This document shows positions 1 through 64,000 of a DNA stretch of 64,000 bases, piece after piece. The DNA lies in the NCBI GenBank assembly GCA_040219085.1, contig JAVJTC010000017.1:1-64000 (forward strand), read 5' to 3'. Source of the DNA: Acidimicrobiales bacterium (GTDB lineage Bacteria > Actinomycetota > Acidimicrobiia > Acidimicrobiales > JAVJTC01). The translations under genes and the position numbers were made by a program. How positions within the stretch are numbered: position 1 is the first letter of the stretch; each line of letters opens with the position of its first letter. A model generated the notes under the pieces. The model did not search any database. It worked only from the letters and a program-made list of their open reading frames with translations, and had not been told where the DNA came from.

Positions 1-807
1 CGTGATGTGCACGACCGGGTCCGACACGCCGTACTCGAAGGACCACATCTCATCGGTGTCCCAGCCGACCATCGGATCGGCCAACGTGACGTTGTCCACC
101 CGGACCGTGCCCGACCCGTCACGCAGCGCGACCTTGATCGACAGGCCAGCCCACGGCGTCGCGTCGAACATGTTCAGGCGCCACTCGCTGCAGTACGCGC
201 AGCGGTGAACATCGACCTGAGTCTCCGCCGTGTACCCGTCCGCAGACGAATACACGTACGCCTTCACCTCGTTCTTCCTGTTACCCGTGAACTCCACGTC
301 GAACAACACCGACGCGCCACCCGACGGGACCGCGATCGCAGAAGACTGGATCTTCGCCTCTGACAAGCGCACCATCGAATCCGCGCCCCGCGCCTCCACA
401 GCCGGCGTCCCCTCCAGAGTCGCCCAACTTGTCAGGTCATTCGTCGCGAAGTCACCGTTGGACAACAGCGTCGTTGCGTCCGGGGGAACCATCTCCGAGT
501 TCGCGTTCAGCTGCCCCAACGACACCGGCGCATCCTCGAAACCCGGGTTCGTCAACGTCGACAATCCCGGCGACGACGCCGGGTCCAGGCCGCCGTTGAA
601 CGGGAACGTCACCGGAGCGCCTGACGGCGACGGAGCCGGATTCGTCCCCTGCGCCAACGCCGGTACGACGTTCGGCGAACCGGCCCAGCGAGACACCGAA
701 TCGAACACCGGCGCAGTCACCACCACCTGCGCCGCTAGACCCAACACCACAGCGATCGAGATCCGGAGGATCCACGGACCCCACCAACGACGCGACATAC
801 CCGCCAT
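1..807 (-). CDS. Secreted protein of unknown function, C-terminus cut by window edge
   Basis: Open frame of 269 codons running off the left edge without a stop. The ATG at 807 follows an AGGAGG Shine-Dalgarno (815-820 on the plus strand) at 7 nt. Residues 1-12 are basic and aromatic (MAGMSRRWWGPW) and are followed by a hydrophobic stretch to about residue 32, which reads as a signal peptide or N-terminal anchor. Further on there are NPGFE and LLSNGDF motifs with a tryptophan soon after, and a VRVDNVTL strand, the usual signature of carbohydrate-binding-module-like jelly-roll domains; this part is inference. Two cysteines lie four residues apart in HRCAYC. Such modules often precede large cell-surface or RHS-type proteins in actinobacteria, but the part that would decide this lies outside the window. 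The whole plus strand opposite it is also open, but has no signal peptide or ribosome site. Confidence 0.72.
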   Translation of the reverse strand, partial: MAGMSRRWWGPWILRISIAVVLGLAAQVVVTAPVFDSVSRWAGSPNVVPALAQGTNPAPSPSGAPVTFPFNGGLDPASSPGLSTLTNPGFEDAPVSLGQLNANSEMVPPDATTLLSNGDFATNDLTSWATLEGTPAVEARGADSMVRLSEAKIQSSAIAVPSGGASVLFDVEFTGNRKNEVKAYVYSSADGYTAETQVDVHRCAYCSEWRLNMFDATPWAGLSIKVALRDGSGTVRVDNVTLADPMVGWDTDEMWSFEYGVSDPVVHIT

Positions 808-907
808 GACACCGCCTCCTGCGCCCGTACCCGCCCCTACAGCAGCATCAGACCCCCGCACGCTAACCCCAGCACTCATACCCGCGCAAGAGATTCTCAG
901 AGATACC

Positions 908-931
908 TATCTAGGTCATCGGACCTAGATA
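908..931. repeat. Perfect 10-bp inverted repeat, candidate operator
   Basis: TATCTAGGTC at 908-917 and GACCTAGATA at 922-931 are perfect inverted copies around a 4-nt centre (ATCG). It lies about 100 bp upstream of the secreted-protein gene (start 807), with no T-tract. An operator for that gene is the simplest reading. The intergenic stretch 808-1107 otherwise holds only this repeat, the hairpin at 952-985 and the crotonase -10 box. Confidence 0.5.
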
Positions 932-951
932 CGCAGCGCTAGGCCGCAGGG

Positions 952-985
952 CGGGCGAGGCGCCCGAACCGCAGCGCCTCGCCCG
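952..985. repeat. Strong G+C hairpin between divergent genes
   Basis: CGGGCGAGGCGC (952-963) pairs perfectly with GCGCCTCGCCCG (974-985) around a 10-nt loop. It looks like an intrinsic terminator stem, but no gene ends here: both neighbours start outward. It may mark a small RNA, an insulator or the remains of a lost gene. Confidence 0.5.
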
Positions 986-1094
986 ACCCCGGGCTAGGGA
1001 TCCGCTCCTACAACCCACTATCCGCCTCGGGACCGATCCGCTTACCGGCGGCACCCCCGCGTGCCGAATGACGACACCGTGGGCCCAGCCCCGT

Positions 1095-1100
1095 TAGCGT
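1095..1100 (+). promoter_or_regulatory. -10 box TAGCGT of the crotonase gene
   Basis: TAGCGT ends 7 nt before the ATG at 1108 and no Shine-Dalgarno precedes that ATG, so the transcript probably starts on the start codon (leaderless). Confidence 0.55.
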
Positions 1101-1107
1101 CTCGGGG

Positions 1108-1878
1108 ATGTCCGACGTCGTGCGCTACGAGACCGAGGGCCGCGTGGCGGTCATCACCCTGGACCGACCCGAGGCCCGCAACGCCATCGACGGGCGCGTC
1201 GCCAGCGGCCTGGAAGCGGCCGTCGACCGCCTCGAGGCCGACCCCGACGTCTGGGTCGGCATCCTCGCCGCCGAGGGGCCGGTGTTCTGTGCCGGTGCCG
1301 ACCTGAAAGCCATCTCGCAGGGCCGGATCGCCGAGCTGTCCACTCCCGGAGGCGGCTTCGCCGGCTTCGCCCGCAAGCCGCGCACCAAGCCCATCATCGC
1401 CGCGGTGCACGCCCTGGCCGTGGCCGGCGGGTTCGAACTCGTGCTGAGCTGCGACCTCGTGGTCGCCTCGCGATCCGCCGGATTCGCTCTGCCCGAGGTG
1501 AAGCGGGCGCTGATCGCCGGCGCCGGCGGACTCGTCCGACTCCCCCGCCGCCTCCCCCGCAACGTCGCCACCGAAATCGCCCTGACCGGTGACCCGATCA
1601 CCGCCGAGCGTGCCCACGCGCTCGGTCTCGTCAACCGCCTGTGCGACGAGGGCGGCACCCTCGCGGCCGCGCACGAACTCGCCGCGGCGATCGTCGTCAA
1701 CGCCCCCGTAGCGGTACGACTCTCGAAGCGGGTCATCGACTCAGCCGACGAACGCGCCGACGACGAGGGCTTCGCCACCTCCGGGCGGCTCCACGGCGAG
1801 CTCGAAGCGAGTGAGGATTTCAAAGAGGGCCCCCTGGCCTTCATCGAGAAGCGCCCACCGCGCTGGACCGGCCGCTGA
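1108..1878 (+). CDS. Enoyl-CoA hydratase/isomerase family protein (crotonase)
   Basis: A 256-residue crotonase, normal length for the family. The CoA/oxyanion-hole segment CAGADLK is at residues 61-67 and the second oxyanion glycine pair is in VAGGFEL. Both acid residues of classical enoyl-CoA hydratases are present, Glu110 (AGGFE) and Glu130 (ALPE), so hydration of 2-trans-enoyl-CoA in fatty-acid or amino-acid breakdown is chemically plausible. The ATG at 1108 is chosen because a -10 box lies 7 nt upstream; the in-frame region before it shows no ribosome site. It stands alone, with a surface-protein gene 79 bp downstream on the same strand. Substrate preference cannot be read from the sequence. 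Confidence 0.9.
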   Translation: MSDVVRYETEGRVAVITLDRPEARNAIDGRVASGLEAAVDRLEADPDVWVGILAAEGPVFCAGADLKAISQGRIAELSTPGGGFAGFARKPRTKPIIAAVHALAVAGGFELVLSCDLVVASRSAGFALPEVKRALIAGAGGLVRLPRRLPRNVATEIALTGDPITAERAHALGLVNRLCDEGGTLAAAHELAAAIVVNAPVAVRLSKRVIDSADERADDEGFATSGRLHGELEASEDFKEGPLAFIEKRPPRWTGR

Positions 1879-1957
1879 CGCCGGAATCCCTGCACCGTTG
1901 CGCCAGGGTGAGTAACGTTGCGCGGAATGCCTGCGGGCTGAACGAGGGAGCTCAACG

Positions 1958-2578
1958 ATGAAGACTGCACGATTTGTGGCACTGACGGTGATGGCGGGGC
2001 TGTTTGCACTGCTGTGGGTCGCCCCTGCCGGCGCCCAGGACGAGTCGCCATTCTCACTGACCACCGACCCGGCGACGGTCCCCGAGGCGGGGACCTACGA
2101 CGTCACCCTGACCGGCGAGGGTTTCACCGCCGATCAGATCTCCGCCTCGTTCTGTCCGGGGGCCGAAGGCGACATCGAGGCCATCACGCCCGAGAACTTC
2201 CTCAACCTGTGTGACCTCCCCTCGATCCAGGCCGACGACAACACCGACGGACTCGTCACGCTGACCTTCACCGGCGTCGAGATCCCCGAGGAGGGCCTCG
2301 TGTGGCTCGCCGGTGACATCGTCGGCCAGCAGGAGTTCGCCTCGGCGGTCATCACCGTCGGCGCGGATGACGGCGCTGCGGATGATGGAGCAGCCGACGA
2401 CGGCGCTGCCGACGACGGTGCGGCGGATGACGGCGCCGCTGACGATGGGGCCGCCGACGACGGCGAAGATCTCCCCGAGACCGGGTCCGAGAGCAGCCTC
2501 ATCGCCATCGTGGGCGTTGCGATCCTCGCAGCCGGCGTGATGATGGTCGGCTTCGGGCGGCGCCTCGGTCGCCTCTGA
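1958..2578 (+). CDS. LPXTG-type cell-surface protein with Asp-Asp-Gly-Ala repeats
   Basis: A 206-residue exported protein. It has an N-terminal signal peptide (KTAR followed by a hydrophobic core ending near APAGA at residue 26), an extracellular domain of about 110 residues with two cysteines, seven tandem ADDGA units, then LPETG, a hydrophobic helix and a basic tail (GRRLGRL). The last three form a classical sortase sorting signal: sortase cuts between T and G and links the protein to the cell wall. The repeat would be a flexible, highly acidic stalk. The ATG at 1958 follows a GAGGGAG ribosome site. A strong hairpin terminator with a UUCG loop follows the stop. No sortase gene is in the window. 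The folded domain is not recognised. Confidence 0.85.
   Translation: MKTARFVALTVMAGLFALLWVAPAGAQDESPFSLTTDPATVPEAGTYDVTLTGEGFTADQISASFCPGAEGDIEAITPENFLNLCDLPSIQADDNTDGLVTLTFTGVEIPEEGLVWLAGDIVGQQEFASAVITVGADDGAADDGAADDGAADDGAADDGAADDGAADDGEDLPETGSESSLIAIVGVAILAAGVMMVGFGRRLGRL
2363..2467 (+). repeat. Seven tandem 15-bp units coding ADDGA
   Basis: Units start at 2363, 2378, 2393, 2408, 2423, 2438 and 2453; the last ends in Glu. Synonymous third-base changes between units show the copies have been kept at protein level while drifting at DNA level. Confidence 0.9.
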
Positions 2579-2599
2579 CCCCACTCCCTGATCTGAACG

Positions 2600-2625
2600 A
2601 CGGCCGGGTCTTCGGACCCGGCCGT
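2600..2625. terminator. Hairpin terminator with TTCG loop
   Basis: ACGGCCGGGTC (2600-2610) and GACCCGGCCGT (2615-2625) form a perfect 11-bp stem closed by a TTCG tetraloop. It separates the LPETG gene from the convergent acyl-CoA dehydrogenase gene and could serve both. Confidence 0.85.
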
Positions 2626-2636
2626 TGCGCGTCCGC

Positions 2637-3842
2637 CTAGCCGCGCGGGATCTCGCTCCACGGGATGTCCCGGTCGACGCCCGGCTCCTTCGGCAGACCC
2701 AGTACCCGCTCGCCGAGGATGTTGCGCATGATCTCCGACGTGCCGCCCTCGATCGAGTTGGCCCGGGACCGCAGGAAACCGTGCGTGCCGAGATCGGAGC
2801 CGCCTGTCAGGTTCTCGGGTCTCGCCATCGGATAGCCCGGCTCGTGTACCGCGGCGTCGGCTCCGACCACGTCGAGGATGCAGTCGTAGATCTCCTGGTT
2901 CAGCTCGGCCGAGATCAACTTGCCGACCGAGCCCTCCGGCCCCGGAGTACCCGAACTCGCCGTTTCCGCCGCCCGATGATGCGTCAGGCGCAGAGCCTCC
3001 GCCCGAGCCCACAGGGACACCACACGGTCCCGCAGGACCGCACGGCGCTGCGGCGTCAGTGAGTCCCGTCGCTGCCGCCATGTGTCGACCAGCACGCCGA
3101 TGGGGCCGGTGCCCCGTCGGCTCACGCCACCGCCGAGGGCGACCCGTTCGTTCATCAGCGTGGTCACGGCGACGGACCATCCCTGGCCACGATCGCCGAG
3201 ACGGCTCGCGTCGGGGATCCTCACATCGGTGAGGAACACCTCGTTGAACTCGGCCTCACCGGTGATCTGGAACAGCGGCCGGACGTCGACGCCCGGCGCC
3301 GCCATGTCCAACAGGAAATAGGTGAGGCCCTTGTGCTTGGGCTGGTCGGGATCGCTGCGGGCGACCAACATCCCCCACCGTGCGACATGGGCGAGCGTGG
3401 TCCACACCTTCTGGCCGTTGACGACCCACTCGTCACCGTCGAGCACCGCCCGCGCCCCGAGCCCGGCCACATCGGAACCCGCCGACGGCTCCGAGAACAG
3501 CTGACACCAGATCTCCTCGCCCGTGAAGCACGGTCGGAACAGCGTCCGCTTCATCTCGTCGCTGCCGTAGGCGAGAACGGTGGGCATCCCCATCCCGATC
3601 CCGATCGCGTTCACCGAGATGTTCGAGTACGTCTTGGGCGCCTTCGCCAACTCGGCGTCAACCACCGTCTGGGCGCGGGGCTCGAGACCGAGACCACCGA
3701 GACCCTCGGGGAAGCTCACCACCGCGAGGCCCCTGTCGTACTGCTCGCCGCGGAAGGTCACCTGATCCACCTGGTCGGGTGGCACCTCCGCCAGCAGGTC
3801 CGCGACCATCCCGCGCAGTTGTTCGTCGTCGACGTCCCCCAT
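2637..3842 (-). CDS. Acyl-CoA dehydrogenase (FadE-type)
   Basis: A 401-residue flavoprotein of the acyl-CoA dehydrogenase family, which introduces the first double bond in beta-oxidation of acyl-CoA esters and passes electrons to ETF. The FAD/substrate motif CQLFSEPSAGSDVAGL and the WTTLAHVA segment are present. The C-terminal region has SIEGGTSEIMRNILGERV, where the Glu of IEG matches the catalytic base of medium-chain dehydrogenases. The ATG at 3842 (MGDVDDEQ) is preferred over an upstream in-frame start at 3905, because a TAGGTT -10 box lies 8 nt before it and the extra 21 residues look non-coding. It is convergent with the LPETG gene and divergent from the lipoprotein gene. Chain-length specificity is unknown. 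Confidence 0.9.
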   Translation of the reverse strand: MGDVDDEQLRGMVADLLAEVPPDQVDQVTFRGEQYDRGLAVVSFPEGLGGLGLEPRAQTVVDAELAKAPKTYSNISVNAIGIGMGMPTVLAYGSDEMKRTLFRPCFTGEEIWCQLFSEPSAGSDVAGLGARAVLDGDEWVVNGQKVWTTLAHVARWGMLVARSDPDQPKHKGLTYFLLDMAAPGVDVRPLFQITGEAEFNEVFLTDVRIPDASRLGDRGQGWSVAVTTLMNERVALGGGVSRRGTGPIGVLVDTWRQRRDSLTPQRRAVLRDRVVSLWARAEALRLTHHRAAETASSGTPGPEGSVGKLISAELNQEIYDCILDVVGADAAVHEPGYPMARPENLTGGSDLGTHGFLRSRANSIEGGTSEIMRNILGERVLGLPKEPGVDRDIPWSEIPRG

Positions 3843-3850
3843 GGCCCGCA

Positions 3851-3856
3851 AACCTA
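3851..3856 (-). promoter_or_regulatory. -10 box TAGGTT of the acyl-CoA dehydrogenase
   Basis: Minus-strand TAGGTT, 8 nt before the ATG at 3842, with no ribosome site between; a leaderless start is likely. Confidence 0.5.
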
Positions 3857-3906
3857 CCGTCGTGCGACCACCCGAACCCGGTCGACGAACTGCCCAGCCG
3901 ATCACC

Positions 3907-3912
3907 TAGCCT
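3907..3912 (+). promoter_or_regulatory. -10 box TAGCCT of the lipoprotein gene
   Basis: TAGCCT ends 7 nt before the ATG at 3920. It decides that start over an in-frame codon at 3779 inside the divergent gene. Confidence 0.55.
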
Positions 3913-3919
3913 CGTCACG

Positions 3920-4570
3920 ATGTCGAGGACCCCGCACACCTCCCGGTCACGTCTGGTCCTGCTCGCCGCGATCGTCACGATCGCTCTCGTGGCCGCTGCC
4001 TGCGGTGGCGGCGACGACGGGTCGCTGCCCGACGACTTCGACCTCGCAGCCGAAGGGCTCCCCGAGGCGTCCTCGGTGCCGGACCGGACGATCGACACGA
4101 CCCCACTCGGCCCCTTCGACATCGGAGGGAACGTCAACGACGGCTTCGACCGCTGTGGTCTCTACAACCCGACCGAGCTGACTGAGCTCTTCGCAGGCGC
4201 ATGGGAGCTGAGTGTCGTCCGTGGAGACGGGGCGGCCTGCGTCTGGAGGAACGTCGAAGGCGCCGACGTGCTCGAGTACCTGCGGGTCGCCGTGGTCGAG
4301 GCCCGGCCGAGCGAGATCGGCGGGTTCGACCCGACTCTCGGCGACGACGCATCGGACCTGAACACCGCCGTCGAGAGCGCCCTGGAGATCGGCGACGAGA
4401 CGTTCGAGGTCCCCACCGGCACCTACGGCTCCGGCATCGCCTTCCGCAAGGGCGATGTGGCCGTGCAGGTCCACGCCATCTGGGGGGTCGACGACTTCGA
4501 CGCGCAGGCCCGGATCGAGCGCCAGATCGAGTTCCGTGTGGCCGAGAACATCGCGTCGCGGCTCCCCTGA
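3920..4570 (+). CDS. Lipoprotein, DUF3558-like in layout
   Basis: A 216-residue lipoprotein: basic N-terminus, hydrophobic core and lipobox LVAAAC with Cys28 as the lipidation site, followed by a short GGGDDGS linker. The mature domain has two cysteines in FDRCGLYN and AACVWRN, a spacing that recalls actinobacterial DUF3558/LpqB-type lipoproteins; this is a resemblance only. It would sit on the outer face of the cytoplasmic membrane. The stop is 5 nt before the threonine dehydratase start, so both are probably on one transcript. The start at 3920 is supported by the -10 box just upstream. No enzymatic motif was seen. Confidence 0.8.
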   Translation: MSRTPHTSRSRLVLLAAIVTIALVAAACGGGDDGSLPDDFDLAAEGLPEASSVPDRTIDTTPLGPFDIGGNVNDGFDRCGLYNPTELTELFAGAWELSVVRGDGAACVWRNVEGADVLEYLRVAVVEARPSEIGGFDPTLGDDASDLNTAVESALEIGDETFEVPTGTYGSGIAFRKGDVAVQVHAIWGVDDFDAQARIERQIEFRVAENIASRLP

Positions 4571-4575
4571 CCGCG

Positions 4576-5799
4576 ATGGACGAACAGTTCGCGATCTCGC
4601 CCAGGGATGTGTCCCGGGCCGCGGGCACGATCGCCGACGACGTCGTGGCGACGCCCACCCTGCCCTCCCGGACGCTCTCAGCGCTGACGGGCGCGGAGAT
4701 CTTCGTGAAGTTCGAGAACCTCCAGTTCACGGCGTCGTTCAAGGACCGCGGCTCGGCGAACCGGCTCCACCACCTCGACCCCGATGAACGCCGGCGGGGC
4801 GTCATCGCCGTGTCCGCCGGGAACCACGCACAGGGCGTCGCCTACCACGCCGGACGGATGGGGGTTCCCGCGACGATCGTGATGCCCGAGTCGGCCCCGT
4901 ACTCCAAGGTGGTCCAGACCCGACGCCTCGGCGCCGAGGTCCTCCAGCACGGCGCCACCTTCGCCGACGCCGCCGCCCACGCCCATTCGCTCATCGCCGA
5001 GCGGGGACTGGTCGAGATCCCCCCCTACGACGACCCCCTCGTCATGGCCGGCCAGGGAACCGTCGCGCTCGAGATGCTCGATGCCGTGCCCGACCTCGAC
5101 GTGATCCTCGTGCCCGTCGGTGGCGGTGGACTCATCGCGGGGATGGCCACGGCTGTGGCCGGCTCCGGCTCCACGACCGAGGTCGTCGGCGTCCAGAGCG
5201 AGACCTACCCGTCGATGATCCGCGCCCTCGCCGGCGAGGAGTTCACCTCGTCATCGACCGGGACCATCGCCGACGGAATTGCCGTGAAGACCCCCGGCGC
5301 GCTGACGCTGCCCATCGTGGCGCGCCACGTCCACGACATGATCGCCGTGTCAGAAGAGGCCATCGAGGACGCGGTACGCCTGCTCATCGAGATCGAGAAG
5401 ACCGTCGCCGAGGGTGCGGGCGCCATCGCGCTCGGCGCCGTCCTCGAGGACCGCTCGCGATTCGAAGGCCGTCGGGTCGGTCTCGTCCTGTCCGGCGGCA
5501 ACATCGACACGCGCCTGCTCACGTCCGTGCTGATGCGGGGCCTCGGCCGGACGGGGCGGCTCACCCCGCTGCAGATCGACCTGGACGATCTCCCGGGGCG
5601 TCTCGCTGCGGTGGCCACCGTGATCGGTGACGCCGGAGCGAACATCGTGGAGGTGGAACACCGGCGGATGTTCGGGCCGCTGTCGGCACGGTCCACGACC
5701 CTCGACGTCGTCGTCGAGACTCGCGACGGGCACCACGCCGACGAGGTGGTCGAGAAACTCCGCGCCGCCGGGCTACCGGCCCGCCGACTCAGTCCTTGA
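4576..5799 (+). CDS. ilvA: Threonine dehydratase with C-terminal ACT domain
   Basis: A 407-residue PLP enzyme that deaminates threonine to 2-oxobutanoate, the entry step of isoleucine synthesis. The PLP lysine is Lys56 in ASFKDRGSANR, the phosphate-binding glycine loop is PVGGGGLIAG, and SAGNHAQGVAYHA is a family signature. Residues from about 330 onward (LDDLPGRLAAVATVIGDAGANI) form a single ACT-like regulatory domain, the arrangement of the shorter TdcB/YgkP-like form, so either a biosynthetic or a catabolic role is possible. The ATG at 4576 lies 5 nt after the lipoprotein stop. The final codons (LSP) lie in the first copy of a 19-bp repeat shared with the convergent gene. Confidence 0.9.
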   Translation: MDEQFAISPRDVSRAAGTIADDVVATPTLPSRTLSALTGAEIFVKFENLQFTASFKDRGSANRLHHLDPDERRRGVIAVSAGNHAQGVAYHAGRMGVPATIVMPESAPYSKVVQTRRLGAEVLQHGATFADAAAHAHSLIAERGLVEIPPYDDPLVMAGQGTVALEMLDAVPDLDVILVPVGGGGLIAGMATAVAGSGSTTEVVGVQSETYPSMIRALAGEEFTSSSTGTIADGIAVKTPGALTLPIVARHVHDMIAVSEEAIEDAVRLLIEIEKTVAEGAGAIALGAVLEDRSRFEGRRVGLVLSGGNIDTRLLTSVLMRGLGRTGRLTPLQIDLDDLPGRLAAVATVIGDAGANIVEVEHRRMFGPLSARSTTLDVVVETRDGHHADEVVEKLRAAGLPARRLSP

Positions 5800-5856
5800 G
5801 AGTCGGTCAGTCCTCGAGCGCCGTCTCAGTCCTCGAGACCCGACTCAGTCCTTGAG
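5788..5856. repeat. Four copies of CTCAGTCCTTGAG at ~19-bp spacing
   Basis: Copies of CTCAGTCC(T/C)(T/C)GAG or close variants begin at 5788, about 5806, 5825 and 5844. The first encodes the C-terminus of threonine dehydratase, and the last, read on the other strand, the C-terminus of the zinc-ribbon protein. The unit is partly palindromic (CTC...GAG). It may also act in termination between the two convergent genes. Confidence 0.75.
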
Positions 5857-6042
5857 CGCCACCGCGTTCGGCGTGACGTTCATCTTCGGCTCGTAGGCCT
5901 CCGCCACGACCTCGGTCGCCTCGCCCGCCATCGACGCCCGCAGTTCCTCACGACATCCCGTGCAGGGACCCCAGTACTCCCCGGAAACGGTCGCCCCGCA
6001 GCGGGGGCACTCGAACGCGGCCAGGTCGATGGTGTCGCTCAC
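5845..6042 (-). CDS. Small zinc-ribbon protein
   Basis: A 65-residue protein read from a GTG at 6042. Two CxxC pairs, ECPRCG (residues 12-15) and GPCTGC (27-30), make a four-cysteine zinc ribbon. The second half ends in EPKMNVTPNAVALKD, which has the look of a conserved peptide rather than random tail. The gene lies 28 bp downstream of the fatty-acid-hydroxylase-like gene on the same strand and is probably co-transcribed with it. A longer frame to 6195 exists but would run through the end of that gene. Zinc ribbons of this kind bind nucleic acid or partner proteins; no specific function can be assigned. Confidence 0.7.
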   Translation of the reverse strand: MSDTIDLAAFECPRCGATVSGEYWGPCTGCREELRASMAGEATEVVAEAYEPKMNVTPNAVALKD

Positions 6043-6070
6043 CCTGTGGACACTACCGATCGACGGGTGC

Positions 6071-6721
6071 TCAGTCGGCGACGGGTGCCTTGTCCGCCAG
6101 TGCCCGCCTGAGATCCTCCGCGCTGTGGCGGCGGCGCGTGGACCCCGCCAGCGTGTAGTCGTCGGCGAAGTCTGCGCGGACCTCACCGTCGTCACCGGTG
6201 AGCCACGACATCGCGAGGCGGCGCGGGACCTTGACCGGACCGTCGCCCTCGGTCGTGCGCCCGACCATGTCCCAGACCGGACTCGTCACACCGAAGTTCC
6301 TCCGGGGCGTCGAGAAGTGGTGGCGGAAGTGGTTGCGCCACAGGACCCGGGTGACCGGGCCCGACGGTGGCCGGTGGTGCATGCGGTCGTGCAGCCACGT
6401 GTACCCGCAGTACCCGGCGGTGTAGCCGGTTGCGATCTTCGAGGCTCGACGGGTACCGGCGAAGGGGGCGGTGAGCGCCGCCACGAGAGCGAAGCCGGCA
6501 CCCTTCCATCCGAGGGTCTCGGCATCGAGCGCGAGCGGATTCGTACGGTCGGGGTTCGCGTGGTGGTCGAGATGCTCCTCGGACAGCGGGTTCTTCCCGC
6601 CCTGGCCGTGCATGACCCAGCGGTGCACCGAGTACTCGGTCGCCGTCCACAGGACCCCGCCGGCGACGAGGCAGGCGAGGGTGCCCGTCCCCGCCGAGGG
6701 TGCCACGGTGCTTCGACCCAT
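6071..6721 (-). CDS. Fatty acid hydroxylase / carotene hydroxylase superfamily membrane protein
   Basis: A 216-residue protein with the clustered histidine boxes of the non-haem di-iron hydroxylase/desaturase superfamily: HRWVMHG, EEHLDHH, HDRMHH and HFRHHF. Hydrophobic segments flank them, so the active site should lie at the cytoplasmic membrane face. Known members hydroxylate fatty acyl chains, sterols or carotenoid rings; the substrate here is not evident. A -10 box (TAACCT) sits 6 nt before the ATG at 6721, and the LigD-type gene starts divergently at 6756, so only 34 bp separate the two start codons. The zinc-ribbon gene follows in the same direction. Confidence 0.85.
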   Translation of the reverse strand: MGRSTVAPSAGTGTLACLVAGGVLWTATEYSVHRWVMHGQGGKNPLSEEHLDHHANPDRTNPLALDAETLGWKGAGFALVAALTAPFAGTRRASKIATGYTAGYCGYTWLHDRMHHRPPSGPVTRVLWRNHFRHHFSTPRRNFGVTSPVWDMVGRTTEGDGPVKVPRRLAMSWLTGDDGEVRADFADDYTLAGSTRRRHSAEDLRRALADKAPVAD

Positions 6722-6727
6722 GCTTCG

Positions 6728-6733
6728 AGGTTA
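6728..6733 (-). promoter_or_regulatory. -10 box TAACCT of the hydroxylase gene
   Basis: Minus-strand TAACCT ends 6 nt before the ATG at 6721, so the mRNA is probably leaderless. Its divergent partner box is at 6744-6749. Confidence 0.5.
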
Positions 6734-6743
6734 CGCCCGCGGC

Positions 6744-6749
6744 TAGGTT
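6744..6749 (+). promoter_or_regulatory. -10 box TAGGTT of the LigD-polymerase gene
   Basis: TAGGTT ends 6 nt before the GTG at 6756, with no ribosome site between. Confidence 0.55.
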
Positions 6750-6755
6750 CGCGCC

Positions 6756-7766
6756 GTGGCAGCGGACGCCGAGATCCTCGAGATCGCCGGACACGACGTC
6801 CGCATCTCCAATCCCGACAAGGTCTTCTTCAGCCGACGCGGGGAGACGAAACTCGACCTCGTCCGCTTCTACCTCGACCTCGGCGATGCGCTGATGTCCG
6901 CCGTGGGTGGCCGCCCCACGATGCTGCAGCGGTTCCCCGACGGAGCGGGCGGCAAGTCCTTCTACCAGAAGCGCGTCCCCGCGAACCCTCCCGAGTGGAT
7001 GCAGACGACGACGGTCGCGACGGTGAACGGGACGACGTCGAACGCGCTGGTCCTCGCCGATCTCGCCCATGTGGCGTGGGCCGTGAACCTGGGGTGTCTC
7101 GGCTTCCACACCTGGCCCTACACAGTTGTCGACCCGGGCCACGCCGACGAACTGCGGATCGATCTCGACCCCCACGGCGGTGTCGCTTTCGGTGCGGTGC
7201 GGGACGCGGCGATGGAGGTCCGTGCGCTCCTCGACGAGGTCGGTGTCGTCGGGTGGCCGAAGACGACGGGGTCCAAGGGGATCCACGTGGTGATCCGGTT
7301 GCGGCCCCGCTGGACCTCCTACGAGGTCCGCTCGGCCGCTGTTGCCGTCGCCCGTGAACTCGAACGCCGACGCCCCGACCTGATCACCGCGGCGTGGTGG
7401 AAGGAGGAGCGCGGGAAGCGCGTGTTCGTCGACTTCAACCAGAACGCGCCGCACAAGACGGTCTTCGCGCCGTGGTCCGTGCGTGCGCGCGTCGGGGCAC
7501 AGGTGTCGACGCCGCTGCGCTGGGACGAGGTCCCCGACGTGGACGCGGAGGAGTTGACGCTGCCCGTGGTGGCGGCGCTGTACGCCGAGCGGGGCGATCC
7601 GTGGGCGGGGATCGGCGATGGCCCGCAGTCGCTCGAGCCGCTGCTGGAGATGCACGAACGGGACCGGGCCGACGGGTTGATGGACGCCCCGTGGCCTCCC
7701 CAGTACCCCAAGATGCCCGACGAGCCGCCCCGGGTTGCGCCGTCTCGGGCGAAGACAGAGGAGTAG
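6756..7766 (+). CDS. Stand-alone LigD-type DNA polymerase/primase (PolDom)
   Basis: A 336-residue archaeo-eukaryotic-primase-type polymerase, the domain that fills gaps with ribo- or deoxynucleotides in bacterial non-homologous end joining. The metal-binding pair is in ELRIDLDP, the nucleotide-binding motif is TGSKGIHVV, and a third acid is in VFVDFNQN. Length and motif order match the isolated PolDom, with no ligase or phosphoesterase domain attached. Neither Ku nor an ATP-dependent ligase gene is nearby, so its partners, if any, are elsewhere. The GTG start at 6756 is supported by the -10 box 6 nt upstream. The C-terminal 40 residues are proline-rich and probably disordered. Confidence 0.9.
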   Translation: MAADAEILEIAGHDVRISNPDKVFFSRRGETKLDLVRFYLDLGDALMSAVGGRPTMLQRFPDGAGGKSFYQKRVPANPPEWMQTTTVATVNGTTSNALVLADLAHVAWAVNLGCLGFHTWPYTVVDPGHADELRIDLDPHGGVAFGAVRDAAMEVRALLDEVGVVGWPKTTGSKGIHVVIRLRPRWTSYEVRSAAVAVARELERRRPDLITAAWWKEERGKRVFVDFNQNAPHKTVFAPWSVRARVGAQVSTPLRWDEVPDVDAEELTLPVVAALYAERGDPWAGIGDGPQSLEPLLEMHERDRADGLMDAPWPPQYPKMPDEPPRVAPSRAKTEE

Positions 7767-7920
7767 GGCGGCCGGTCCCTGTGACCGGTCCTGGAGGGCC
7801 CACAATCGCGCCCTGCCCGGCTCCGGCCTCCCCGATGCAGGGCCGACACCGACCCGGCTCGAGATAGTTCCGACTTCGGGTTGCGCAGTCGAACACCTGT
7901 TCGCTATAGTGATGCGACGT

Positions 7921-7946
7921 CGCCAACCCGGATACTTGGGTTGGCG
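7921..7946 (+). terminator. Hairpin with pyrimidine-rich tail
   Basis: CGCCAACCC (7921-7929) pairs with GGGTTGGCG (7938-7946) and is followed by TCATCTTCCCCTTT, the same tail type as the terminator at 29469. It could end the LigD-polymerase transcript, though it lies 150 bp past the stop, or belong to the HNH gene leader. Confidence 0.55.
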
Positions 7947-7956
7947 GTCATCTTCC

Positions 7957-8005
7957 CCTTTCGACCCCTCAGGGTCCTCGAACCGGCCGGTCGCGAGTCG
8001 AAAGG
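7957..8005 (+). promoter_or_regulatory. Structured 5' leader masking the HNH gene ribosome site
   Basis: CCTTTCGAC (7957-7965) pairs with GTCGAAAGG (7997-8005), whose end overlaps the AAAGGAG ribosome site at 8001-8007. An alternative inner hairpin is GACCC-CTCA-GGGTC (7963-7976), and a CCGGCCGG palindrome lies at 7983-7990. When the outer stem forms, ribosome access should be blocked. Inference from pairing only. Confidence 0.5.
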
Positions 8006-8014
8006 AGCAGAGCC

Positions 8015-9196
8015 GTGTGCGTCGAAACCCCCGGTGACGTCTCGGACCTGTCCGATGGGGCGCTCGCCGACGTCGTCGACAGCTTCGAAACCGCCCGCCG
8101 CCGTGCTCTTGCAGTCGAAATGGACGTTCTGGCGGTCCGCCTGGGACGAATGGGTTCGGCCGTGCGTGCCGGCGACCTCGCCTCAGAACTCGTCGAACGC
8201 CAAGCCGTGTCACAACGCGACGCCCGGCGCCGCGAGAACGTCGCCACCCACTGGCACCAGATGGCCGCCACCGCAGCTGCGTTGCGTCACGGCGAGATCT
8301 CCTTCGACCACACCGTCGCCATGGCCCGCGCCGCCCAAGAACACCCCGAGCGCTTTCGCGTCGACGAGACCGAGTTGTTGAACGAGGCGACCCGACGCAC
8401 CGCCGGAGGGTTCACGATCATCGTCGACCGGTGGGTCAAGGCCAACGACGCCGACGGCGGAGACGATCGTGCAGCCAGAGCCCGCCGGCGCGCCCGCGTG
8501 GACCGCTTCGACGCCGGACCGGACATGTTCGGCATGCGTATCGAGATGGCCGCCCTGGACGGTGCCCAGGTCTGGACCGCGATCCAGACCGAGGCCCGGC
8601 GCCTGTGGGCTGGCGACCACCCCCTCTTCGAAGAGACCGGCTTCGACCCGGGCGCCGACACGCCGTCCGCCGCCCGCTACCGCGCCGCCGCCACGTTCAA
8701 CCTCATCTGCGGTAACCCCGCCACACGCACCGGCACCGGCACACAGCTCATCGTCACCGCCACAATCGACGACATCACCAACCGCGCCGGCGGTGAACTC
8801 CTCGACGGGACACAGATCAGCGGAGGACAACTCGAGATGCTGGCGTGCACCTCGCCGATCGCCGGTCTCGTCTTCGACGTACGCGGCGAAGTCCTCTGGC
8901 ACGGCACCACCGTCAGACTCGCCACCCCCGCGCAACGTCGCGCCATCGCAGCCCGCGACAGACACTGCACCGTTGGCGCCTGCACCACGCCCGCCGACCA
9001 GTGCGAGATCCACCACCTCACCCCCTACGCCGCAGGCGGACCCACCGACATCGACAACATGGCCCTCACCTGCCGTCCCTGCCACCACGACAAGATCCAC
9101 ACCCGAGGCTGGACCCACACCGGCACGCCCGGCCACGACCTCACCTGGCACCCACCCGCCAACCACCCCAACCGGGCCCCACCCCACGCCGCCTGA
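8015..9196 (+). CDS. DUF222 / HNH endonuclease, 13E12 repeat family
   Basis: A 393-residue protein with an N-terminal DUF222 region (about residues 20-260, helical, Ala/Arg-rich) and a C-terminal HNH nuclease domain. In the latter, RHCTVGACTTPADQCEIHHL and CRPCHH give the Cys pairs and the HH of the active site. The family is multicopy in many actinobacteria (mycobacterial 13E12 repeats) and has the look of a selfish or mobile element, but its biological role is unproved. The GTG start at 8015 has AAAGGAG 7 nt upstream. It sits between unrelated genes with long non-coding flanks (248 bp before, 160 bp after), which suits an inserted unit. No terminal repeats or target-site duplication were found by eye. 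Confidence 0.9.
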   Translation: MCVETPGDVSDLSDGALADVVDSFETARRRALAVEMDVLAVRLGRMGSAVRAGDLASELVERQAVSQRDARRRENVATHWHQMAATAAALRHGEISFDHTVAMARAAQEHPERFRVDETELLNEATRRTAGGFTIIVDRWVKANDADGGDDRAARARRRARVDRFDAGPDMFGMRIEMAALDGAQVWTAIQTEARRLWAGDHPLFEETGFDPGADTPSAARYRAAATFNLICGNPATRTGTGTQLIVTATIDDITNRAGGELLDGTQISGGQLEMLACTSPIAGLVFDVRGEVLWHGTTVRLATPAQRRAIAARDRHCTVGACTTPADQCEIHHLTPYAAGGPTDIDNMALTCRPCHHDKIHTRGWTHTGTPGHDLTWHPPANHPNRAPPHAA

Positions 9197-9253
9197 CACC
9201 CCCACCAGAGCCGATGCACCCCCCGGCGGTGCCACTCGGCCCGCAACCAACCC

Positions 9254-9281
9254 GGGTGGGTTCCACACCCCGTACCCACCC
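9254..9281 (+). terminator. Hairpin downstream of the HNH gene
   Basis: GGGTGGG (9254-9260) pairs with CCCACCC (9275-9281). Right after it there is TTGACA at 9289-9294. The remainder of 9197-9356 shows no gene. Confidence 0.45.
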
Positions 9282-9356
9282 GCGCACCTTGACAACCGAA
9301 TAGCCCACCCCGGCCGCACCCGTGCGACCGCGATCCCGGCGAGCCGAGCGGCTGAC

Positions 9357-10184
9357 CTAGCGGAAGCTCGTGGCGAGGATCGAGAGCACCGCGATCCCGG
9401 CGAGCACCCGGTAGACGACGAACGGCGTGAACGACGACGTGCGCACGAGCTTCAGGGTCCCCCACACCGCGACCCACCCGGCGACGGCCGAGGTCACCAT
9501 CCCCCAGATGAACCCGGCGCGGAGATCGGCCGGGATGCCGCCCGGACCACCGATGTCGATGAACTGGTAGAGCCCCGCGCCTGCGATGACGGGGAGGCTC
9601 ATGAGGAAGGCGATCCGTGTCGCCGCCTCACGTTCGAAGCCGATGGCCCGGGCGACGGTGATCGTCACACCCGAGCGTGACACCCCCGGCTGCAGGGCGA
9701 CGGCCTGACCGACGCCCATGGCGAGGGCGTCCCGCACCGAGAACTGTTCGATCGTGCGACGACCGAGGACCCGGTCGGCCGCGAACAGGACCAGTCCGAA
9801 GACGATCAGCATGACCGCGGTCAGCCAGATGCGGTCGTCGTTGGACTCGATCTGGGACTGGAGGCCGACACCGACGATCGCGGCAGGGACAGCGGACAGG
9901 ACCAGCAGCCAGGCCTGGCGCCCCTGCTCGGTCCGGCGGCCGCGGAGCCAGTCGATTCCGCCGACGGTGAGGCCGGCCACATCGCGCCGGAAGTAGGCGA
10001 GCGCGCCCACGAGCGTGCCCATGTGCAGAGCCACGTCGAATGCGGTCTCGAGGCTCTTGTCGCCGCCGAAGTCGTCCCAGCCGAACAGCCACGGGACGAG
10101 TTGGAGGTGGCCGCTCGACGAGATCGGCAGGAACTCGGTGAGCCCCTGGACGATGCCGAGGACGATTGCGTGAAGAACCGGCAC
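9357..10184 (-). CDS. uppP: Undecaprenyl-diphosphatase UppP (BacA)
   Basis: A 275-residue polytopic enzyme that removes a phosphate from undecaprenyl diphosphate to recycle the lipid carrier of peptidoglycan and other wall polymers; overexpression of homologues gives bacitracin resistance. The motif GLTEFLPISSSGHL at residues 14-27 carries the conserved Glu and Ser triplet, and LQPGVSRSGVTI carries the second conserved Ser-Arg-Ser. Length is normal. The start at 10184 lies 6 nt after the stop of the second tldE-like gene, so it is the last gene of that minus-strand operon. It ends 160 bp from the HNH gene. Confidence 0.95.
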   Translation of the reverse strand: MPVLHAIVLGIVQGLTEFLPISSSGHLQLVPWLFGWDDFGGDKSLETAFDVALHMGTLVGALAYFRRDVAGLTVGGIDWLRGRRTEQGRQAWLLVLSAVPAAIVGVGLQSQIESNDDRIWLTAVMLIVFGLVLFAADRVLGRRTIEQFSVRDALAMGVGQAVALQPGVSRSGVTITVARAIGFEREAATRIAFLMSLPVIAGAGLYQFIDIGGPGGIPADLRAGFIWGMVTSAVAGWVAVWGTLKLVRTSSFTPFVVYRVLAGIAVLSILATSFR

Positions 10185-10190
10185 GAGGAC

Positions 10191-11549
10191 TCAGTCTCCC
10201 CCGAGCGACACCCCGTCGATGACGATGGTGCAGGCACCGGTCCCGCTCGGCAACCAGGTGAGATCGGCACCCACCGCACGGATGTCGGTGAGCATCCGCT
10301 GGAGGCTCGAGGCGATCGTGGCCTCACGGACGGGCTCCGCCAGTTGGCCGTTCGTGATGCGCATGCCGTCCATGCCGACGGAGAAGTCGCCGCTCACGGG
10401 ATTCACCCCGGAGTGGAGCCCCGCGAGCGTCTGCACGAAGATGCCGTCGTCCACAGCGGCGACCGGGTCTTCGTCATCGCCGGGGACCATCGCCAGACAG
10501 CGCGCCCCCACGCCGGGCGTGCCCTTCAGGCCCCGCACGGCCGACGCGGTCGGAACAGCGGCGAGGCGACGGGCGGTGTAGGCGTTGTGGAGGAAACCCT
10601 CGAGGACGCCGGCGGTCAGCAGCGGCGTGCGCCGGCAGGCGAGGCCCTCGCTGTCGACGTTCGAGGCACCGAGCGAGCGGACCTCGGTCGGATCCTCCAC
10701 GAGGGTCAGTAGCGGTGACGCCACGAGATCACTGACTCTGTCGGCGAAGGGGGTCCGCCCCTTGAGGACACGCTCGCCCGAGAGCATGCCGCCCACGATC
10801 CCGAGGAACGTCGCCGCCAGGCGGGGTTCGAGCACGATCGTCGTGCGCTGCGATGCGGGCTTGCGGCCGTGGAGGATCCGGGTGGCCCGGTCGACCGCGA
10901 CCGCGGCGGTGCCTGCGGGGTCGAGCCCGCCGGGGCCCCGGGCGGCCGAGGAGTGGTAGCCAACCGCGGTGTCATCGTCATCGTGCGCGATCGCCACTGC
11001 GCTGAGATACGCGGCAGTCGCGCTGTCAGCGACCCTCACCCCCGCAGTGGAGACGAGCGCAGCGGCCGACTGGGTGTCGGCGTACGCGACGGTTCGCGTG
11101 CGGCTGACCCGGGGGTCGGTGCCCACCACGAGCCGCTCGAGTTCGAAGGCGAGTTCCGCCTTCTGAGCGGGAGTCGTGGTGCGGACATCGTCGGAGACGA
11201 GGTCGTGGCCGGGGGCGACGACGCCGTCGGGCTCGGCCAGACCGGCATCGGGATCGGGCTCCGCGAACCGGCAGTTCTCGCGGGCGTCGGCCAGCACGGT
11301 CATCGCCTCGTCGACGTCGAGGGTCGAGGAATGGGAGAAGCCGGTCCGACCGTCGCGGATCACCCGGATGCCCACCCCCTGCGTGTCGGCATCGGTGAGC
11401 GACTCGATCTGCGCGCCGTGCACCTTGATCTCGGTGCCGCGCGAGCGGACCGCGTAGACCTCTACGGACTCACCGGGAAGCGCGGCCGAGATGGCGGCGT
11501 CCGCAATGGCCAGGAGCTCTTCGGTTCCGACCCGACCGCCTCCGGTCAT
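10191..11549 (-). CDS. TldE/PmbA-like protein 2
   Basis: A 452-residue member of the TldD/PmbA (peptidase U62) family. Like TldE/PmbA it lacks the HExxxH metal site of TldD and would act as the partner that builds the substrate channel. Family landmarks are GVGIRVIRDGRTGFSH, VRSLGASNVDSEG, LHNAYTARR and SGVNPVSGDFSVG. TldD-TldE heterodimers are metalloproteases of unfolded peptides; in E. coli they mature microcin B17 and degrade CcdA. The ATG overlaps the stop of the upstream paralogue by 4 nt (ATGA), showing translational coupling. Having a second TldE-like gene next to one TldD is the odd point. Confidence 0.88.
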   Translation of the reverse strand: MTGGGRVGTEELLAIADAAISAALPGESVEVYAVRSRGTEIKVHGAQIESLTDADTQGVGIRVIRDGRTGFSHSSTLDVDEAMTVLADARENCRFAEPDPDAGLAEPDGVVAPGHDLVSDDVRTTTPAQKAELAFELERLVVGTDPRVSRTRTVAYADTQSAAALVSTAGVRVADSATAAYLSAVAIAHDDDDTAVGYHSSAARGPGGLDPAGTAAVAVDRATRILHGRKPASQRTTIVLEPRLAATFLGIVGGMLSGERVLKGRTPFADRVSDLVASPLLTLVEDPTEVRSLGASNVDSEGLACRRTPLLTAGVLEGFLHNAYTARRLAAVPTASAVRGLKGTPGVGARCLAMVPGDDEDPVAAVDDGIFVQTLAGLHSGVNPVSGDFSVGMDGMRITNGQLAEPVREATIASSLQRMLTDIRAVGADLTWLPSGTGACTIVIDGVSLGGD

Positions 11550-12892
11550 GCCCCCGAGACCGTTACGCCGTCGACGACGAGGGAGACGCCGGCCGCGGAC
11601 ATCGGCAGCCAGTCGACATCGCCGCCCACCTCGATCACGTCGAGGAGCATGCGCTGCAGCGTGGACGCGATCGTGAACTCCCTCAGTGGTTCACCCAGCG
11701 AGCCGGACGAGATCCGCAGACCCTCGGCTCCGGTCGAGAAGTCTCCGCTGACCGGATTGACGCCGGAATGAAGACCGGAGACACCCTGCACGAGCACGCC
11801 GTCACTCACGTCGCTCACGAGTTCGGCCTGTTTGCGCATGCCCGGCACGAGCGACAACGCCATGCACCCGACGGCCGGGGTGCTCGAGAAGCCCCGGACG
11901 GCGTTGCCGGTGGAGGCCGTTCCGGTGCGGCGGGCCGTGTAGGAGTTGTGCACGAACCGCTGGAGGACACCGCCGTCGAACAGCACGTTGCGACGGGTTG
12001 CGAGCCCCTCCCCGTCGGCCCGGGTGGCAGTGAAGGCGTCGGGGTTCGTCGGGTCGTCGACGAGGGTGACACACGCGGCGGCCACCTCGTCTCCGAGCCG
12101 GTCGGCGAACAGTGAGCGTCCCTTGAGAACGGACTCGCCGGACAACGTGGAACCGACGATGGCCAGGAACTGGGCGGTGACGAACGGGTCGAAGACGATC
12201 GTCGTGCGGCCACTCGTCGGCTTCGTCGCGCCGAGCAGGCGGGTTGCCCGGTCGGCCGCGTCGGTGGCCGCCTTCGCGATGTCGAGGGCGGCGGGATCTC
12301 GTCCCACCGCGAAGCCGAAGCCGGTCTGCATCTCTTCGCCGTCTGCGGCGAGCGACGACGCGACGACGTAGCTGGAGGACTCGTGCGACGCCGTGCGGAT
12401 ACCCGACGTGGTCGCGATGGCAGCGACGGACTCGCCGTCGGCGTACTCCGCTGACTCGACGCCCACGATGCGGGTGTCGGCCGCCTTGACCGCCCGCTCC
12501 AATTCGAGGGCGAGTTCGATCTTGCGCTCGTTGGGGAAGGCGCTGACCGACGGGTCCCACGACTCGATCTCGGCGAAGGGGTGACCATCGGGCTCGGCCA
12601 GGGCAACGTGCTCGTCGACGGTGGCGAACCTGGCGTTGTCGCGGGCCTCGGCGAGCGCCTCGGCCACGGCGTCGGCGTCGAGGCTCCCGGCGTAGGCGAA
12701 ACCCTGCCGATGGTCGACGATGACGCGCACACCGACTCCGGCGGAGGCCGATGACGTGTAGGACTCGACGTCGCCGTCGTAGGCGACCACCTCGGTGGCG
12801 GTCTCGTCGACAGCGACCGCCTCGACCTGCTCGCCGGGCAGAGCCCGGTCCACGATGCCGTCGACGACGGCGAGAAGCTCTTCGGCGTCCAC
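11546..12892 (-). CDS. TldE/PmbA-like protein 1
   Basis: A 448-residue TldE/PmbA-family protein, again without HExxxH. It aligns by eye over its whole length with the downstream paralogue: GVGVRVIVDHRQGFAY, LHSGVNPVSGDFSTG and the FVHNSYTARR block. The GTG at 12892 (V-D-A-E-E-L-L) is chosen because it begins 2 nt after the tldD stop and aligns with the N-terminus of the paralogue; a longer frame up to 12985 would overlap tldD by 90 bp. Neighbours are tldD upstream and the second tldE-like gene downstream with a 4-nt overlap. The pair has clearly diverged, so the two may give different substrate entry to the same TldD. Confidence 0.88.
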   Translation of the reverse strand: MDAEELLAVVDGIVDRALPGEQVEAVAVDETATEVVAYDGDVESYTSSASAGVGVRVIVDHRQGFAYAGSLDADAVAEALAEARDNARFATVDEHVALAEPDGHPFAEIESWDPSVSAFPNERKIELALELERAVKAADTRIVGVESAEYADGESVAAIATTSGIRTASHESSSYVVASSLAADGEEMQTGFGFAVGRDPAALDIAKAATDAADRATRLLGATKPTSGRTTIVFDPFVTAQFLAIVGSTLSGESVLKGRSLFADRLGDEVAAACVTLVDDPTNPDAFTATRADGEGLATRRNVLFDGGVLQRFVHNSYTARRTGTASTGNAVRGFSSTPAVGCMALSLVPGMRKQAELVSDVSDGVLVQGVSGLHSGVNPVSGDFSTGAEGLRISSGSLGEPLREFTIASTLQRMLLDVIEVGGDVDWLPMSAAGVSLVVDGVTVSGA

Positions 12893-12894
12893 GG

Positions 12895-14283
12895 TCAGCC
12901 GGCCGTGCCGCCGACGGTGAGCTCGGTCACCCTCAGCGTCGGGGTCCCGTCGCCGACGGGCACGCCCTGACCGTCCTTGCCACACGTTCCGGGGGAACCC
13001 ATCTCGAAGTCGTTGCCGAGGGCGTCGATGTTCGTCAGGACCTTCGGGCCGTTGCCGATGAGATTGCCGTCCCGGATGGGGTCTGTGACCACACCGTCCT
13101 CGATCAGATACGCCTCCGTCATGCCGAAGACGAAGTCCCCGGTGGCCGTGTTGACCTGACCGCCGCCGAGCTGGGCCACGTAGACGCCCCGCTCGGTGTC
13201 GGCGATGATGGCATCCGGGTCGTCCTCACCGTTGGCGATGTAGGTGTTGGTCATCCGGACCATTGGCAGGTGCTGGTAGGACTCGCGGCGCCCGTTGCCT
13301 GAGCTGGCACGACCCGCCTTGCGGGAGCGCAGCCCGTCCCACATGTAGTCCACGAGACGACCCTCGGAGATGAGCACGTTGCGCTGCGCGGGTCGACCTT
13401 CGTCGTCGATCGCGAACGCGCCCCACTCGTGGGCCATGGAACCGTCGTCGATCAGCGTGATCATCGGAGAGGCGACGAGTTCGCCCACCCTGTCGCGGAA
13501 CACCGAGGCGCCCTTGTTGACCAGGTCGGCCTCGAGACCGTGACCACAGGCCTCGTGGAACAGGACGCCTCCGCCGCCGCGGCCGATCACGACGGGCATC
13601 GTGCCGCTGGGCGCGGGCCGGGCGGCCAACTTGGTCAGCGCGCGATCGGCCGCCCGCCGGGCGACCTCGTCCACGTCGTGCTCGTCGAACAGTTCGAAGC
13701 CGACAGTGGCACCGAGCGTCTCGCGCCCGGTCTGCATGCCGGTGTCACCAACGGCCACGCACGAGACCGACATGAGGGTGCGCACCTGGTCATCCGATGC
13801 GAACACGCCGTCGCTGTTCGCCACGAGGATCCGGCGGCGGCTGTCCGCGTAGCGGGCGGCAACCTGGCTGATGGCCGAGCCGGCGGAGCGGGCGGCCTCG
13901 TCCGCACGGCGCAGTAGTTCGACCTTGCGTGACTTGTCGACGGACTCGGGCGCTATCCGCACGGGCTGGGGGGTCGTGTCGACCCGGCTGAGATCCGCGA
14001 CCTTCGTTCCGGCACCGGCGGATCGGGCTGCCGCTGCGGCGGCCTTCGCCGCGCGTTCGAGACCCTCGGGAGTCAGGTCCGCGGTGTGGGCGAACCCCGT
14101 CGAGTCGCCGACGACCACACGGATTCCCGCGCCCCGGTCCCGGCCCGAGGACAGCTCCTCGACCTTTCCGTCGTCGAAAAGCGCGGAGGCGGCGCGCTTG
14201 TCCTCCGCGAAGACCTCGGCGAAGTCACCGCCGGAGCCGAGCGCGGTCGAAAGGGTCGCGGCGATGACGGACTCGTCGATCAC
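12895..14283 (-). CDS. tldD: TldD metallopeptidase
   Basis: A 462-residue TldD: the zinc site HEACGH (HExxxH) is at residues 243-248 after the glycine-rich GRGGGGVLF stretch, and the C-terminal block has LGGGQVNTATGDFVFG and a cysteine in SPGTCGKDGQ, both typical of TldD. It is the catalytic subunit of the cytoplasmic TldD/TldE peptidase that degrades or trims unstructured peptides and, in some systems, RiPP precursors. The start is GTG at 14283 with an AGGAG ribosome site about 8 nt upstream. It leads an operon with two tldE-like genes and uppP. No RiPP precursor or modification enzyme was seen nearby. Confidence 0.93.
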   Translation of the reverse strand: MIDESVIAATLSTALGSGGDFAEVFAEDKRAASALFDDGKVEELSSGRDRGAGIRVVVGDSTGFAHTADLTPEGLERAAKAAAAAARSAGAGTKVADLSRVDTTPQPVRIAPESVDKSRKVELLRRADEAARSAGSAISQVAARYADSRRRILVANSDGVFASDDQVRTLMSVSCVAVGDTGMQTGRETLGATVGFELFDEHDVDEVARRAADRALTKLAARPAPSGTMPVVIGRGGGGVLFHEACGHGLEADLVNKGASVFRDRVGELVASPMITLIDDGSMAHEWGAFAIDDEGRPAQRNVLISEGRLVDYMWDGLRSRKAGRASSGNGRRESYQHLPMVRMTNTYIANGEDDPDAIIADTERGVYVAQLGGGQVNTATGDFVFGMTEAYLIEDGVVTDPIRDGNLIGNGPKVLTNIDALGNDFEMGSPGTCGKDGQGVPVGDGTPTLRVTELTVGGTAG

Positions 14284-14397
14284 GTGGTCGTCTCCTGGGG
14301 GTCGGGAACTGCCCTGGTGACCGTCGGGTCAACCGAGGACCAGCGTACCGATGAGCCCCGGCGCTACACGGGCCGACCCCGAAGGTCCGCTCCCACC

Positions 14398-14403
14398 TAT
14401 CAT
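14398..14403 (+). promoter_or_regulatory. -10 box TATCAT of the livF-like gene
   Basis: TATCAT ends 7 nt before the ATG at 14411. It favours that start over the in-frame ATG at 14351, and makes a leaderless mRNA for the transporter operon likely. Confidence 0.55.
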
Positions 14404-14410
14404 CGCCGCG

Positions 14411-15160
14411 ATGGGGGAACCTGCCGGCGGGCCACTTCTCGAGGTCCGCAACCTGACGGTGCGCTACGGCAAGGCCATTCGCGCACTCGACGACGTCGAC
14501 CTGACCGTCGCCGAGGGCACCGCCACCACCGTGCTCGGTGCCAACGGCGCCGGCAAGACGACGCTTCTGAGAGCCATCACCGGCCTGCTGGGTTTCCACG
14601 ACGGTGCCGTGGCCGGCGGATCGATCGCGCTGCGGGGTGAGCGCATCGACGGGGCGGATCCGGCACGGATCGTCCGCTCCGGAATCGCCCAGGTGATGGA
14701 GGGGCGCCGGGTCCTGGGGGACCTCACGATCGAGGAGAACCTGCTCGTCGGAGCGACCACCGCTCCCCGACGCGCGGACCTGCGTGCCCGGATCGCCGCC
14801 AGCTACGAGATGTTCCCGGTCCTGGGCGACCGGCGTGGCGATCAGGCCGGGCTGCTCTCGGGCGGCCAACAGCAGATGCTCGCCATGGCGCGGGCGCTCA
14901 TGACAGAGCCGACCCTGTTGATCCTCGACGAACCCTCCCTCGGCCTCGCCCCCCTCATCGCCGAACAGATCCGTGACTCGATCATCGCCCTGCGCGACGC
15001 GGGCACGACCGTCCTGCTCGTCGAGCAGAACGCCGCGATGGCGCTCTCCATCGCCGACGAGGCGGTTGTCCTCCGCAACGGGCGGGTCGCGCTGGCGGGC
15101 CCCGCCGCCGAACTGGCGGGCAACTCGTCGGTCCACGACATGTACCTGGGGACCTCATGA
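14411..15160 (+). CDS. livF: Branched-chain amino acid-type ABC transporter ATPase (LivF family)
   Basis: A 249-residue ATP-binding subunit. Walker A is GANGAGKTT, the signature is LSGGQQQMLAMARAL, Walker B is LLILDEP followed by SLGLAP, and the switch His is replaced by Gln in LLVEQNA, which is typical of LivF. LivF and LivG form the motor of HAAT-type importers for branched-chain amino acids or related compounds such as urea or short amides. The start at 14411 is preferred for its -10 box and because LEVRNLTVRYG aligns with family N-termini. It leads the operon livF-livG-livH-livM and is followed by a 9-bp hairpin before livG. Confidence 0.9.
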   Translation: MGEPAGGPLLEVRNLTVRYGKAIRALDDVDLTVAEGTATTVLGANGAGKTTLLRAITGLLGFHDGAVAGGSIALRGERIDGADPARIVRSGIAQVMEGRRVLGDLTIEENLLVGATTAPRRADLRARIAASYEMFPVLGDRRGDQAGLLSGGQQQMLAMARALMTEPTLLILDEPSLGLAPLIAEQIRDSIIALRDAGTTVLLVEQNAAMALSIADEAVVLRNGRVALAGPAAELAGNSSVHDMYLGTS

Positions 15161-15194
15161 CGGGTCAGGCCCGCCCCTGTGCCTCCCTGACCCG
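15161..15194 (+). terminator. Intra-operon hairpin between livF and livG
   Basis: CGGGTCAGG (15161-15169) begins right after the livF stop and pairs perfectly with CCTGACCCG (15186-15194). The loop is 16 nt and no T-tract follows. It may attenuate or set an RNA-processing point between the two ATPase genes rather than end transcription. Confidence 0.5.
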
Positions 15195-15212
15195 CGGGCC
15201 GGACGCCGCGCA

Positions 15213-15986
15213 ATGAGCTCCACCCCGGCCGAGGTGGAGCTCATCGACATCGATCTCGCCTTCGGCGGGCTCGCTGTGCTCACCGACGTCAGCTTCACCG
15301 TCGAGGCCGGCGCCATCGCCGCGGTCATCGGACCGAACGGTGCCGGGAAGACCTCGATCTTCAACTGCCTCAGTGGCATCTACCGGCCCGACGGCGGCCA
15401 GATCTTCGTCGACGGTGAGAAGCTCACCGGCCGCCGCCCGCCGGCGATCGCCGACCTCGGCGTCGCCCGGACGTTCCAGAATCTGGCCCTGTTCGACAAC
15501 CTCGACGTGGTCGACAACCTCATGCTCGGTCGTCACCGCCACATCCGCACGGGGCTGCTGGCCGGTGCCGTCTGGATCGGGCGGGCGAAGTCCGAGGAAC
15601 ACCGACACCGTGCGTACTGCGACGAGATCGTCGAACTGCTCGAGCTCGGCGCAGTGGCCCGCGAGCCCGTGGGGGCGCTCCCCTACGGCACCCGCAAGCG
15701 CATCGAGATCGGACGCGCCCTCGCGATGGAACCGAGGGTCCTGCTGCTCGACGAGCCCGTTGCGGGAATGAACACCGACGAGACGGCCGAACTCCGCAAC
15801 ATCATCTCGGCCGTGCACCGTGAGCGACCCGTGACGATCATGGTCGTCGAACACGACATGGCGTTCGTGGGGGAACTCGCCGAGGAGATCATCGTTCTGG
15901 ATCACGGCGAGGTCATCGCCAGCGGGGACCCGACCACGGTCCGTGCCGACCCCGAGGTCATCCGTGCCTATCTGGGAGGCGCCTGA
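15213..15986 (+). CDS. livG: Branched-chain amino acid-type ABC transporter ATPase (LivG family)
   Basis: A 257-residue ATPase with Walker A GPNGAGKTS, signature LPYGTRKRIEIGRAL (a LivG-type variant of LSGGQ), Walker B RVLLLDEPVAGMN and switch His in VVEHDM. The long insertion between Walker A and signature (LMLGRHRHIRTGLLAG) is a LivG feature. It partners LivF on the cytoplasmic face of the importer. The ATG at 15213 is chosen because the family motif VELIDIDLAFGG begins seven residues later. Its stop overlaps the livH start (TGATG). Confidence 0.9.
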   Translation: MSSTPAEVELIDIDLAFGGLAVLTDVSFTVEAGAIAAVIGPNGAGKTSIFNCLSGIYRPDGGQIFVDGEKLTGRRPPAIADLGVARTFQNLALFDNLDVVDNLMLGRHRHIRTGLLAGAVWIGRAKSEEHRHRAYCDEIVELLELGAVAREPVGALPYGTRKRIEIGRALAMEPRVLLLDEPVAGMNTDETAELRNIISAVHRERPVTIMVVEHDMAFVGELAEEIIVLDHGEVIASGDPTTVRADPEVIRAYLGGA

Positions 15987-16879
15987 TGGACAAGTTCCTC
16001 CAACTGCTGGTCGGCGGCATCGCGCTCGGATCGATCTACGCGCTGGTGGCACTGGGATTCGTGGTCGTCTACACGGCGACGCGTACGTTCAACTTCTCCC
16101 AGGGCGGGATGGTGCTCATGGGCGCCTACCTGACCTATCAGTACGGCGACGACTGGGGCGCTCCGTTCGTCGTCGCCGTCCTCGCCGCCATGGCCACGAT
16201 GGCCTTCGGCGCGGTCCTGATCGAACGGGTCGCGATCCGTCCGCTGGTCGGGCGGCCGCCGTTCGTCATCGTCCTCGTGACACTCGGTGTGCTGGTCGTC
16301 ATCGAACAGGTCGTGCGATCGACCTGGACCCAACCGGCGCTCGTCATGACCACCCCGTGGGGGAACGACGCGTCGCGCTTCGGCGACGTGACCATCCGCC
16401 ATGTCGACTTCTACACGGTCGGGGTCACGATCCTGCTGGTCGTCGGATTCGTGTGGTTCTACCGCCGCTCGCGCACCGGCCTCGCCATGCGGGCGGCCGC
16501 ACTGGACCAGGAGGTCGCGGCGGCCAACGGCGTGAACCTCGGACGGGTGACCGGCCTCGCCTGGGCGATCGCAGCGATCCTCGGTGTCGTCGCCGGCGTC
16601 ATGCTCACGAGCCGCGGCGGATCGGCCCTGTCCCCCGGTCTCGGCTTCATCGCACTGAGAGCGTTCCCCGCGATGATCCTTGGCGGCTTCGACTCCACCA
16701 GCGGCGCCGTCGCCGGCGGCCTCGTCATCGGCGTCGCCGAGGTCATGGCTCAGGGCTATCTCACCCAGGACTTCCTCGGCTCCGGTGTCGAGGAGGTCGT
16801 TCCCTACGTGCTGATGGTGATCGTGTTGCTGTGGCGGCCCACCGGGTTCTTCGGATCCCGGACGGTGACGCGGGTATGA
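15986..16879 (+). CDS. livH: Branched-chain amino acid-type ABC permease (LivH family)
   Basis: A 297-residue permease with about eight hydrophobic segments. GIALGSIYALVALGFVVVYTATRTFNFSQGG near the N-terminus is the LivH hallmark, quoted here in two parts: GIALGSIYALVALGF and TRTFNFSQGG. The cytoplasmic coupling helix region is around AAALDQEVAAANGVN, where it contacts the ATPases. It begins within the livG stop (TGATG) and ends overlapping the livM start (ATGA), so all four genes are tightly coupled. Substrate class cannot be decided from the permease. Confidence 0.9.
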   Translation: MDKFLQLLVGGIALGSIYALVALGFVVVYTATRTFNFSQGGMVLMGAYLTYQYGDDWGAPFVVAVLAAMATMAFGAVLIERVAIRPLVGRPPFVIVLVTLGVLVVIEQVVRSTWTQPALVMTTPWGNDASRFGDVTIRHVDFYTVGVTILLVVGFVWFYRRSRTGLAMRAAALDQEVAAANGVNLGRVTGLAWAIAAILGVVAGVMLTSRGGSALSPGLGFIALRAFPAMILGGFDSTSGAVAGGLVIGVAEVMAQGYLTQDFLGSGVEEVVPYVLMVIVLLWRPTGFFGSRTVTRV

Positions 16880-18051
16880 CAGACCCGGCCAGCACGCAGG
16901 CAGCCACGCGGGAGGCCCCCCGGCGCCTCGTCCCCTCCGGACGCGCCGTTGCCGTTTCGGTGGCTGTGGCCGTCGCGGCGCTCGTACCCGTGCTCGTCGA
17001 GAGCGACTTCTGGATGCTCGTGCTGGGAACCGCCGGCATCTTCGCCATCGGTGCGATCGGGCTGCACCTGCTGACGGGCATCACCGGTCAGGTCTCGCTC
17101 GGCCACGCGGCATTCGTGACGATCGGGGCCTACACGACCGCCTACCTGGGGGCCGAACGTGGTTGGCCGCTGCTCGCCTTCCTGGCCGCAGCGACCGTGT
17201 TCGGCGGCCTCGTCGGTCTGGTGGTCGGCCCGTTCGCGCTGAGATTCCGCGGCGACTACCTCGTCGTGGTCACCCTCGCCCTGATCTTCGTGACGACCTA
17301 CGTGGTCGAGAACTGGGAGTCGGTGACGGGCGGGTTCAACGGGATCTCGGCGAACGACGCGTCCACCTCGATCGGACCGGTCGACTTCGCCGAACTCGAG
17401 GTGTTCGGAACGACCTTCACCCGGGCGGAGGGGCTGTACTACCTCGCGTGGCTCCTTGTCGGTCTCGTCGCCGTCATCGCCTACAACCTCGTGCGCACGA
17501 AACCGGGACGTGCGATGCAGGCCATCCGTGACCAGGAGATCGCCGCCTCCGTCACCGGTGTGAGCGTGGCGCGCTACAAGGTGGCGGCCTTCGCCATCTC
17601 GAGCGCGATGGCCGCGCTGGCGGGATCGGTGCAGGCCCTGTCGGCACGGTTTCTCAGCCCCAACGACGAGATCGGGGAACTCTTCCTGTCCATCCGTTTC
17701 GTCGCGATGATCGTCGTCGGCGGGATCGGCAGTCTCGGCGGTGCGATCGTGGGGGCGCTCCTCATCGGTCCCCTCCCCGAACTCGTCCGGGAGCTGGTCG
17801 GGGTCCTCGACTTCTCGGTACCCATCATCGACCGACCGCTCGTCACCGACACCCAGGCCGACGGCGGGATCTTCAGCTCCTCGTCGTTCGCGCAGCTTCT
17901 GTTCGGCGCGCTCCTCATCGTGACCCTCATCCGCTACCCGACCGGGATCGCCGGAGCGTTCAATGCGGCGCGACGCCGCATCGCCGTCAGTTCACGCGAA
18001 CGGCGCGATGGGGGCCGCCCCGACACCGGAGATGGGCCACCCCCCGGCTAG
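16876..18051 (+). CDS. livM: Branched-chain amino acid-type ABC permease (LivM family)
   Basis: A 391-residue permease, the second membrane subunit of the importer. LTGITGQVSLGHAAFVTIGA is the LivM signature and AIRDQEIAASVTGVSV is the coupling segment. About ten hydrophobic helices follow an N-terminal Ala/Thr-rich stretch. The region between LivM core helices near residues 310-345 (LDFSVPIIDRPLVTD) forms an extra loop. The ATG at 16876 overlaps the livH stop by 4 nt. The C-terminal 30 residues are Arg/Gly/Pro-rich and cytoplasmic. A 69-bp gap separates it from the binding-protein gene. Confidence 0.9.
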   Translation: MTDPASTQAATREAPRRLVPSGRAVAVSVAVAVAALVPVLVESDFWMLVLGTAGIFAIGAIGLHLLTGITGQVSLGHAAFVTIGAYTTAYLGAERGWPLLAFLAAATVFGGLVGLVVGPFALRFRGDYLVVVTLALIFVTTYVVENWESVTGGFNGISANDASTSIGPVDFAELEVFGTTFTRAEGLYYLAWLLVGLVAVIAYNLVRTKPGRAMQAIRDQEIAASVTGVSVARYKVAAFAISSAMAALAGSVQALSARFLSPNDEIGELFLSIRFVAMIVVGGIGSLGGAIVGALLIGPLPELVRELVGVLDFSVPIIDRPLVTDTQADGGIFSSSSFAQLLFGALLIVTLIRYPTGIAGAFNAARRRIAVSSRERRDGGRPDTGDGPPPG

Positions 18052-18120
18052 CCTCTGCACCATCGGGCGCCGCCGAGGGACCGGGCGACGCGACGATGAG
18101 TTCCGATCCGGAGGGGGACC

Positions 18121-19488
18121 GTGACCATGACGTGGGCGACGACGAAGTTCCTGGCGATTCTCATGGCGGTGGCGATGGTCGCTGCAGCCTGCGGCGGGGG
18201 CGACTCCAGCGAAGGCGACGGATCCGCGTCGGGTGACGACGCAACGACCGACGGCGATTCCTCCAGCGACGGCGGCGACGACGGATCATCGGGCGACGGT
18301 TCGTCCGACTCCTCCGACGACGGAGGCGGCGAGCCCGCCGGACCCCCGGCCGAGACCAACGGCTTCGACGGCGAGACGATCAAGCTCGGCTACCTGATCG
18401 ACCAGACAGCGAGCTTGTCCACGATCGGCGCAGGTCTGCTCGCCGGCGCCCAGGCCTACTGGGACTCCGTGAACGCAGCGGGCGGAGTCGCCGGCCAGTA
18501 CCGCGTGGAACTGGTGCCGGGCGACACCCAGGACCAGGAGGGCGCCACGGTCCAGGAGTACCAGCGCATCAAGAACGACGTGGTCATGATCGCCGAGGTC
18601 CTGTCGACACCGCCCACGCAGGCGCTGCTCGAGTTCCTCGAGGAGGACAACATCCTCGCGACGCCCGGGTCGCTGAGCTACTCATGGACCGCCGAACCCC
18701 AGCTCGTACCCAACGGCACGCCCTACGAGTTCGAGATGATCAACCTCGCCGACTGGTACGTGAACGAGTCGGGACTCGCGCAGGCCGACGACGTGTACTG
18801 CGTCGTCCACTTCGACGACAAGTACGGTCAGGACACGGTCCGCGGCGTCGAGCACGCCGCCACCGAACTCGGTATCGACCTGGCCGTCACGACCACCATC
18901 AGCCGGGGCGCCACGAGCTTCACCGCGGCGATCTCCGAGCTCGAGGACTGCACGGTTGTCTTCGCGATCACCGTCGTGTTCGAACAACTCGGCCTGATGA
19001 CCGAAGCCGATGCGCTCGGCTTCGATCCCGTGTGGCTCGGGGCGCTGCCGAGCTACCTGAACCTCTTCGCCATCTCGAACCCGGGCTTCTTCGAGAATTT
19101 CTACGTCGCGCTGGACACCCCCGGTTTCGACCGCACCGACGTCCCCGGCATGGCCGAGTTCCTCGACGTCTGGGCCGAGTACGGCAGCGGCAACCCGGAC
19201 ACGTTCCGCCTGTCGGGGTACTTCCAGACGATCTCGGTCCACGCCCTGCTGGAGAAGGCCGTCGAACTCGGCGATCTCTCCCGCGAGGGTATGGCCGAGG
19301 CGCTCGCCCAACTCGGCGAGGTCGATGTCATGGGTCTGGCCGACAACTACGTCTACGGCACGCCCGAGAACCGGGTGCCGGCTTCCGCGAGCCGGATCTC
19401 GGTGTTCGACCAGGCATCACCACCGAACTTCCTGCGGGAACTGGCCATCGTGGACTCGCCGCTCACGGAGACGTTCTCACCCTCGTGA
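18121..19488 (+). CDS. ABC transporter substrate-binding lipoprotein (LivK-type)
   Basis: A 455-residue periplasmic-binding-fold type 1 protein anchored by a lipobox (VAAAC, Cys24). It is followed by a linker of about 60 residues made almost only of Gly, Ser and Asp, then the receptor domain from IKLGYLIDQTASLS onward with LAGAQAYWDSVNAAGGV, both typical of LivK/AmiC-type ligand receptors. It should deliver ligand to the LivHMGF importer encoded just upstream. Start: GTG at 18121 has GGAGGG at about 6 nt; an in-frame ATG at 18127 is the alternative. A hairpin terminator lies 12 bp past the stop. The ligand cannot be named from sequence. Confidence 0.9.
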   Translation: MTMTWATTKFLAILMAVAMVAAACGGGDSSEGDGSASGDDATTDGDSSSDGGDDGSSGDGSSDSSDDGGGEPAGPPAETNGFDGETIKLGYLIDQTASLSTIGAGLLAGAQAYWDSVNAAGGVAGQYRVELVPGDTQDQEGATVQEYQRIKNDVVMIAEVLSTPPTQALLEFLEEDNILATPGSLSYSWTAEPQLVPNGTPYEFEMINLADWYVNESGLAQADDVYCVVHFDDKYGQDTVRGVEHAATELGIDLAVTTTISRGATSFTAAISELEDCTVVFAITVVFEQLGLMTEADALGFDPVWLGALPSYLNLFAISNPGFFENFYVALDTPGFDRTDVPGMAEFLDVWAEYGSGNPDTFRLSGYFQTISVHALLEKAVELGDLSREGMAEALAQLGEVDVMGLADNYVYGTPENRVPASASRISVFDQASPPNFLRELAIVDSPLTETFSPS

Positions 19489-19500
19489 TCCCGGCGGCGG

Positions 19501-19520
19501 GGCGAGGGCAACCCCTCGCC
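19501..19520 (+). terminator. Hairpin terminator of the transporter operon
   Basis: GGCGAGGG (19501-19508) and CCCTCGCC (19513-19520) pair perfectly around a CAAC loop, 12 bp after the binding-protein stop. There is no T-tract. Confidence 0.65.
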
Positions 19521-19547
19521 GTGGCTGTCCGGCGACCGGCGATGAGG

Positions 19548-19605
19548 ACGACCGGCGCCAAGGCCGTGACGACCGGCGACAGAGCCGTGACGACCGGCGA
19601 CAAGG
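19548..19605. repeat. 21-bp tandem repeat, about 2.7 copies
   Basis: Units beginning ACGACCGGCG start at 19548, 19569 and 19590, with further fragments of GACCGGCGA on both sides. It lies between the transporter terminator and the flippase-like gene. Period 21 is a multiple of three, but neither strand gives a convincing protein. Confidence 0.75.
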
Positions 19606-19646
19606 AGGACCGGCGATAAGGTAGGGCCCTGCCGCGAACGGGTTCC

Positions 19647-20801
19647 ATGACCCGCGCGACCCGTCAGGCCCCCATCCGTCCCGGCGAGGCGTTTGTGAAC
19701 ACCAAGCGATTCCTCGGTCTCGTCCTGCGTATCGGCAGCAGCGTGGCTCTGCTCATCTTTCTGTTCGCGCGCCTCGACAACGTCAGCCTGTCGGAGATCC
19801 TGCCCGACTGGGACGCCGGCACGCCGTTCTGGCTACTCGGGGCGCTGTCACTGACCATGGCGTCGTTCGTCCTCGCGTCGATGCGATGGATGCGGGTCCT
19901 CAGGGCGCTGGGACTGCGCGAGACGACGCCCCGGCTCTTCTCGCACTACATGGCGGGCCAGTTCGTCTCCAACTTCGTCCCGACGACCGTGGGCGGAGAC
20001 GTTCTTCGGATCAGCCGGCTCACCCGGGACACGGGCAACGGTCCGGCCAGTTTCACCTCGGTCGTGTTCGAACGGCTCTCCGGCTGGTTGGTCCTGCCGG
20101 TCTTCACGTTCGCAGGGCTGCTGGTCAACTCCGGTCTGCGTGACCTGGGCGCGGCCACCCGGGTGGCCGCGATCCTTGCGGCCCTGACCATCAGCGCCCT
20201 GACGATCATCATTCTCGCCGTCGGCAATCCGATCACCGGGCGCTTCCTCACGCGGTTCTCGGGGTGGGCCCGCTTCGCCCAGGCGCTGCACATCGGCCTC
20301 GACGCGTTCCGCCGCAATCCGGGCGAGGCCTACCGCCTCGTCGGGGTGTCCTTCGCGTACCAGGGCGTCCTGCTGCTCGCCGCGTTCCTGGCGGCGCGCG
20401 CGATCGGCATCGACGAGGTGGGCATCACCGCACTCATGGCCTTCTACCCGGCGGTGCTGATCATCCAGGTGCTCCCCCTCGGCCTGGGCGGCCTCGGGAT
20501 CCGTGAGACGGCGATGGTCTTCTTCCTGAGCCGACTCGACGTGCCTGACGAACGGGCGATCGGCTTCGGACTGCTGCTCGGGGTGCTGATCTTCGTGTGC
20601 AGCATCGTCGGCTTCCCCGCGCTGATCCTCGGCGGCCGACCGAGGGATCGACGCCTGACCGACCTCATCGACGACGGCCCACTCGCCCACCTCGCCGGAG
20701 CCAACGGCCGCGGCAACGGTGGGCCGACCGCACCCGGGAAAGCCGACGACGACCAGAGCCCCTCCGAGGACGGCGACGCCGACAGCACGGGCGGCCGCTG
20801 A
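19647..20801 (+). CDS. Lysylphosphatidylglycerol synthase TM region / UPF0104 flippase-like membrane protein
   Basis: A 384-residue membrane protein with about eight hydrophobic helices between residues 18 and 340. It fits the family (TIGR00374/UPF0104) that comprises the flippase-like half of MprF and stand-alone lipid-translocation proteins. The motifs YMAGQFVSNFVPTTVGGDVLR and LPLGLGGLGIRE are characteristic; the first is quoted as YMAGQFVSNF plus PTTVGGD. The C-terminal 50 residues are Gly/Asp-rich and soluble. An ATG at 19647 gives the full frame; a GTG at 19695 (VNTKRFLG) would remove a non-hydrophobic leader and is a fair alternative. Its stop overlaps the PAP2 gene start (TGATG), implying a shared lipid pathway. 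Confidence 0.85.
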   Translation: MTRATRQAPIRPGEAFVNTKRFLGLVLRIGSSVALLIFLFARLDNVSLSEILPDWDAGTPFWLLGALSLTMASFVLASMRWMRVLRALGLRETTPRLFSHYMAGQFVSNFVPTTVGGDVLRISRLTRDTGNGPASFTSVVFERLSGWLVLPVFTFAGLLVNSGLRDLGAATRVAAILAALTISALTIIILAVGNPITGRFLTRFSGWARFAQALHIGLDAFRRNPGEAYRLVGVSFAYQGVLLLAAFLAARAIGIDEVGITALMAFYPAVLIIQVLPLGLGGLGIRETAMVFFLSRLDVPDERAIGFGLLLGVLIFVCSIVGFPALILGGRPRDRRLTDLIDDGPLAHLAGANGRGNGGPTAPGKADDDQSPSEDGDADSTGGR

Positions 20802-21616
20802 TGGCGCGCCAGGTGGGCACGGTCGCCGGTGCCGTCGCCCTGGCACGCGAACACCAGCCACTGCGGGACCGACTCCGCCTGCGGTGGTGGCGCGAACTGC
20901 TCATCATCGGCACCTTCTACGCCGTCTACTCGTTCATCCGCAACCAGTTCGGCTCAGCGGCGGTCGACTGGACCGTCGCCTACGAGAACGCCCGGGCGAT
21001 CATCGACGTGGAGCGGGCCATCGGCCTGTACCACGAGGCCCGCATCCAGAGTTGGTTCCTAGGCTGGGACGGATTCCTACGGTTCTGGAACGTCTTCTAC
21101 GGACTGTTCCACTTCGCCGTGACCGCGCTCGTGTTGATCTTCCTGTACACCCGCGATCCGGTCGCCTACCCGAGGTGGCGCACGATCGGACTCGTGACCA
21201 CGGCCATGGCGCTCATCGGTTTCGCACTGTTCCCCCTCATGCCGCCGCGCCTGCTGCCCGACTGCGGTCTCTACGGCGCCTGCCTCCAAGGCACGGGTTT
21301 CGTGGACACCGTCACCGACATCGGTGGGATCTGGTCATTCGACAGCGGTGCGGGCGAGAAGCTCTCCAACCAGTACGCCGCCATGCCGAGCATGCACTTC
21401 GGATGGGCCGCGTGGTCGTTCCTTGCGCTGTACCCGAGGCTCGAGCGACCGGTGGCCAAGGCGGCGATCGCGATCTACCCGTGGCTGACCATGTTCGCGA
21501 TCATCGTGACCGCCAACCACTACTGGATCGACGCCCTCGGCGGAGCGATCGCGCTGGGGATCGGCTGGGTTGTCGGCTCGGCGATCCACCGGGACCGGGC
21601 GGTACTTCGCCGCTAG
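20801..21616 (+). CDS. PAP2-superfamily membrane enzyme (inositol-phosphotransferase-like)
   Basis: A 271-residue protein with about six helices. PSMHFGWA near residue 195 and ANHYWIDALGG near residue 235 are the two conserved histidine motifs of the PAP2_3 / inositol-phosphorylceramide-synthase-like branch. There the first His assists and the second acts as nucleophile in phosphate transfer between lipids. The activity could be phosphatase or phospho-head-group transfer. It is translationally coupled to the flippase-like gene (TGATG). The last four bases overlap the 3' end of the convergent MarR gene. Confidence 0.82.
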   Translation: MARQVGTVAGAVALAREHQPLRDRLRLRWWRELLIIGTFYAVYSFIRNQFGSAAVDWTVAYENARAIIDVERAIGLYHEARIQSWFLGWDGFLRFWNVFYGLFHFAVTALVLIFLYTRDPVAYPRWRTIGLVTTAMALIGFALFPLMPPRLLPDCGLYGACLQGTGFVDTVTDIGGIWSFDSGAGEKLSNQYAAMPSMHFGWAAWSFLALYPRLERPVAKAAIAIYPWLTMFAIIVTANHYWIDALGGAIALGIGWVVGSAIHRDRAVLRR

Positions 21617-22104
21617 GTCCCGTTGCTCCGACCCGCCTCCTCGCGGCGATCGACCTCCTCGATCGATGCAGCGAGCCGCTTCAGCAGGGAGGCGAGATCA
21701 CTGCGCTCGGTGACGTCGAAGGGATCGAGGATCTCCTCGATCCAGCTCCGCCATGCCGTCGTCATCCGACCGAGCACCACCCGGCCAGCGTCGGTCAGCT
21801 CGTGCAGGAGGGCTCGGCCGTCAGCGGGGTCGGGCGAGCGCCGGACCATTCCCCCCGCGATCAGCGGTGACACCTGCCGGCTCGCGGTCGACGTGTCGAT
21901 CCCGATCACGTCGGCCACGACCGAGAGCCGGACCGGCTCGTGCTCGGAGATCCTCAGCAACAAGGTCCAGCTGCTGCGATCGAACTCGACGCCCGCGCGC
22001 TCGTTGAGCCTGCGGACCACCCGAGGGTCACTCGCCCGGCGGGCGATGCGCACGAGGAAGGCCTCGATCGTCTCCTCGGGAATGGTCGTCTCCGAATCCG
22101 CCAC
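21613..22104 (-). CDS. MarR-family transcriptional regulator
   Basis: A 163-residue winged-helix regulator. The recognition region is LSVVADVIGIDTSTASRQVSPL (quoted as IGIDTSTASRQV), followed by the wing RRSPDPADGRALLHELTDAG with the conserved DxR. MarR proteins bind palindromes as dimers and release DNA on binding small phenolic or toxic ligands. The start is GTG at 22104 after a GAGGAGG stretch. It is divergent from a DHA2 drug-exporter gene, and a TTGTAGCCTACAA palindrome lies between them, so it most likely represses itself and the exporter. Confidence 0.9.
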   Translation of the reverse strand: MADSETTIPEETIEAFLVRIARRASDPRVVRRLNERAGVEFDRSSWTLLLRISEHEPVRLSVVADVIGIDTSTASRQVSPLIAGGMVRRSPDPADGRALLHELTDAGRVVLGRMTTAWRSWIEEILDPFDVTERSDLASLLKRLAASIEEVDRREEAGRSNGT

Positions 22105-22144
22105 GTTGCCGTGCCCCTCCTCGCGCTACACTCAGGCCAGATGA

Positions 22145-22157
22145 TTGTAGCCTACAA
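22145..22157. promoter_or_regulatory. Putative MarR operator
   Basis: TTGTAG-C-CTACAA, a perfect 6-1-6 palindrome with the spacing of MarR-family sites, located 41 bp upstream of the regulator start and 49 bp upstream of the exporter start. A TACACT box at about 22126-22131 could serve as a -10. Confidence 0.6.
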
Positions 22158-22205
22158 CTATTTGAGGTTCCCGAACGCGGATTCCCAGCAGCTCACGGTG
22201 GCGCC

Positions 22206-23660
22206 GTGAGACGCTCCGTGCCCTATCGGTGGGTCGCCATGAGCGTGGTGCTCATCGGCTCGTTCATGGTCATCCTCGACATCACGATCGTGAACCTCGC
22301 TCTTCCAGCGGTGAGGGACGACCTCGGTGGCTCGCTGAACGTGGAGTGGATCGTCACCTCCTATGCGGTGGCCGTCGGGGTGACACAGACCACGAGCGGC
22401 TGGGTGGGCGATCGCTACGGGCGGCGCTCGGCGTTCATCGCGGCGCTCGGGGCGTTCACGATCGGTTCGGCGCTGTGTGCGGTGGCCCCGTCCATCGAGA
22501 TGCTCATCGCCGCACGAGTCGTGCAGGGTGTCGGCGGTGGACTTCTCATGCCGATCGCCATGGCGATGGTCTACGAACTGTTCGAACCCGAGGAGCGCGG
22601 TACTGCGATGGGCATCCTCGGCATCGCCGTCATGGCCGCGCCTGCGATCGGACCTGTCCTGGGCGGCGCGGTGGTCTCGTCGGTCGGATGGCGATGGGTG
22701 TTCCTCATCAACGTCCCGGTCGGGCTGATCGGTGTCCCACTCGCGATCCGGTTGCTCCGTGAGACGGGCTTCCGCGAACACCGACCCTTCGACGCGCGCG
22801 GGCTCGGTTTCGTGACGATCGGCCTGGCCGCCCTGCTCATCGGATTCCAGGAAGGGGGCCAGTGGGGTTGGGGCTCGACCACGACGATGGCGGTCCTCGC
22901 AATTGCCACCGGCGCTCTGGTCATCTTCGTGCTGCACTCGATGCACAGCCCCGCGCCACTGGTCGAGATCCGCCTCTTCGCGAACCCGATCTTCGCCATC
23001 GCGATGGGAGTGACCGCTCTCGCCGTCGTCGGGCAATTCGGGCGACTCGTCTACATTCCTCTCCAGCTCGGCACCACCCGCGACATCGACGCGCTGCACA
23101 TCGGCCTCGTGATGATGCCCTCGGCACTCGGGATGGCGATGATGTTGCCCGTGGGCGGGCGCCTCGCCGACCGCATCGGGAGTCGGGTCCCGTTCACGGT
23201 GGGGATCGCCATCCTCGCCGCGTCGTTCTGGCCCCTCAGCCCTCTCTCCGTCGACACGCCGCTGGTCACCATCGCCGGTCTTCTCTTCGTGGGAGGGTTG
23301 GGCGCTGGGCTCGCCCTGATGACGCCCGTCGTCATTGCGATGAACTCCGTGCGCGCGTCCCAGGTCGCCCAGGCCTCGGGGCTGTCGTCGGCCGCCCGGC
23401 AGGTCAGCGCGGGACTCGGCACGGCCATCCTCGCCGCGGTCTTCGCTGCGAGTGTCCCCGATGGCGAGGACCTGAGCGACCCGCTCGTCGTCGATGACGC
23501 CATCGCCGCATACAACGGCGTGTTCCGTGTCGCCATGGTGATCCTCGCCGTCGGCTTCGTGGCCGGGTTCGCTCTGCCGGGGCGGCGACGAACACATGAG
23601 CTACAGGCCGAGCGCCGCGCCGAGTCCACCCACGAGCATCACGCTCTGCTGGCAGACTGA
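22206..23660 (+). CDS. MFS multidrug exporter, DHA2 (EmrB/QacA) family
   Basis: A 484-residue transporter with 14 predicted helices. The motif LDITIVNLALPAV (helix 1) is diagnostic of the DHA2 branch, and GWVGDRYGRRSAF is the cytoplasmic loop 2-3 motif. Motif C-like GPVLGGAVVSSVGWRWVF is in helix 5; it is typical of drug/proton antiporters. The GTG start at 22206 gives RRSVPYRWVAM before helix 1. The neighbouring MarR regulator and the operator between them suggest ligand-induced efflux of a toxic compound. Substrate unknown. Confidence 0.92.
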   Translation: MRRSVPYRWVAMSVVLIGSFMVILDITIVNLALPAVRDDLGGSLNVEWIVTSYAVAVGVTQTTSGWVGDRYGRRSAFIAALGAFTIGSALCAVAPSIEMLIAARVVQGVGGGLLMPIAMAMVYELFEPEERGTAMGILGIAVMAAPAIGPVLGGAVVSSVGWRWVFLINVPVGLIGVPLAIRLLRETGFREHRPFDARGLGFVTIGLAALLIGFQEGGQWGWGSTTTMAVLAIATGALVIFVLHSMHSPAPLVEIRLFANPIFAIAMGVTALAVVGQFGRLVYIPLQLGTTRDIDALHIGLVMMPSALGMAMMLPVGGRLADRIGSRVPFTVGIAILAASFWPLSPLSVDTPLVTIAGLLFVGGLGAGLALMTPVVIAMNSVRASQVAQASGLSSAARQVSAGLGTAILAAVFAASVPDGEDLSDPLVVDDAIAAYNGVFRVAMVILAVGFVAGFALPGRRRTHELQAERRAESTHEHHALLAD

Positions 23661-23753
23661 TCCGGACCAGACCATGCCGGTCGTGCCCGCCACGGGTTCG
23701 GACCGCGGGCCCGGAGCGGATACCGTCGGGTACAGACCCACGCGGAGAATGAC

Positions 23754-25598
23754 GTGCTTCTCGATCGCATCACGGGTCCCGCCGACCTCCGGGACCTCGA
23801 CATCGCCGAACTCGACGCCCTTGCGGCAGAGATACGCGCCCACATCGTGGATGCGGTCGAGACCCATGGCGGACACCTCGGCTCCAATCTGGGCATCGTC
23901 GAGCTGACACTCGCCCTGCACCGCGTCTTCGACTCGCCGCGCGACGTGATCCTCTGGGACACCGGCCATCAGGCGTACGTGCACAAGATCGTGACCGGCC
24001 GCGCGCGGGGATTCGAATCGCTCCGCAGCGCCGACGGCATATCGGGCTACCCCTCGCGCGAGGAATCCGCCCACGACTGGATCGAGAACAGCCACGCCTC
24101 CACCGTCCTGTCCTACGCCCACGGTCTCGCCACCGCGTTCGCCGCCGACCCCGGCCAGCAGGACCGGCGCGTCGTCGCGGTGATCGGTGACGGGGCGATG
24201 ACCGGTGGCATGGCCTTCGAGGGGATCAACAACCTCGGCCACTCCGGGCGGGACGTGACGATCGTCCTCAACGACAACGGACGCTCCTACGCACCCACGG
24301 TCTCGCGGCTGGGCGAGAGCCTCGCCCGCCTGCGGGTCAACCCTCGCTACGTGCGCCAGTCGGACCGCATCGAGAAGATCATCGGCGAGTTGCCCGTCGT
24401 GGGGGACCAGGTGGAACGCGCCATCGAGGCCACCAAGGCCGCCGTGCGCGAGATGTGGGAGCCCACATCGTTCTTCGAGAACCTCGGTGTGCGCTACACG
24501 GGCCCCTTCGACGGTCATGACATCGCCGGGATCGAAAAGGCCGTGCGCAACGCGGCCGACATCGACGGTCCCGTCGTCGTGCACGTGTTGACGGAGAAGG
24601 GCCGCGGCTACGGCCCCGCCGAGAACGACCCGATCAAGCGGATGCACGACACCAGCACCGCCAAGCCCGGCAGCTACACCGAGGCCTTCACCGAGGCCAT
24701 GGTGAAGCTCGGCGAGGCCCATCCCGAGCTCGTCGCGATCACCGCCGCAATGCCGGACTCGACGGGCCTGTTGCCCTTCGCCGCCCGTTTCGGCGACCGC
24801 TGCATCGACGTCGGCATCGCCGAGCAACACGCCGTGACCGCCGCGGCCGGTATGGCGATGGGCGGCCTACGGCCGGTGGTCGCCGTCTACTCGACCTTCC
24901 TCACCCGGGCGTTCGACCAGGTCAACCTCGACGTCGGGCTGCACCGCCAGCCGGTCATCTTCTGCCTCGACCGTGCCGGCGTGACCGGCGACGACGGCCC
25001 GTCGCACCACGGGGTGCTCGACATGGTGCTGTGCACGAAGGTCCCGGGGATGACCGTCATGGCGCCGTCGTCGTACCAGGAACTCCAGGTGATGCTCGCC
25101 GACGCGCTGGAGATCACGAGCGGCCCGGTGGTGATCCGCTGGCCCAAGACGACCGCACGCCACGTCGACGACAGCCAGGTCGGCACAGGCCTGAAAGCCC
25201 GCCGTGTGCTCACCGGCGACGACGTGTGCATCCTCGCCGTGGGCAAGATGCTCGAGGCGGCCGAGGAGGCAGCTGAGAGACTCACCGCGCGAGGCCGGTC
25301 GGTGACGGTCTGGGACGCACGCATCGCCAAGCCTCTGGACCCCGAGATGATCGCCGACGCGGCCCGCCACCGACTCGTCGTCACCATCGAGGACGGTCTA
25401 CGCGACGGAGGCGTCGGCTCGGCGATGGCCGACGCCGTCGCCGCACAGGACGAACCGGGAAAGCCGACGTGCGTGCGGGTACTCGGCGTCCCCGCCACCT
25501 ACATCCCCCACGACAAGCCCGATGTCATCCTCGCCAGGCTCGGACTGGATGCGGACGGCATCGTCGAGACCGTGGACGAGTGGCTCGTCGAGCCGTGA
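23754..25598 (+). CDS. dxs: 1-deoxy-D-xylulose-5-phosphate synthase
   Basis: A 614-residue thiamine-diphosphate enzyme that condenses pyruvate and glyceraldehyde 3-phosphate, the first step of the MEP isoprenoid pathway. HGGHLGSNLGIVELT and GDGAMTGGMAFEG (ThDP/Mg binding) are present; the catalytic Glu is in DVGIAEQHAVTAAAG. Length is normal. The GTG at 23754 follows CGGAG at 6 nt, and a GATACCGT box at about 23718-23725 may be the -10, so this gene has a short leader. Its product also feeds menaquinone side chains and the undecaprenyl carrier recycled by UppP. Confidence 0.97.
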   Translation: MLLDRITGPADLRDLDIAELDALAAEIRAHIVDAVETHGGHLGSNLGIVELTLALHRVFDSPRDVILWDTGHQAYVHKIVTGRARGFESLRSADGISGYPSREESAHDWIENSHASTVLSYAHGLATAFAADPGQQDRRVVAVIGDGAMTGGMAFEGINNLGHSGRDVTIVLNDNGRSYAPTVSRLGESLARLRVNPRYVRQSDRIEKIIGELPVVGDQVERAIEATKAAVREMWEPTSFFENLGVRYTGPFDGHDIAGIEKAVRNAADIDGPVVVHVLTEKGRGYGPAENDPIKRMHDTSTAKPGSYTEAFTEAMVKLGEAHPELVAITAAMPDSTGLLPFAARFGDRCIDVGIAEQHAVTAAAGMAMGGLRPVVAVYSTFLTRAFDQVNLDVGLHRQPVIFCLDRAGVTGDDGPSHHGVLDMVLCTKVPGMTVMAPSSYQELQVMLADALEITSGPVVIRWPKTTARHVDDSQVGTGLKARRVLTGDDVCILAVGKMLEAAEEAAERLTARGRSVTVWDARIAKPLDPEMIADAARHRLVVTIEDGLRDGGVGSAMADAVAAQDEPGKPTCVRVLGVPATYIPHDKPDVILARLGLDADGIVETVDEWLVEP

Positions 25599-25603
25599 TC
25601 CCC

Positions 25604-25629
25604 GTGGCGCCGCCCCTCGGTAGCGCCAC
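25604..25629. terminator. Bidirectional hairpin between dxs and nfuA
   Basis: GTGGCGC (25604-25610) pairs with GCGCCAC (25623-25629). An outer CCCCG/CGGGG pair (25600-25604, 25641-25645) could extend the structure. It lies between the two convergent stops. Confidence 0.65.
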
Positions 25630-25647
25630 CTCAGCAGCCGCGGGGCT

Positions 25648-26280
25648 TCAGGAGTAGTAGGGCGTCTCGCCGGCGTTGTGGTCGGTGACATCGATCACAT
25701 CGGTCACCTCGGGTAGCGCCTGGGCGATCATCACCGAGATGCCCTCGCGCAGGGTGGCCGCGCTCATGGCGCAACCCTGGCAACCTCCGCCCATCATGAG
25801 ATGGACATCGGTGCCGTCGACCTTGACCAGTTCCGCGAACCCGCCGTGTGCCGCCAACGAAGGGTTGATGTGGCGGTGCAGGAGCTGGTTGACCTTCTCC
25901 TCGAGCGACCCGGTCAGCTCGAGGTCTGCGCCCTCCAACATGTCGGGGCGGTTCGGGTTGCGGATCACGAGGCCGCCCTGCACCGGGTTCGATGGCAGGT
26001 CCAGCGTGGCTCCGAGGAGCTTCTCGACGCTGTTGGCGGGGACGATGAAGGTGAGTCCACCCGATTCGTAGACGACGTCGTCGTCATCGGCGCCGGCGAC
26101 CGGCTCGAAGGCGAGGTCGTAGGTGAAGTCCACGCCGTTCATGCCGGTGACCTCGACTCGCAGGGCGAGACCGTCTGCGTCGTCCTCGGCCTCGCGGATC
26201 TCGAGGACCTTCTCGGCAGCCTCGGCGGAGATGGCCAGTGGCGCCTTCTCGTCGGTGGTGGGGGTCTGCGTGTCGGCCAT
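25648..26280 (-). CDS. nfuA: NfuA-type Fe-S cluster carrier
   Basis: A 210-residue protein with an N-terminal degenerate IscA/HesB-like domain (about residues 13-115) and a C-terminal NifU domain whose CxxC is Cys167/Cys170 in GGGCQGCAMS. NfuA carries [4Fe-4S] clusters to target enzymes; dimers bind one cluster through both CxxC pairs. The N-terminal domain lacks the IscA cysteines, as in E. coli NfuA. A TAGCCT -10 box at 26288-26293 lies 7 nt before the ATG and overlaps the stop codon of the upstream ABC-F gene. A leaderless, independently made mRNA is therefore likely. Confidence 0.93.
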   Translation of the reverse strand: MADTQTPTTDEKAPLAISAEAAEKVLEIREAEDDADGLALRVEVTGMNGVDFTYDLAFEPVAGADDDDVVYESGGLTFIVPANSVEKLLGATLDLPSNPVQGGLVIRNPNRPDMLEGADLELTGSLEEKVNQLLHRHINPSLAAHGGFAELVKVDGTDVHLMMGGGCQGCAMSAATLREGISVMIAQALPEVTDVIDVTDHNAGETPYYS

Positions 26281-26287
26281 GTCGAAC

Positions 26288-26293
26288 AGGCTA
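26288..26293 (-). promoter_or_regulatory. -10 box TAGCCT of nfuA, inside the ABC-F stop
   Basis: Minus-strand TAGCCT, 7 nt before the nfuA ATG; its TAG is the stop codon of the ABC-F gene. Confidence 0.5.
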
Positions 26294-28150
26294 CCGGCGG
26301 TCCTCGAGGTCCCCCGACACCGACAGCCACTCCTCCTCGGCTTCGGCGATCGCCGTGGTCACCTCACCGAGCGCCGCCCCGGCGCTCGCCAGGGCCTCGT
26401 GGTCGGTTCCCGCCGCCTCGAGTGCACCCGTCAGCTCACCGCGACGCTTCTCCAGCTTGACGATCTCCTTCTCGAGCGCCTTGAGGCGGTGGCGCAGGGT
26501 CGACGCGGAGACACGTGGTGCTGTGTCCTCGCCGCCTCCGGCGGACCGTCCCACCTCGGACCCGGACCGTCCCGAGCCGGTGGTGCCGCCTCCGGCTGCG
26601 TTATCGCCGCCTCCGGCGGGCCGTCCCACCTCGGACCCGGACCGTCCCGAGCCGGTGGTGCCGCCACGGGTGGAGCGCGACCCGACCTTGCCTCGGGCAC
26701 GGCGCGAGAGTCGCTCCTGCACCCATGCCTCGTATCCGCCCGGGAACCGACCGGCTCCCCCGGCACCGTCGAGCACGATCACGTCGTCCACGGTGCGCGA
26801 CAGGAACGCCCTGTCGTGACTGACGACGACCAGCGCCCCCGGCCACACGTCGAGGTAGTCCTCGAGCGAACGCAGGGTGTCCAGGTCGAGATCGTTCGTC
26901 GGCTCGTCGAGCAGCAGGACGTTGGGCTGTTGCGCCAGTGCCACCAACAGCTGCAGCCGACGCCGCTCGCCGCCCGAGAGGTAGCGCACCTGTGCGAACT
27001 GGGCGTCGTCGTCGAACCAGAACGCCTCCATGAGCTTCGTGTCACGCCACGTCGGATCACGGTCGGGACCGACGACGATCTCGCGCACCCGAAGGTCGGG
27101 GTCCAGCTCGGCGCCCGTCTGGTCGAAGTAGGCGAGCTTCACGGTCGTGCCGTGGACGATCGACCCCGAAGTGGGCTCCCGGAGCCGGGCCATCAGCTCG
27201 AGCAGCGTCGTCTTCCCCGCCCCGTTCGGACCGACGATGCCGAGGCGCTCACGGGGGCCGATGAGCAGCTCCAGCCCGCTGAACAGCTCCGCGCCGTCCC
27301 CGAACCCGAAGCCGACATCGTGGAGTTCCACCACCTTGTCACCGAGGCGCGGCGTGCCCAGGTCCCAGTCGATGTCGCTCTCGCGGGGGCCGGACCCGGG
27401 CTCGGCGGCCATCAGCTCGTTGGCAGCGTCGATGCGCGCCTTGGACTTGGACGTCCGCGCCTTGGCGCCACGCCGCAACCAGGCGAGCTCACGGCGCACG
27501 AGGTTGCGGCGCACGGACTCGGACCGGGCCGCCTGGCTCTCCCTCTCGGAACGGTTGAGGAGATACGTCGCGTAGCCGCCGTCGTGGAGGTGCGCCTGAC
27601 CCCTGTCGAGCTCGAGAACCTGGTTCGTCACGGCGTCGAGGAGGTGACGGTCGTGGGTGACGAGGATGAGACCGCCCTGGTAGGTGGCCAGGCGCTCACC
27701 GAGCCAGGCCACCGTCTCCAGGTCGAGGTGGTTCGTCGGCTCGTCGAGGAGGAGGAGATCCGACTCCGCGACGAGACAATGCGCGAGAGCGACACGCTTG
27801 GCCTCGCCCCCGGACAGGTCGGACGTCGGCTGGTCGAGCCGGTCGGCGAGATCGAGCCGGTCGAGGACCGCCTCGAGTTCCCACGAGTCCCCGACCACGG
27901 TCCGCACCGAGCCCTGCGACAGACGCGGATCCTGGTCGAGGCTCGAGATGCGCACCCCGCGACCGCGCCGGACCGTGCCGCCGTCGGGCTCGACGGTTCC
28001 GGCGATGACACCGACGAGCGAGGACTTCCCACCCCCGTTGAGCCCGACGATGCCGATGCGTTGACCACTCGACACGGTCAACGACAGATCCTCGAACAGC
28101 GGGCGGCCGGGGCGGGCGAGGCAGACGCCATCCAGATCGACGAGAATCAC
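26291..28150 (-). CDS. ABC-F family ATPase (Uup/EttA-like)
   Basis: A 619-residue soluble protein with two ABC ATPase domains and no membrane part. First Walker A is GLNGGGKSS, second is GPNGAGKTT; signatures are LSGGEAKRVALA and LSGGERRRLQLL; both Walker B motifs are LLLLDEP-type followed by TNHLD and TNDLD. ABC-F proteins act on ribosomes in translation control or antibiotic protection; the Uup subgroup has a coiled-coil C-terminus, which is seen here (LKALEKEIVKLEKRRGEL). Before the coiled coil there is a Gly/Ser-rich linker containing a 60-bp near-perfect duplication. The GTG at 28150 has a TAGGGT box 6 nt upstream. Confidence 0.92.
   Translation of the reverse strand: MILVDLDGVCLARPGRPLFEDLSLTVSSGQRIGIVGLNGGGKSSLVGVIAGTVEPDGGTVRRGRGVRISSLDQDPRLSQGSVRTVVGDSWELEAVLDRLDLADRLDQPTSDLSGGEAKRVALAHCLVAESDLLLLDEPTNHLDLETVAWLGERLATYQGGLILVTHDRHLLDAVTNQVLELDRGQAHLHDGGYATYLLNRSERESQAARSESVRRNLVRRELAWLRRGAKARTSKSKARIDAANELMAAEPGSGPRESDIDWDLGTPRLGDKVVELHDVGFGFGDGAELFSGLELLIGPRERLGIVGPNGAGKTTLLELMARLREPTSGSIVHGTTVKLAYFDQTGAELDPDLRVREIVVGPDRDPTWRDTKLMEAFWFDDDAQFAQVRYLSGGERRRLQLLVALAQQPNVLLLDEPTNDLDLDTLRSLEDYLDVWPGALVVVSHDRAFLSRTVDDVIVLDGAGGAGRFPGGYEAWVQERLSRRARGKVGSRSTRGGTTGSGRSGSEVGRPAGGGDNAAGGGTTGSGRSGSEVGRSAGGGEDTAPRVSASTLRHRLKALEKEIVKLEKRRGELTGALEAAGTDHEALASAGAALGEVTTAIAEAEEEWLSVSGDLEDRR
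26531..26665 (-). repeat. 60-bp direct repeat (period 75) in the ABC-F linker
   Basis: 26531-26590 and 26606-26665 match at 59 of 60 bases (difference at 26545/26620). It encodes a duplicated GGGTTGSGRSGSEVGR-type segment. Such identity without synonymous drift indicates a recent duplication. Confidence 0.9.
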
Positions 28151-28156
28151 ACCGAA

Positions 28157-28162
28157 ACCCTA
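28157..28162 (-). promoter_or_regulatory. -10 box TAGGGT of the ABC-F gene
   Basis: Minus-strand TAGGGT ends 6 nt before the GTG at 28150; no ribosome site between, so probably leaderless. Confidence 0.5.
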
Positions 28163-28309
28163 GGGGCACCGACACAACGACCGGCCGGGCCGACTTTCGG
28201 ATGGATTTCGGCTCCGCGTGTGTTGATAACGGGTGCCACACTCGTGGTGGGACCCCGGTCCATCCACCCGGGACCCCCAACCCCCCCGATACCCCCGAGA
28301 GGAACCGAC

Positions 28310-29434
28310 ATCAACGAGAGCATCCGCCTCGGTCGCATAGCCGGCATCCCGGTGGGGCTCAACTGGAGCCTCGTCCTCATCGCGGGCCTGATCAGCTGGA
28401 ATCTCGCGACCGTGCTCCTTCCCGACGCCGTCGACGGCTACTCCGACGGTGCCTACTGGCTCGTGTCGCTCGTCGCCGCCGTGGCGTTCTTCGCCTCGAT
28501 CCTCGCCCATGAGCTCTCCCATGCCATCGTCGCACAGCGTCGCGGCATCGAAGTGGGCGGCATCACCCTGTGGCTACTCGGGGGGGTCGCGAAACTCGGC
28601 TCGGCTCCGAAGAAGGCGGGCGACGAGTTCCGCATCGCCGCCGCCGGACCCGCCATGAGTCTGGTCGTCGGTGCCGTCTCCTTCGGCCTCGCGTTCGGCC
28701 TCGACGCACTCGGCGCCAGTCCACTACTCGTCGCCGCCCTCGGCTGGCTGGCGCTCATCAACGGTGTTCTCGCAGTGTTCAACCTCATCCCTGCGGCACC
28801 CCTCGACGGCGGTCGGATCCTGTCGGCGGCGTTGTGGCACCGCCACGGTGACCGCTCCAGGGCGCTGCGGTCCGCAGCGTCGGCCGGCCGCTTCTTCGGG
28901 AGCCTGCTGATGGTCGGCGGGGTGGCTCAGATCCTCTTCGACGCCGGGTTCGGCTGGTGGACGATCGCCATCGGCTGGTTCCTGCGTAGCGCGGCGACAG
29001 CCGAGGCGAGGGGCGCCGACATGGCCGGCCTGGTCGAGTCGGTCTCCGTCGGGGACACGATGAGCCCGTTCGCCGATTCCGTCGAGGACTGGATGACGGT
29101 GGACGAGGCTCTCGCCGCCCATCCCGGCGAAGGCTCGCAGTCCCTGGCGGTCTACGACTTCAACCGCCACTTCCTCGGTTTCGTCACGACACGTGAGATG
29201 CGGCGCATCCCGCCGCCGGAGCGACCCGACACCCGGGTCCGTGACCTCGCACGTCCCCTCGACAGCCTGCTGCAGGTGACTTCGCGCCGTCCTCTGGTGA
29301 CCGTGATCTCGGAACTGCGAGAGCGCGACGAGCGCCACGCCCTCGTGGTCGACGCCGGGACCATCTCCGGCCTGCTCACCTGGTCCGACATCGACGCCGC
29401 CCTGCGCGGCGAGACCGCGAGAGTGCGGCCCTGA
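28310..29434 (+). CDS. Site-2 protease family metalloprotease with C-terminal CBS pair (Rip3-like)
   Basis: A 374-residue M50 intramembrane protease. AHELSHAI holds the HExxH zinc site in the second helix, and NLIPAAPLDGGR holds the third ligand. A C-terminal region of about 150 residues looks like a degenerate CBS-domain pair. Such proteases cut membrane-bound anti-sigma factors and similar substrates. Start is unusual: family alignment places the N-terminus at NESIRLGRIAGIPVG, where the codon is ATC (28310) with an AGAGGA ribosome site at 6 nt. No ATG exists in frame here; the nearest GTG, at 28247, would add a proline-rich 21-residue leader. A terminator hairpin follows at 29469. Confidence 0.85.
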   Translation: MNESIRLGRIAGIPVGLNWSLVLIAGLISWNLATVLLPDAVDGYSDGAYWLVSLVAAVAFFASILAHELSHAIVAQRRGIEVGGITLWLLGGVAKLGSAPKKAGDEFRIAAAGPAMSLVVGAVSFGLAFGLDALGASPLLVAALGWLALINGVLAVFNLIPAAPLDGGRILSAALWHRHGDRSRALRSAASAGRFFGSLLMVGGVAQILFDAGFGWWTIAIGWFLRSAATAEARGADMAGLVESVSVGDTMSPFADSVEDWMTVDEALAAHPGEGSQSLAVYDFNRHFLGFVTTREMRRIPPPERPDTRVRDLARPLDSLLQVTSRRPLVTVISELRERDERHALVVDAGTISGLLTWSDIDAALRGETARVRP

Positions 29435-29468
29435 CCACCCTGGGTGAGCGAACTCGTGCCCGGGATGG

Positions 29469-29491
29469 GTCGCCCGACCCGAACGGGCGAC
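29469..29491 (+). terminator. Terminator of the site-2 protease gene
   Basis: GTCGCCCG (29469-29476) and CGGGCGAC (29484-29491) pair with a 7-nt loop; the downstream GATCATCTTCCCCTT is the nearest thing to a T-tract in the window. Confidence 0.75.
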
Positions 29492-29522
29492 GATCATCTT
29501 CCCCTTCCGCCGGCCACTCCGA

Positions 29523-29528
29523 TACCGT
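29523..29528 (+). promoter_or_regulatory. -10 box TACCGT of the second crotonase gene
   Basis: TACCGT ends 8 nt before the GTG at 29537; no ribosome site is present. Confidence 0.55.
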
Positions 29529-29536
29529 GATCGCTC

Positions 29537-30238
29537 GTGGCTGATGCGACCCCCGTCGCGGTCGAGATGACCGGTGACGTCGCCGTGATCCGGATCGACG
29601 ACGGGAAGGCGAACGCACTCTCACCGGCCCTGATCGACGAGTTCGTCACCGCCCTCGCTTCGACGGCGGCAGGGCCCGGTGCCGTGGTCATCGCAGGGAG
29701 ACCGGGGCGTTTCTCGGCCGGCTTCGACCTCTCCGTCATGACGTCGGGAGCCGACGCGGCGCGGTCCCTGCTGCGCGACGGCACCGGGCTGCTCCTCGCC
29801 ATGTACTCCCACCCCCGGCCCGTCGTGGTCGCCGCAACGGGCCACGCCCTGGCCGCGGGTGCGCTGATGTTGTTGGCGGCCGACCTGCGGATCGGCGCCG
29901 AGGGCGACTTCAAGATCGGCCTGAACGAACACGCCATCGGCATGCCGCTTCCGGCGTTCGCCCTGGAACTCGCCGCCGACCGACTCTCGCGCCGCCACCT
30001 CACCCGTGCCACGGCGCTCGCGGAGATCTACGACCCGGCTGGTGCGGTCGATGCCGGCTACCTCGACGAGACCGCGGCCGACCCCGTGGCCGAGGCGATC
30101 ACCCGTGCCACGACCATCTCCGAGACCATCGACATGACCGCGTTCGCCGGAACCCGTGCACGGATGCGCAGCGCGCTCGTGGACCGGGTCCGGGCCGGAC
30201 TCGAAGAAGACCTCGCGAAGTTCAGCCTGAGCGGCTGA
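29537..30238 (+). CDS. Crotonase family protein, EchA3-like
   Basis: A 233-residue crotonase, shorter than classical hydratases. The CoA-binding oxyanion motif is FSAGFDLSVM and the second is GHALAAGALML. Of the two acids used for hydration, the first (Glu144 in the rat enzyme) is replaced by Leu, while the second is kept in GLNEHAIG. The same pattern is seen in mycobacterial EchA3, whose sequence it resembles (DDGKANALSP, NEHAIGM). Hydratase activity is therefore doubtful; isomerase or thioesterase-like activity is possible. The GTG at 29537 is supported by the -10 box. The glutaredoxin-like gene follows after 32 bp. Confidence 0.85.
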   Translation: MADATPVAVEMTGDVAVIRIDDGKANALSPALIDEFVTALASTAAGPGAVVIAGRPGRFSAGFDLSVMTSGADAARSLLRDGTGLLLAMYSHPRPVVVAATGHALAAGALMLLAADLRIGAEGDFKIGLNEHAIGMPLPAFALELAADRLSRRHLTRATALAEIYDPAGAVDAGYLDETAADPVAEAITRATTISETIDMTAFAGTRARMRSALVDRVRAGLEEDLAKFSLSG

Positions 30239-30270
30239 CCGACGACGTTCACCGCACCAGGAGATTCGCG

Positions 30271-30600
30271 TTGAGAGACCAGATCGAAGCCGTCGAGTTC
30301 TACTGGCGACGGGGGTGCGGGTTCTGCTTCGCGCTCGACCGCTCGCTGTCGAAGCGCGGCATCCCGATGGACAAGCACAACATCTGGGAGGAGCCACTGG
30401 CGGCGGAGTTCGTGCGCTCGGCGACCAACGGGGCCGAGACCGTACCGACGATCCGTGTCGGCTCCGTGACGCTCGTCAACCCGAGTCCCAAGAGCGTGCT
30501 GGCCGCCATCGAGAGCGAGGCGCCCCACCTCCTGCCCGCCGAAGAGGTCGCCGAGAGCGAATCCCCCGGGCTGCTCGCCCGTCTGCTCGGTCGCAACTGA
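30271..30600 (+). CDS. Glutaredoxin-like protein with CGFC active site
   Basis: A 109-residue thioredoxin-fold protein. VEFYWRRGCGFC at residues 8-19 gives the strand and the redox pair, ETVPTIRVG carries the cis-proline, and LVNPSPKSVLAAIE the last helix. It resembles mycoredoxin and related actinobacterial glutaredoxins that reduce mixed disulfides with mycothiol; this is inference. The C-terminal 25 residues are an extension. The TTG at 30271 is chosen because AGGAG lies at 7 nt and the fold begins directly. It sits between the crotonase (32 bp) and the methyltransferase (54 bp). Confidence 0.85.
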   Translation: MRDQIEAVEFYWRRGCGFCFALDRSLSKRGIPMDKHNIWEEPLAAEFVRSATNGAETVPTIRVGSVTLVNPSPKSVLAAIESEAPHLLPAEEVAESESPGLLARLLGRN

Positions 30601-30654
30601 CTGCCGGCGACGCCCGCGTCACGGCATCCGGCTGTGCCGTGACAGGATCCCGGC

Positions 30655-31503
30655 ATGGGTGAACAGCAGATGATGCGCTGGAACGGTGAGGACGGTCGGC
30701 GCTGGGCCTCGGCCGCGGACCGACGTGACGAGATGCTCGGTCCCTTTCTACCTCCGCTGCTGGAGGCGGCGGCGGCCGTTCCCGGCGAGTCCGTCCTCGA
30801 CATCGGCTGCGGGTGTGGTGTGACCTCGTTCGCGGCGGCCGCAGCCGTCGGAGCCACAGGTCGGGTCGTCGGCGCCGACCTCTCCGAACCGATGCTCGCG
30901 GTCGCCGCGGAGCGCGCAACCGGCTCCGATCTCCCGCTCGAGTTCGTCCGGACCGACGTGGCAACCCACACCTTCGACGAGGCTGCCTTCGACGTCGCCA
31001 TCAGCCGCTTCGGCGTCATGTTCTTCGACGAGCCCACTGCGGCGTTCGCGAACATCGCCCGCGCGGTGAAGCCCGGCGGCCGTCTCGCGATGGCGGTGTG
31101 GCAACCGATCGCCGACAACGAGTGGCTCACGGTCGTCCGTGACGCCGTGCTCGGTTCAGTCGAGGCCGTCCCCGACCAGCCCGAGGGGAACGATCCGTTC
31201 GTCTTCGGCGACACGGAGTGGCTCGCTTCGATGCTCACCGACAGCGGCTGGTGCGACGTCGCGTGCACCGGTGTCACGTCGTCGCTGCACTACGGCGGAC
31301 CCGGAACCGTGGCCGATGCGGTCGACATGGCGGTGACGAGCGGAGTCGGCAAGGTGGTGCTCGGCGATGCCGACGACGCGACGACGGCGCGGGCCCGGGA
31401 AGCGCTCGCCGCCGCCTTCGCGCCACGCCACGACGGAACCGGGGTCGCACTCGACGCGGCGGTCTGGATCGTCACGGCCCGGCGGGCGCCGGCCCGGACC
31501 TGA
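30655..31503 (+). CDS. Class I SAM-dependent methyltransferase
   Basis: A 282-residue methyltransferase. Motif I is VLDIGCGCG (residues 47-55), the acidic SAM-ribose contact is VVGADLSEPM, motif II-like is FDVAISRFGVMFF, and AVKPGGRLAMAVWQP is motif III. The FGVMFFDEP block and the C-terminal region with a conserved trp are typical of type 11/25 small-molecule methyltransferases. The ATG at 30655 precedes GEQQMMRWNGEDG, a family-like start. The acceptor cannot be predicted. It ends 29 bp before the convergent GT-C gene. Confidence 0.85.
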   Translation: MGEQQMMRWNGEDGRRWASAADRRDEMLGPFLPPLLEAAAAVPGESVLDIGCGCGVTSFAAAAAVGATGRVVGADLSEPMLAVAAERATGSDLPLEFVRTDVATHTFDEAAFDVAISRFGVMFFDEPTAAFANIARAVKPGGRLAMAVWQPIADNEWLTVVRDAVLGSVEAVPDQPEGNDPFVFGDTEWLASMLTDSGWCDVACTGVTSSLHYGGPGTVADAVDMAVTSGVGKVVLGDADDATTARAREALAAAFAPRHDGTGVALDAAVWIVTARRAPART

Positions 31504-31532
31504 GAAGCCGACCGGGGACCCGGGAGGGACCT

Positions 31533-33458
31533 TCAGTCGATGGCGAGTTCGGCGAGGCGGTTCTCGAGGCGCACCCCGGCGGCACGCACGTAGACGATCT
31601 GGTCGACGGCGCCGAGATCGTCGTTGTCCCAGATCGTGCGGTCCACGAAGTAGTGCCACCAGTCCGCCGCGCCGCCGGTGTCGTAGTCGGGGAACCACCA
31701 CCACCGGAGCTGGATGGGCTCGCCGACGTGACCCGACAGGTCAGCCGCGGCGGTGAGCTCGTTCGCCTTCGAAACGATGATCATGTCGGCTTCGGGGGCC
31801 GGCCCCGCTGCTCCGTCGAAGAGCCGGTACGGGACGTCGCGGAAATAGAACGCCCACGGCCAGGTGTCCGAGGAGTCCACGGCGAGGGTTGCCGGCTGCC
31901 CGAACTCGGCCCGCATCGCCCGGTCGAGTGCGTGGAAACGGGCAACGGTGGCAGTCACGTCCGGCGTCGCCTGGCCGGCCTGGGAGAGGAGCTCACGGGG
32001 GTCGTCGGCCCGGGTGAACGACGCGTGATAGCTGATGACGGCGGTGCCGATGAGCCCCGCAACGGCGAGGGCTCCGAGTGCAGCGAACCCGACGCGCCGG
32101 CGGTTCTCGACGATCTCGGCGACTCCCAGACCCGCCAGCAGGAGCATCGGGAGGACCGGGTGCAGGATCAGCCACGGCATCCGCTCACCCGCCCACGAGT
32201 GCAGGACGAAGCTGAAGATGGCGGCGAAGGCGAGGAAGCCTCCGACGAAGCTCCGCGTCCGCCAGGCGCGCCGGCCGCCGATGAGCGCGAGGCCGATGAA
32301 GAACCACTCGTAGATCGGTACGGCCCGGATGTAATAGGTCCACGGCTCGCTACCGCGGTTGTTGTCACGTTCGTCGATCCAGTACTCGACGCCGTCGGTG
32401 AAACCACCGACGAAATCACCCGGCCGCGTACCGAACACGGTGAAGATCACGCCGAAGGCGACGAGGAACACACCCAGGCCCAGCAGCCACGGCAACGGGC
32501 CGTTGCGCGTGACCGCACCCAGCACGGCGGTGTGGCGCGGATCGAAGCCCCGGTCGATCGACCTCCGAACTGCGTACGCGGCGAGGGCGGCGAGACCGGC
32601 CCCGTAGATCCCGAGGATGGCGAAGACCGACTGGTGGAGGTGTTCGATGATGAGGAGGGACACGAGGAGCCCCACGACGGCGATCGCCGGCACGGTCGCC
32701 TCTGCCGGCAGTGGACGCTCGTCGGGACGGTCGGCCCCGGAGAGGACCTCGGCGGCGACGGCGACCAGGACGAAGGCGCCGACGATGAAGATGATGAAGA
32801 AGACCGACTCCTTGACGCCCCACATGGCCGCGAGCCACAGGGCCCCGACCGAGGGGTGCCACCAGCGGGGCCGCCGGATGAATCCGAGCAGCGTGACGAA
32901 GAAGCCGAGCGTGAGGAAGGCGAAGAAGGCGTCCTCGCGGGCGAAGCGCGAGTAGTAGAGGAACGACGGACTCACGGCGAGGGCCACCGATGCCGCACCC
33001 GCGGCGACGTGGCCGATCTGGTGGCGCAGGAACCACGGCAGGAGGATGATGAGGGTCCCGGTGAGCGCGGAGATCAACCGGGCGGACGTCACCGAGTCGC
33101 CGAAGATCCAGTAGAAGCCACCGGTGATGTAGAACCGCAGCGGGCCGTGGTAGACGGGGTCGTAGCCGTCGAAGGTGCCGTTCAGCCACCGCCACGAGAA
33201 CCACGCGTCGAGGCTCTCGTCATGGTGCAGCGGCCGCTCGCCGAGATCGACGAGGCGCATGACGAGGCCCGCCACCGTGACGACCGCCGTGAACCATGCG
33301 AGCCGTGCGTCGGCGACGAGGCCACCGTGCCCCTCGCCGGACCCGGGAGGCTGATCGATCCCGTCCCCGGCGCCGCTGTCGGCCATGTCGATGCCGTCCG
33401 CCCCGTCGAGGTCCTCGTCAGGCGGCGGTGCGTCGTCGTCTTCGGTGGTGAGGCTCAC
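31533..33458 (-). CDS. Large polytopic GT-C-type protein, TIGR03663/Agl23-like
   Basis: A 641-residue membrane protein. After an acidic cytoplasmic N-terminus of about 45 residues come many hydrophobic helices, then a soluble C-terminal domain (about residues 490-641). PLHHDESLDAWFSWRW is in the first external loop, and its acidic/His residues match the catalytic loop of GT-C (PMT-like) transferases that use polyprenyl-phosphate sugars. YDPVYHGPLRFY and RFAREDAFFA fit the flippase-associated family TIGR03663. The GTG at 33458 overlaps the upstream stop by 4 nt (GTGA). A sugar transferred outside the membrane is the likely role; the acceptor is unknown. Confidence 0.8.
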   Translation of the reverse strand: MSLTTEDDDAPPPDEDLDGADGIDMADSGAGDGIDQPPGSGEGHGGLVADARLAWFTAVVTVAGLVMRLVDLGERPLHHDESLDAWFSWRWLNGTFDGYDPVYHGPLRFYITGGFYWIFGDSVTSARLISALTGTLIILLPWFLRHQIGHVAAGAASVALAVSPSFLYYSRFAREDAFFAFLTLGFFVTLLGFIRRPRWWHPSVGALWLAAMWGVKESVFFIIFIVGAFVLVAVAAEVLSGADRPDERPLPAEATVPAIAVVGLLVSLLIIEHLHQSVFAILGIYGAGLAALAAYAVRRSIDRGFDPRHTAVLGAVTRNGPLPWLLGLGVFLVAFGVIFTVFGTRPGDFVGGFTDGVEYWIDERDNNRGSEPWTYYIRAVPIYEWFFIGLALIGGRRAWRTRSFVGGFLAFAAIFSFVLHSWAGERMPWLILHPVLPMLLLAGLGVAEIVENRRRVGFAALGALAVAGLIGTAVISYHASFTRADDPRELLSQAGQATPDVTATVARFHALDRAMRAEFGQPATLAVDSSDTWPWAFYFRDVPYRLFDGAAGPAPEADMIIVSKANELTAAADLSGHVGEPIQLRWWWFPDYDTGGAADWWHYFVDRTIWDNDDLGAVDQIVYVRAAGVRLENRLAELAID

Positions 33459-35383
33459 GACCCGTCCTCCGCGGCGCTGACCGTCGCTACGGCCGAATCG
33501 GACGCAGCGTAGATGCGGTACCCCCCGAAGTCGTACGCGACCGGCGCGACGGCATCCCAGGCGCCCTGATCGGCACCGAAGTCCCCGCGCTCGCGGGGCC
33601 CGATGACGACGTAGTCCACCCCGTACTCCTCGATGAGGCCGTCGGCGCCCTCGCCCCGGGAGAGGATCGTGCCTGCGTCGCCGAAACGTTCTGCCCAGTC
33701 CTCGATTCCCAGGTCGAAAACCCATCCCGAGAAGCTCATCTGTACGGTCCTGCCCGACAGCGCGGGGATGGAATGGGTGTTGGAGGGCGCGACGACGAGC
33801 ACCGCCTCGGGGTCGGTGTTCTCACGGACCCACTCGGCCACGAGCACGTCCGAACCCGACATCAGCGGAAAGCGCCCGGTGGTGCGGTCGGCTGCGGCGA
33901 AGATGTCGAGCGCGCCGGCCGCGGTCATGGTCACGACCACCACGGCGACGACCGCCGTCGACGACGGGAAGAGGTCGGTGAGTCGGACCAGCGCCGCAGC
34001 CACGGGAAACGCCCCCAGAACGAGGAAGAACACGAAGTAATGGGTGTTGTTCCCCTCCCACGGGTGCGGCTTCACGAAGTTCGGCACGACGAACCACAAC
34101 CAGACCGGCACGAACGCGATCGCCTGGGTCTTCGTCAACGTGCCTCGCCACAACTGGCCGACGAGCACCAGTGGGAGGAACAGTCCGAGGTTCTTCAGCC
34201 AGAACCAGACCCAGTTGTCGTCGGAGACGTGCCCGACCCAGTCGTAGAACCAGTCAGCCGAACTCGACGGCGGGAGCAGAAAGGCCACCGCCGGTATCGA
34301 CAGGACCACCGCGGGCACGACGAACCACAGCCAGACCCGCCGACGGTCCATCAGCGCCCACAGGATCCCGAGACCCAGAGCCGTGCCGTAGCCGAACAGA
34401 TGGAACAGGGGCGCCGCGCCGACGATCACGCCCGCCGTCAGGAACGGGCCGCGCCCGCCGTGGCGGTATCCGGTCCACAAGATGGCGATGGCGATGAGGG
34501 CGATCGACAGCCCGAACAGTGTCGGGCGCTGGGGATACAGCACGCCGACGACGGGGTTCTCGATCCACCACCCCTCACCGGGGTCCCGCGTGTAGGTCCG
34601 GGGGAGGTCCCAGATGACCGACCATCCCCGGGCGCCCACGTCGTCGAGGAAGCGCGACCAGCCCCACCCACCGAAGAGCAGGAAGATCACCGTCGCCCAG
34701 AACGCGATGGCCCGCCGCTCGAAGATCCGCACGCCGACGAGGTACATGACCGCGGGGAAGGCGAACGCCAGGTAGCCACTGGAGATCTGCAGGCCCGCCG
34801 TCAGCGTCGAACCCGCCGAGACGATCATCGCGGCCAGGAAGTTGATGCCGAAGTGGTAGGCGAGGTCGTTGCCCGAGGCGATGGGCAACTCGAGGTCGAG
34901 CGACCCTCCATAGGCGAAGGACCCCGCGTAGGCGAGGTGCGCCTGCCAGTCCGAGAACGTTGCGAGGTGACCCGCGTCGATGCCGCCGTCGGCCGCCGTG
35001 GGGTAGGCGCCGTCGAGGATCCTCACCGTGACGATCCAGGCCGGCACCGCCAGCAAGAACAGGGGGGCGGGGCTGTCCGGGTGCATCGGCGAAAGCCGTG
35101 AACGCGCGACGAGGTCGGCGATGTCGGCACGCAGGACCCGTCGGGACCGCACGACGCCGACGAGGCCGACCGCGAGGGCCACGAGCACGGCGATGGTGAC
35201 CGTCGCCCCGGAGAAATCGAAGAGTCGTGTCACGACGATCCCGCTGAGGACCACCGCCATGGCACCCACCACGGCGCCGTACGCAACCCGCTCCTCGAAG
35301 CTCAGTCGCAGCGGCGTCAGAGCGCTGAGGCCGACACCTGTGACGACGCACGCGCACAACAGGGCCGCCACACCGGGTGTCAC
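33455..35383 (-). CDS. Large polytopic membrane protein, GT-C-like
   Basis: A 642-residue protein with about 13 hydrophobic helices and a soluble C-terminal domain of about 130 residues ending in GGYRIYAASDS. An external loop after helix 3 carries GGIDAGHLATFSDWQ and SGNDLAYHFGINF, where acidic residues could be catalytic as in GT-C enzymes. The last part (WVRENTDPEAVLVVA, YGVDYVVIGP) is common to bacterial YfhO/dolichyl-mannosyltransferase-like proteins. The start is GTG at 35383, 7 nt after the Rpf-like stop; the next gene overlaps its end. Co-expression with an Rpf protein and a second GT-C protein points to cell-envelope glycan assembly (inference). Confidence 0.7.
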   Translation of the reverse strand: MTPGVAALLCACVVTGVGLSALTPLRLSFEERVAYGAVVGAMAVVLSGIVVTRLFDFSGATVTIAVLVALAVGLVGVVRSRRVLRADIADLVARSRLSPMHPDSPAPLFLLAVPAWIVTVRILDGAYPTAADGGIDAGHLATFSDWQAHLAYAGSFAYGGSLDLELPIASGNDLAYHFGINFLAAMIVSAGSTLTAGLQISSGYLAFAFPAVMYLVGVRIFERRAIAFWATVIFLLFGGWGWSRFLDDVGARGWSVIWDLPRTYTRDPGEGWWIENPVVGVLYPQRPTLFGLSIALIAIAILWTGYRHGGRGPFLTAGVIVGAAPLFHLFGYGTALGLGILWALMDRRRVWLWFVVPAVVLSIPAVAFLLPPSSSADWFYDWVGHVSDDNWVWFWLKNLGLFLPLVLVGQLWRGTLTKTQAIAFVPVWLWFVVPNFVKPHPWEGNNTHYFVFFLVLGAFPVAAALVRLTDLFPSSTAVVAVVVVTMTAAGALDIFAAADRTTGRFPLMSGSDVLVAEWVRENTDPEAVLVVAPSNTHSIPALSGRTVQMSFSGWVFDLGIEDWAERFGDAGTILSRGEGADGLIEEYGVDYVVIGPRERGDFGADQGAWDAVAPVAYDFGGYRIYAASDSAVATVSAAEDGS

Positions 35384-35390
35384 GGTCTAC

Positions 35391-36266
35391 TCAGGGGAGG
35401 TAGGCGCCGCAGATCGGCCAGGGTTGATTGCCACGCCGAGCGTAGAGCAGTCGTGCCCGGGCGTCCTGCTCCTCGGGAGGCGCGTTCGCGGGGTTGCCGA
35501 ATCCGCCGACCGTCTGCCAGGTGGTCAGATCGAACTGGTACGCGCCGTAGTAGCCGTTGCCGGTGTCGACGGAGTAGGTGAGCGTCGATTCGCAGAACCG
35601 TAGAGCGCTCCACTCCTCTTCGGTGGGTTCGGGCCGACCGGTCCGGGCGAACGCGGCGTCGGCCAGGGCATGGACGGACGCGATCGTGACGACCCATTCC
35701 GCGCCGGGAACGGCCGCTTCCACGTCGGCACGTTCCGCCTTCAATTCGATGACCCGCAGTTCGGCGTCGGCCAGGTCGGTGACGGCGCGTGCCAGGGACG
35801 AGTCGACCTGGCCGCGCAGAGCGACGAAGTCGGTGGTCGCGCTACGGAGGATCTCGGCGTGTTCACGCAACAGGTGGTTGAAGTAGCTGGCATCCGCGGC
35901 GTCCCGAGCCCCGAGAAGGTAGAAACGCGCGCCCGGAAGGCCACCGGAGATGTAGGCCTCGATGGCCAGTTCACGCGCACGCGTCTCCGCCTCGGTGAGG
36001 GCGAGGGCGAGGCCGCTCGCGTCGCCGGCGAGCGTGTCACGGCGGGTGGAGAGTCGTCCGATGTCGGCCTCGAGGGCGGTGATCTCGGCGTCGATCTGCG
36101 CGATCCGTTCGATGAGGGCGTCCCGGTCCGCTTCGGCGCGCGCGAGGTCGCGCCAGGGAGGATCATCGTTCCCGGTCGAGCCCTGACCACTCGCGACGGT
36201 CAGGCTCGCGAGCAGCGTGAGGACGACGACCGAGACGACGGTCAGTGAACGGTGGGTCGTCGTCAT
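35391..36266 (-). CDS. Secreted coiled-coil protein with Rpf transglycosylase-like domain
   Basis: A 291-residue exported protein: signal peptide (residues 1-28), a long coiled coil of about 150 residues rich in Ala/Glu/Arg, and a C-terminal resuscitation-promoting-factor domain. RFCESTLTYSVDTGNGYYG and AYQFDLTTWQTVGG carry the catalytic Glu (CES) and the GYYGAYQF core, and WPICGAYLP closes the domain with its second Cys. Rpf domains cut the glycan strand of peptidoglycan. The coiled coil recalls RipA/CwlO-type hydrolase regulators. It leads an operon with two GT-C-type genes. The leader has a GGTTACCGAACC element at 36279-36290, reminiscent of the GTTAC sites bound by MtrA; this is weak evidence. 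Confidence 0.88.
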   Translation of the reverse strand: MTTTHRSLTVVSVVVLTLLASLTVASGQGSTGNDDPPWRDLARAEADRDALIERIAQIDAEITALEADIGRLSTRRDTLAGDASGLALALTEAETRARELAIEAYISGGLPGARFYLLGARDAADASYFNHLLREHAEILRSATTDFVALRGQVDSSLARAVTDLADAELRVIELKAERADVEAAVPGAEWVVTIASVHALADAAFARTGRPEPTEEEWSALRFCESTLTYSVDTGNGYYGAYQFDLTTWQTVGGFGNPANAPPEEQDARARLLYARRGNQPWPICGAYLP

Positions 36267-36379
36267 GGTCGATAGGGGGGTTACCGAACCTCTTGGCTAG
36301 CGTCTCAGCGACGTCTCGGCAACCTCGAACGTTGACAACGAGCGACACGAACCACATCAGCAACACCACCCCCACCTAG

Positions 36380-37180
36380 ATGCCCGAAGGCCACACCATC
36401 CACCGTCTCGCACGGGACATCGGCCGCGACCTCGCCGGGTCCGCGGTGTCAGCGAGCTCGCCCCAGGGACGCTTCGCCGACGGCGCCGCCGAGCTCGACG
36501 GGTCGGTACTCGAACGCATGGAGGCGCACGGCAAGCACCTCTTCGGATGGTTCGACGATGCGGTCCTGCACGTCCACCTCGGGCTGATCGGGAAGTGGCG
36601 CCCCCGCGACGCCGTCGAGGATTTCGTCGGTGAGATCCGTCTGCGCATCGCGGGCGCCGAGAAGGCCTGGGATCTGAGCGGACCGATGACGTGTGCCGTC
36701 GTGACGCCCGAACGCCACGACGAGGTGACCGCCGAACTGGGACCGGACCCGCTTCGACGCGACGGCCGGGCCGATGCATTCGTCGAAGGACTGGCCCGTC
36801 GCCGCACCGCCCTGGGCACCGCGCTCTTGGACCAGTCGCTCGTGGCCGGGATCGGCAACGTCTACAGGGCCGAGCTCGCCTTCCTGTGCGGCATCCATCC
36901 GGCGACGCCCGCCAACCGCATCGACACCGATGAGGCCCGGGCTCTGTGGGACGAGATGTCACGGCTCCTGCGGATCGGCCTGAAGCTGAACCGGATCGTG
37001 ACCGTCGACCCCGCCGAGGTCGGGGCACCGTCGCACGCGAAGGTGACGTCCGGGGACCGCCTCTACGTCTACAAGCGCGCCGGAGAGCCGTGCCGGCGCT
37101 GCGGCACCCCGATCGAACGCATCGAACTCGCCGGCCGCAAGACCTGGTTCTGCCCCACCGACCAACCCGAGCACCGATGA
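36380..37180 (+). CDS. Fpg/Nei family DNA glycosylase (Nei-type)
   Basis: A 266-residue DNA repair glycosylase/AP lyase for oxidised bases. Pro2-Glu3 (MPEGHTIHR) are the catalytic residues, HGKHLF holds the conserved Lys, and LLDQSLVAGIGNVYRAE is the helix-two-turn-helix. The C-terminal zinc finger has CRRCG but the last pair reads CPTDQ, so the fourth cysteine of the usual CPxCQ is Asp. Zinc binding may use this Asp, or the finger may be zincless. The MPEGH start is characteristic of Nei rather than Fpg. The ferrochelatase start overlaps the stop (ATGA), coupling DNA repair with haem synthesis. Confidence 0.92.
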   Translation: MPEGHTIHRLARDIGRDLAGSAVSASSPQGRFADGAAELDGSVLERMEAHGKHLFGWFDDAVLHVHLGLIGKWRPRDAVEDFVGEIRLRIAGAEKAWDLSGPMTCAVVTPERHDEVTAELGPDPLRRDGRADAFVEGLARRRTALGTALLDQSLVAGIGNVYRAELAFLCGIHPATPANRIDTDEARALWDEMSRLLRIGLKLNRIVTVDPAEVGAPSHAKVTSGDRLYVYKRAGEPCRRCGTPIERIELAGRKTWFCPTDQPEHR

Positions 37181-38238
37181 TCGACACCGACGGCCCCGTC
37201 GAGGCGACGTCCTCCGCCGGCGGCTACGACGCCATCGTCGTCGTCTCCTTCGGCGGCCCCGAGGGCCCCGACGACGTCATGGGATTCCTCGAGAACGTCA
37301 CCCGCGGGCGCAACGTCCCCCGGGAGAGACTCGAGGTCGTCGCCGAGCACTACCTCGCCCGGGGTGGGGTCAGCCCCATCAACGCCGCGAACCGTGAGCT
37401 GATCGCTGCGCTCGAGCCGGAACTGGCCGACGCGGGCATCGACCTCCCGGTGTACTTCGGGAACCGCAACTGGGACCCGTTCCTTCGTGACACCCTCACG
37501 ACGATGACCGACGCGGGCGTGCGGCGCGCCCTCGCGTTCGTGACCTCGGCCTTCAGCACCTACTCCGGGTGCCGCCAGTACCGCGAGGACATCGGGGCCG
37601 CACGCGATGCCGTCGGCTCCGGCGCGCCCGTCATCGACAAGATCCGTGTGTTCGGCGACCACCCGCTGTTCGTCGAAGCCGTGAGCGACCGGATCCGCAC
37701 AGCGGTCGACTGGGAGACCGTCGACCCGGCGGGCACCCGACTCGTGTTCACCGCCCACTCGATCCCGCAGTCCATGGCCGCCAACTGCGACTACGTCGCA
37801 CAGCTCACCGAGACGGCGCGATTCGTCGCAGCGGGGCTGCCGGTGGACCTCGAACACGACCTCGTCTACCAGTCCCGGTCCGGGCCGCCCCAGATGCCCT
37901 GGCTCGAGCCCGACGTCAACGACCACCTCCGTGCCCTCGCCGCCGACGCAACCACCCATGTCATCGTCGTCCCGCTCGGCTTCGTCTCGGATCACATGGA
38001 GGTCATCCAGGACCTCGACACCGAGGCGGCGGCCACCGCCGACGAGGTGGGCCTCGAGATGACACGGGTGCCGACGGCGGGCACACACCCGGCGTTCGTC
38101 GAGATGATCGTGGAGCTGATCCGTGAGCGGATGGACCCGTCGCTGCCCCGGCGCGCGCTCGGATCCTTCGGCGCCCGCCCCGACGTCTGCCCCGCCGACT
38201 GCTGCCTGCTACCGGCCCGTCCCGGTCGCCCCGGCTGA
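37177..38238 (+). CDS. hemH: Ferrochelatase (coproporphyrin III-type)
   Basis: A 353-residue chelatase that inserts Fe(II) into a porphyrin. In actinobacteria the substrate is coproporphyrin III (CpfC), and the start VVVSFGGPEGPDDVM fits. The catalytic His is in VFTAHSIPQSM and the acidic partner in PLGFVSDHMEV. The C-terminus has CPADCC (cysteines near residues 336-341), and an upstream YSGCRQY gives a fourth cysteine, which together match the [2Fe-2S] cluster of actinobacterial ferrochelatases. The ATG at 37177 overlaps the glycosylase stop by 4 nt. No other haem gene is in the window. Confidence 0.93.
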   Translation: MIDTDGPVEATSSAGGYDAIVVVSFGGPEGPDDVMGFLENVTRGRNVPRERLEVVAEHYLARGGVSPINAANRELIAALEPELADAGIDLPVYFGNRNWDPFLRDTLTTMTDAGVRRALAFVTSAFSTYSGCRQYREDIGAARDAVGSGAPVIDKIRVFGDHPLFVEAVSDRIRTAVDWETVDPAGTRLVFTAHSIPQSMAANCDYVAQLTETARFVAAGLPVDLEHDLVYQSRSGPPQMPWLEPDVNDHLRALAADATTHVIVVPLGFVSDHMEVIQDLDTEAAATADEVGLEMTRVPTAGTHPAFVEMIVELIRERMDPSLPRRALGSFGARPDVCPADCCLLPARPGRPG

Positions 38239-38301
38239 CCGGGCTCCGCTTCACCGTCACCGCCGTCGGGTACCGTCCGGAAAACCCGACGAGAGGACCC
38301 C

Positions 38302-40722
38302 ATGGCAGGCCAGCAGAAGCTCGGATTCGATCCCGACTTCGCCGCGGAGATCGTCGACGTGCCCGTCGCCGAGGAGATGTCGGAGTCATTCCTCGCGTAC
38401 TCGCTGTCGGTCATCACCGCCCGGGCCATCCCCGACGTACGCGACGGTCTCAAGCCGGTGCAGCGTCGGATCCTGTACGCGATGCAGAACATGGGCATCC
38501 GCCCCGACACCCCCCACCGCAAGTGCGCCCGGGTCGTCGGCGAGACGATGGGCCGCTACCACCCCCACGGTGACTCGGCCATCTACGACACCCTCGTGCG
38601 GATGGGCCAGAGCTTCTCGCGTGGGATCACCCTCATCGACCCCCAGGGCAACTTCGGCAGCCTCGACGACCCGCCCGCCGCCGCCCGCTACACCGAGTGC
38701 CGCCTGACCGACGCGGCGATGCAGATGCTCGCCGAGCTGGGTGAGGACACCGTCGAGTTCCGCACCACCTACGACGGCGAGGGCACCGAGCCCGTCTACC
38801 TTCCCGCCCGGCTCCCCAACCTGCTCGTCAACGGCGGTAGCGGCATCGCCGTGGGCATGGCGACCAACATGGCGCCCCACAACCTCGCCGAGGTCTACGC
38901 GGCGGTGGAGCTCGTCATGACGAAGCGGCGACCGAAGCCCACGATCGACGAACTGCTCGCCGTCATTCCCGGCCCGGACTTCCCCTCCGGTGGGATCATC
39001 GTGGACGAGGGGATCCGTGAGGCATACGAGTCCGGCCGCGGCTCGATGCGCGTGCGGGCCCGCGCGGAGATCGAACAGCTCACGTCGAAGCGCCAGGGCA
39101 TCATCGTCACCGAACTCCCCTACATGGTCGGCCCCGAGAAGGTGGTCGCCAAGGTCAGCGAACTCATCGCCGAACAGCGCGTCCCGGGACTCGACGACGT
39201 CAAGAACCTCTCGGACCGTCACCAGGGGACGCGGATCCAGATCGAGTGCAAGCCCGGGGTCAACCCCCACGTGGTCCTCCAGGAGCTCTACAGACTCACA
39301 CCACTGGAGGAGACGTTCGCCATCAACGCGGTGGCACTCGTCGACGGTGTCCCGACCACGCTCGGCATGTACGAGTTGTGCCACCACTACGTGGAGCACC
39401 GCCTCGACGTCATCGTGCGCCGGACACGGTGGCGCCTCGAGCGGGACCGGGCACGCCTTCACATCGTCGAGGGTCTGCTCATCGCACTGGACGCGATCGA
39501 CCTCGTCGTGGCGATCATCCGCGGCTCCGACACCGTCTCGGAGGCCCGCGCCGAGCTGATGGAGCGCCTGACACTCACGCAGATCCAGACCGACGCCATC
39601 CTCGAGATGCAGCTGCGACGCCTCGTCGCGCTCGAACGCCAGAAGCTCGTGGAGGAACGGGACGAACTGCTCGAGCGGATCGCGGATTATGAGGCACTCC
39701 TGGCCTCCGAGACCCGTCAGCGCAAGCTCGTGCTCGCGGAGCTGGCCGAGCTCGTGGACCAGTTCGGCCACGAGCGGCGCAGCACGATCATCTCCCCCGA
39801 CGACATCGAGGTCTACGAACCGTCGTCCATCATCGACACGTCCAGCGTCTCCGACGAACCGGCGGTCGTGACGCTCGCCACCTCGGGGGCCGTCGGACGG
39901 ACCCCCACGGAGGGCGCCAAGCGCGCCACACCGGGCCGTCACGACGTGATCGTCTCCTCGGCGCTGACATCCACCGCCGACCGCGTGTACGCCGTGACGT
40001 CCGACGCACGGGTGCTGGGGGCCTTCGTTCACGAGATCGGTGAGGTCTCGGGCCGCAGTCGCGGTGGGCAGGCGTCCCAGCTGTTCGGCACGAGCCGGGG
40101 CGAGACGGTTCTGGCCGTGCTCGCCGCCAGTTCGGAGCCGGTCGTCCTCATCACGGCCAACGGCGTCGCCAAGCGCATCACACCCGCAGAGCTCGCCGGC
40201 ACCCGCACCGGCGACACCGTCATGAACCTCAGGGAGGGCGACCGCCTCGTTGCCGCGTTCGGCTGTCCCGACGGAGCCGACGTCGTGATGGTCGCCTCCG
40301 ATGCTCAGGTCCTACGCACCGCCTCGGCGGACATCTCCGTGCAGGGGCGGGGCGCAGCCGGGGTCGCAGGCATGAAGCTGCGCAGCGGCGCCCGGCTGGT
40401 GGGCGCCGCCTGCGTCCTCGGCGACGGGGCCGTCACGATCGCCACCGACCGCGGCGCGGCGAAGGCCACCCCGCTCGAGGAGTTGGAGACGAAGGGACGC
40501 AACGGCCAGGGCGTGCGGCTCACCAAACTCGACGACGAAGAGCAGGTGACCGTCGTACACGTGGGCCCCCTCGACGACCTCGTCGCGACGATGGGCACCG
40601 ACGGGGACCCCACCAGACCCGACCCGACCCCCGTCCCGTTCCCGCTCGACGCGACGAAGCGTGACCTGGTGGCCACGACCACGGACCGCCCGATCCTCGA
40701 GCTCGGCCCGGCACGGTGGTGA
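38302..40722 (+). CDS. Type IIA topoisomerase subunit A (ParC-like, GyrA-related)
   Basis: An 806-residue DNA-cleavage subunit. The catalytic Tyr is in [10 protein letters not shown], the quinolone region [17 protein letters not shown] keeps the Ser and Asp of sensitive enzymes, and [14 protein letters not shown] is conserved. A coiled-coil tower lies around residues 400-490. The C-terminal beta-pinwheel lacks the GyrA box (QRRGGRG) that wraps DNA for supercoiling: the first blade reads [12 protein letters not shown] at that place. A decatenase (topoisomerase IV-like) role is thus more likely than gyrase. The ATG at 38302 follows GAGAGGA. It overlaps the subunit B gene, an A-before-B order opposite to the usual gyrB-gyrA. 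Confidence 0.9.
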
Positions 40723-42773
40723 CCATGGGGCCGAACGGTTCGGGTAAGGGCTACGACGCAGACTCCATCCAGACCCTGGAGGGTCTCGACGCCGTCCGCA
40801 AGCGTCCGGGCATGTACATCGGCGGGACGGGCTCGAACGGGCTCATGCACCTCGTGTGGGAGCTGATCGACAACGCCGTCGACGAGGCGTCGTCGGGCCA
40901 CGCCGACCGCTGTGATGTCACGTTCCACCGCGACGGCTCGATCGAGGTCGCCGACAACGGCCGCGGGATCCCCATCGACCGCCACACCAAGCGCAAGGTG
41001 TCGGCGCTCGAGGTGGTCTTCACCGACCTGCACGCGGGCGGCAAGTTCGGCGGCGGCGCCTACGGCGCATCGGGCGGGCTGCACGGCGTCGGCGCGTCGG
41101 TCGTCAACGCCCTCTCCGCCAAGCTCGTCGCCGAGGTCGACCGGGACGGCAACACCTGGCGCATCGAGTTCCACGAACGCATCGCCGGACGAGTGGAGGG
41201 CGGGCACTTCACCGCGGGACACGATCTCGAGAAGGTCAGGCGGATCGGCAAGACCAAGTCCGGGACACGGGTCCGCTTCTGGCCCGACACCGAGATCTTC
41301 GACCCCGACGCCACCATCGACTTCACCGAAGTGTGTGAACGGGTGGCCCGGGCGTGCTGCCTCGTCCCCGGCCTGAAGGTGACGGTCACCGACAAGCGGA
41401 CCGGAACCGACAACGAGCCGTTCGAGTTCGTCTCACGCGGCGGACTCGCTGACCTCGTGGACGAGATGTCGGTCGGCGAGCAGGTGACGAAAGTGATCGC
41501 GATCAACGGGATCGACACCTTCACCGAGAAGGTGCCCGTCGAGGGGAAGATGACCGAGGTCACCCGCGAGTGCACCGTCGACATCGCCCTTCGCTGGGTG
41601 AAGGGCTACGAGACCTCCATCCAGTCCTTCGTCAACACGGTGCCCACCCCCGACGGGGGCACCCACCTGGCGGGGTTCGAGCGGGCCCTGACCCGCGCGG
41701 TCAACGACACGCTGCTGCCCGGCACCCGCAAGCTCGCCAAGCTCGCCAAGGCGGGCAACGACCGCGCCGGCAAGGACGACGTCCAGGAGGGCCTCGTCGC
41801 CGCCGTGAAGGTCACGTTCCCCGAACCGCAGTTCCGGGGCCAGACCAAGCGTGAGCTCGGGACGCCGGCGCTGCAGAGCATCGTCTACGAGATCGCCAAG
41901 TCCGGCCTCGTGGACTGGTTCGACCGGGACGGGCCCAAATCACACGTCAACTCGGTGCGCGACAAGATCGCAACCGCGATCGTCAACCGCATCGCCTCCA
42001 AGCAGATGCTCGAGACACGCCGTAAGGCGGCCAACCTCGGCTCGAGCGGCATGCCCGACAAGCTGGCGGACTGCCGGGTGCACGGCGCCGACGCGGAGCT
42101 GATCATCGTCGAGGGCGACTCCGCCGCGGGTCCGGCCAAGGCGGGCCGCAACTCCGAGAACGTCGCCATCCTCCCCCTGCGCGGCAAGGTCGTGAACGCC
42201 GCGAAGGCGTCACTCAAGCAGGTGATCGAGAACGCCGAAGCGAAGGCGCTGTTCACCGCCGTCGGTGCCGGATCAGGCAAGGACTTCGACATCGGCGCGG
42301 CCCGCTACGGGCGCATCGTGATCCTCTGCGACGCCGACGTGGACGGCAGCCACATCCGCTGCCTGCTGCTCACGCTGTTCTACACGCACATGAGGCCGAT
42401 GCTCGAAGAAGGGCGCGTCTACGCGGCCCAGCCACCGCTGTACACGACCAAGGTCGCCGGGCAGACCCACCGGGCGATGAGCGACGCCGAGAAGGACCAC
42501 ATCACCGCGCAACTCACCAAGGGCCGCCGCAAGGCGGAGTCCATCCACTGGCAGCGCTTCAAGGGTCTCGGCGAGATGAACGTCGACGAACTCGCCCATT
42601 GCGCGCTGGACCCGGGAACCCGCGTCCTGCGCCGCCTGACGCTCGATGACGCCCGGGCGGCGAAGGACGCCGCCACGATGTTCGACGTCCTGATGGGCAC
42701 CGACGTCGGCCGACGCCGGGACTTCCTCCTCGAGAACTCGGGCTTCATCGACCAGGACATGCTCGACGTCTGA
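40719..42773 (+). CDS. Type IIA topoisomerase subunit B (ParE/GyrB-like)
   Basis: A 684-residue ATPase subunit. The GHKL ATP site is LIDNAVDEASSG and DNGRGIP with GLHGVGASVVNALS; QTKRELGTP is in the transducer; the TOPRIM Mg sites are VEGDSAAGPAK and CDADVDGSHI; the C-terminal QRFKGLGEMN and a closing LDV are family landmarks. Length is that of the short GyrB/ParE form without the E. coli insertion. The start GTG at 40719 overlaps the subunit A stop (GTGA); ATG at 40725 is the alternative. A hairpin at 42798 follows the stop. It works as A2B2 with the upstream gene. Confidence 0.92.
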   Translation: MTMGPNGSGKGYDADSIQTLEGLDAVRKRPGMYIGGTGSNGLMHLVWELIDNAVDEASSGHADRCDVTFHRDGSIEVADNGRGIPIDRHTKRKVSALEVVFTDLHAGGKFGGGAYGASGGLHGVGASVVNALSAKLVAEVDRDGNTWRIEFHERIAGRVEGGHFTAGHDLEKVRRIGKTKSGTRVRFWPDTEIFDPDATIDFTEVCERVARACCLVPGLKVTVTDKRTGTDNEPFEFVSRGGLADLVDEMSVGEQVTKVIAINGIDTFTEKVPVEGKMTEVTRECTVDIALRWVKGYETSIQSFVNTVPTPDGGTHLAGFERALTRAVNDTLLPGTRKLAKLAKAGNDRAGKDDVQEGLVAAVKVTFPEPQFRGQTKRELGTPALQSIVYEIAKSGLVDWFDRDGPKSHVNSVRDKIATAIVNRIASKQMLETRRKAANLGSSGMPDKLADCRVHGADAELIIVEGDSAAGPAKAGRNSENVAILPLRGKVVNAAKASLKQVIENAEAKALFTAVGAGSGKDFDIGAARYGRIVILCDADVDGSHIRCLLLTLFYTHMRPMLEEGRVYAAQPPLYTTKVAGQTHRAMSDAEKDHITAQLTKGRRKAESIHWQRFKGLGEMNVDELAHCALDPGTRVLRRLTLDDARAAKDAATMFDVLMGTDVGRRRDFLLENSGFIDQDMLDV

Positions 42774-42797
42774 CACGCGACCCATGGTTGCGCCAAT

Positions 42798-42824
42798 CGG
42801 CAATGCGGACGCGTTCGCTTGCCG
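42798..42824. terminator. Hairpin between the topoisomerase operon and the convergent gene
   Basis: CGGCAATGCG (42798-42807) pairs with CGCTTGCCG (42816-42824) with one bulged base, loop 8 nt. Confidence 0.55.
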
Positions 42825-42869
42825 CTGCTGACGTTGCCGCGAGCACCAAGGATCGGGCCCGCAATCCGC

Positions 42870-44477
42870 CTAGTCGACTGCGGAAACGTGCTCGTAGAAG
42901 AACGTGTCGACGGATCCGACGTACTGAACCAGGAACCGGGGCGTATCCCGGTAGTGGGTCCGACTCAGCTCGACGATTCCAGAGGTGGCATCGACATCAC
43001 CAGAGTCGAAGTGCTCGCGAACGACCGACCCCCGCACGTGGTGATCGGTCACCGCTCGGGCGATCTCTGTCATGGGGGTCACTGCCCCCAACACGAAAAC
43101 CGCGATCAGCAGAAGCCGTACGGGAGACCGACGCGGTGAACAGAACAGTGCGCGAACACCACAGACAGCAAGTACGAACAGTCCGGGCCCCGACGCCCTC
43201 ATGGCGAGATCACTCCATTGGCCATATCGGAGCAACGGCAGCGCCGTGAGCATCAGTATCGAGGCGAGAAGAAGCCGACGCATGAGCGGTTCGGATCGCA
43301 AAGAGCCGCCCCTGAAGATGAGCGCGCCGAGAACACCGAACTCCAGAACGACGAAGAGCAGGTACGACGCCACTACCCGCGGCATCCCGAAGTCGAAGAT
43401 GGGATTCGAGACGATGAACCCCATTTCGATGCCTCCACCAACGTCGAAGGGGAGATCGGCGGTCGCTGCGATGAAGAACGCCAGGACCGGCAGACACGCA
43501 AACCCCGCGAGGAGGGCCGGACCACTGAGCAACTGTTCGCGCCAGGACCCGCTGCGAGCCTTTCGCACCAGTGCCGCCCCGACAATGGGCAGCAGGCCGA
43601 CGACCACAAAGGGCGAGAAGATGGCGACCATCGGCACGATCGCAACCACCCATCGGGTGTACCCCGATCGAGCGGCGTAGAGGACCAAGCCTGTGGCGAC
43701 CCAGCCCGCCAGGGCATGCTGTGGCCCCCACATCACACTCGTCACGTTCGCCGGGTAGAGAGCCACACCGGCCCACCAGTCGAGCTGCCCCGATGGCAGC
43801 ACGACGTCCGGCATCGACAGCAGCGGGCCGAGCAACGCTCGACCAACCGCGTCGAGCCCGGAGAACACCATGAAGAACATCGCGATGAACGCCGGTTTCG
43901 CAACCGGCCCGACGTGGGTCACGAACCAGCTGATCGCCAGCGCGATCCCGATCGTGGTCCAGGCCAGCATCGCTGCGTTCGCGGCCTCCCAGCCGAGCGC
44001 CTTTCCGATGGCAGCCGCCGGGAGGTAGTGGCCCACGTAGTAGACGAGCCCCACCTCGGAACCACCGACTTCGTAGGTCACGGGCCACGACTCCACCAGG
44101 AGGTCCCGTAGGACGGCGTTGTGCTTCAGCCAGTCCCAGGCCTGAGGAAGGTACCCCCCTGCACCCGTTATCAGAGCGAGGCCGATTGCGATGGGCAGTA
44201 TCGATGCCATCGCCGGCCGGCTCGTGCCCGCGTCCAGGCGAGGGACACGGGCGATGGATCCGACGAGAGCAGTGAGGCAACCAACGGTGACAACGGCAAC
44301 TAGAGGCCTCGACCAGCCGACAGCGAAGATGATGTTCGGCACGGCGAGGTAGACGAGCGACGAGACGACTAGCCACCGGGGAGCGGACGGCGGACTGGAG
44401 GTCGTCGCCGAAGGTTCCCCGGTTCTGATACTCGTCGCTTCAGGGCCGCCCGCGACGGCGGCTGGTGACCGGGTCAC
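42870..44477 (-). CDS. Polytopic membrane protein of unknown function, GT-C-like layout
   Basis: A 535-residue protein with about 12 hydrophobic helices and a short soluble C-terminus. An external loop after the third helix carries YEVGGSEVGLVYYVGHYLP, and a later loop has LPSGQLDWWAGVALYPANVT; acidic and aromatic residues there resemble GT-C glycosyltransferases, but no diagnostic motif was found. The GTG at 44477 starts 4 nt after the stop of the inositol-oxygenase-like gene, so the two are one transcript. Base composition is lower than the surroundings: a hand count of 43201-43320 gives 71 G/C in 120, against 81 in 120 at 40801-40920. This suggests horizontal acquisition. Confidence 0.65.
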   Translation of the reverse strand: MTRSPAAVAGGPEATSIRTGEPSATTSSPPSAPRWLVVSSLVYLAVPNIIFAVGWSRPLVAVVTVGCLTALVGSIARVPRLDAGTSRPAMASILPIAIGLALITGAGGYLPQAWDWLKHNAVLRDLLVESWPVTYEVGGSEVGLVYYVGHYLPAAAIGKALGWEAANAAMLAWTTIGIALAISWFVTHVGPVAKPAFIAMFFMVFSGLDAVGRALLGPLLSMPDVVLPSGQLDWWAGVALYPANVTSVMWGPQHALAGWVATGLVLYAARSGYTRWVVAIVPMVAIFSPFVVVGLLPIVGAALVRKARSGSWREQLLSGPALLAGFACLPVLAFFIAATADLPFDVGGGIEMGFIVSNPIFDFGMPRVVASYLLFVVLEFGVLGALIFRGGSLRSEPLMRRLLLASILMLTALPLLRYGQWSDLAMRASGPGLFVLAVCGVRALFCSPRRSPVRLLLIAVFVLGAVTPMTEIARAVTDHHVRGSVVREHFDSGDVDATSGIVELSRTHYRDTPRFLVQYVGSVDTFFYEHVSAVD

Positions 44478-44481
44478 GCAC

Positions 44482-45315
44482 TCAGATCGTGACCGACTGA
44501 GGCAGCCGGTCACGCAGGAGCGGCTTCCACCGCTCGACTGCTGCGGGATCGAACGAGTGGGTGCTCTTCGTGCCGAAGTCGTAGCGACGGAACGGCACCA
44601 GCCACCGCTCGAGGTACTCGAGGTCCCGCTCGTCCATGTAGGGCCGTGAGGGTCCGATCTCGATGGAGTGGTACCGCATCAGCCAGGCCACGTGATCGGG
44701 AACGAGATCACCCATGCGCTCCCAGATGAACTCGTCGTGGTTCCACTGGAACACGACGTTGTCCAGACCGATCCCGGGAGGGTGCTCCCCGATCGGACGG
44801 TTCGTACAGACCACGTTCACCGGATCCTCGTCCGTCAACAACAGAACCTTGCCGAGGTCGTGGGTCATCGCTGCGAGGTACATGTCCTCGTCGTCGACGC
44901 CGTCGGCCTCCATGCCCACGAGGATCTGCTGGAGGTGCACGTGCTGGCTCGAGTTCCCGAGCGCGTTGTCAGCGGGGTCGATGCACCGGGCCAACTCGTC
45001 GACGAGTTCGGTGGGATCCACGGTGCCGAACACCGGCGTCGCGTACTTCTCCCTCAGCGCGGCGACGTCGGCGGCGGTCTGTTCCCAGTGACGGGCGTAG
45101 ATCGCACGGACCTCACCGTCGAACGCGACCCGGTGGTCGCGGACCCGTGTGGGAACGGCAACGGTCTCCAACCCGTCGGGAAGCGACGCCGCAGCGGCGC
45201 GGTCCGCGCCGAGCGCCACTCCGGCGGCGAGGCCGGCGGCACCGGTGGCGGCTCCGATGATCAGAGCCCGTCGATCCACCACCGGGGTCTGGCGACCATC
45301 GACGAACTCTGACAT
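44482..45315 (-). CDS. Inositol oxygenase (MIOX)-like di-iron HD protein with Tat leader
   Basis: A 277-residue homologue of myo-inositol oxygenase, an HD-domain di-iron enzyme that cleaves inositol to glucuronate. All six metal ligands are in place: His127 (HLQQ), His152-Asp153 (THDLGK), His193 (WNHDEF), His216 (RYHSI) and Asp246 (RYDFGTK); LDNVVFQWNHDEF and TK at 249-250 align with the animal enzyme. Unlike cytosolic MIOX, it begins with a twin-arginine region, VVDRRALIIGAATGAAG, and an Ala-rich cleavage zone near residue 43, so export of the folded, metal-loaded enzyme is predicted. It is co-transcribed with a polytopic membrane protein. Substrate could be inositol or another polyol. Confidence 0.85.
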   Translation of the reverse strand: MSEFVDGRQTPVVDRRALIIGAATGAAGLAAGVALGADRAAAASLPDGLETVAVPTRVRDHRVAFDGEVRAIYARHWEQTAADVAALREKYATPVFGTVDPTELVDELARCIDPADNALGNSSQHVHLQQILVGMEADGVDDEDMYLAAMTHDLGKVLLLTDEDPVNVVCTNRPIGEHPPGIGLDNVVFQWNHDEFIWERMGDLVPDHVAWLMRYHSIEIGPSRPYMDERDLEYLERWLVPFRRYDFGTKSTHSFDPAAVERWKPLLRDRLPQSVTI

Positions 45316-45370
45316 GACGAACTCATCGGCAGAGGTCGCCGTGATCTTGAACCAGCGCGAGCGGCGCGGC

Positions 45371-45871
45371 TCAGAGCCCCGGTCTGAACGCCATGAGGTA
45401 GAGCATCACGATGAGGCCGAGGTGGGTGACGCCCGACGCCATGCCGATGCGCGACGAGATCGCCGCGATCCGGCCCTCGATTGCGTCGCGGTCACCGGTG
45501 GCGAGTTCACGGGTGAGGCGGGCGACGGCGAGCTGGGCCGGAGCCACGACGAACCAGACGAGCGCGACCAGCACGATCCACAGGGGGCCGGCGATGGCGA
45601 GCCAGGTCTGGGAGAAGTCGTACAGGTCATCGGAGAAACCGACGAGTGCGCCACCGAAGACACCCGCCAGCAACAGCGCCGGGGCCACCACCGCCTTCAT
45701 CGTCGCACCGACCATGGCGAGGATGTCGGCCCGGCTCTGATCCCGGGCCTTGCGCATCAAGACGACGACGACGGGGAGCGCGAACATCGCCCCGGCGCCG
45801 ATGATCACGCTGAGGTGGTGGAGCACGAGCACGATCTTGTAGCCCGTGTCGGTTGTGGCGGCCAGGATCAT
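45371..45871 (-). CDS. Small integral membrane protein (DUF2269-like)
   Basis: A 166-residue protein with four hydrophobic helices; the first carries KIVLVLHHLSVIIGAGAM, with paired His as in DUF2269-type predicted membrane proteins and some haem-binding small membrane proteins. A polar loop of about 30 residues (LTRELATGDRDAIEGR) precedes the last helix. The ATG at 45871 follows GAGGAG at about 5 nt, which rules out the longer in-frame start at 45991. It is 55 bp upstream of the inositol-oxygenase-like gene in the same direction, possibly the same operon. Function unknown. Confidence 0.75.
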   Translation of the reverse strand: MILAATTDTGYKIVLVLHHLSVIIGAGAMFALPVVVVLMRKARDQSRADILAMVGATMKAVVAPALLLAGVFGGALVGFSDDLYDFSQTWLAIAGPLWIVLVALVWFVVAPAQLAVARLTRELATGDRDAIEGRIAAISSRIGMASGVTHLGLIVMLYLMAFRPGL

Positions 45872-46069
45872 CGGTACTCCTCGACTGGTCCGGTGGGCGC
45901 GGTCGCCCTCCGCTGACTGACCCCGATCGTACGATGGCCGCGCCGAGGACCCGACGCCGCCCGTCGCGAGACCGACCTGACCACCCGTCACCTCGTTTCC
46001 AGGGGGGCGACGACCTCGTCTCCGGCGGCGATGACCACCGGTGTCACAGCGCTGTGTTAAACCACATCC

Positions 46070-46987
46070 ATGGAACTCGTCGCCGCCGGCCCCGGATCAC
46101 AGGACCGAGCCGACTCCGCTCCGTCAGGCACGGGCGACGGGGCGAAGACAGCAGCGGAGCTCGCGCCACGGCACCTCTCACCGTCGGGTGCGTCCGTGTT
46201 CCGGCAGTGTCCCCGCCGCTGGCGTTTCCGCTACGTGGAGCGCCTTCCCGACCCTCCCGGCGAGGCCGCGCTGGCGGGGACCTTCGCCCACCGCGTCCTG
46301 GAACTCCTTTTGCAGATGCCCGCAGCGGAACGCACCGTGGACACGGCCCGCGCTCTCGCCCGCCGCGCCTGGCCCGAGATCGAGACCGACGAGGACTTCC
46401 GGGACCTCGGCCTCGACGAGGAAGCCGCCAAGGCCTTCCGTTGGCGCGGGTGGCTCGCCGTAGAGGGACTCTGGCGCCTCGAGGACCCGTGCACCGTGGA
46501 GGTGCACGCCACCGAGCACGACGTCGCCGTCGCCATCGACGGTGTGCCGTTCCGAGGGATCATCGACCGGGTCGACACCACCGAGGCCGGCCTCGTGGTC
46601 TCGGACTACAAGTCGGGCCAGGCGCCTGGGGACCGGTGGTCCGCCGAACGTCTGGACCAGGTCCTGCTCTACGCCGCTGCCCTCGCGGAGCTCACCGGTC
46701 AGCGCCCGGTGAAGGCGCGCCTGCTGTACCTCGGACAGAAGATCGTCGACGTCGACGTCGACGATGACAGCCTGGGCGGGGCCGTCTCCGCGCTGCGCGG
46801 CACGTGGGACGCCCTCACCGCTGCGGCTGCTGCCGACGAGTTCGAAGCGAAGCCGGGGCCCCTGTGCGGATGGTGCCCCTACGTGGGCCGATGCGCCGAA
46901 GGTGCCGCCGAGGTCCGCTTCCGTGACGACGCAGGCCGCATGCGTGCCGACGCCCCTGCGCTCGTGACCCTCGCCGAGGCCGGCTGA
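46070..46987 (+). CDS. PD-(D/E)XK nuclease with 4Fe-4S cysteines (RecB/Cas4-like)
   Basis: A 305-residue single-domain nuclease. Active-site residues are His74 (GTFAHRVLELL), Asp166 (IIDRVD), Asp179 and Lys181 (SDYKSGQ), followed by the QxxxY-like LDQVLLYAAAL. Cys47 (RQCPRRW), Cys266, Cys269 and Cys275 (CGWCPYVGRC) form the split four-cysteine [4Fe-4S] clamp of AddB and Cas4. No helicase domain, Cas genes or CRISPR array is near, so it is a stand-alone RecB-type exonuclease, probably for DNA end processing. The first 35 residues are a disordered leader; a later start is possible but the ATG at 46070 is the only ATG before the fold. Confidence 0.88.
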   Translation: MELVAAGPGSQDRADSAPSGTGDGAKTAAELAPRHLSPSGASVFRQCPRRWRFRYVERLPDPPGEAALAGTFAHRVLELLLQMPAAERTVDTARALARRAWPEIETDEDFRDLGLDEEAAKAFRWRGWLAVEGLWRLEDPCTVEVHATEHDVAVAIDGVPFRGIIDRVDTTEAGLVVSDYKSGQAPGDRWSAERLDQVLLYAAALAELTGQRPVKARLLYLGQKIVDVDVDDDSLGGAVSALRGTWDALTAAAAADEFEAKPGPLCGWCPYVGRCAEGAAEVRFRDDAGRMRADAPALVTLAEAG

Positions 46988-46996
46988 ACGTCCCGG

Positions 46997-47209
46997 TCAG
47001 GACAAGAGCGCCGGGCGGTGACGGCGCAGGTACCACCACGCCGCGCCGACGACGACCCCCGCGGCGAAAGCCGCCGACCCGACCGTCGCCATCACGAACC
47101 AGTCCGCCGTGGGCTCCTTGTCGGGCGTGACACGCGGCGAAGCGGGCAGCGTGTAGGGCGTCTCGTCCTCACTACCGAGTGGTGGGGGCAGTTCGGCGTC
47201 TACAGCCAT
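46997..47209 (-). CDS. Small single-span membrane protein
   Basis: A 70-residue protein read from ATG 47209: an acidic, proline-rich N-terminal half (ELPPPLGSEDETPYTLP), one hydrophobic helix at residues 37-61 and a basic C-terminus (YLRRHRPALLS). The positive-inside rule puts the N-terminus outside. The longer frame reaching 47404 would overlap the next gene and is not preferred. It faces the nuclease gene convergently with 9 bp between stops. Unknown function. Confidence 0.55.
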   Translation of the reverse strand: MAVDAELPPPLGSEDETPYTLPASPRVTPDKEPTADWFVMATVGSAAFAAGVVVGAAWWYLRRHRPALLS

Positions 47210-47268
47210 GTCGCCACGGTACCCGCGCGACGGGTCCACATTGCGACGGTCGGCTCGACGGTCGGCAC

Positions 47269-48651
47269 TCAGCCGTCGTGGGTCCAGATCCGATCGAACG
47301 CGCGGGGCAGGGCCCAGACCCCCAAGGGCGTGCTGCGGCCGTCGACCACCAGGCCGGCCGCCTCCCAGAACGTCAGGGCGATCGAAAACCCGGACGCCAC
47401 CCACGCCCTGTCCGCCTTCGCAATCGAGGTTGTGACCTCGGGACAGCGATTCACGGAATCGACGAGCCCCTCAGGCGTGACGGGCGCACCCGCACCTGCG
47501 CGCACGATGCCGATCACCGCCCCCAGCCAGTCGGCCCACTCGAGACCTGAGAGGCAGCGTCGTTCCTCCGCATCCAGGCCGCCGATCGGGCGGTACGGCG
47601 CAGCCACCACCCCGGCGGCGCCGAGCACCACGGCCGCGTGATCCTCTTCGGACGCAGCATCGGCTCCACCAGATCGGGCCGCCTCGACGAGGGCCACGCC
47701 CGGCCAGGTGCCGGCCCGGGCCGCGTCGCGCAGCCCCCCCGCCGCCGTCGCGAGCTCGGTCGGCACCCCCTCCTGTGCGAACTCGTGACGCAGTGCACTG
47801 CGGAGCACATCGCGCGCGGCGCGGTCGGCTTCGACGTCGGGAACGGCATCATCTGCGTCGTCGGGGCCGGCGGCCCCGACGGACTGCGCCGTGGCAGCCG
47901 GCCATGCCCCGGCGAGGGCCGCGGTGCCGACGATTCCAGCTCGGGCGAGATGGTCCGCCGCCGCCACGAGATTCGCGAGCGTCTCGTCGCCCACCGGACC
48001 ACCCCGCTCGCGCGCGGCGCCCACCGCCGCCGCGATGCGGCCCGCCGCTGCCTCGACCGCGAGACGCTCCACGGCCAGCGACGGATCGACCGACTCGGCG
48101 AGGAGCCCCTCGGGCCCGTCGATGGGATCGGGACCGAACCGCACCGCAGACGCCTCCGACCCGTCGATATCGCACAACAGGGCGTAACGCTGCGCCTCGT
48201 CCTCGCCGAACGTGACGACGACCGTCTCGGAGTCGACGGCGCCGACCTCGCGCACCGCCCATCCGGCCTGCGGACCCGGCACACCCGCCACGGCCCATCG
48301 GGGCGGCGCGCTCCCGGCTGCAGTCATCGAGGCCGCAGCCGCCGCGGCGGGCACGGCGATCGCCAGGACCGACGGTTCGAAGAGCCCCAGCGCGTAGACC
48401 AGCGCCTCTTCACCCGCATCCGTCGCCGCGGCGAGTAGCCGTCGATCCAGCTCCCCGACGTCCACGTCAGGGTCATCACGCCACAGGCCGAGCGCACCGG
48501 ACACCCACACGAGGGCCTGTCCGGCCGCGGTCAGCGCCGGCAACGTGACAGCGGCCTCGGCGAGGATCTCCGCTATCACCTCGTCGTCGAGGACAGAGCC
48601 GTCGACGGCAGAGCCGTCGGCGACAGCCGATGGGTCCTGAGGGTCGGTCAC
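47269..48651 (-). CDS. Ala-rich protein of unknown function
   Basis: A 460-residue soluble protein, rich in Ala, Gly and Asp, with helical Ala/Glu/Arg segments (for example ASEEDHAAVVLGAAG) and no recognised motif. Two halves may be separate domains, with the boundary near residue 270 in a D/A-rich stretch. The C-terminal part (EGLVDSVNRCPEVTTS, WVASGFSIALTFWEAAG) looks the more conserved. The GTG at 48651 is supported by a TAGCGT -10 box 7 nt upstream; that box overlaps the divergent fpg promoter. The strong G+C bias in third positions marks it as a genuine gene. Confidence 0.7.
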   Translation of the reverse strand: MTDPQDPSAVADGSAVDGSVLDDEVIAEILAEAAVTLPALTAAGQALVWVSGALGLWRDDPDVDVGELDRRLLAAATDAGEEALVYALGLFEPSVLAIAVPAAAAAASMTAAGSAPPRWAVAGVPGPQAGWAVREVGAVDSETVVVTFGEDEAQRYALLCDIDGSEASAVRFGPDPIDGPEGLLAESVDPSLAVERLAVEAAAGRIAAAVGAARERGGPVGDETLANLVAAADHLARAGIVGTAALAGAWPAATAQSVGAAGPDDADDAVPDVEADRAARDVLRSALRHEFAQEGVPTELATAAGGLRDAARAGTWPGVALVEAARSGGADAASEEDHAAVVLGAAGVVAAPYRPIGGLDAEERRCLSGLEWADWLGAVIGIVRAGAGAPVTPEGLVDSVNRCPEVTTSIAKADRAWVASGFSIALTFWEAAGLVVDGRSTPLGVWALPRAFDRIWTHDG

Positions 48652-48658
48652 CGGCCGA

Positions 48659-48668
48659 ACGCTACCGT
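48659..48668. promoter_or_regulatory. Overlapping divergent -10 boxes of the Ala-rich gene and fpg
   Basis: TACCGT (48663-48668, plus) ends 6 nt before the fpg GTG, and TAGCGT on the minus strand (48664-48659) ends 7 nt before the GTG at 48651. The two share the TA at 48663-48664. The start codons are only 23 bp apart, so each transcript should be leaderless and the two promoters mutually exclusive. Confidence 0.6.
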
Positions 48669-48674
48669 GGCGCC

Positions 48675-49514
48675 GTGCCCGAGTTGCCCGAGGTGGAGAC
48701 CATCCGGCGTGCTCTGGAGCCCGCCATCGCCGGGCGGACCGTGGTCACCTCCTGGAGCCACCCGTCCGCGAAGTTCACCCCGGCGACCACGCTCGACGGC
48801 GCACGCCTCGGCGACGTCGACCGTCGGGGCAAGTACCTGCTGGTGGCGGTCACCGGACCGGGTGGAGCGAGGCCGCGTGAGCTCGTCGTCCACCTCGGAA
48901 TGACCGGCCTGCTACGTCTCGTCGATACCGCCGGGGCCCCGTCGGACCCCTACGTCCGCGCCACTCTGAACCTCGGCGAGGAGACACTCGAGTACCGCGA
49001 CGTTCGCCGGTTCGGTCGCCTGCGGGTGGTGGCAGCCGGCGACCACGCCGGGATCCCCACCCTGGCCGCCCTGGGCCCGGAACCGCTGTCGGAGCAGTTC
49101 ACACCACAGTCGCTCTACTCGGCGGTCGCCTCCAGTCGCCGGGCGCTCAAGACGCAACTGTTGTCCCAACGACCCGTCGCGGGGATCGGCAACATCTACG
49201 CCGACGAAGCCCTGTGGATGGCCGGCGTCGGTCCCGCCCGCCGCCGGATCACCAGGGCCGAGGCGACCCGCCTGCACGACGCGATTCGAACGGTGATCGC
49301 CGCGGCAATCGACCGGGGCGGAACGACGCTGCGCGACTACCGCACCTTCGACGGCGGTACCGGCACGAACCAGGACCACCTCGCCTGCTACGGCCGATCG
49401 GGGCTGCCGTGCCCGCGGTGCGGGACCGCGCTGCGCTCGCGGGTTCTCGATGCCCGCACGACGACATGGTGTCCCACCTGCCAGTCGACCCGGCGCTCAC
49501 CCACGGTGGGCTAA
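48675..49514 (+). CDS. mutM: Formamidopyrimidine-DNA glycosylase
   Basis: A 279-residue Fpg/MutM, which removes 8-oxoguanine and formamidopyrimidines and cuts the abasic site. The start must be GTG at 48675, because Pro2 and Glu3 (PELPEVETI) become the catalytic N-terminus after Met removal. RGKYLL holds the conserved Lys, VRRFGRL the DNA-intercalating Arg region, and LLSQRPVAGIGNIYADEAL is the helix-two-turn-helix. The zinc finger is complete, CPRCG and WCPTCQ, in contrast to the Nei-type enzyme at 36.4 kb. The final 4 bases overlap the convergent K+ channel gene. Confidence 0.95.
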   Translation: MPELPEVETIRRALEPAIAGRTVVTSWSHPSAKFTPATTLDGARLGDVDRRGKYLLVAVTGPGGARPRELVVHLGMTGLLRLVDTAGAPSDPYVRATLNLGEETLEYRDVRRFGRLRVVAAGDHAGIPTLAALGPEPLSEQFTPQSLYSAVASSRRALKTQLLSQRPVAGIGNIYADEALWMAGVGPARRRITRAEATRLHDAIRTVIAAAIDRGGTTLRDYRTFDGGTGTNQDHLACYGRSGLPCPRCGTALRSRVLDARTTTWCPTCQSTRRSPTVG

Positions 49515-50290
49515 AGGCCTCCGGGGCGGGAGTTCTCGAGGACGAGCGCCGCCATGCGTGAGCCGCCGATCTGGTGGGGATTGACCACCTGGTTCGCCCC
49601 GGCCCGGCGCAGCTTCGGCTCCACGCTCTGATTGGTCGCTCTCGCCACGATGAACAGATCAGACCGCTCGGCACGCGCGGACAGCGTCACGAAGAGGTTG
49701 TCGGCATCGCTGTTCATCGCGCAGATCAAGGTCGAGGCGTGCTCGAGACCAGCGATCCTGAGGACCGAATCGTCGGTTGCGTCGCCGTGGACCCAGTAGT
49801 GGTCCTCCACCTCCTCGATCGTCTCCTCCCGGTCGATGATCACCACGTTGTGCCCGGACCGTTCCAGCGAGTCCGTGATCGCCCGGCCGACCTGGCCGTA
49901 ACCACACAGGATCACGTGGCCCCGAAGGTGCGCGATGTCCCTCTCCATCCTCTGCCTCCTGTAGTGGTCTGTGAGACGGCCCTCGATGAGGATCTCGAGA
50001 ACGATGCTGAACGTGTAGAGCGTCGTGCTCGTGCCGACGAGAACGACGATGATCGTGAACACCTCGAACCGGCCGTCGACGTCGCCGATCTCGCGGAACC
50101 CGACGGTCGTGACCGTAATGACCGTCTGGTAGAGGGCGTCGAGCGGCGTCAGACCCAGGGCCCAGTAGCCGAGGGTCCCGCCCACGCCGATCGTAAGGAG
50201 GAGGCCGATCGCAAACCACAACTGGTGGCGGGGGTCGGTCGGTCGCCGCCGGCGTCGTCCCGGCGGTCGCTGATTCTCACTGGCCTGCAT
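49511..50290 (-). CDS. Two-helix potassium channel with RCK/TrkA-N domain
   Basis: A 259-residue channel subunit: basic N-terminus (QRPPGRRRRRP), helix 1 (WFAIGLLLTIGVGGTLGYWA), pore loop TVITVTTVGFREIGD with selectivity filter TVGF, helix 2, then a cytoplasmic RCK domain starting GHVILCGYGQVGRAI, whose GYGQVG is the dinucleotide-binding loop. It resembles MthK/Kch-type channels gated by nucleotide or Ca2+. Residues after about 220 truncate early, so there is RCK-N but no RCK-C domain. ATG 50290 is preferred; a longer frame to 50686 would lie antisense inside the lipoprotein gene. Confidence 0.88.
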   Translation of the reverse strand: MQASENQRPPGRRRRRPTDPRHQLWFAIGLLLTIGVGGTLGYWALGLTPLDALYQTVITVTTVGFREIGDVDGRFEVFTIIVVLVGTSTTLYTFSIVLEILIEGRLTDHYRRQRMERDIAHLRGHVILCGYGQVGRAITDSLERSGHNVVIIDREETIEEVEDHYWVHGDATDDSVLRIAGLEHASTLICAMNSDADNLFVTLSARAERSDLFIVARATNQSVEPKLRRAGANQVVNPHQIGGSRMAALVLENSRPGGL

Positions 50291-50351
50291 CGGCGCCGCC
50301 ACGACTCCATGATGGCGCACCGGGCGCGCCCGCCAGGCGAGCCCGGCTCGG

Positions 50352-50357
50352 TACCGT
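50352..50357 (+). promoter_or_regulatory. -10 box TACCGT of the beta-propeller lipoprotein
   Basis: TACCGT ends 6 nt before the GTG at 50364. Confidence 0.55.
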
Positions 50358-50363
50358 GACACC

Positions 50364-51857
50364 GTGTCCCCAACGCGACCGCCGTCGAGGGTTCCTTCGA
50401 GGAGCGAAGCGGCACCGACCCGACACGACCGGAACCGCAGGCCCACCTCTCTGGTCGTGGCCGCGACGCTCATCCTCGCCCTGGTGGCCGCGGCGTGCAC
50501 GGGTGGCTTCTCCGACGACCCGGTCATACAGGCGGACCCTGACCGCCCGGGATCGTTGACCCCGTCCCCCGACACGGACGGTGACGGCGGCGGCGACACG
50601 GAGGCGGGGGGCTCCGACGCCGGGTCCCCACAGCCTGACGATGCACCCGGAACCGACGACGACCCCCCCGATGACAGCGAACGCATCGCGGTTCAGGACA
50701 CGGACGGCACACTCTTCACGATCCGCCCCGACGGCGGGGACCTCGTGGTCCTCGCCGACGACGGCCGCTTCCACTCCCAGCCGGTGTGGTCCCCCGACGC
50801 CGGCCGCCTCGCCTGGTCCACATTCGCACCGGACTCGACCACCACGACGGTGGCCTCCGCCCGGTTCGACGGAACGGCGTGGGCCGAGGTGGCGACACCG
50901 GCGGGCGCCTTCTACCTGTCGTGGGATCCGACCTCGGCCCGGGTGGCGACGTTGTCGGGCGGCGTTGCCGGCGTCGACGTCGGCGTCGTCGACATCTCAG
51001 CGGGCGACGGTTGGCGACGGATCGACCGGGGCGAGCCGTACTGGTTCGTCTGGGGCCCCGACGGCGAGGAACTCCTCGTCCACGCCGACGGCCTGAGGCT
51101 CGACCGGGTGGATCTCGACGGCACGACGGTGATCGTGGAGTCGGCCCCGGCGCCCTTCCTCACACCCGCGTGGACCTTCGAAGCACGCTCACTGATATAC
51201 CCCACCACGATCGACGGGGCGGCCACGCTCGTGACGAGCGGCACCGAGGGGGAAGGGGCACTGCCGCTGTTCACCTACGACGGACTCCTGCGTTTCGCCG
51301 TCAGCCCGGCGATCAACCGGATGGCCGTGCTCACCGCCGAGGTCCCCGAACCCGACGACGGCATCGTCACCGCCTCGGCGCCGCTCCCCGCCCAGATCGA
51401 TCCCGACAACCTCCCGCACCTGGAGGTCGACACGTTCGCCCTTCTCGCGACGTTCGGTTCCGACCCGACGGTGCTCTCCGAAGAGGACGTCGTCGCCTTC
51501 TGGTGGTCGCCGGGCGGCGAGGCACTCGGCTGGCTCGAGCCGGCAGCCGACGGCGAACCGGGACAACTGCAGTGGTGGTTCCTCAACACCGACGGTTTCG
51601 TGCCCGGCCCTGTGTTCACACCGAGCACCGTGTGGGCACGCGACTACCTCCCGTTCTTCGACCAGTACGGCCGGAGCCACTCGCTGTGGTCGCCGGACGG
51701 CACGGCCGTGACCTACGCGGGGACCTCACCCGACGGGCGCTCCGGCGTGTGGGTCCACGAGGTCGCGCTCGGTGCAGAGCCACGTTTCCTCGCGGACGGA
51801 GTCGTGTCGGTGTGGTCTCCGGCACCGGCCGGCAGCGGGGCGTCGAGCCCCCTGTAG
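50364..51857 (+). CDS. TolB-like beta-propeller lipoprotein
   Basis: A 497-residue lipoprotein. The lipobox is LVAAAC with Cys45, preceded by a long basic n-region (HDRNRRP). A linker of about 55 residues rich in Asp, Gly and Pro follows. The rest shows repeated WSPDAGRLAWS, WDPTSARVA, WGPDGEELLV, WSPGGEALGW and WSPDGTAVTY blocks, the D/P-G strands of a TolB/WD40-like propeller with at least six blades. It is likely a surface scaffold or polysaccharide-associated protein; no catalytic residues are visible. The start at GTG 50364 is set by the -10 box. The selD gene begins 42 bp after the stop. Confidence 0.82.
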   Translation: MSPTRPPSRVPSRSEAAPTRHDRNRRPTSLVVAATLILALVAAACTGGFSDDPVIQADPDRPGSLTPSPDTDGDGGGDTEAGGSDAGSPQPDDAPGTDDDPPDDSERIAVQDTDGTLFTIRPDGGDLVVLADDGRFHSQPVWSPDAGRLAWSTFAPDSTTTTVASARFDGTAWAEVATPAGAFYLSWDPTSARVATLSGGVAGVDVGVVDISAGDGWRRIDRGEPYWFVWGPDGEELLVHADGLRLDRVDLDGTTVIVESAPAPFLTPAWTFEARSLIYPTTIDGAATLVTSGTEGEGALPLFTYDGLLRFAVSPAINRMAVLTAEVPEPDDGIVTASAPLPAQIDPDNLPHLEVDTFALLATFGSDPTVLSEEDVVAFWWSPGGEALGWLEPAADGEPGQLQWWFLNTDGFVPGPVFTPSTVWARDYLPFFDQYGRSHSLWSPDGTAVTYAGTSPDGRSGVWVHEVALGAEPRFLADGVVSVWSPAPAGSGASSPL

Positions 51858-51886
51858 GGGCTCCCCCGGGGCAGGTCCCAGGCGGG

Positions 51887-51892
51887 TAGGTT
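51887..51892 (+). promoter_or_regulatory. -10 box TAGGTT of selD
   Basis: TAGGTT ends 7 nt before the GTG at 51900, with no ribosome site; supports both the start and a leaderless mRNA. Confidence 0.5.
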
Positions 51893-51899
51893 GAGCGAC

Positions 51900-52991
51900 G
51901 TGCCAGATGACGTACGGCTGACCGGGTACAGCCACGGCGCAGGCTGAGCGTGCAAGCTCGGTCCGACCGAGCTGGCGCAGGTCCTGCGCACCCTCCCGAA
52001 AGTCGAACACGCCGACCTGGTGGTCGGCAACGAGACAGGTGACGACGCCGCGGTGTGGCGCCGTCCGGACGGTCGCGCCCTCGTTTCGACCGCCGACTTC
52101 TTCACCCCGATCGTCGACGACGCCCGCCTGTGGGGGCGTATCGCCGCGGTCAACGCCGCCAACGACGTGTACGCAATGGGCGGCACTCCACTGTTCGCGC
52201 TCGCGCTCGCCGCCTGGCCGGTGGACGTCCTACCCCTCGACCTTCTCGGGGAGGTTCTCGCCGGCGGCCTCGACGCCGCGGCCGAGGGCGGCTGGGTCGT
52301 GGCCGGGGGACACACCGTCGACGGTCCCGAACCCATGTACGGCCAGGCCGTGACCGGCGAGGTCGACGTCGACGAGATGTTCACCAACGCGGGCCTGGCT
52401 GCGGGCCAGACGCTCGTGTTGACCAAGCCCATCGGTACGGGCCTCATCACCACGGCACTCAAGCGCAGTCCCGCCGCCGATGCCCGTCCGGGAGGCCCCC
52501 TCGCCGCCGCGTACGAGGCCGCCGTCACCGAGATGACCCGCCTCGACGCCGAGGCCGCCGTCGTCGCGCGCGCCGCGCGGGCCACCGGCGCCACCGACGT
52601 GACCGGGTTCGGACTGGTGGGTCACCTCCACCGGATGGCGCGCGCGAGTGGCGTGGCGATCGAGATCGATCCGGGAACGGTGCCACTGCTGCCCGGCGCC
52701 GAAGACCTCGCCCGGGCCGGACAGGTACCGGGCGGAACAGGCCGGAACAGGGCGTTCCTCGGCGACGCGCTCGTCGACGTGAGAGGAACCGAGCGCGGCG
52801 CCGTGCCCGATGTTCTGGCCGACATCCTCGCCGACCCCCAGACTGCCGGTGGCCTCCTGTTCGGCTGTGACCCCGCGGCCGTCACGGAGGCGCTGGCCGC
52901 ACTCACCGAGAAGGGACACACGGCGGCTGCTGTCGGGACGGTGATCGCTCCCGTCGACGGGGCCCCGACCGGCACCATCCTGATCGTGTAG
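51900..52991 (+). CDS. selD: Selenide, water dikinase (SelD), itself a selenoprotein (UGA = Sec at codon 16)
   Basis: A 363-residue enzyme that makes selenophosphate from selenide and ATP for selenocysteine synthesis. The frame runs from GTG 51900 through TGA at 51945-51947 to the stop at 52991. Read as Sec (U), residues 9-21 are GYSHGAGUACKLG, matching the SelD motif GxxC/U-x-C-K in which U16 is the reactive residue and Lys19 is essential. GNETGDDAAVW and GGHTVDGPEP are ATP/Mg sites. Everything after the TGA is uninterrupted and family-like, so it is not a pseudogene. A hairpin at SECIS distance follows. No selA, selB or selC is in the window. A conventional caller would start at 52020 and lose the active site. 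Confidence 0.92.
51948..51979 (+). promoter_or_regulatory. Putative bacterial SECIS hairpin in selD
   Basis: Directly after the UGA, AGCTCGGT (51955-51962) pairs perfectly with ACCGAGCT (51966-51973) around a CCG loop; TGC/GCA (51951-51953, 51977-51979) add a lower stem. The loop starts 16 nt after the UGA, within the distance known for bacterial SECIS elements read by SelB. Confidence 0.7.
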
Positions 52992-53037
52992 CGGCCGACC
53001 GCGGTCACGTCGTTCCCCGACGACGCCGACGCAACCG

Positions 53038-53748
53038 CTACTCCTGAGCGTGAGGCGTCTGGTCGGGAAGCCCGGCGAGGTGCGCGGCGTCGTTGTACCG
53101 CACGAGACGCCACCGCCACGCCTCCAGGTCGCTGCGCAGCGTGAGTTCGGTGAGCGACGTGTTCAGCGTCCACAGGTCGAACCCGCCGTGGCGCGGCAGA
53201 TCCAGCAGGTCCCGGAAGGCCACGTCGATCACGCCACCGTGGCACACGACGAGCACCGTCTTCCCGGGGTGCGTCGACGCCACGCGGGCGACCGCACCGC
53301 CGGCCCGGAGATGGAACTCGGCGGCGCTCTCACCACCCGGCGAGAGAGGCTCGTAGGGGTCCGTCAGGAAGTCGAGCCCGTAGCGCTCCCGGAACTCCGT
53401 GAAGGTGAGTCCGTCGGCCTCTCCCGGACGACGTTCGACCAGGTCCCGGTCGCGGTGGACCTCGTCGATGCCGATGTGTGCGGCGACGATGTCGGCCGTC
53501 TCGACCGCGCGCTCGAGCGTCGAGGACCATACGACGTCGATGGGGGGATCATCACCGGCGGCGAGACGCTCTCCCAGCGCGGTGGCCTGACGGCGACCCA
53601 GTTCCGACAGCCCGGTGCAACTGCGTTCACCACCGAGCACCCGGCGGACCGTGACTTCGGACTCGCCGTGGCGCACCAGGATCAGTCGAGTCGGCGGGGT
53701 CGATTCGTCGGTCGTGTCGTCGTCTTCGGCCGTGTCGGATTCGGTCAT
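53038..53748 (-). CDS. Histidine phosphatase superfamily protein
   Basis: A 236-residue phosphoglycerate-mutase-like phosphatase. LILVRHGESEVT carries the RHG nucleophile motif, GLSELGRRQATALGERL follows, SSTLERAVETADIV holds the second Arg, ERRPGEADGL the acid, and VVCHGGVIDVAF the second His. Such enzymes remove phosphate from small metabolites or phosphoproteins; the target is unknown. An acidic N-terminal extension (DTAEDDDTTDES) precedes the fold. The ATG at 53748 is preferred to an in-frame start at 53802, because a CACACT box lies 6 nt upstream. Convergent with selD, 46 bp between stops. Confidence 0.9.
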   Translation of the reverse strand: MTESDTAEDDDTTDESTPPTRLILVRHGESEVTVRRVLGGERSCTGLSELGRRQATALGERLAAGDDPPIDVVWSSTLERAVETADIVAAHIGIDEVHRDRDLVERRPGEADGLTFTEFRERYGLDFLTDPYEPLSPGGESAAEFHLRAGGAVARVASTHPGKTVLVVCHGGVIDVAFRDLLDLPRHGGFDLWTLNTSLTELTLRSDLEAWRWRLVRYNDAAHLAGLPDQTPHAQE

Positions 53749-53754
53749 GGCGAG

Positions 53755-53760
53755 AGTGTG
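53755..53760 (-). promoter_or_regulatory. -10-like CACACT of the phosphatase gene
   Basis: Minus-strand CACACT ends 6 nt before the ATG at 53748. The divergent gene has the same hexamer (53798-53803) 7 nt before its ATG. Confidence 0.4.
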
Positions 53761-53810
53761 GCGCACGTGGCCTGAGCGCGCGAGGTCCGCGGTGGTGCAC
53801 ACTGGAGACG

Positions 53811-54425
53811 ATGAAGGAGACAGTCGTCCTCCTGGTCTCGTTCTGTGTCGGCGCGGTGCCCTTCAGCTACCTCGTCGCACAGTCGGTGGCCGGAGCCGAC
53901 CTGCGCACCGTCGGCAACGGCACGGTGTCGGGTACGGCGCTGTACCGCGTCGCGGGCTTTCTCCCCCTCGTCGTCGGTGGCGTGCTCGACGTCGTCAAGG
54001 GCCTCCCGGGGGTGATGCTCGCTGACGGGGCCCCGGTACTCGCCGCGTTCGCCGCGTTCGCCGCCGTGGCCGGACACAACTGGTCGCCGTTCATCGGTGG
54101 CGCCGGTGGTCGGGGTCTGTCGCCGGCGATGGGGGCGCTCCTCGTCGTCGCGTGGCCCGGGACCGTCCTTCTCCTCGGCGGCCTCGCGCTCGGTCGCCTC
54201 GCCAACCACACCGGGCTCTCCACCTTCCTGTCCCTGCTCGTACTGCCGTGGCTGTTGCTGTTGACCCATGGAAGCGCCGCGATGCTCGCCGGCTGGCTGA
54301 TCATCATCCCGATACTCATGAAGCGGATGGTGGGCAACTCCCGCTTGCCCCGGACGCCGGACCGACCGAGGATGGTCACCCGACGCCTGTTGTTCGACAA
54401 CGATGGGCTGACCGGAACCCCCTGA
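53811..54425 (+). CDS. Divergent PlsY-like glycerol-3-phosphate acyltransferase family protein
   Basis: A 204-residue membrane protein with about five helices, matching the PlsY (DUF205) family, which transfers an acyl group from acyl-phosphate to glycerol-3-phosphate. The conserved motif GSGNxGATN is changed to GNGTVSGTALYR, and the second motif reads GHNWSPFIGGAGGRG in place of GHxxPxFxxFKGGKG, so key Ser and Lys residues are lost; HTGLSTFLS aligns with the third motif. A different acyl acceptor or loss of activity is possible. The ATG at 53811 follows GGAG at only 3 nt spacing and a CACACT box. Downstream MFS gene on the same strand. Confidence 0.75.
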   Translation: MKETVVLLVSFCVGAVPFSYLVAQSVAGADLRTVGNGTVSGTALYRVAGFLPLVVGGVLDVVKGLPGVMLADGAPVLAAFAAFAAVAGHNWSPFIGGAGGRGLSPAMGALLVVAWPGTVLLLGGLALGRLANHTGLSTFLSLLVLPWLLLLTHGSAAMLAGWLIIIPILMKRMVGNSRLPRTPDRPRMVTRRLLFDNDGLTGTP

Positions 54426-54457
54426 CGTGACCCCGCCGGTCGTACCGGCCAACTGAC

Positions 54458-55699
54458 GTGCAACTCCTCCGCCGACCCGACTTTCGACGCCTCCTGATCG
54501 GTCAGGGCATCTCCGGCCTGGGCGACTGGATGGGCACCTTCGCCTTCATGGCGCTCGCCCTGACCGAGACCGAGTCGTCGGCCGCCGTCGGCGGGATCCT
54601 CGCGCTGCGACTGCTCCCGGCGGGCCTGGGAGGTTCCGTCGCCGCCCGGATGGCCGCCCGCTGGGACCGGCGCCGGATCATGTTGACCACGGATCTGATG
54701 CGGGTCGGAGTCGTGGCCGTGGTCCCGCTCGTGCAGGGCCTGTGGTGGATCTACGTGTGGGCGTTCGTCCTCGAGGCGACGTCCATCGTCTTCGTCTCCG
54801 CCCGCGACGCCGCGGTACCCGACCTGGCCGACGAAGAGGACCTCCCGGTGGCCAACGGGTTGATGATGGCGTCGAGCTACGGCGGCATCCCGCTCGGGGC
54901 GCTGGCCTTCGGTGGTCTCGCCGCTCTACCCCTCAACGACAGCGGATGGTTCGCCGAGCATCCCCAGGCACTCGTGTTCTGGATAGACGCGCTCACCTTC
55001 CTGGCCAGCGCCGTCCTCATCGCCCGGCTTCCCAGACTCGGCGGAGGGACAGCCCCCGAGGAGGAATCGAGTGGCAGGCTCCGCGACGCCTGGCGGCTGC
55101 CGCTGGTGCGCAGCGTGATGCCCGCGACCGCGGCGGTGGCGCTCGGACTCGGCGCTCTGTTCTCGCTGGGGATCGCCCTCATACGCGACGAGTTGTCGGC
55201 GTCGAACACCGAGTTCGGGATCCTGATCGCCCTGTTCGGTGTGGGCGCGGGCATCGGGCTCGCCCTGACCCGAAGACTCGGGACCGATCTGTTGACCACG
55301 ACACGGTTCGGGGTCACCACGATGGGACTCCTGGTCACCTCGATGAGCCTCAGCCCGGAGATCTGGCTCACCTACCTCGGCGCCATCGGCTTCGGTGCGG
55401 GGGCGACGATCGCCCTGACCTCGGGGATGAGCGCCCTGCAGAGCGGCGTCCGCGAATCCGAACGCGTCCTCGCCTTCGCCGCGTTCCACGTCGTGATCCG
55501 CATCGGACTCGGCGTGGCCGCCGTCGTGACCGGGGCGATCGCTGACGGACTGGACACGGTCCAACTCCCGGGCGACTCCTCGATCAGCGCCATCCGTCTC
55601 GTCCTGCTCGGGTGCGGTGTCGTGGTCGTCCTCGCGGCCCAGGCGGTCAGACCGGTCGCCACGCCGGCCTCCACCACCGAACCCACGGCGGCGCCATGA
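54458..55699 (+). CDS. MFS transporter (EntS/MefA-like, 12 helices)
   Basis: A 413-residue major-facilitator protein with 12 predicted helices. DFRRLLIGQGISGLGDWMG starts helix 1 in the way of the EntS/macrolide-efflux subgroup, and MAARWDRRRIMLTTDLMR is the loop 2-3 motif. ARDAAVPDLADEEDLPVANG in the central loop is another subgroup sign. Likely an exporter of a small amphipathic molecule. Start GTG 54458 gives MQLLRRPDFRR. Its stop overlaps the DegV gene (ATGA), so both are co-translated. Confidence 0.88.
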   Translation: MQLLRRPDFRRLLIGQGISGLGDWMGTFAFMALALTETESSAAVGGILALRLLPAGLGGSVAARMAARWDRRRIMLTTDLMRVGVVAVVPLVQGLWWIYVWAFVLEATSIVFVSARDAAVPDLADEEDLPVANGLMMASSYGGIPLGALAFGGLAALPLNDSGWFAEHPQALVFWIDALTFLASAVLIARLPRLGGGTAPEEESSGRLRDAWRLPLVRSVMPATAAVALGLGALFSLGIALIRDELSASNTEFGILIALFGVGAGIGLALTRRLGTDLLTTTRFGVTTMGLLVTSMSLSPEIWLTYLGAIGFGAGATIALTSGMSALQSGVRESERVLAFAAFHVVIRIGLGVAAVVTGAIADGLDTVQLPGDSSISAIRLVLLGCGVVVVLAAQAVRPVATPASTTEPTAAP

Positions 55700-56517
55700 C
55701 CGTCGCCGTGATCACCGACTCGACGGCCGCCCTTCCCCGAGAGCTCGCGGCCGAACTCGGCGTGACGGTGGTCCCGATCATCTTCACCGTCGACGGCGTC
55801 GAGACGCCCGAGGGGTCCATGGACACCGAGGCGCTCCTGCGCGCGCACGTCTCGACGGCGGCACCGCCGCCAGGAGCGTTCGCCGCGGCGGTGGCCGGAG
55901 CGGACAGCCCCGACGGGGTCGTCATCGTGACCGTCTCCGCCGAACTGAGCAGCACGCACCAGTCCGCCGTGCTGGCGTCCCGACTGGGCGGGGACGCCGT
56001 GGAGGTGATCGACTCCGGGTCCTCAGCCGGGGGCCAGGCTCTCGTCGTCGCGGCCGCTGCCCGGATGGCGGCCACCGGCGCCGACGTGACGACGGTGGCC
56101 GCCACCGCGCGGCGGGTTGCCGACCGGGTGCGGCTACTCGGAGTCCTCGGCGGACTCGCCCAGCTCGCGCGGACGGGACGGATCCCGAGCCTCGCCGGCT
56201 GGGCCGGCGACCGGCTGGGAATGAAGCCGATGTTCGAGATAGACCACGGCCGCATCACCCGACTGATGCCGGCCCGTGGCGTGGACGCAGCCCATGACCG
56301 GGTGATGTCGGCGTGGCGGGCGACCCGCCCCGATGCGGACACCCCGCTGCACGTGGCAGCCGTACATGCCGAAGCGCCCGAGGCCGCTCAGCGTCTACTC
56401 GACGCTGTGAGCGCCGAGCACGCCCCTACGACGGCCATGATCGGGGAGTTCGGACAGGCGATGATCGCGGCCTCCGGGGTCGGGGTGTCGGGCCTGGCGT
56501 GGTGGTGGGACGACTGA
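55696..56517 (+). CDS. DegV family fatty-acid-binding protein
   Basis: A 273-residue DegV-family protein. VAVITDSTAALPRELA is the signature N-terminus, TVSAELSSTHQSAVLA the lipid-head binding Ser/Thr loop, and VIDSGSSAGGQALVVAAA the following strand. DegV/FakB proteins bind a fatty acid and present it to FakA kinase for acyl-phosphate formation, the substrate used by PlsY-type acyltransferases. This may link it to the PlsY-like gene two places upstream. FakA is not in the window. The ATG at 55696 overlaps the MFS stop by 4 nt. A hairpin at 56520-56541 follows. Confidence 0.92.
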   Translation: MTVAVITDSTAALPRELAAELGVTVVPIIFTVDGVETPEGSMDTEALLRAHVSTAAPPPGAFAAAVAGADSPDGVVIVTVSAELSSTHQSAVLASRLGGDAVEVIDSGSSAGGQALVVAAAARMAATGADVTTVAATARRVADRVRLLGVLGGLAQLARTGRIPSLAGWAGDRLGMKPMFEIDHGRITRLMPARGVDAAHDRVMSAWRATRPDADTPLHVAAVHAEAPEAAQRLLDAVSAEHAPTTAMIGEFGQAMIAASGVGVSGLAWWWDD

Positions 56518-56519
56518 GA

Positions 56520-56541
56520 CCCCGCCCGGTCAGGCGCGGGG
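56520..56541. terminator. Hairpin at the convergent DegV / anchored-protein ends
   Basis: CCCCGC (56520-56525) pairs with GCGGGG (56536-56541), with a 10-nt loop, covering the stop of the minus-strand gene at 56530. Confidence 0.55.
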
Positions 56542-57360
56542 CGCCAGATCGGTCAGGGTGAGCCCGTAGGTCTCCTGGAGTCGCACCGGCCCGACGAAGG
56601 AGCCGGCGGTCGTGTCCGTGGCCTCGTCCCATCGCAGGATCATCCGGTCCTCCGTCGCGATCCACAGATCGGTGGTCGTTCCGCCGGTCGGGTCGTCGGT
56701 GGGCGACTCGATGACCATGTCGAGGTGCACGTGCACGGCCTCGACGGCCTCTCCGCCCACGTCGACCGTTTCCAGTCCCCGCACGGACACCGTGAAGACC
56801 TCGTCGAAGGTGCCCTCGGCGCAGCGGCCGGACCACGTGTCGCCCACCGCCGGCTCGGCCGGCACGAGCAGCAGCGGCTCTTCACAAGTGAGGTCACGCC
56901 GGTCGTCCTGACCGAAGAACTTGTGGAAGGTCGTGTAGCCGGTGGCGACCAGAGCCCCCTCGTCGTCGCACAGCTGCCAATCTTCGTAGCGCTCCACGAG
57001 TGCGTCCCAGCGCACCCGCACCCCGCACCCCGCCGAGCTCACGGTGATGGTGGTCGTGGCCGGGTAGTCGTGGGTGGTGCCGCCGAGCGCGTCGACGGAC
57101 TCGTCTCCGGTGGTCGCGTACACGTAGACACCCGGTGCCGGAAGGTGACCGGCCGAACGCTCGGCTTCAGCCTGGGCCTCGCGGAAGGACTCGACCACGT
57201 CGTCCACGGCGACCGGGGTGGTCGAATCGTCGTAGATGAGACCGAAGATGATGTAGATGGCGGCAGCGACCACGACGAGAACCGCAGCGGTCCATGCGAC
57301 GACCTTGCGGACCCGGCGGGGCTTCTTCTCGCCGTCCTGTTCGCCCAGTTCCTCGTCCAC
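56530..57360 (-). CDS. Membrane-anchored extracytoplasmic protein of unknown function
   Basis: A 276-residue protein: charged cytoplasmic N-terminus (EKKPRRVRK), one helix at about residues 20-42, and a soluble outer domain of about 230 residues with four or more cysteines (AGCGVRV, LCDDEG, LTCEEP, GRCAEG) that could form two disulfides. VYVYATTGDESVDALGG and the later WIATEDRMILRWDE recall LolA/LppX-like or DUF-type lipid-binding folds of actinobacteria, but no family is claimed. The GTG at 57360 has GGGGGGAG just upstream, hence a ribosome-site-led start. Divergent from menB. Confidence 0.65.
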   Translation of the reverse strand: MDEELGEQDGEKKPRRVRKVVAWTAAVLVVVAAAIYIIFGLIYDDSTTPVAVDDVVESFREAQAEAERSAGHLPAPGVYVYATTGDESVDALGGTTHDYPATTTITVSSAGCGVRVRWDALVERYEDWQLCDDEGALVATGYTTFHKFFGQDDRRDLTCEEPLLLVPAEPAVGDTWSGRCAEGTFDEVFTVSVRGLETVDVGGEAVEAVHVHLDMVIESPTDDPTGGTTTDLWIATEDRMILRWDEATDTTAGSFVGPVRLQETYGLTLTDLAPRA

Positions 57361-57454
57361 GTCTCCCCCCGTGAGCCGAGACGGTCCGTTGCGGCACCGG
57401 CGCCGCCGACAGGTGGCCGTCAGGCTCCACTCACAACCGTACCCGCCACGGTCC

Positions 57455-57460
57455 TAGGGT
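57455..57460 (+). promoter_or_regulatory. -10 box TAGGGT of menB
   Basis: TAGGGT ends 8 nt before the ATG at 57469. Confidence 0.55.
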
Positions 57461-57468
57461 GACCGACC

Positions 57469-58368
57469 ATGGTTTCAGAGATCTTCGACGAGTCGGCGTG
57501 GACCGAGGTCCCCGGATTCGACTTCAACGACATCACCTACCACCGCTCGGTCGACTCCGGCACGGTGCGGGTCGCGTTCGACCGACCCGAGGTTCGCAAC
57601 GCGTTCCGGCCCGCCACGGTGGACGAGCTGTACCGCGCGCTCGACCATGCCCGTCAGAGCTCGGACGTCGGCTGTGTGCTGCTCACCGGCAACGGGCCGT
57701 CGCCCCGCGACGGCGGCTGGGCGTTCTGTTCGGGCGGCGACCAGCGGATCCGTGGCCGCGACGGCTACCGCTACGCGGGCGGTGACACCGCGGAGACGAT
57801 CGACCCGGCCCGCACCGGACGTCTCCACATCCTCGAGGTCCAGCGGCTGATCCGTTTCATGCCGAAGGTGGTCATCTGCGTGGTCCCCGGTTGGGCGGCC
57901 GGCGGCGGCCACAGCCTGCACGTCATCGCCGACATGACGATCGCATCCCGCGAACACGCCCGCTTCAAGCAGACCGACGCGGACGTGGCGAGCTTCGACG
58001 CCGGGTTCGGCTCCGCCTACCTCGCCCGCCAGGTGGGCCAGAAGCGAGCCCGGGAGATCTTCTTCCTCGGCCTCGAATACGACGCGCAGGAGGCCCACGA
58101 GATGGGGATGGTGAACGCCGTGGTCCCCCACACGGAGCTGGAGGCGTTCGCGCTGGACTGGGGCCGGCGGATCAACGGCAAGTCACCGACGGCGCAGCGG
58201 ATGCTCAAGTTCGCGTTCAACATGATCGACGACGGACTCGTCGGCCAGCAGGTCTTCGCCGGCGAGGCCACCCGCCTCGCCTACGGCACCGACGAGGCCG
58301 CCGAGGGGCGCGACTCCTTCGTCGAGAAGCGCGACCCCGACTGGTCCGACTACCCCTGGCACTTCTGA
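57469..58368 (+). CDS. menB: 1,4-dihydroxy-2-naphthoyl-CoA synthase
   Basis: A 299-residue crotonase-fold enzyme that closes the second ring of menaquinone. FCSGGDQRIRG is the MenB-specific oxyanion segment, VVPGWAAGGGHSLHV replaces the hydratase Glu by Gly as in all MenB, and QTDADVASFDAGFGSAYLA carries the catalytic Asp. The C-terminal DYPWHF brings the conserved Tyr into the neighbouring active site. Length fits the actinobacterial form. Other men genes are not in the window. The mRNA is likely leaderless. Menaquinone is the expected respiratory quinone of this organism. Confidence 0.95.
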   Translation: MVSEIFDESAWTEVPGFDFNDITYHRSVDSGTVRVAFDRPEVRNAFRPATVDELYRALDHARQSSDVGCVLLTGNGPSPRDGGWAFCSGGDQRIRGRDGYRYAGGDTAETIDPARTGRLHILEVQRLIRFMPKVVICVVPGWAAGGGHSLHVIADMTIASREHARFKQTDADVASFDAGFGSAYLARQVGQKRAREIFFLGLEYDAQEAHEMGMVNAVVPHTELEAFALDWGRRINGKSPTAQRMLKFAFNMIDDGLVGQQVFAGEATRLAYGTDEAAEGRDSFVEKRDPDWSDYPWHF

Positions 58369-58465
58369 GATCCACGACATCTTCGATCGATGCCAGTGCC
58401 TTCGCGCTAACAGCGATTCACAGCACCGCATTGGTGGCGCGATCGATACCGTCGCCGTCGCTCTC

Positions 58466-58741
58466 GTGACTCCTCCCCCGATCGCTGCGCCCACGCCGAG
58501 CGCCCCCAACGGGTGGGATGTAGACCGCATCCTGTCGGGCTCGCGTCTGCGGACCCGTCGGAGCTACGCCGCTGTGGCAGTAGGTGAACTGGTCGGCGCC
58601 GGCTTCGGGCTCTTGCCTACGTTCTCGGCGCCCCATTACAGCGTGGTGCTGGGCTCCTACACTGTGGAGCGGGCCGAGCTCCTCATCCAGGCGCTGGGTG
58701 AGATCCGACCGAACCCCCACCATGTGAGGAGGCAACAGTGA
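58466..58741 (+). CDS. Small protein of unknown function, first of an overlapping pair
   Basis: A 91-residue slightly basic protein from GTG 58466. It has a Pro/Ala-rich start, a basic RLRTRRSY patch, a hydrophobic middle (AVAVGELVGAGFGLLP) and an ERAELLIQALGEIRP helix. No match to a known family is recognised. A TACCGT box at 58447-58452 lies 13 nt upstream. Its stop is overlapped by the start of the next gene (GTGA), so the pair is co-translated. Basic-then-acidic small overlapping genes can be a toxin-antitoxin or a protein with its chaperone, but nothing here proves this. Confidence 0.6.
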   Translation: MTPPPIAAPTPSAPNGWDVDRILSGSRLRTRRSYAAVAVGELVGAGFGLLPTFSAPHYSVVLGSYTVERAELLIQALGEIRPNPHHVRRQQ

Positions 58742-59016
58742 GCACACCAGCCGAGATCATGGTCACGCTGCCTGCCGACGTGAACCAGGTCGACGACACA
58801 GGTCTTGTGTGGGCGCTTCTCAGCCATGCGGGCGAACCCGAACGTATTCAGCCGGGAGCGATCATCGTCGCCGGCGATCCCGTTGAGCCGTTCCTGGCCC
58901 GGGTGGTCGACATCGTCGATGGTCCGGGCGACGACTCGATCGTGCATCTCGACGTGCTCGGCGTTCCTGATCAGACGATTGCAGAGCTCCGTCACGCGGG
59001 TCTTCTGACCGCGTAG
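58738..59016 (+). CDS. Small acidic protein of unknown function, second of the pair
   Basis: A 92-residue acidic protein from GTG 58738. TGLVWALLSHAGEPERIQPG, then AIIVAGDPVEPFLARVVDIVDGPG and VHLDVLG suggest a small beta-barrel-like fold with alternating hydrophobic strands. It overlaps the previous gene by 4 nt. No other member is in the window. Unknown role; see the upstream partner. Confidence 0.6.
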   Translation: MSTPAEIMVTLPADVNQVDDTGLVWALLSHAGEPERIQPGAIIVAGDPVEPFLARVVDIVDGPGDDSIVHLDVLGVPDQTIAELRHAGLLTA

Positions 59017-59056
59017 AAGCGCTGCGGACGACCATACGTCGGGCCACCTGGGCCGG

Positions 59057-59842
59057 TCAGTGACTCTCGGCGGAACGGATCGCATCCCGGTCGGCCTCGC
59101 CCGGCGTACCGAGAGCGACGCCGGAGGGCAGTTCGACGTGCAGGTCGTCGCCACCGTCGATGCGCGCACGGCCACGCTCGACGGTCACCTCGAGCACGTG
59201 GCCGCCCTGCGTGCGGTCTTCGGACAGGAAGTGCATGTGATAGCCGGGGACCTCGACGCCGGCGACGCGGTCGGGGAACCGGAACCCCACCAGCGCACCG
59301 GTCGCAGATGCGACCGCCCATTCGGTCTGTTGTCGGGTCACCTCGACCAGGGAGGGGAACGGGGGCGACTGTGCCGGGACGCTGCGCAACCGGAGGTCGC
59401 TGAAATCCCCGTCGACCCTGAACGCCGAAAATGACCGACTCTGCGATGCCGAGTCCAGCTGTTCCACCAGCGCGTCGAACGGCAGTGGGCCGTCCAGGAG
59501 CGTGTCCACCGATGGCGAGAACCTGCACACGACGGCGAACGGGGTGCGGGTCTCATCGGGGACGGCTCTGACGACACCCTCTGCGTCGATCACGAACGCC
59601 TCCCCGTCGAGGATCACCATCTCACCGTCGAGGCGGTCGATGGTCCCGATGCCGAGGTCTCCGTGGCGGAGCAACTGCGCGATCGACATGTCGCCCTCGA
59701 ACATGCCCTCCATGAGCGCGTTGATCGTGCTGGTCTGGAAGGCGACGTGCTCGACCGACGGGTCGTGCTGGAAGTCGACGCCACTCAGCGCCCGCAGGTG
59801 CAGCGCGCCCACCATGGCGTGATCGACGATGTCCCGTGTCAT
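59057..59842 (-). CDS. budA: Alpha-acetolactate decarboxylase
   Basis: A 261-residue enzyme that converts acetolactate to acetoin, either in fermentation or to drain acetolactate and balance branched-chain amino acid synthesis. GDLGIGTIDRLDGEMVILDG near residues 67-86 is the family signature, the zinc-binding histidines are in GYHMHFLSEDRTQGGH, and an acid Glu is in LEVTVE. The ATG at 59842 (MTRDIVDHAM) is preferred; a frame to 60205 exists but overlaps the next gene. A TACTGT box lies 6 nt upstream, so a leaderless start is likely. Confidence 0.92.
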   Translation of the reverse strand: MTRDIVDHAMVGALHLRALSGVDFQHDPSVEHVAFQTSTINALMEGMFEGDMSIAQLLRHGDLGIGTIDRLDGEMVILDGEAFVIDAEGVVRAVPDETRTPFAVVCRFSPSVDTLLDGPLPFDALVEQLDSASQSRSFSAFRVDGDFSDLRLRSVPAQSPPFPSLVEVTRQQTEWAVASATGALVGFRFPDRVAGVEVPGYHMHFLSEDRTQGGHVLEVTVERGRARIDGGDDLHVELPSGVALGTPGEADRDAIRSAESH

Positions 59843-59848
59843 CGACCC

Positions 59849-59854
59849 ACAGTA
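59849..59854 (-). promoter_or_regulatory. -10 box TACTGT of budA
   Basis: Minus-strand TACTGT ends 6 nt before the ATG at 59842. Confidence 0.5.
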
Positions 59855-59889
59855 GGTGAGGGCCGGGACCGCAACCCCGATGAGACCGC

Positions 59890-60396
59890 TCAGCCGATGG
59901 GGACCGCTCGAGTTCCGAGAGCTTCGATGAGCGCGTCCGAGCTCGCTGCGAAGGGCCCCCGCTCCCCGTTCTTCTTCACCACGACCTGCGAGTCGACCAT
60001 CCACCGGCCGTCGGGGAGGTCGATCACGAAGTAGCGGATCCCGTGCCCACTCTGCGACGTGTCGTCGAGGTGGTGCACGGTGACCTCGCCAATAGGCGCT
60101 TCGGCCTCGACCTCCTTCACCCGCTCCTTCCAACCGCTGAGGTGGAGGACGCGAAACGTCGACGGGGACACGGCGAACGCGCGGGCGTGTCCGGGAACCC
60201 CCCACATGTCGGACAGATCACGGCCGAGCGCCCGGGCCGGGAGCCGCAGGTCCGCGACCGAGACGGACCCGGAGACCTCCGTACCGGGATTGACGACGCT
60301 GATCGTGATCACCCGGGTGAAGGCATCGAGTGTGTCCCCGCGCTCGTTGCGCAGCCAGTCGCGGACGTTCGCTTCGACCTTGGCGGGCTTGGGCAC
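59890..60396 (-). CDS. Hypothetical protein, about 168 residues
   Basis: A 168-residue soluble protein; no signal peptide or helix spans. Two half-domains are seen: residues 1-95 with ISVVNPGTEVSGSVSVADL, and 96-168 with GIRYFVIDLPDGRWMVDSQVVVKK, which reads as paired beta strands. The GTG at 60396 follows AGGAG at about 8 nt. It lies 47 bp upstream of budA and 45 bp downstream of another unassigned gene, all in one direction. Not assigned to any family. Confidence 0.7.
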   Translation of the reverse strand: MPKPAKVEANVRDWLRNERGDTLDAFTRVITISVVNPGTEVSGSVSVADLRLPARALGRDLSDMWGVPGHARAFAVSPSTFRVLHLSGWKERVKEVEAEAPIGEVTVHHLDDTSQSGHGIRYFVIDLPDGRWMVDSQVVVKKNGERGPFAASSDALIEALGTRAVPIG

Positions 60397-60441
60397 GTGG
60401 TCGCTCCTGTTCTCCGGGACGGCTACGCGGTTCCCGTCGTC

Positions 60442-60939
60442 CTACCGGCCCGTGAGTTCGGTGAACTTCTCTGCGAAGGGGCCGGGACCGGCTGTCTTCA
60501 CGACGTCGAAGTCCACCGAGGTCCCGTCGACGAAGGTGATCAGCATCTTGCCGGCGAGCTTGCCCTGGTCGAGTTCGATCGACTGGATCTGGTCGAGCGG
60601 AATCGACGCGTTCAGCCCCTTGGGCCGCCCGGACAAGGCGCTATGCCCGAACACGAGAAGACGCTGGGCCGAGAGGCCGAGCACCGCCTTGCCCGCCGGG
60701 ATCTCGACGGTGATGCCCTCGCCCCTCTGCTGCTCGGAGTCCTTGAGACGCTTGTTCGCCAGTGCCTCACCGGCCACCGCGCCGACCGCACCACCCACGG
60801 CGCCCCAGGCGACCTGCCGGCGGATCGCGCCCGGCGGCTGCCCGAACGTCGAAGCGAGCACCTGTTCGCCGGGCTCGAGATCATCGGCGCAGTGTTTGTG
60901 GATCTTCTTTACGAAGTCGATCATCGCCATTGCGGTCAT
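60442..60939 (-). CDS. PH-domain-like small protein with glycine zipper
   Basis: A 165-residue protein. VAWGAVGGAVGAVAGEALA (about residues 44-62) is a glycine-zipper-like hydrophobic stretch; afterwards LGLSAQRLLVFGHSALSGRPKG and IPLDQIQSIELDQGKLAGKM form the beta strands of a bacterial PH/GRAM-type domain that usually binds lipid or oligomerises at membranes. The start may be ATG 60939 or ATG 60930; AAGGG is 9 nt before the latter. No conserved catalytic residues. Lies in the gene line with the next hypothetical and budA. Confidence 0.7.
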   Translation of the reverse strand: MTAMAMIDFVKKIHKHCADDLEPGEQVLASTFGQPPGAIRRQVAWGAVGGAVGAVAGEALANKRLKDSEQQRGEGITVEIPAGKAVLGLSAQRLLVFGHSALSGRPKGLNASIPLDQIQSIELDQGKLAGKMLITFVDGTSVDFDVVKTAGPGPFAEKFTELTGR

Positions 60940-60988
60940 CCCTTGTCGAAGTCACCAGGATTGTGTCACGCAAGGGCCGCTCGCAGCG

Positions 60989-61372
60989 TCACGCTGCGGC
61001 GACGACGGCGATCTCCACCTTCCAGACCGGCCGGGCGAGTTCAGGCACGGTGACGAGCGTGGACGCGGCGAGGTGGCCGTCGAGCGCCCGGTCCCGGGCC
61101 GCCATGACGACGGCGAGGTCGTTGCCGGCGACGACGTAGGTCGTGACCGAGACGATGTCGGCGACGACCATCCCCGCCGCGGCGAGGATGGTCGTGATGT
61201 TCTCCCAGACGAGGTCGGCCTGGTCGGCGAGGTCGTCGGGGACCGTCCCGTCGGACCGGGCCGGCACCACCCCGGAGGTGTGCACCATCCGCGCTGCGCC
61301 CACTGACAACACGCCGTGGGCGTAGGCCGACGCCGGCGCAGCGAGGCCGTCCGGACGGATCTCGCGGTTCAA
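60989..61372 (-). CDS. RidA family protein (enamine/imine deaminase)
   Basis: A 127-residue YjgF/YER057c/UK114 protein. The fold is complete, with HTSGVVPARSDGTVPDDLADQ and NITTILAAAGMVVADIVSVT. Near the C-terminus LVTVPELARPVWKVEIAVVA keeps the usual position of the substrate-binding region, but the arginine of RidA (R105 in E. coli) reads as ARPVWK, present as Arg one residue before Pro. Archetypal RidA hydrolyses 2-aminoacrylate made by PLP enzymes such as threonine dehydratase. The ATG overlaps the methionine aminopeptidase stop (ATGA), so the two genes are coupled. Confidence 0.88.
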   Translation of the reverse strand: MNREIRPDGLAAPASAYAHGVLSVGAARMVHTSGVVPARSDGTVPDDLADQADLVWENITTILAAAGMVVADIVSVTTYVVAGNDLAVVMAARDRALDGHLAASTLVTVPELARPVWKVEIAVVAAA

Positions 61373-62316
61373 CCCCTGGTCTCCGTGAGCGCGGTGGCGT
61401 AGCGGTCGTGGGCGCAGGTTCCGTCACCTGTGACGGTGAGGATGTCGACACCGTCGTGCGTGACGAGCAGCGTGTGTTCGAACTGGGCGCTGCGGCAACC
61501 GTCGTCGGTCGCCGCCGTCCAGTCGTCATCCCAGACGTGCAGGTGGCGGGTACCGAGGTTGAGCATCGGCTCGATCGTGAAGGTCATCCCCTCCTCCATC
61601 GGCGTGCGCAGTCGCGGCTCGTGGTAGTGCGGAATCTGGATCGACGTGTGGAACTCGGTGCCGATGCCGTGGCCGATGAACTCACGCACCACCGACAGAC
61701 CGGCGCGGCGGGCGTGTGGCTCGATGACCTTGCCGATCGCGCTGAGCGGGACACCGGGTTCGACGACGTCGATCGCGGCGTAGAGGGACGCGTGGGTGGC
61801 ACGCACGAGCCTCTCGGAGTCCTCGTCCACATCGCCGACCATCACCGTCGCGGACGTATCCCCGTGGACCCCGTCCAGATAGATGGTCACGTCTACGTTG
61901 ACGATGTCGCCGTCCGCAAGGGGACGGCTGTCGGGGATCCCGTGACAGATGATCTCGTTGACGGACGTACAGACGGACTTGGGGAAGCCCCGGTAGCCGA
62001 GCGGGCTGGGGTAGCCACCCCGGGCGATCGTGGCCTCGTGGACCAGCGCGTCGATCTCGTCGGTGGTGACACCGGGAGCGACGTGGTCAGCCGCGAGGAT
62101 GAGGATCTCGGCGGCGGCCGCACCCGCCCGGCGCATCGCGGCGATCTCCTCCGGCGTGCGCACCGGCGACGACACGGAAGGACCGGGGTCCCCGGTGGCT
62201 GCGTAGGGCGGCCTGGGGATCCCAGCGGGAACGGTACGCTTCGGGCCTATCAGGCCGCGCCTGACCGGGGGGTCCGAGGGGGTGGCGGAGGAGCCCCTCC
62301 GCTTGCGCTTGGCCAT
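61369..62316 (-). CDS. map: Methionine aminopeptidase, type I, with N-terminal extension
   Basis: A 315-residue protease that removes the initiator Met. Metal ligands are Asp in VNVDVTIYLDG, Asp in VHGDTSAT, His in FIGHGIGTEFH, Glu in FTIEPML and Glu in AQFEHTLLV. About 45 extra residues at the N-terminus are basic and Pro-rich (KRKRRGSS, GIPRPPYA), as in actinobacterial MapB, where the PxxP segment is thought to aid ribosome contact. ATG 62316 follows GAGG at about 6 nt. The RidA gene overlaps its stop. Confidence 0.95.
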   Translation of the reverse strand: MAKRKRRGSSATPSDPPVRRGLIGPKRTVPAGIPRPPYAATGDPGPSVSSPVRTPEEIAAMRRAGAAAAEILILAADHVAPGVTTDEIDALVHEATIARGGYPSPLGYRGFPKSVCTSVNEIICHGIPDSRPLADGDIVNVDVTIYLDGVHGDTSATVMVGDVDEDSERLVRATHASLYAAIDVVEPGVPLSAIGKVIEPHARRAGLSVVREFIGHGIGTEFHTSIQIPHYHEPRLRTPMEEGMTFTIEPMLNLGTRHLHVWDDDWTAATDDGCRSAQFEHTLLVTHDGVDILTVTGDGTCAHDRYATALTETRG

Positions 62317-62354
62317 CGTGTACCTCGTGTTCTCGGGCCTGGGTGATGTGATCC

Positions 62355-62375
62355 GCCGGGTCCGGACGACCCGGC
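62355..62375 (-). terminator. Hairpin terminator of the GGDEF-EAL gene
   Basis: GCCGGGTC (62355-62362) and GACCCGGC (62368-62375) pair perfectly around a 5-nt loop, 17 bp past the stop at 62392. Confidence 0.7.
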
Positions 62376-62391
62376 ACCCGTTGCTTCGACG

Positions 62392-64000
62392 CTACCGCTC
62401 AGCCGGTTCGGGGCCTCGGTCCACCTCGGCCCGGAGCAACCGCTGGATCTCAGCGGCGGACACCGCGGGACCGAACAGGAAGCCCTGGCCGCGCCGACAC
62501 CCCATCGAAACGAGGGTCTCGGCCTGGGCGGCGGATTCGATCCCCTCGGCCGAGACCTCCATCCCGAGCGACGTCGCGAGGCCGATGATCGCCTCGACGA
62601 TGGCGCGGTCGTAGGGGTCGTCGACGACGTCGGTCACGAAAGACCGGTCGATCTTCAAGAGGTCGACGGGGAAGGACTTCACGTAGGTGAATCCGCCGTA
62701 CCCGGTGCCGAAGTCGTCGATCGCAACGCTCCCACCACGTGCCCGGATGGACTCCAGCACGACCCGGGCGGTGTCGGGCTCGGCGAGAAGAGCCGTCTCC
62801 GTCAACTCGATGCACAGGAGCCGCAGCGACGGTGCGGCTCCGTTCAACTCGTCGAGCAGGTGCAACAGATCATCGGGCGCCGCGAGCTGCACGGCCGAGA
62901 GGTTGACGCGGCACTGGAAGTCCGGCGGGAGATCGGTCCACGCCGCGAGATCCTCCCACGTGCGACGCAGCGCGTACTCGCCGATGTCGACGAGCAGTCC
63001 GCTGTCCTCTGCGATCTCCACGAAGTCCGCGGCGCCGAGTCGGCCGCGTTCGGGGTGGTCCCAACGGACCAGCGCCTCGACACCGACCAGGCGGCCGGTC
63101 GCGAGGTCCACCTCGGGCTGGTACACGACGACCAGCTCGTCGCGTCCAACGGCGCCGCGGAGATCCGTCTCCAACATCGAGCGGAGGCCGAGCCGGGCTT
63201 CGAGCGCGTCGTCGTGGAAGACGACCCGGTTGCGCCCCGCCTCTTTCGCCGCGTACATCGCGAGGTCCGCCGCGTGCACGAGCTCGGGCGCCTTCACCTC
63301 CGCTGTGGCCACGGCGACGCCGATGCTCACCGAGGTGAGGACCTCCTTCGAGCCGATCTCCATCGGTTCCTCGAGCATGACGCGCAGCCGCTCCGCCCCG
63401 GCGGCCACAGCCCCGACGCCACCGGACACCTCGAGATAGACGAGAAACTCGTCACCCCCGACACGGGCGATGAGTCCGGGCTGCGCCACCGCCTCCCGCA
63501 GCCGACCGGCCACACGGCTCAGGACCTCGTCCCCGACGAGGTGACCCATCGAGTCGTTGATGTGCTTGAACCTGTCCAGATCGACGAACAGCAGTGCCCC
63601 GGCACCTTCCGACGACGCCGCCAACCGCTCCGCGAGCCGGTCCGCGAAGGCGGTCCGGTTGAGCAGACCGGTCAACGAGTCGCGGCGGGCGGCCCGCTCG
63701 AGCTGCAACTCGACCGTCTTGCGGCGCGTCACGTCGAGCGCGTAGAGCGTCACTCCGGTGGGCTCACCGTCCACGTCCACCTCGGGAGCGAACCGCGCCC
63801 AGATCCACCGCGACCCGTCACCGACCCGGATGCGCGTCTCCAACTCGACGATCTCGAGCGACGCGATGCACCCGGCGACGGCCGCCGACCACTGCCCGGG
63901 CGGGTCGGTGACACCGAGCGCCTCGACACCCGCTCCGACGAGGACCTCGTGACCGAGCCCGACCACACCCAGCGAGCGATGGCTCGCGAACCGGATGATG
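62392..64000 (-). CDS. PAS-GGDEF-EAL cyclic-di-GMP protein, N-terminus cut by window edge
   Basis: At least 535 residues; the frame is still open at the right edge (IIRFASHRSLGVVGLGHEV), so the start lies outside. A PAS-like sensor ends at YALDVTRRKTVELQLE. The GGDEF domain has RVGGDEFLVYL intact and DSLTGLLNR, but no RxxD inhibition site. The EAL domain has VEALVRW, NLSAVQL, IELTET, IDDFGTGYGG, KIDRSFV and SAEGIES, that is, all metal and catalytic residues. It could both make and degrade cyclic-di-GMP according to the sensed signal. A GTG at 63966 is an internal codon, not the start. Confidence 0.93.
   Translation of the reverse strand, partial: IIRFASHRSLGVVGLGHEVLVGAGVEALGVTDPPGQWSAAVAGCIASLEIVELETRIRVGDGSRWIWARFAPEVDVDGEPTGVTLYALDVTRRKTVELQLERAARRDSLTGLLNRTAFADRLAERLAASSEGAGALLFVDLDRFKHINDSMGHLVGDEVLSRVAGRLREAVAQPGLIARVGGDEFLVYLEVSGGVGAVAAGAERLRVMLEEPMEIGSKEVLTSVSIGVAVATAEVKAPELVHAADLAMYAAKEAGRNRVVFHDDALEARLGLRSMLETDLRGAVGRDELVVVYQPEVDLATGRLVGVEALVRWDHPERGRLGAADFVEIAEDSGLLVDIGEYALRRTWEDLAAWTDLPPDFQCRVNLSAVQLAAPDDLLHLLDELNGAAPSLRLLCIELTETALLAEPDTARVVLESIRARGGSVAIDDFGTGYGGFTYVKSFPVDLLKIDRSFVTDVVDDPYDRAIVEAIIGLATSLGMEVSAEGIESAAQAETLVSMGCRRGQGFLFGPAVSAAEIQRLLRAEVDRGPEPAER

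Follow-up and report, generated by a model that had tools for sequence, protein, structure and literature searches.

The window, a stretch of 64,000 nucleotides from an Acidimicrobiales bacterium, encodes on its minus strand a protein of 277 amino acids that resembles myo-inositol oxygenase (MIOX). The gene is flanked on the same strand by genes for two integral membrane proteins. The following features of the gene and its neighbours are referred to below.

44482..45315, minus strand: coding sequence of the MIOX-like protein, a putative HD-domain di-iron oxygenase, 277 aa (open reading frame, Pfam, alignment, fold match)
45184..45315, minus strand: predicted N-terminal leader of the Tat type, residues 1-44, with likely cleavage near AAAA-S (hydrophobicity, simulation, model disorder)
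45259..45276, minus strand: twin-arginine motif D-R-R-A-L-I, residues 14-19 (translation of the open reading frame)
44935..44937, minus strand: iron ligand His127, mouse His98 (alignment)
44857..44862, minus strand: HD pair His152-Asp153, mouse His123-Asp124 (alignment)
44800..44808, minus strand: Cys170-Thr-Asn172 in place of MIOX Gly141-Asp142-Thr, next to which a segment of about 29 residues is missing (alignment)
44737..44739, minus strand: iron ligand His193, mouse His194 (alignment)
44668..44670, minus strand: iron ligand His216, mouse His220 (alignment)
44578..44580, minus strand: iron ligand Asp246, mouse Asp253 (alignment)
42870..44477, minus strand: polytopic membrane protein with about 12-15 hydrophobic segments, starting at GTG 44477 or GTG 44513
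45371..45871, minus strand: integral membrane protein with DUF2269, encoded 55 nt upstream of the MIOX-like gene

The Pfam MIOX model matches the protein with 62.8 bits (cut-off 25), and a single-sequence search for solved relatives returned mouse and human MIOX only. All six di-iron ligands of MIOX were found in the translation, as H127, H152, D153, H193, H216 and D246, exactly where the earlier sequence-only reading had placed them. A residue-level alignment pairs them one to one with mouse MIOX His98, His123, Asp124, His194, His220 and Asp253 (alignment positions are the construct numbering minus a 4-residue tag). An AlphaFold model built from six sequences has pLDDT values mostly above 90 at residues 61-277 and below 50 at residues 1-53, which are unstructured in the model. 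Superposition on mouse MIOX (2huo), proposed as a check in the sequence-only reading, bore the relationship out, giving a Z of 25.1 and an rmsd of 2.6 Å over 215 aligned residues. The other fold matches are 2ibn, also a MIOX (Z 23.6), PhnZ (10.9) and TmpB (9.9), and all remaining matches are below 8. The fold match and the one-to-one alignment of the ligands imply that the six residues would cluster in space. A match to the terpene cyclase 7vta (E 0.012) was judged to be due to chance.

The N-terminal leader and the start codon

The leader of the MIOX-like protein has the sequence DRRALIIGAATGAAGLAAGVALGADRAAAAS, and residues 14-45 read DRRALIIGAATGAAGLAAGVALGADRAAAASL. It consists of the RR pair, an uncharged hydrophobic stretch, an Arg and the AAAA sequence, which resembles an AxA site. 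Tat leaders, unlike Sec leaders, typically carry an Arg in the c-region, as here. The single hydrophobic segment of the protein spans residues 17-35 (KD 1.93). Leaders of equal quality begin 336 of 82,124 open frames (0.4%) of simulated DNA with the same dinucleotide make-up. No other protein of the 64-kb window that is otherwise soluble begins with such a leader; the further matches are internal to other open reading frames, most of which are membrane-protein-like. The genome also encodes TatC (214.4 bits). The sequence bears out the twin-arginine leader described in the sequence-only reading. Among the curated Tat leader models none scored above threshold, TIGR02811 being the only one to match (14.3 bits, E 0.04, below its cut-off); this shortfall weighs little, because such short models are insensitive.

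The combination of an RR leader with a predicted folded metal enzyme is shared with Tat-exported metal enzymes in general, the Tat pathway being the one taken by proteins that acquire their metal before export. To our knowledge, no HD-domain oxygenase is among the known Tat substrates, and none was found as such in the literature searched. The part of the literature that was covered likewise yielded no exported or glycan-linked relative of MIOX.

The same enzyme might instead be cytosolic, translation beginning at GTG codon 33 (MALGADRAAAAS...), a possible leaderless start, in which case the leader would be untranslated GC-rich DNA. Such a start would fit with the lack of a clear Shine-Dalgarno sequence at the annotated ATG, with a GC3 that is lower in the leader (0.76) than in the body of the gene (0.87), and with the absence of the leader from all seven relatives described below, which makes it known in the window protein alone. 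On the other hand, RR, a charge-free hydrophobic stretch and AxA come together in just that small fraction of simulated open frames, and the leader keeps a coding-like pattern with GC3 higher than GC2. Furthermore, a protein begun at codon 33 would be without the basic amphipathic segment that forms the N-terminus of the relatives, where the hydrophobic moment is 0.46-1.0 compared with 0.24 for the window protein. Cytosolic translation from codon 33 is unlikely in the light of these observations, and export of the protein by the Tat pathway is predicted as the probable outcome. The sequence-only reading would have given way to homologues that lack the RR region and a true start further downstream; the homologues do lack that region, and there is no sign of a true downstream start in the window gene. 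The survey it had proposed, of whether RR leaders define a clade sharing the membrane-protein neighbour, gave a negative answer: neither RR nor the same membrane neighbour occurs in any of the seven relatives.

A sister clade of MIOX

The seven relatives, at about 40-50% identity, were recovered with patterns derived from a first alignment and by genome searches. They come from a Cyanothece MAG (L007), a Myxococcota MAG (L008), two alphaproteobacteria (L009 and L019) and three actinobacteria (L010, L011 and L025); L002, L010 and L015 are one gene reached by different searches, and so are L003, L011 and L016. A frameshift, either real or an assembly artefact, splits the MIOX-like gene of the actinobacterial MAG L011 (7800-8579). 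In a tree calculated without L011, a partial sequence, seven clade members separate at 100/100 from four bacterial MIOX, and the branches between the clade and bacterial MIOX (Gemmatirosa, cyanobacteria and alphaproteobacteria) are long.

All seven relatives share the six ligands with the window protein (8/8), and the equivalents of MIOX Asp85, Lys127 and Lys257 are invariant in the same eight proteins. The equivalent of Ser221 is kept in seven of the eight. Gly141-Asp142-Thr of MIOX has become Cys-x-Asn in 7/8, and the segment of about 29 residues that follows it in MIOX is absent from the clade. In the MIOX crystal structure of Brown and colleagues from 2006, Asp85, Lys127, Lys257, Ser221 and Gly141-Asp142 reportedly have a role in inositol binding. 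The retention of the first four makes a polyhydroxy substrate, similarly bound, plausible, and the replacement of Gly141-Asp142 together with the loss of the long segment makes myo-inositol doubtful as the substrate. Thus, the pocket of the clade, as read from the alignment, looks suited to a polyhydroxy compound and not to myo-inositol in the manner of MIOX. On these sequence grounds the protein belongs to a sister clade of MIOX that has had no name so far and whose members are putative HD-domain di-iron oxygenases.

The protein could still be supposed to be an ordinary MIOX that converts myo-inositol to glucuronate for catabolism and is merely exported. It shares with MIOX (PF05153; mouse 2huo) the overall fold, the six ligands and the Asp85, Lys127 and Lys257 equivalents, and mouse MIOX is its best solved match. 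However, its identity to MIOX is low (22-29%), it carries an N-terminal leader, it belongs to a separate clade with a remodelled Gly141-Asp142 region, the neighbours of its relatives are of the glycan type, and inositol catabolism genes adjoin no relative seen. An exported ordinary MIOX is very unlikely. The sequence-only reading had treated the protein as an inositol-oxygenase homologue and suggested polyol oxidation. That it is MIOX itself is not supported, given its membership in the sister clade; polyol (inositol) oxidation is no natural guess for a clade without the Gly141-Asp142 pair and the long segment, and the genes next to the relatives indicate glycan assembly instead.

HD-domain oxygenases have the ligand pattern H..HD..H..H..D and lack the extra His of di-nuclear phosphodiesterases (PMC8177086), and both the MIOX-like protein and its clade conform to this. 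PhnZ and TmpB, which are mixed-valent di-iron phosphonate oxygenases, have the same pattern, and an 'SQ..H' stretch of the MIOX-like protein resembles NQLEHSLQ of PhnZ. They differ in that their folds match more weakly than that of MIOX and in that no phosphonate genes are found as neighbours here; the Phn-HD model TIGR03276 matches only weakly (11.7 bits, cut-off 214.6). The majority of HD proteins are hydrolases (PMC8177086), but a metal-dependent phosphohydrolase with oxygenase-like ligands is most improbable given this ligand pattern and the three known oxygenases as the closest folds. The protein is likely to have the oxygenase chemistry of the HD-domain di-iron enzymes.

The clade is rare, being found in 3 of the 395 genomes of the class, in 2 of the 248 genomes of the order (the window's own included) and in 2 of 289 genomes of the alphaproteobacterial class. 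A clade-level score was reached in 1 of 292 genomes of the cyanobacterial phylum, where two far weaker matches were set aside; the one that was read (L017) is a true MIOX. The Pfam MIOX model, applied to 396 genomes of the phylum, recovered this gene alone, so that this model easily overlooks the clade. Sequence scans of genome contigs, viral contigs and phages revealed no close relatives of the window protein, and a scan of plasmids gave one relative, a true MIOX. A phage origin, also considered, was not supported by the searches. The 1-kb bins at 43,001 and 44,001 have G+C contents of 0.648 and 0.652, the two lowest of 64 bins (mean 0.694, sd 0.018). The lower-G+C patch noticed in the sequence-only reading is real, though the dip of about 2.3-2.5 sd is mild, and together with the sporadic distribution it fits the acquired origin that had been suggested.

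Gene neighbourhoods and a possible role at the cell surface

In six of the seven relatives the MIOX-like gene adjoins a glycan-type or flavoprotein gene (a descriptive count), and a flavoprotein gene follows it directly in four. No inositol catabolism genes were seen in these neighbourhoods. In L009, the order is a core-2/I-branching glycosyltransferase, a sulfotransferase, the MIOX-like gene and UDP-galactopyranose mutase (355.9 bits), and in L019/L026 a gene of the core-2/I-branching glycosyltransferase family is directly upstream. L007 has a Wzt-type ABC ATPase and a methyltransferase upstream and a flavoprotein of the mutase/PRK07208 group downstream. In L025/L027 the MIOX-like gene is followed by a flavoprotein of the L007 type, 45% identical to it across phyla, and then by a GT2 gene. 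The flavoprotein that follows the MIOX-like gene in L011 is of the PRK07208 type and 24% identical to that of L027. A nucleotide-sugar transferase lies 11 nt downstream of the MIOX-like gene in L008/L028. In L010, the downstream gene encodes a 667-aa polytopic protein with no family match, and the remaining neighbours are non-glycan. As this polytopic protein is dissimilar to that of the window, the idea of a membrane neighbour common to the clade was dropped.

The MIOX-like gene and the mutase-superfamily flavoprotein gene (7884-8654 and 8694-9209 in L007; 7606-8892 in L027) form a two-gene unit, whose order and sequence (45%) are kept between the cyanobacterium and the actinobacterium. The window differs in its surroundings: no flavoprotein or sugar-nucleotide gene adjoins its MIOX-like gene, and the partner flavoprotein has no match in the genome of the window organism. 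Instead, the MIOX-like gene is joined to the gene of the polytopic membrane protein, with a gap of 4 nt if the latter starts at GTG 44477 or an overlap of 32 nt if it starts at GTG 44513, a tight linkage that bears out the coupling stated in the sequence-only reading. The DUF2269 gene is a possible further member of this unit.

The polytopic protein has no match in Pfam or the PDB. It is 27-30% identical to proteins encoded on Sphingobium and Methylobacterium plasmids. The Sphingobium relative adjoins GT2 and methyltransferase genes, and the Methylobacterium relative directly follows genes that read as an epimerase and a GT2 of the polyprenyl-phosphate type. D100-W101 and D110 are invariant and belong to a loop that follows the early helices, an arrangement also found in GT-C enzymes. 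The protein has no profile similarity to a PMT_2 protein, its single-sequence model (pLDDT 42.7) is unusable for fold comparison, and viral contigs contained no further sequences for the alignment. Judging from the neighbourhood of its relatives alone, it is probably a glycosyltransferase that uses a lipid-linked sugar. A functional partnership between it and the MIOX-like protein is an evenly balanced proposition.

Elsewhere in the window, the region 31536-35383 (minus strand), about 9 kb from the MIOX-like gene, encodes two large membrane proteins, one of which is a PMT_2 type glycosyltransferase. Two overlapping genes at 38302-42773 (plus strand) resemble by their appearance the A and B subunits of type II topoisomerases, the A-type gene being first.

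The presence of the leader on this copy alone and the surface-sugar neighbours of the relatives suggest a surface sugar, and not free inositol, as a possible target of oxidation by the enzyme. A glycan or sugar as the substrate seems slightly favoured. In HD-domain oxygenases, the mixed-valent di-iron centre is regenerated without an external reducing system (PMC8177086). Work outside the cytoplasm is chemically possible for such enzymes, because they need no external reductant. Our best reading, held tentatively, is that of a glycan-linked HD-domain di-iron oxygenase, exported in this member by the Tat pathway and acting on a cell-surface sugar.

The enzyme would then help to build or tailor glycans of the cell surface. 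It would hold a mixed-valent Fe(II)/Fe(III) pair, one iron binding a sugar or cyclitol through a vicinal diol and the other binding O2, and a C-C bond might be cleaved by four-electron oxidation without an outside reductant. In the window organism, the folded and iron-loaded enzyme would be sent out by Tat to the membrane's outer face and there act on a sugar that the putatively co-transcribed polytopic protein handles. In the other members of the clade, the basic amphipathic N-terminus probably serves to keep the enzyme at the inner face. Possibly, the sugar ring of a lipid-linked or surface glycan is opened or shortened outside the cytoplasm with O2 only, and likewise at the inner face by the relatives, but we consider this specific chemistry somewhat unlikely.

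If true, this would be a new way of tailoring bacterial surface sugars. Three HD-domain oxygenases, MIOX, PhnZ and TmpB, are listed as characterised in a 2020 review (PMC8177086). Small and well delimited by sequence, a fourth clade whose substrate wall differs and which is tied to surface-glycan genes would bring new chemistry to polysaccharide assembly, and a Tat-exported member would show that self-regenerating iron chemistry can operate outside the cytoplasm.

In the Cyanothece MAG, the methyltransferase (6916-7815) and the MIOX-like protein (about 7884-8654) begin with near-identical basic amphipathic sequences, MSLAKKIVKKTLKKMGYEIYP and MKLAKKAVKSLLQKAGYQIQP. This likeness suggests a common mode of membrane contact, and the segment may be a tag that polysaccharide enzymes share for contact with the membrane.
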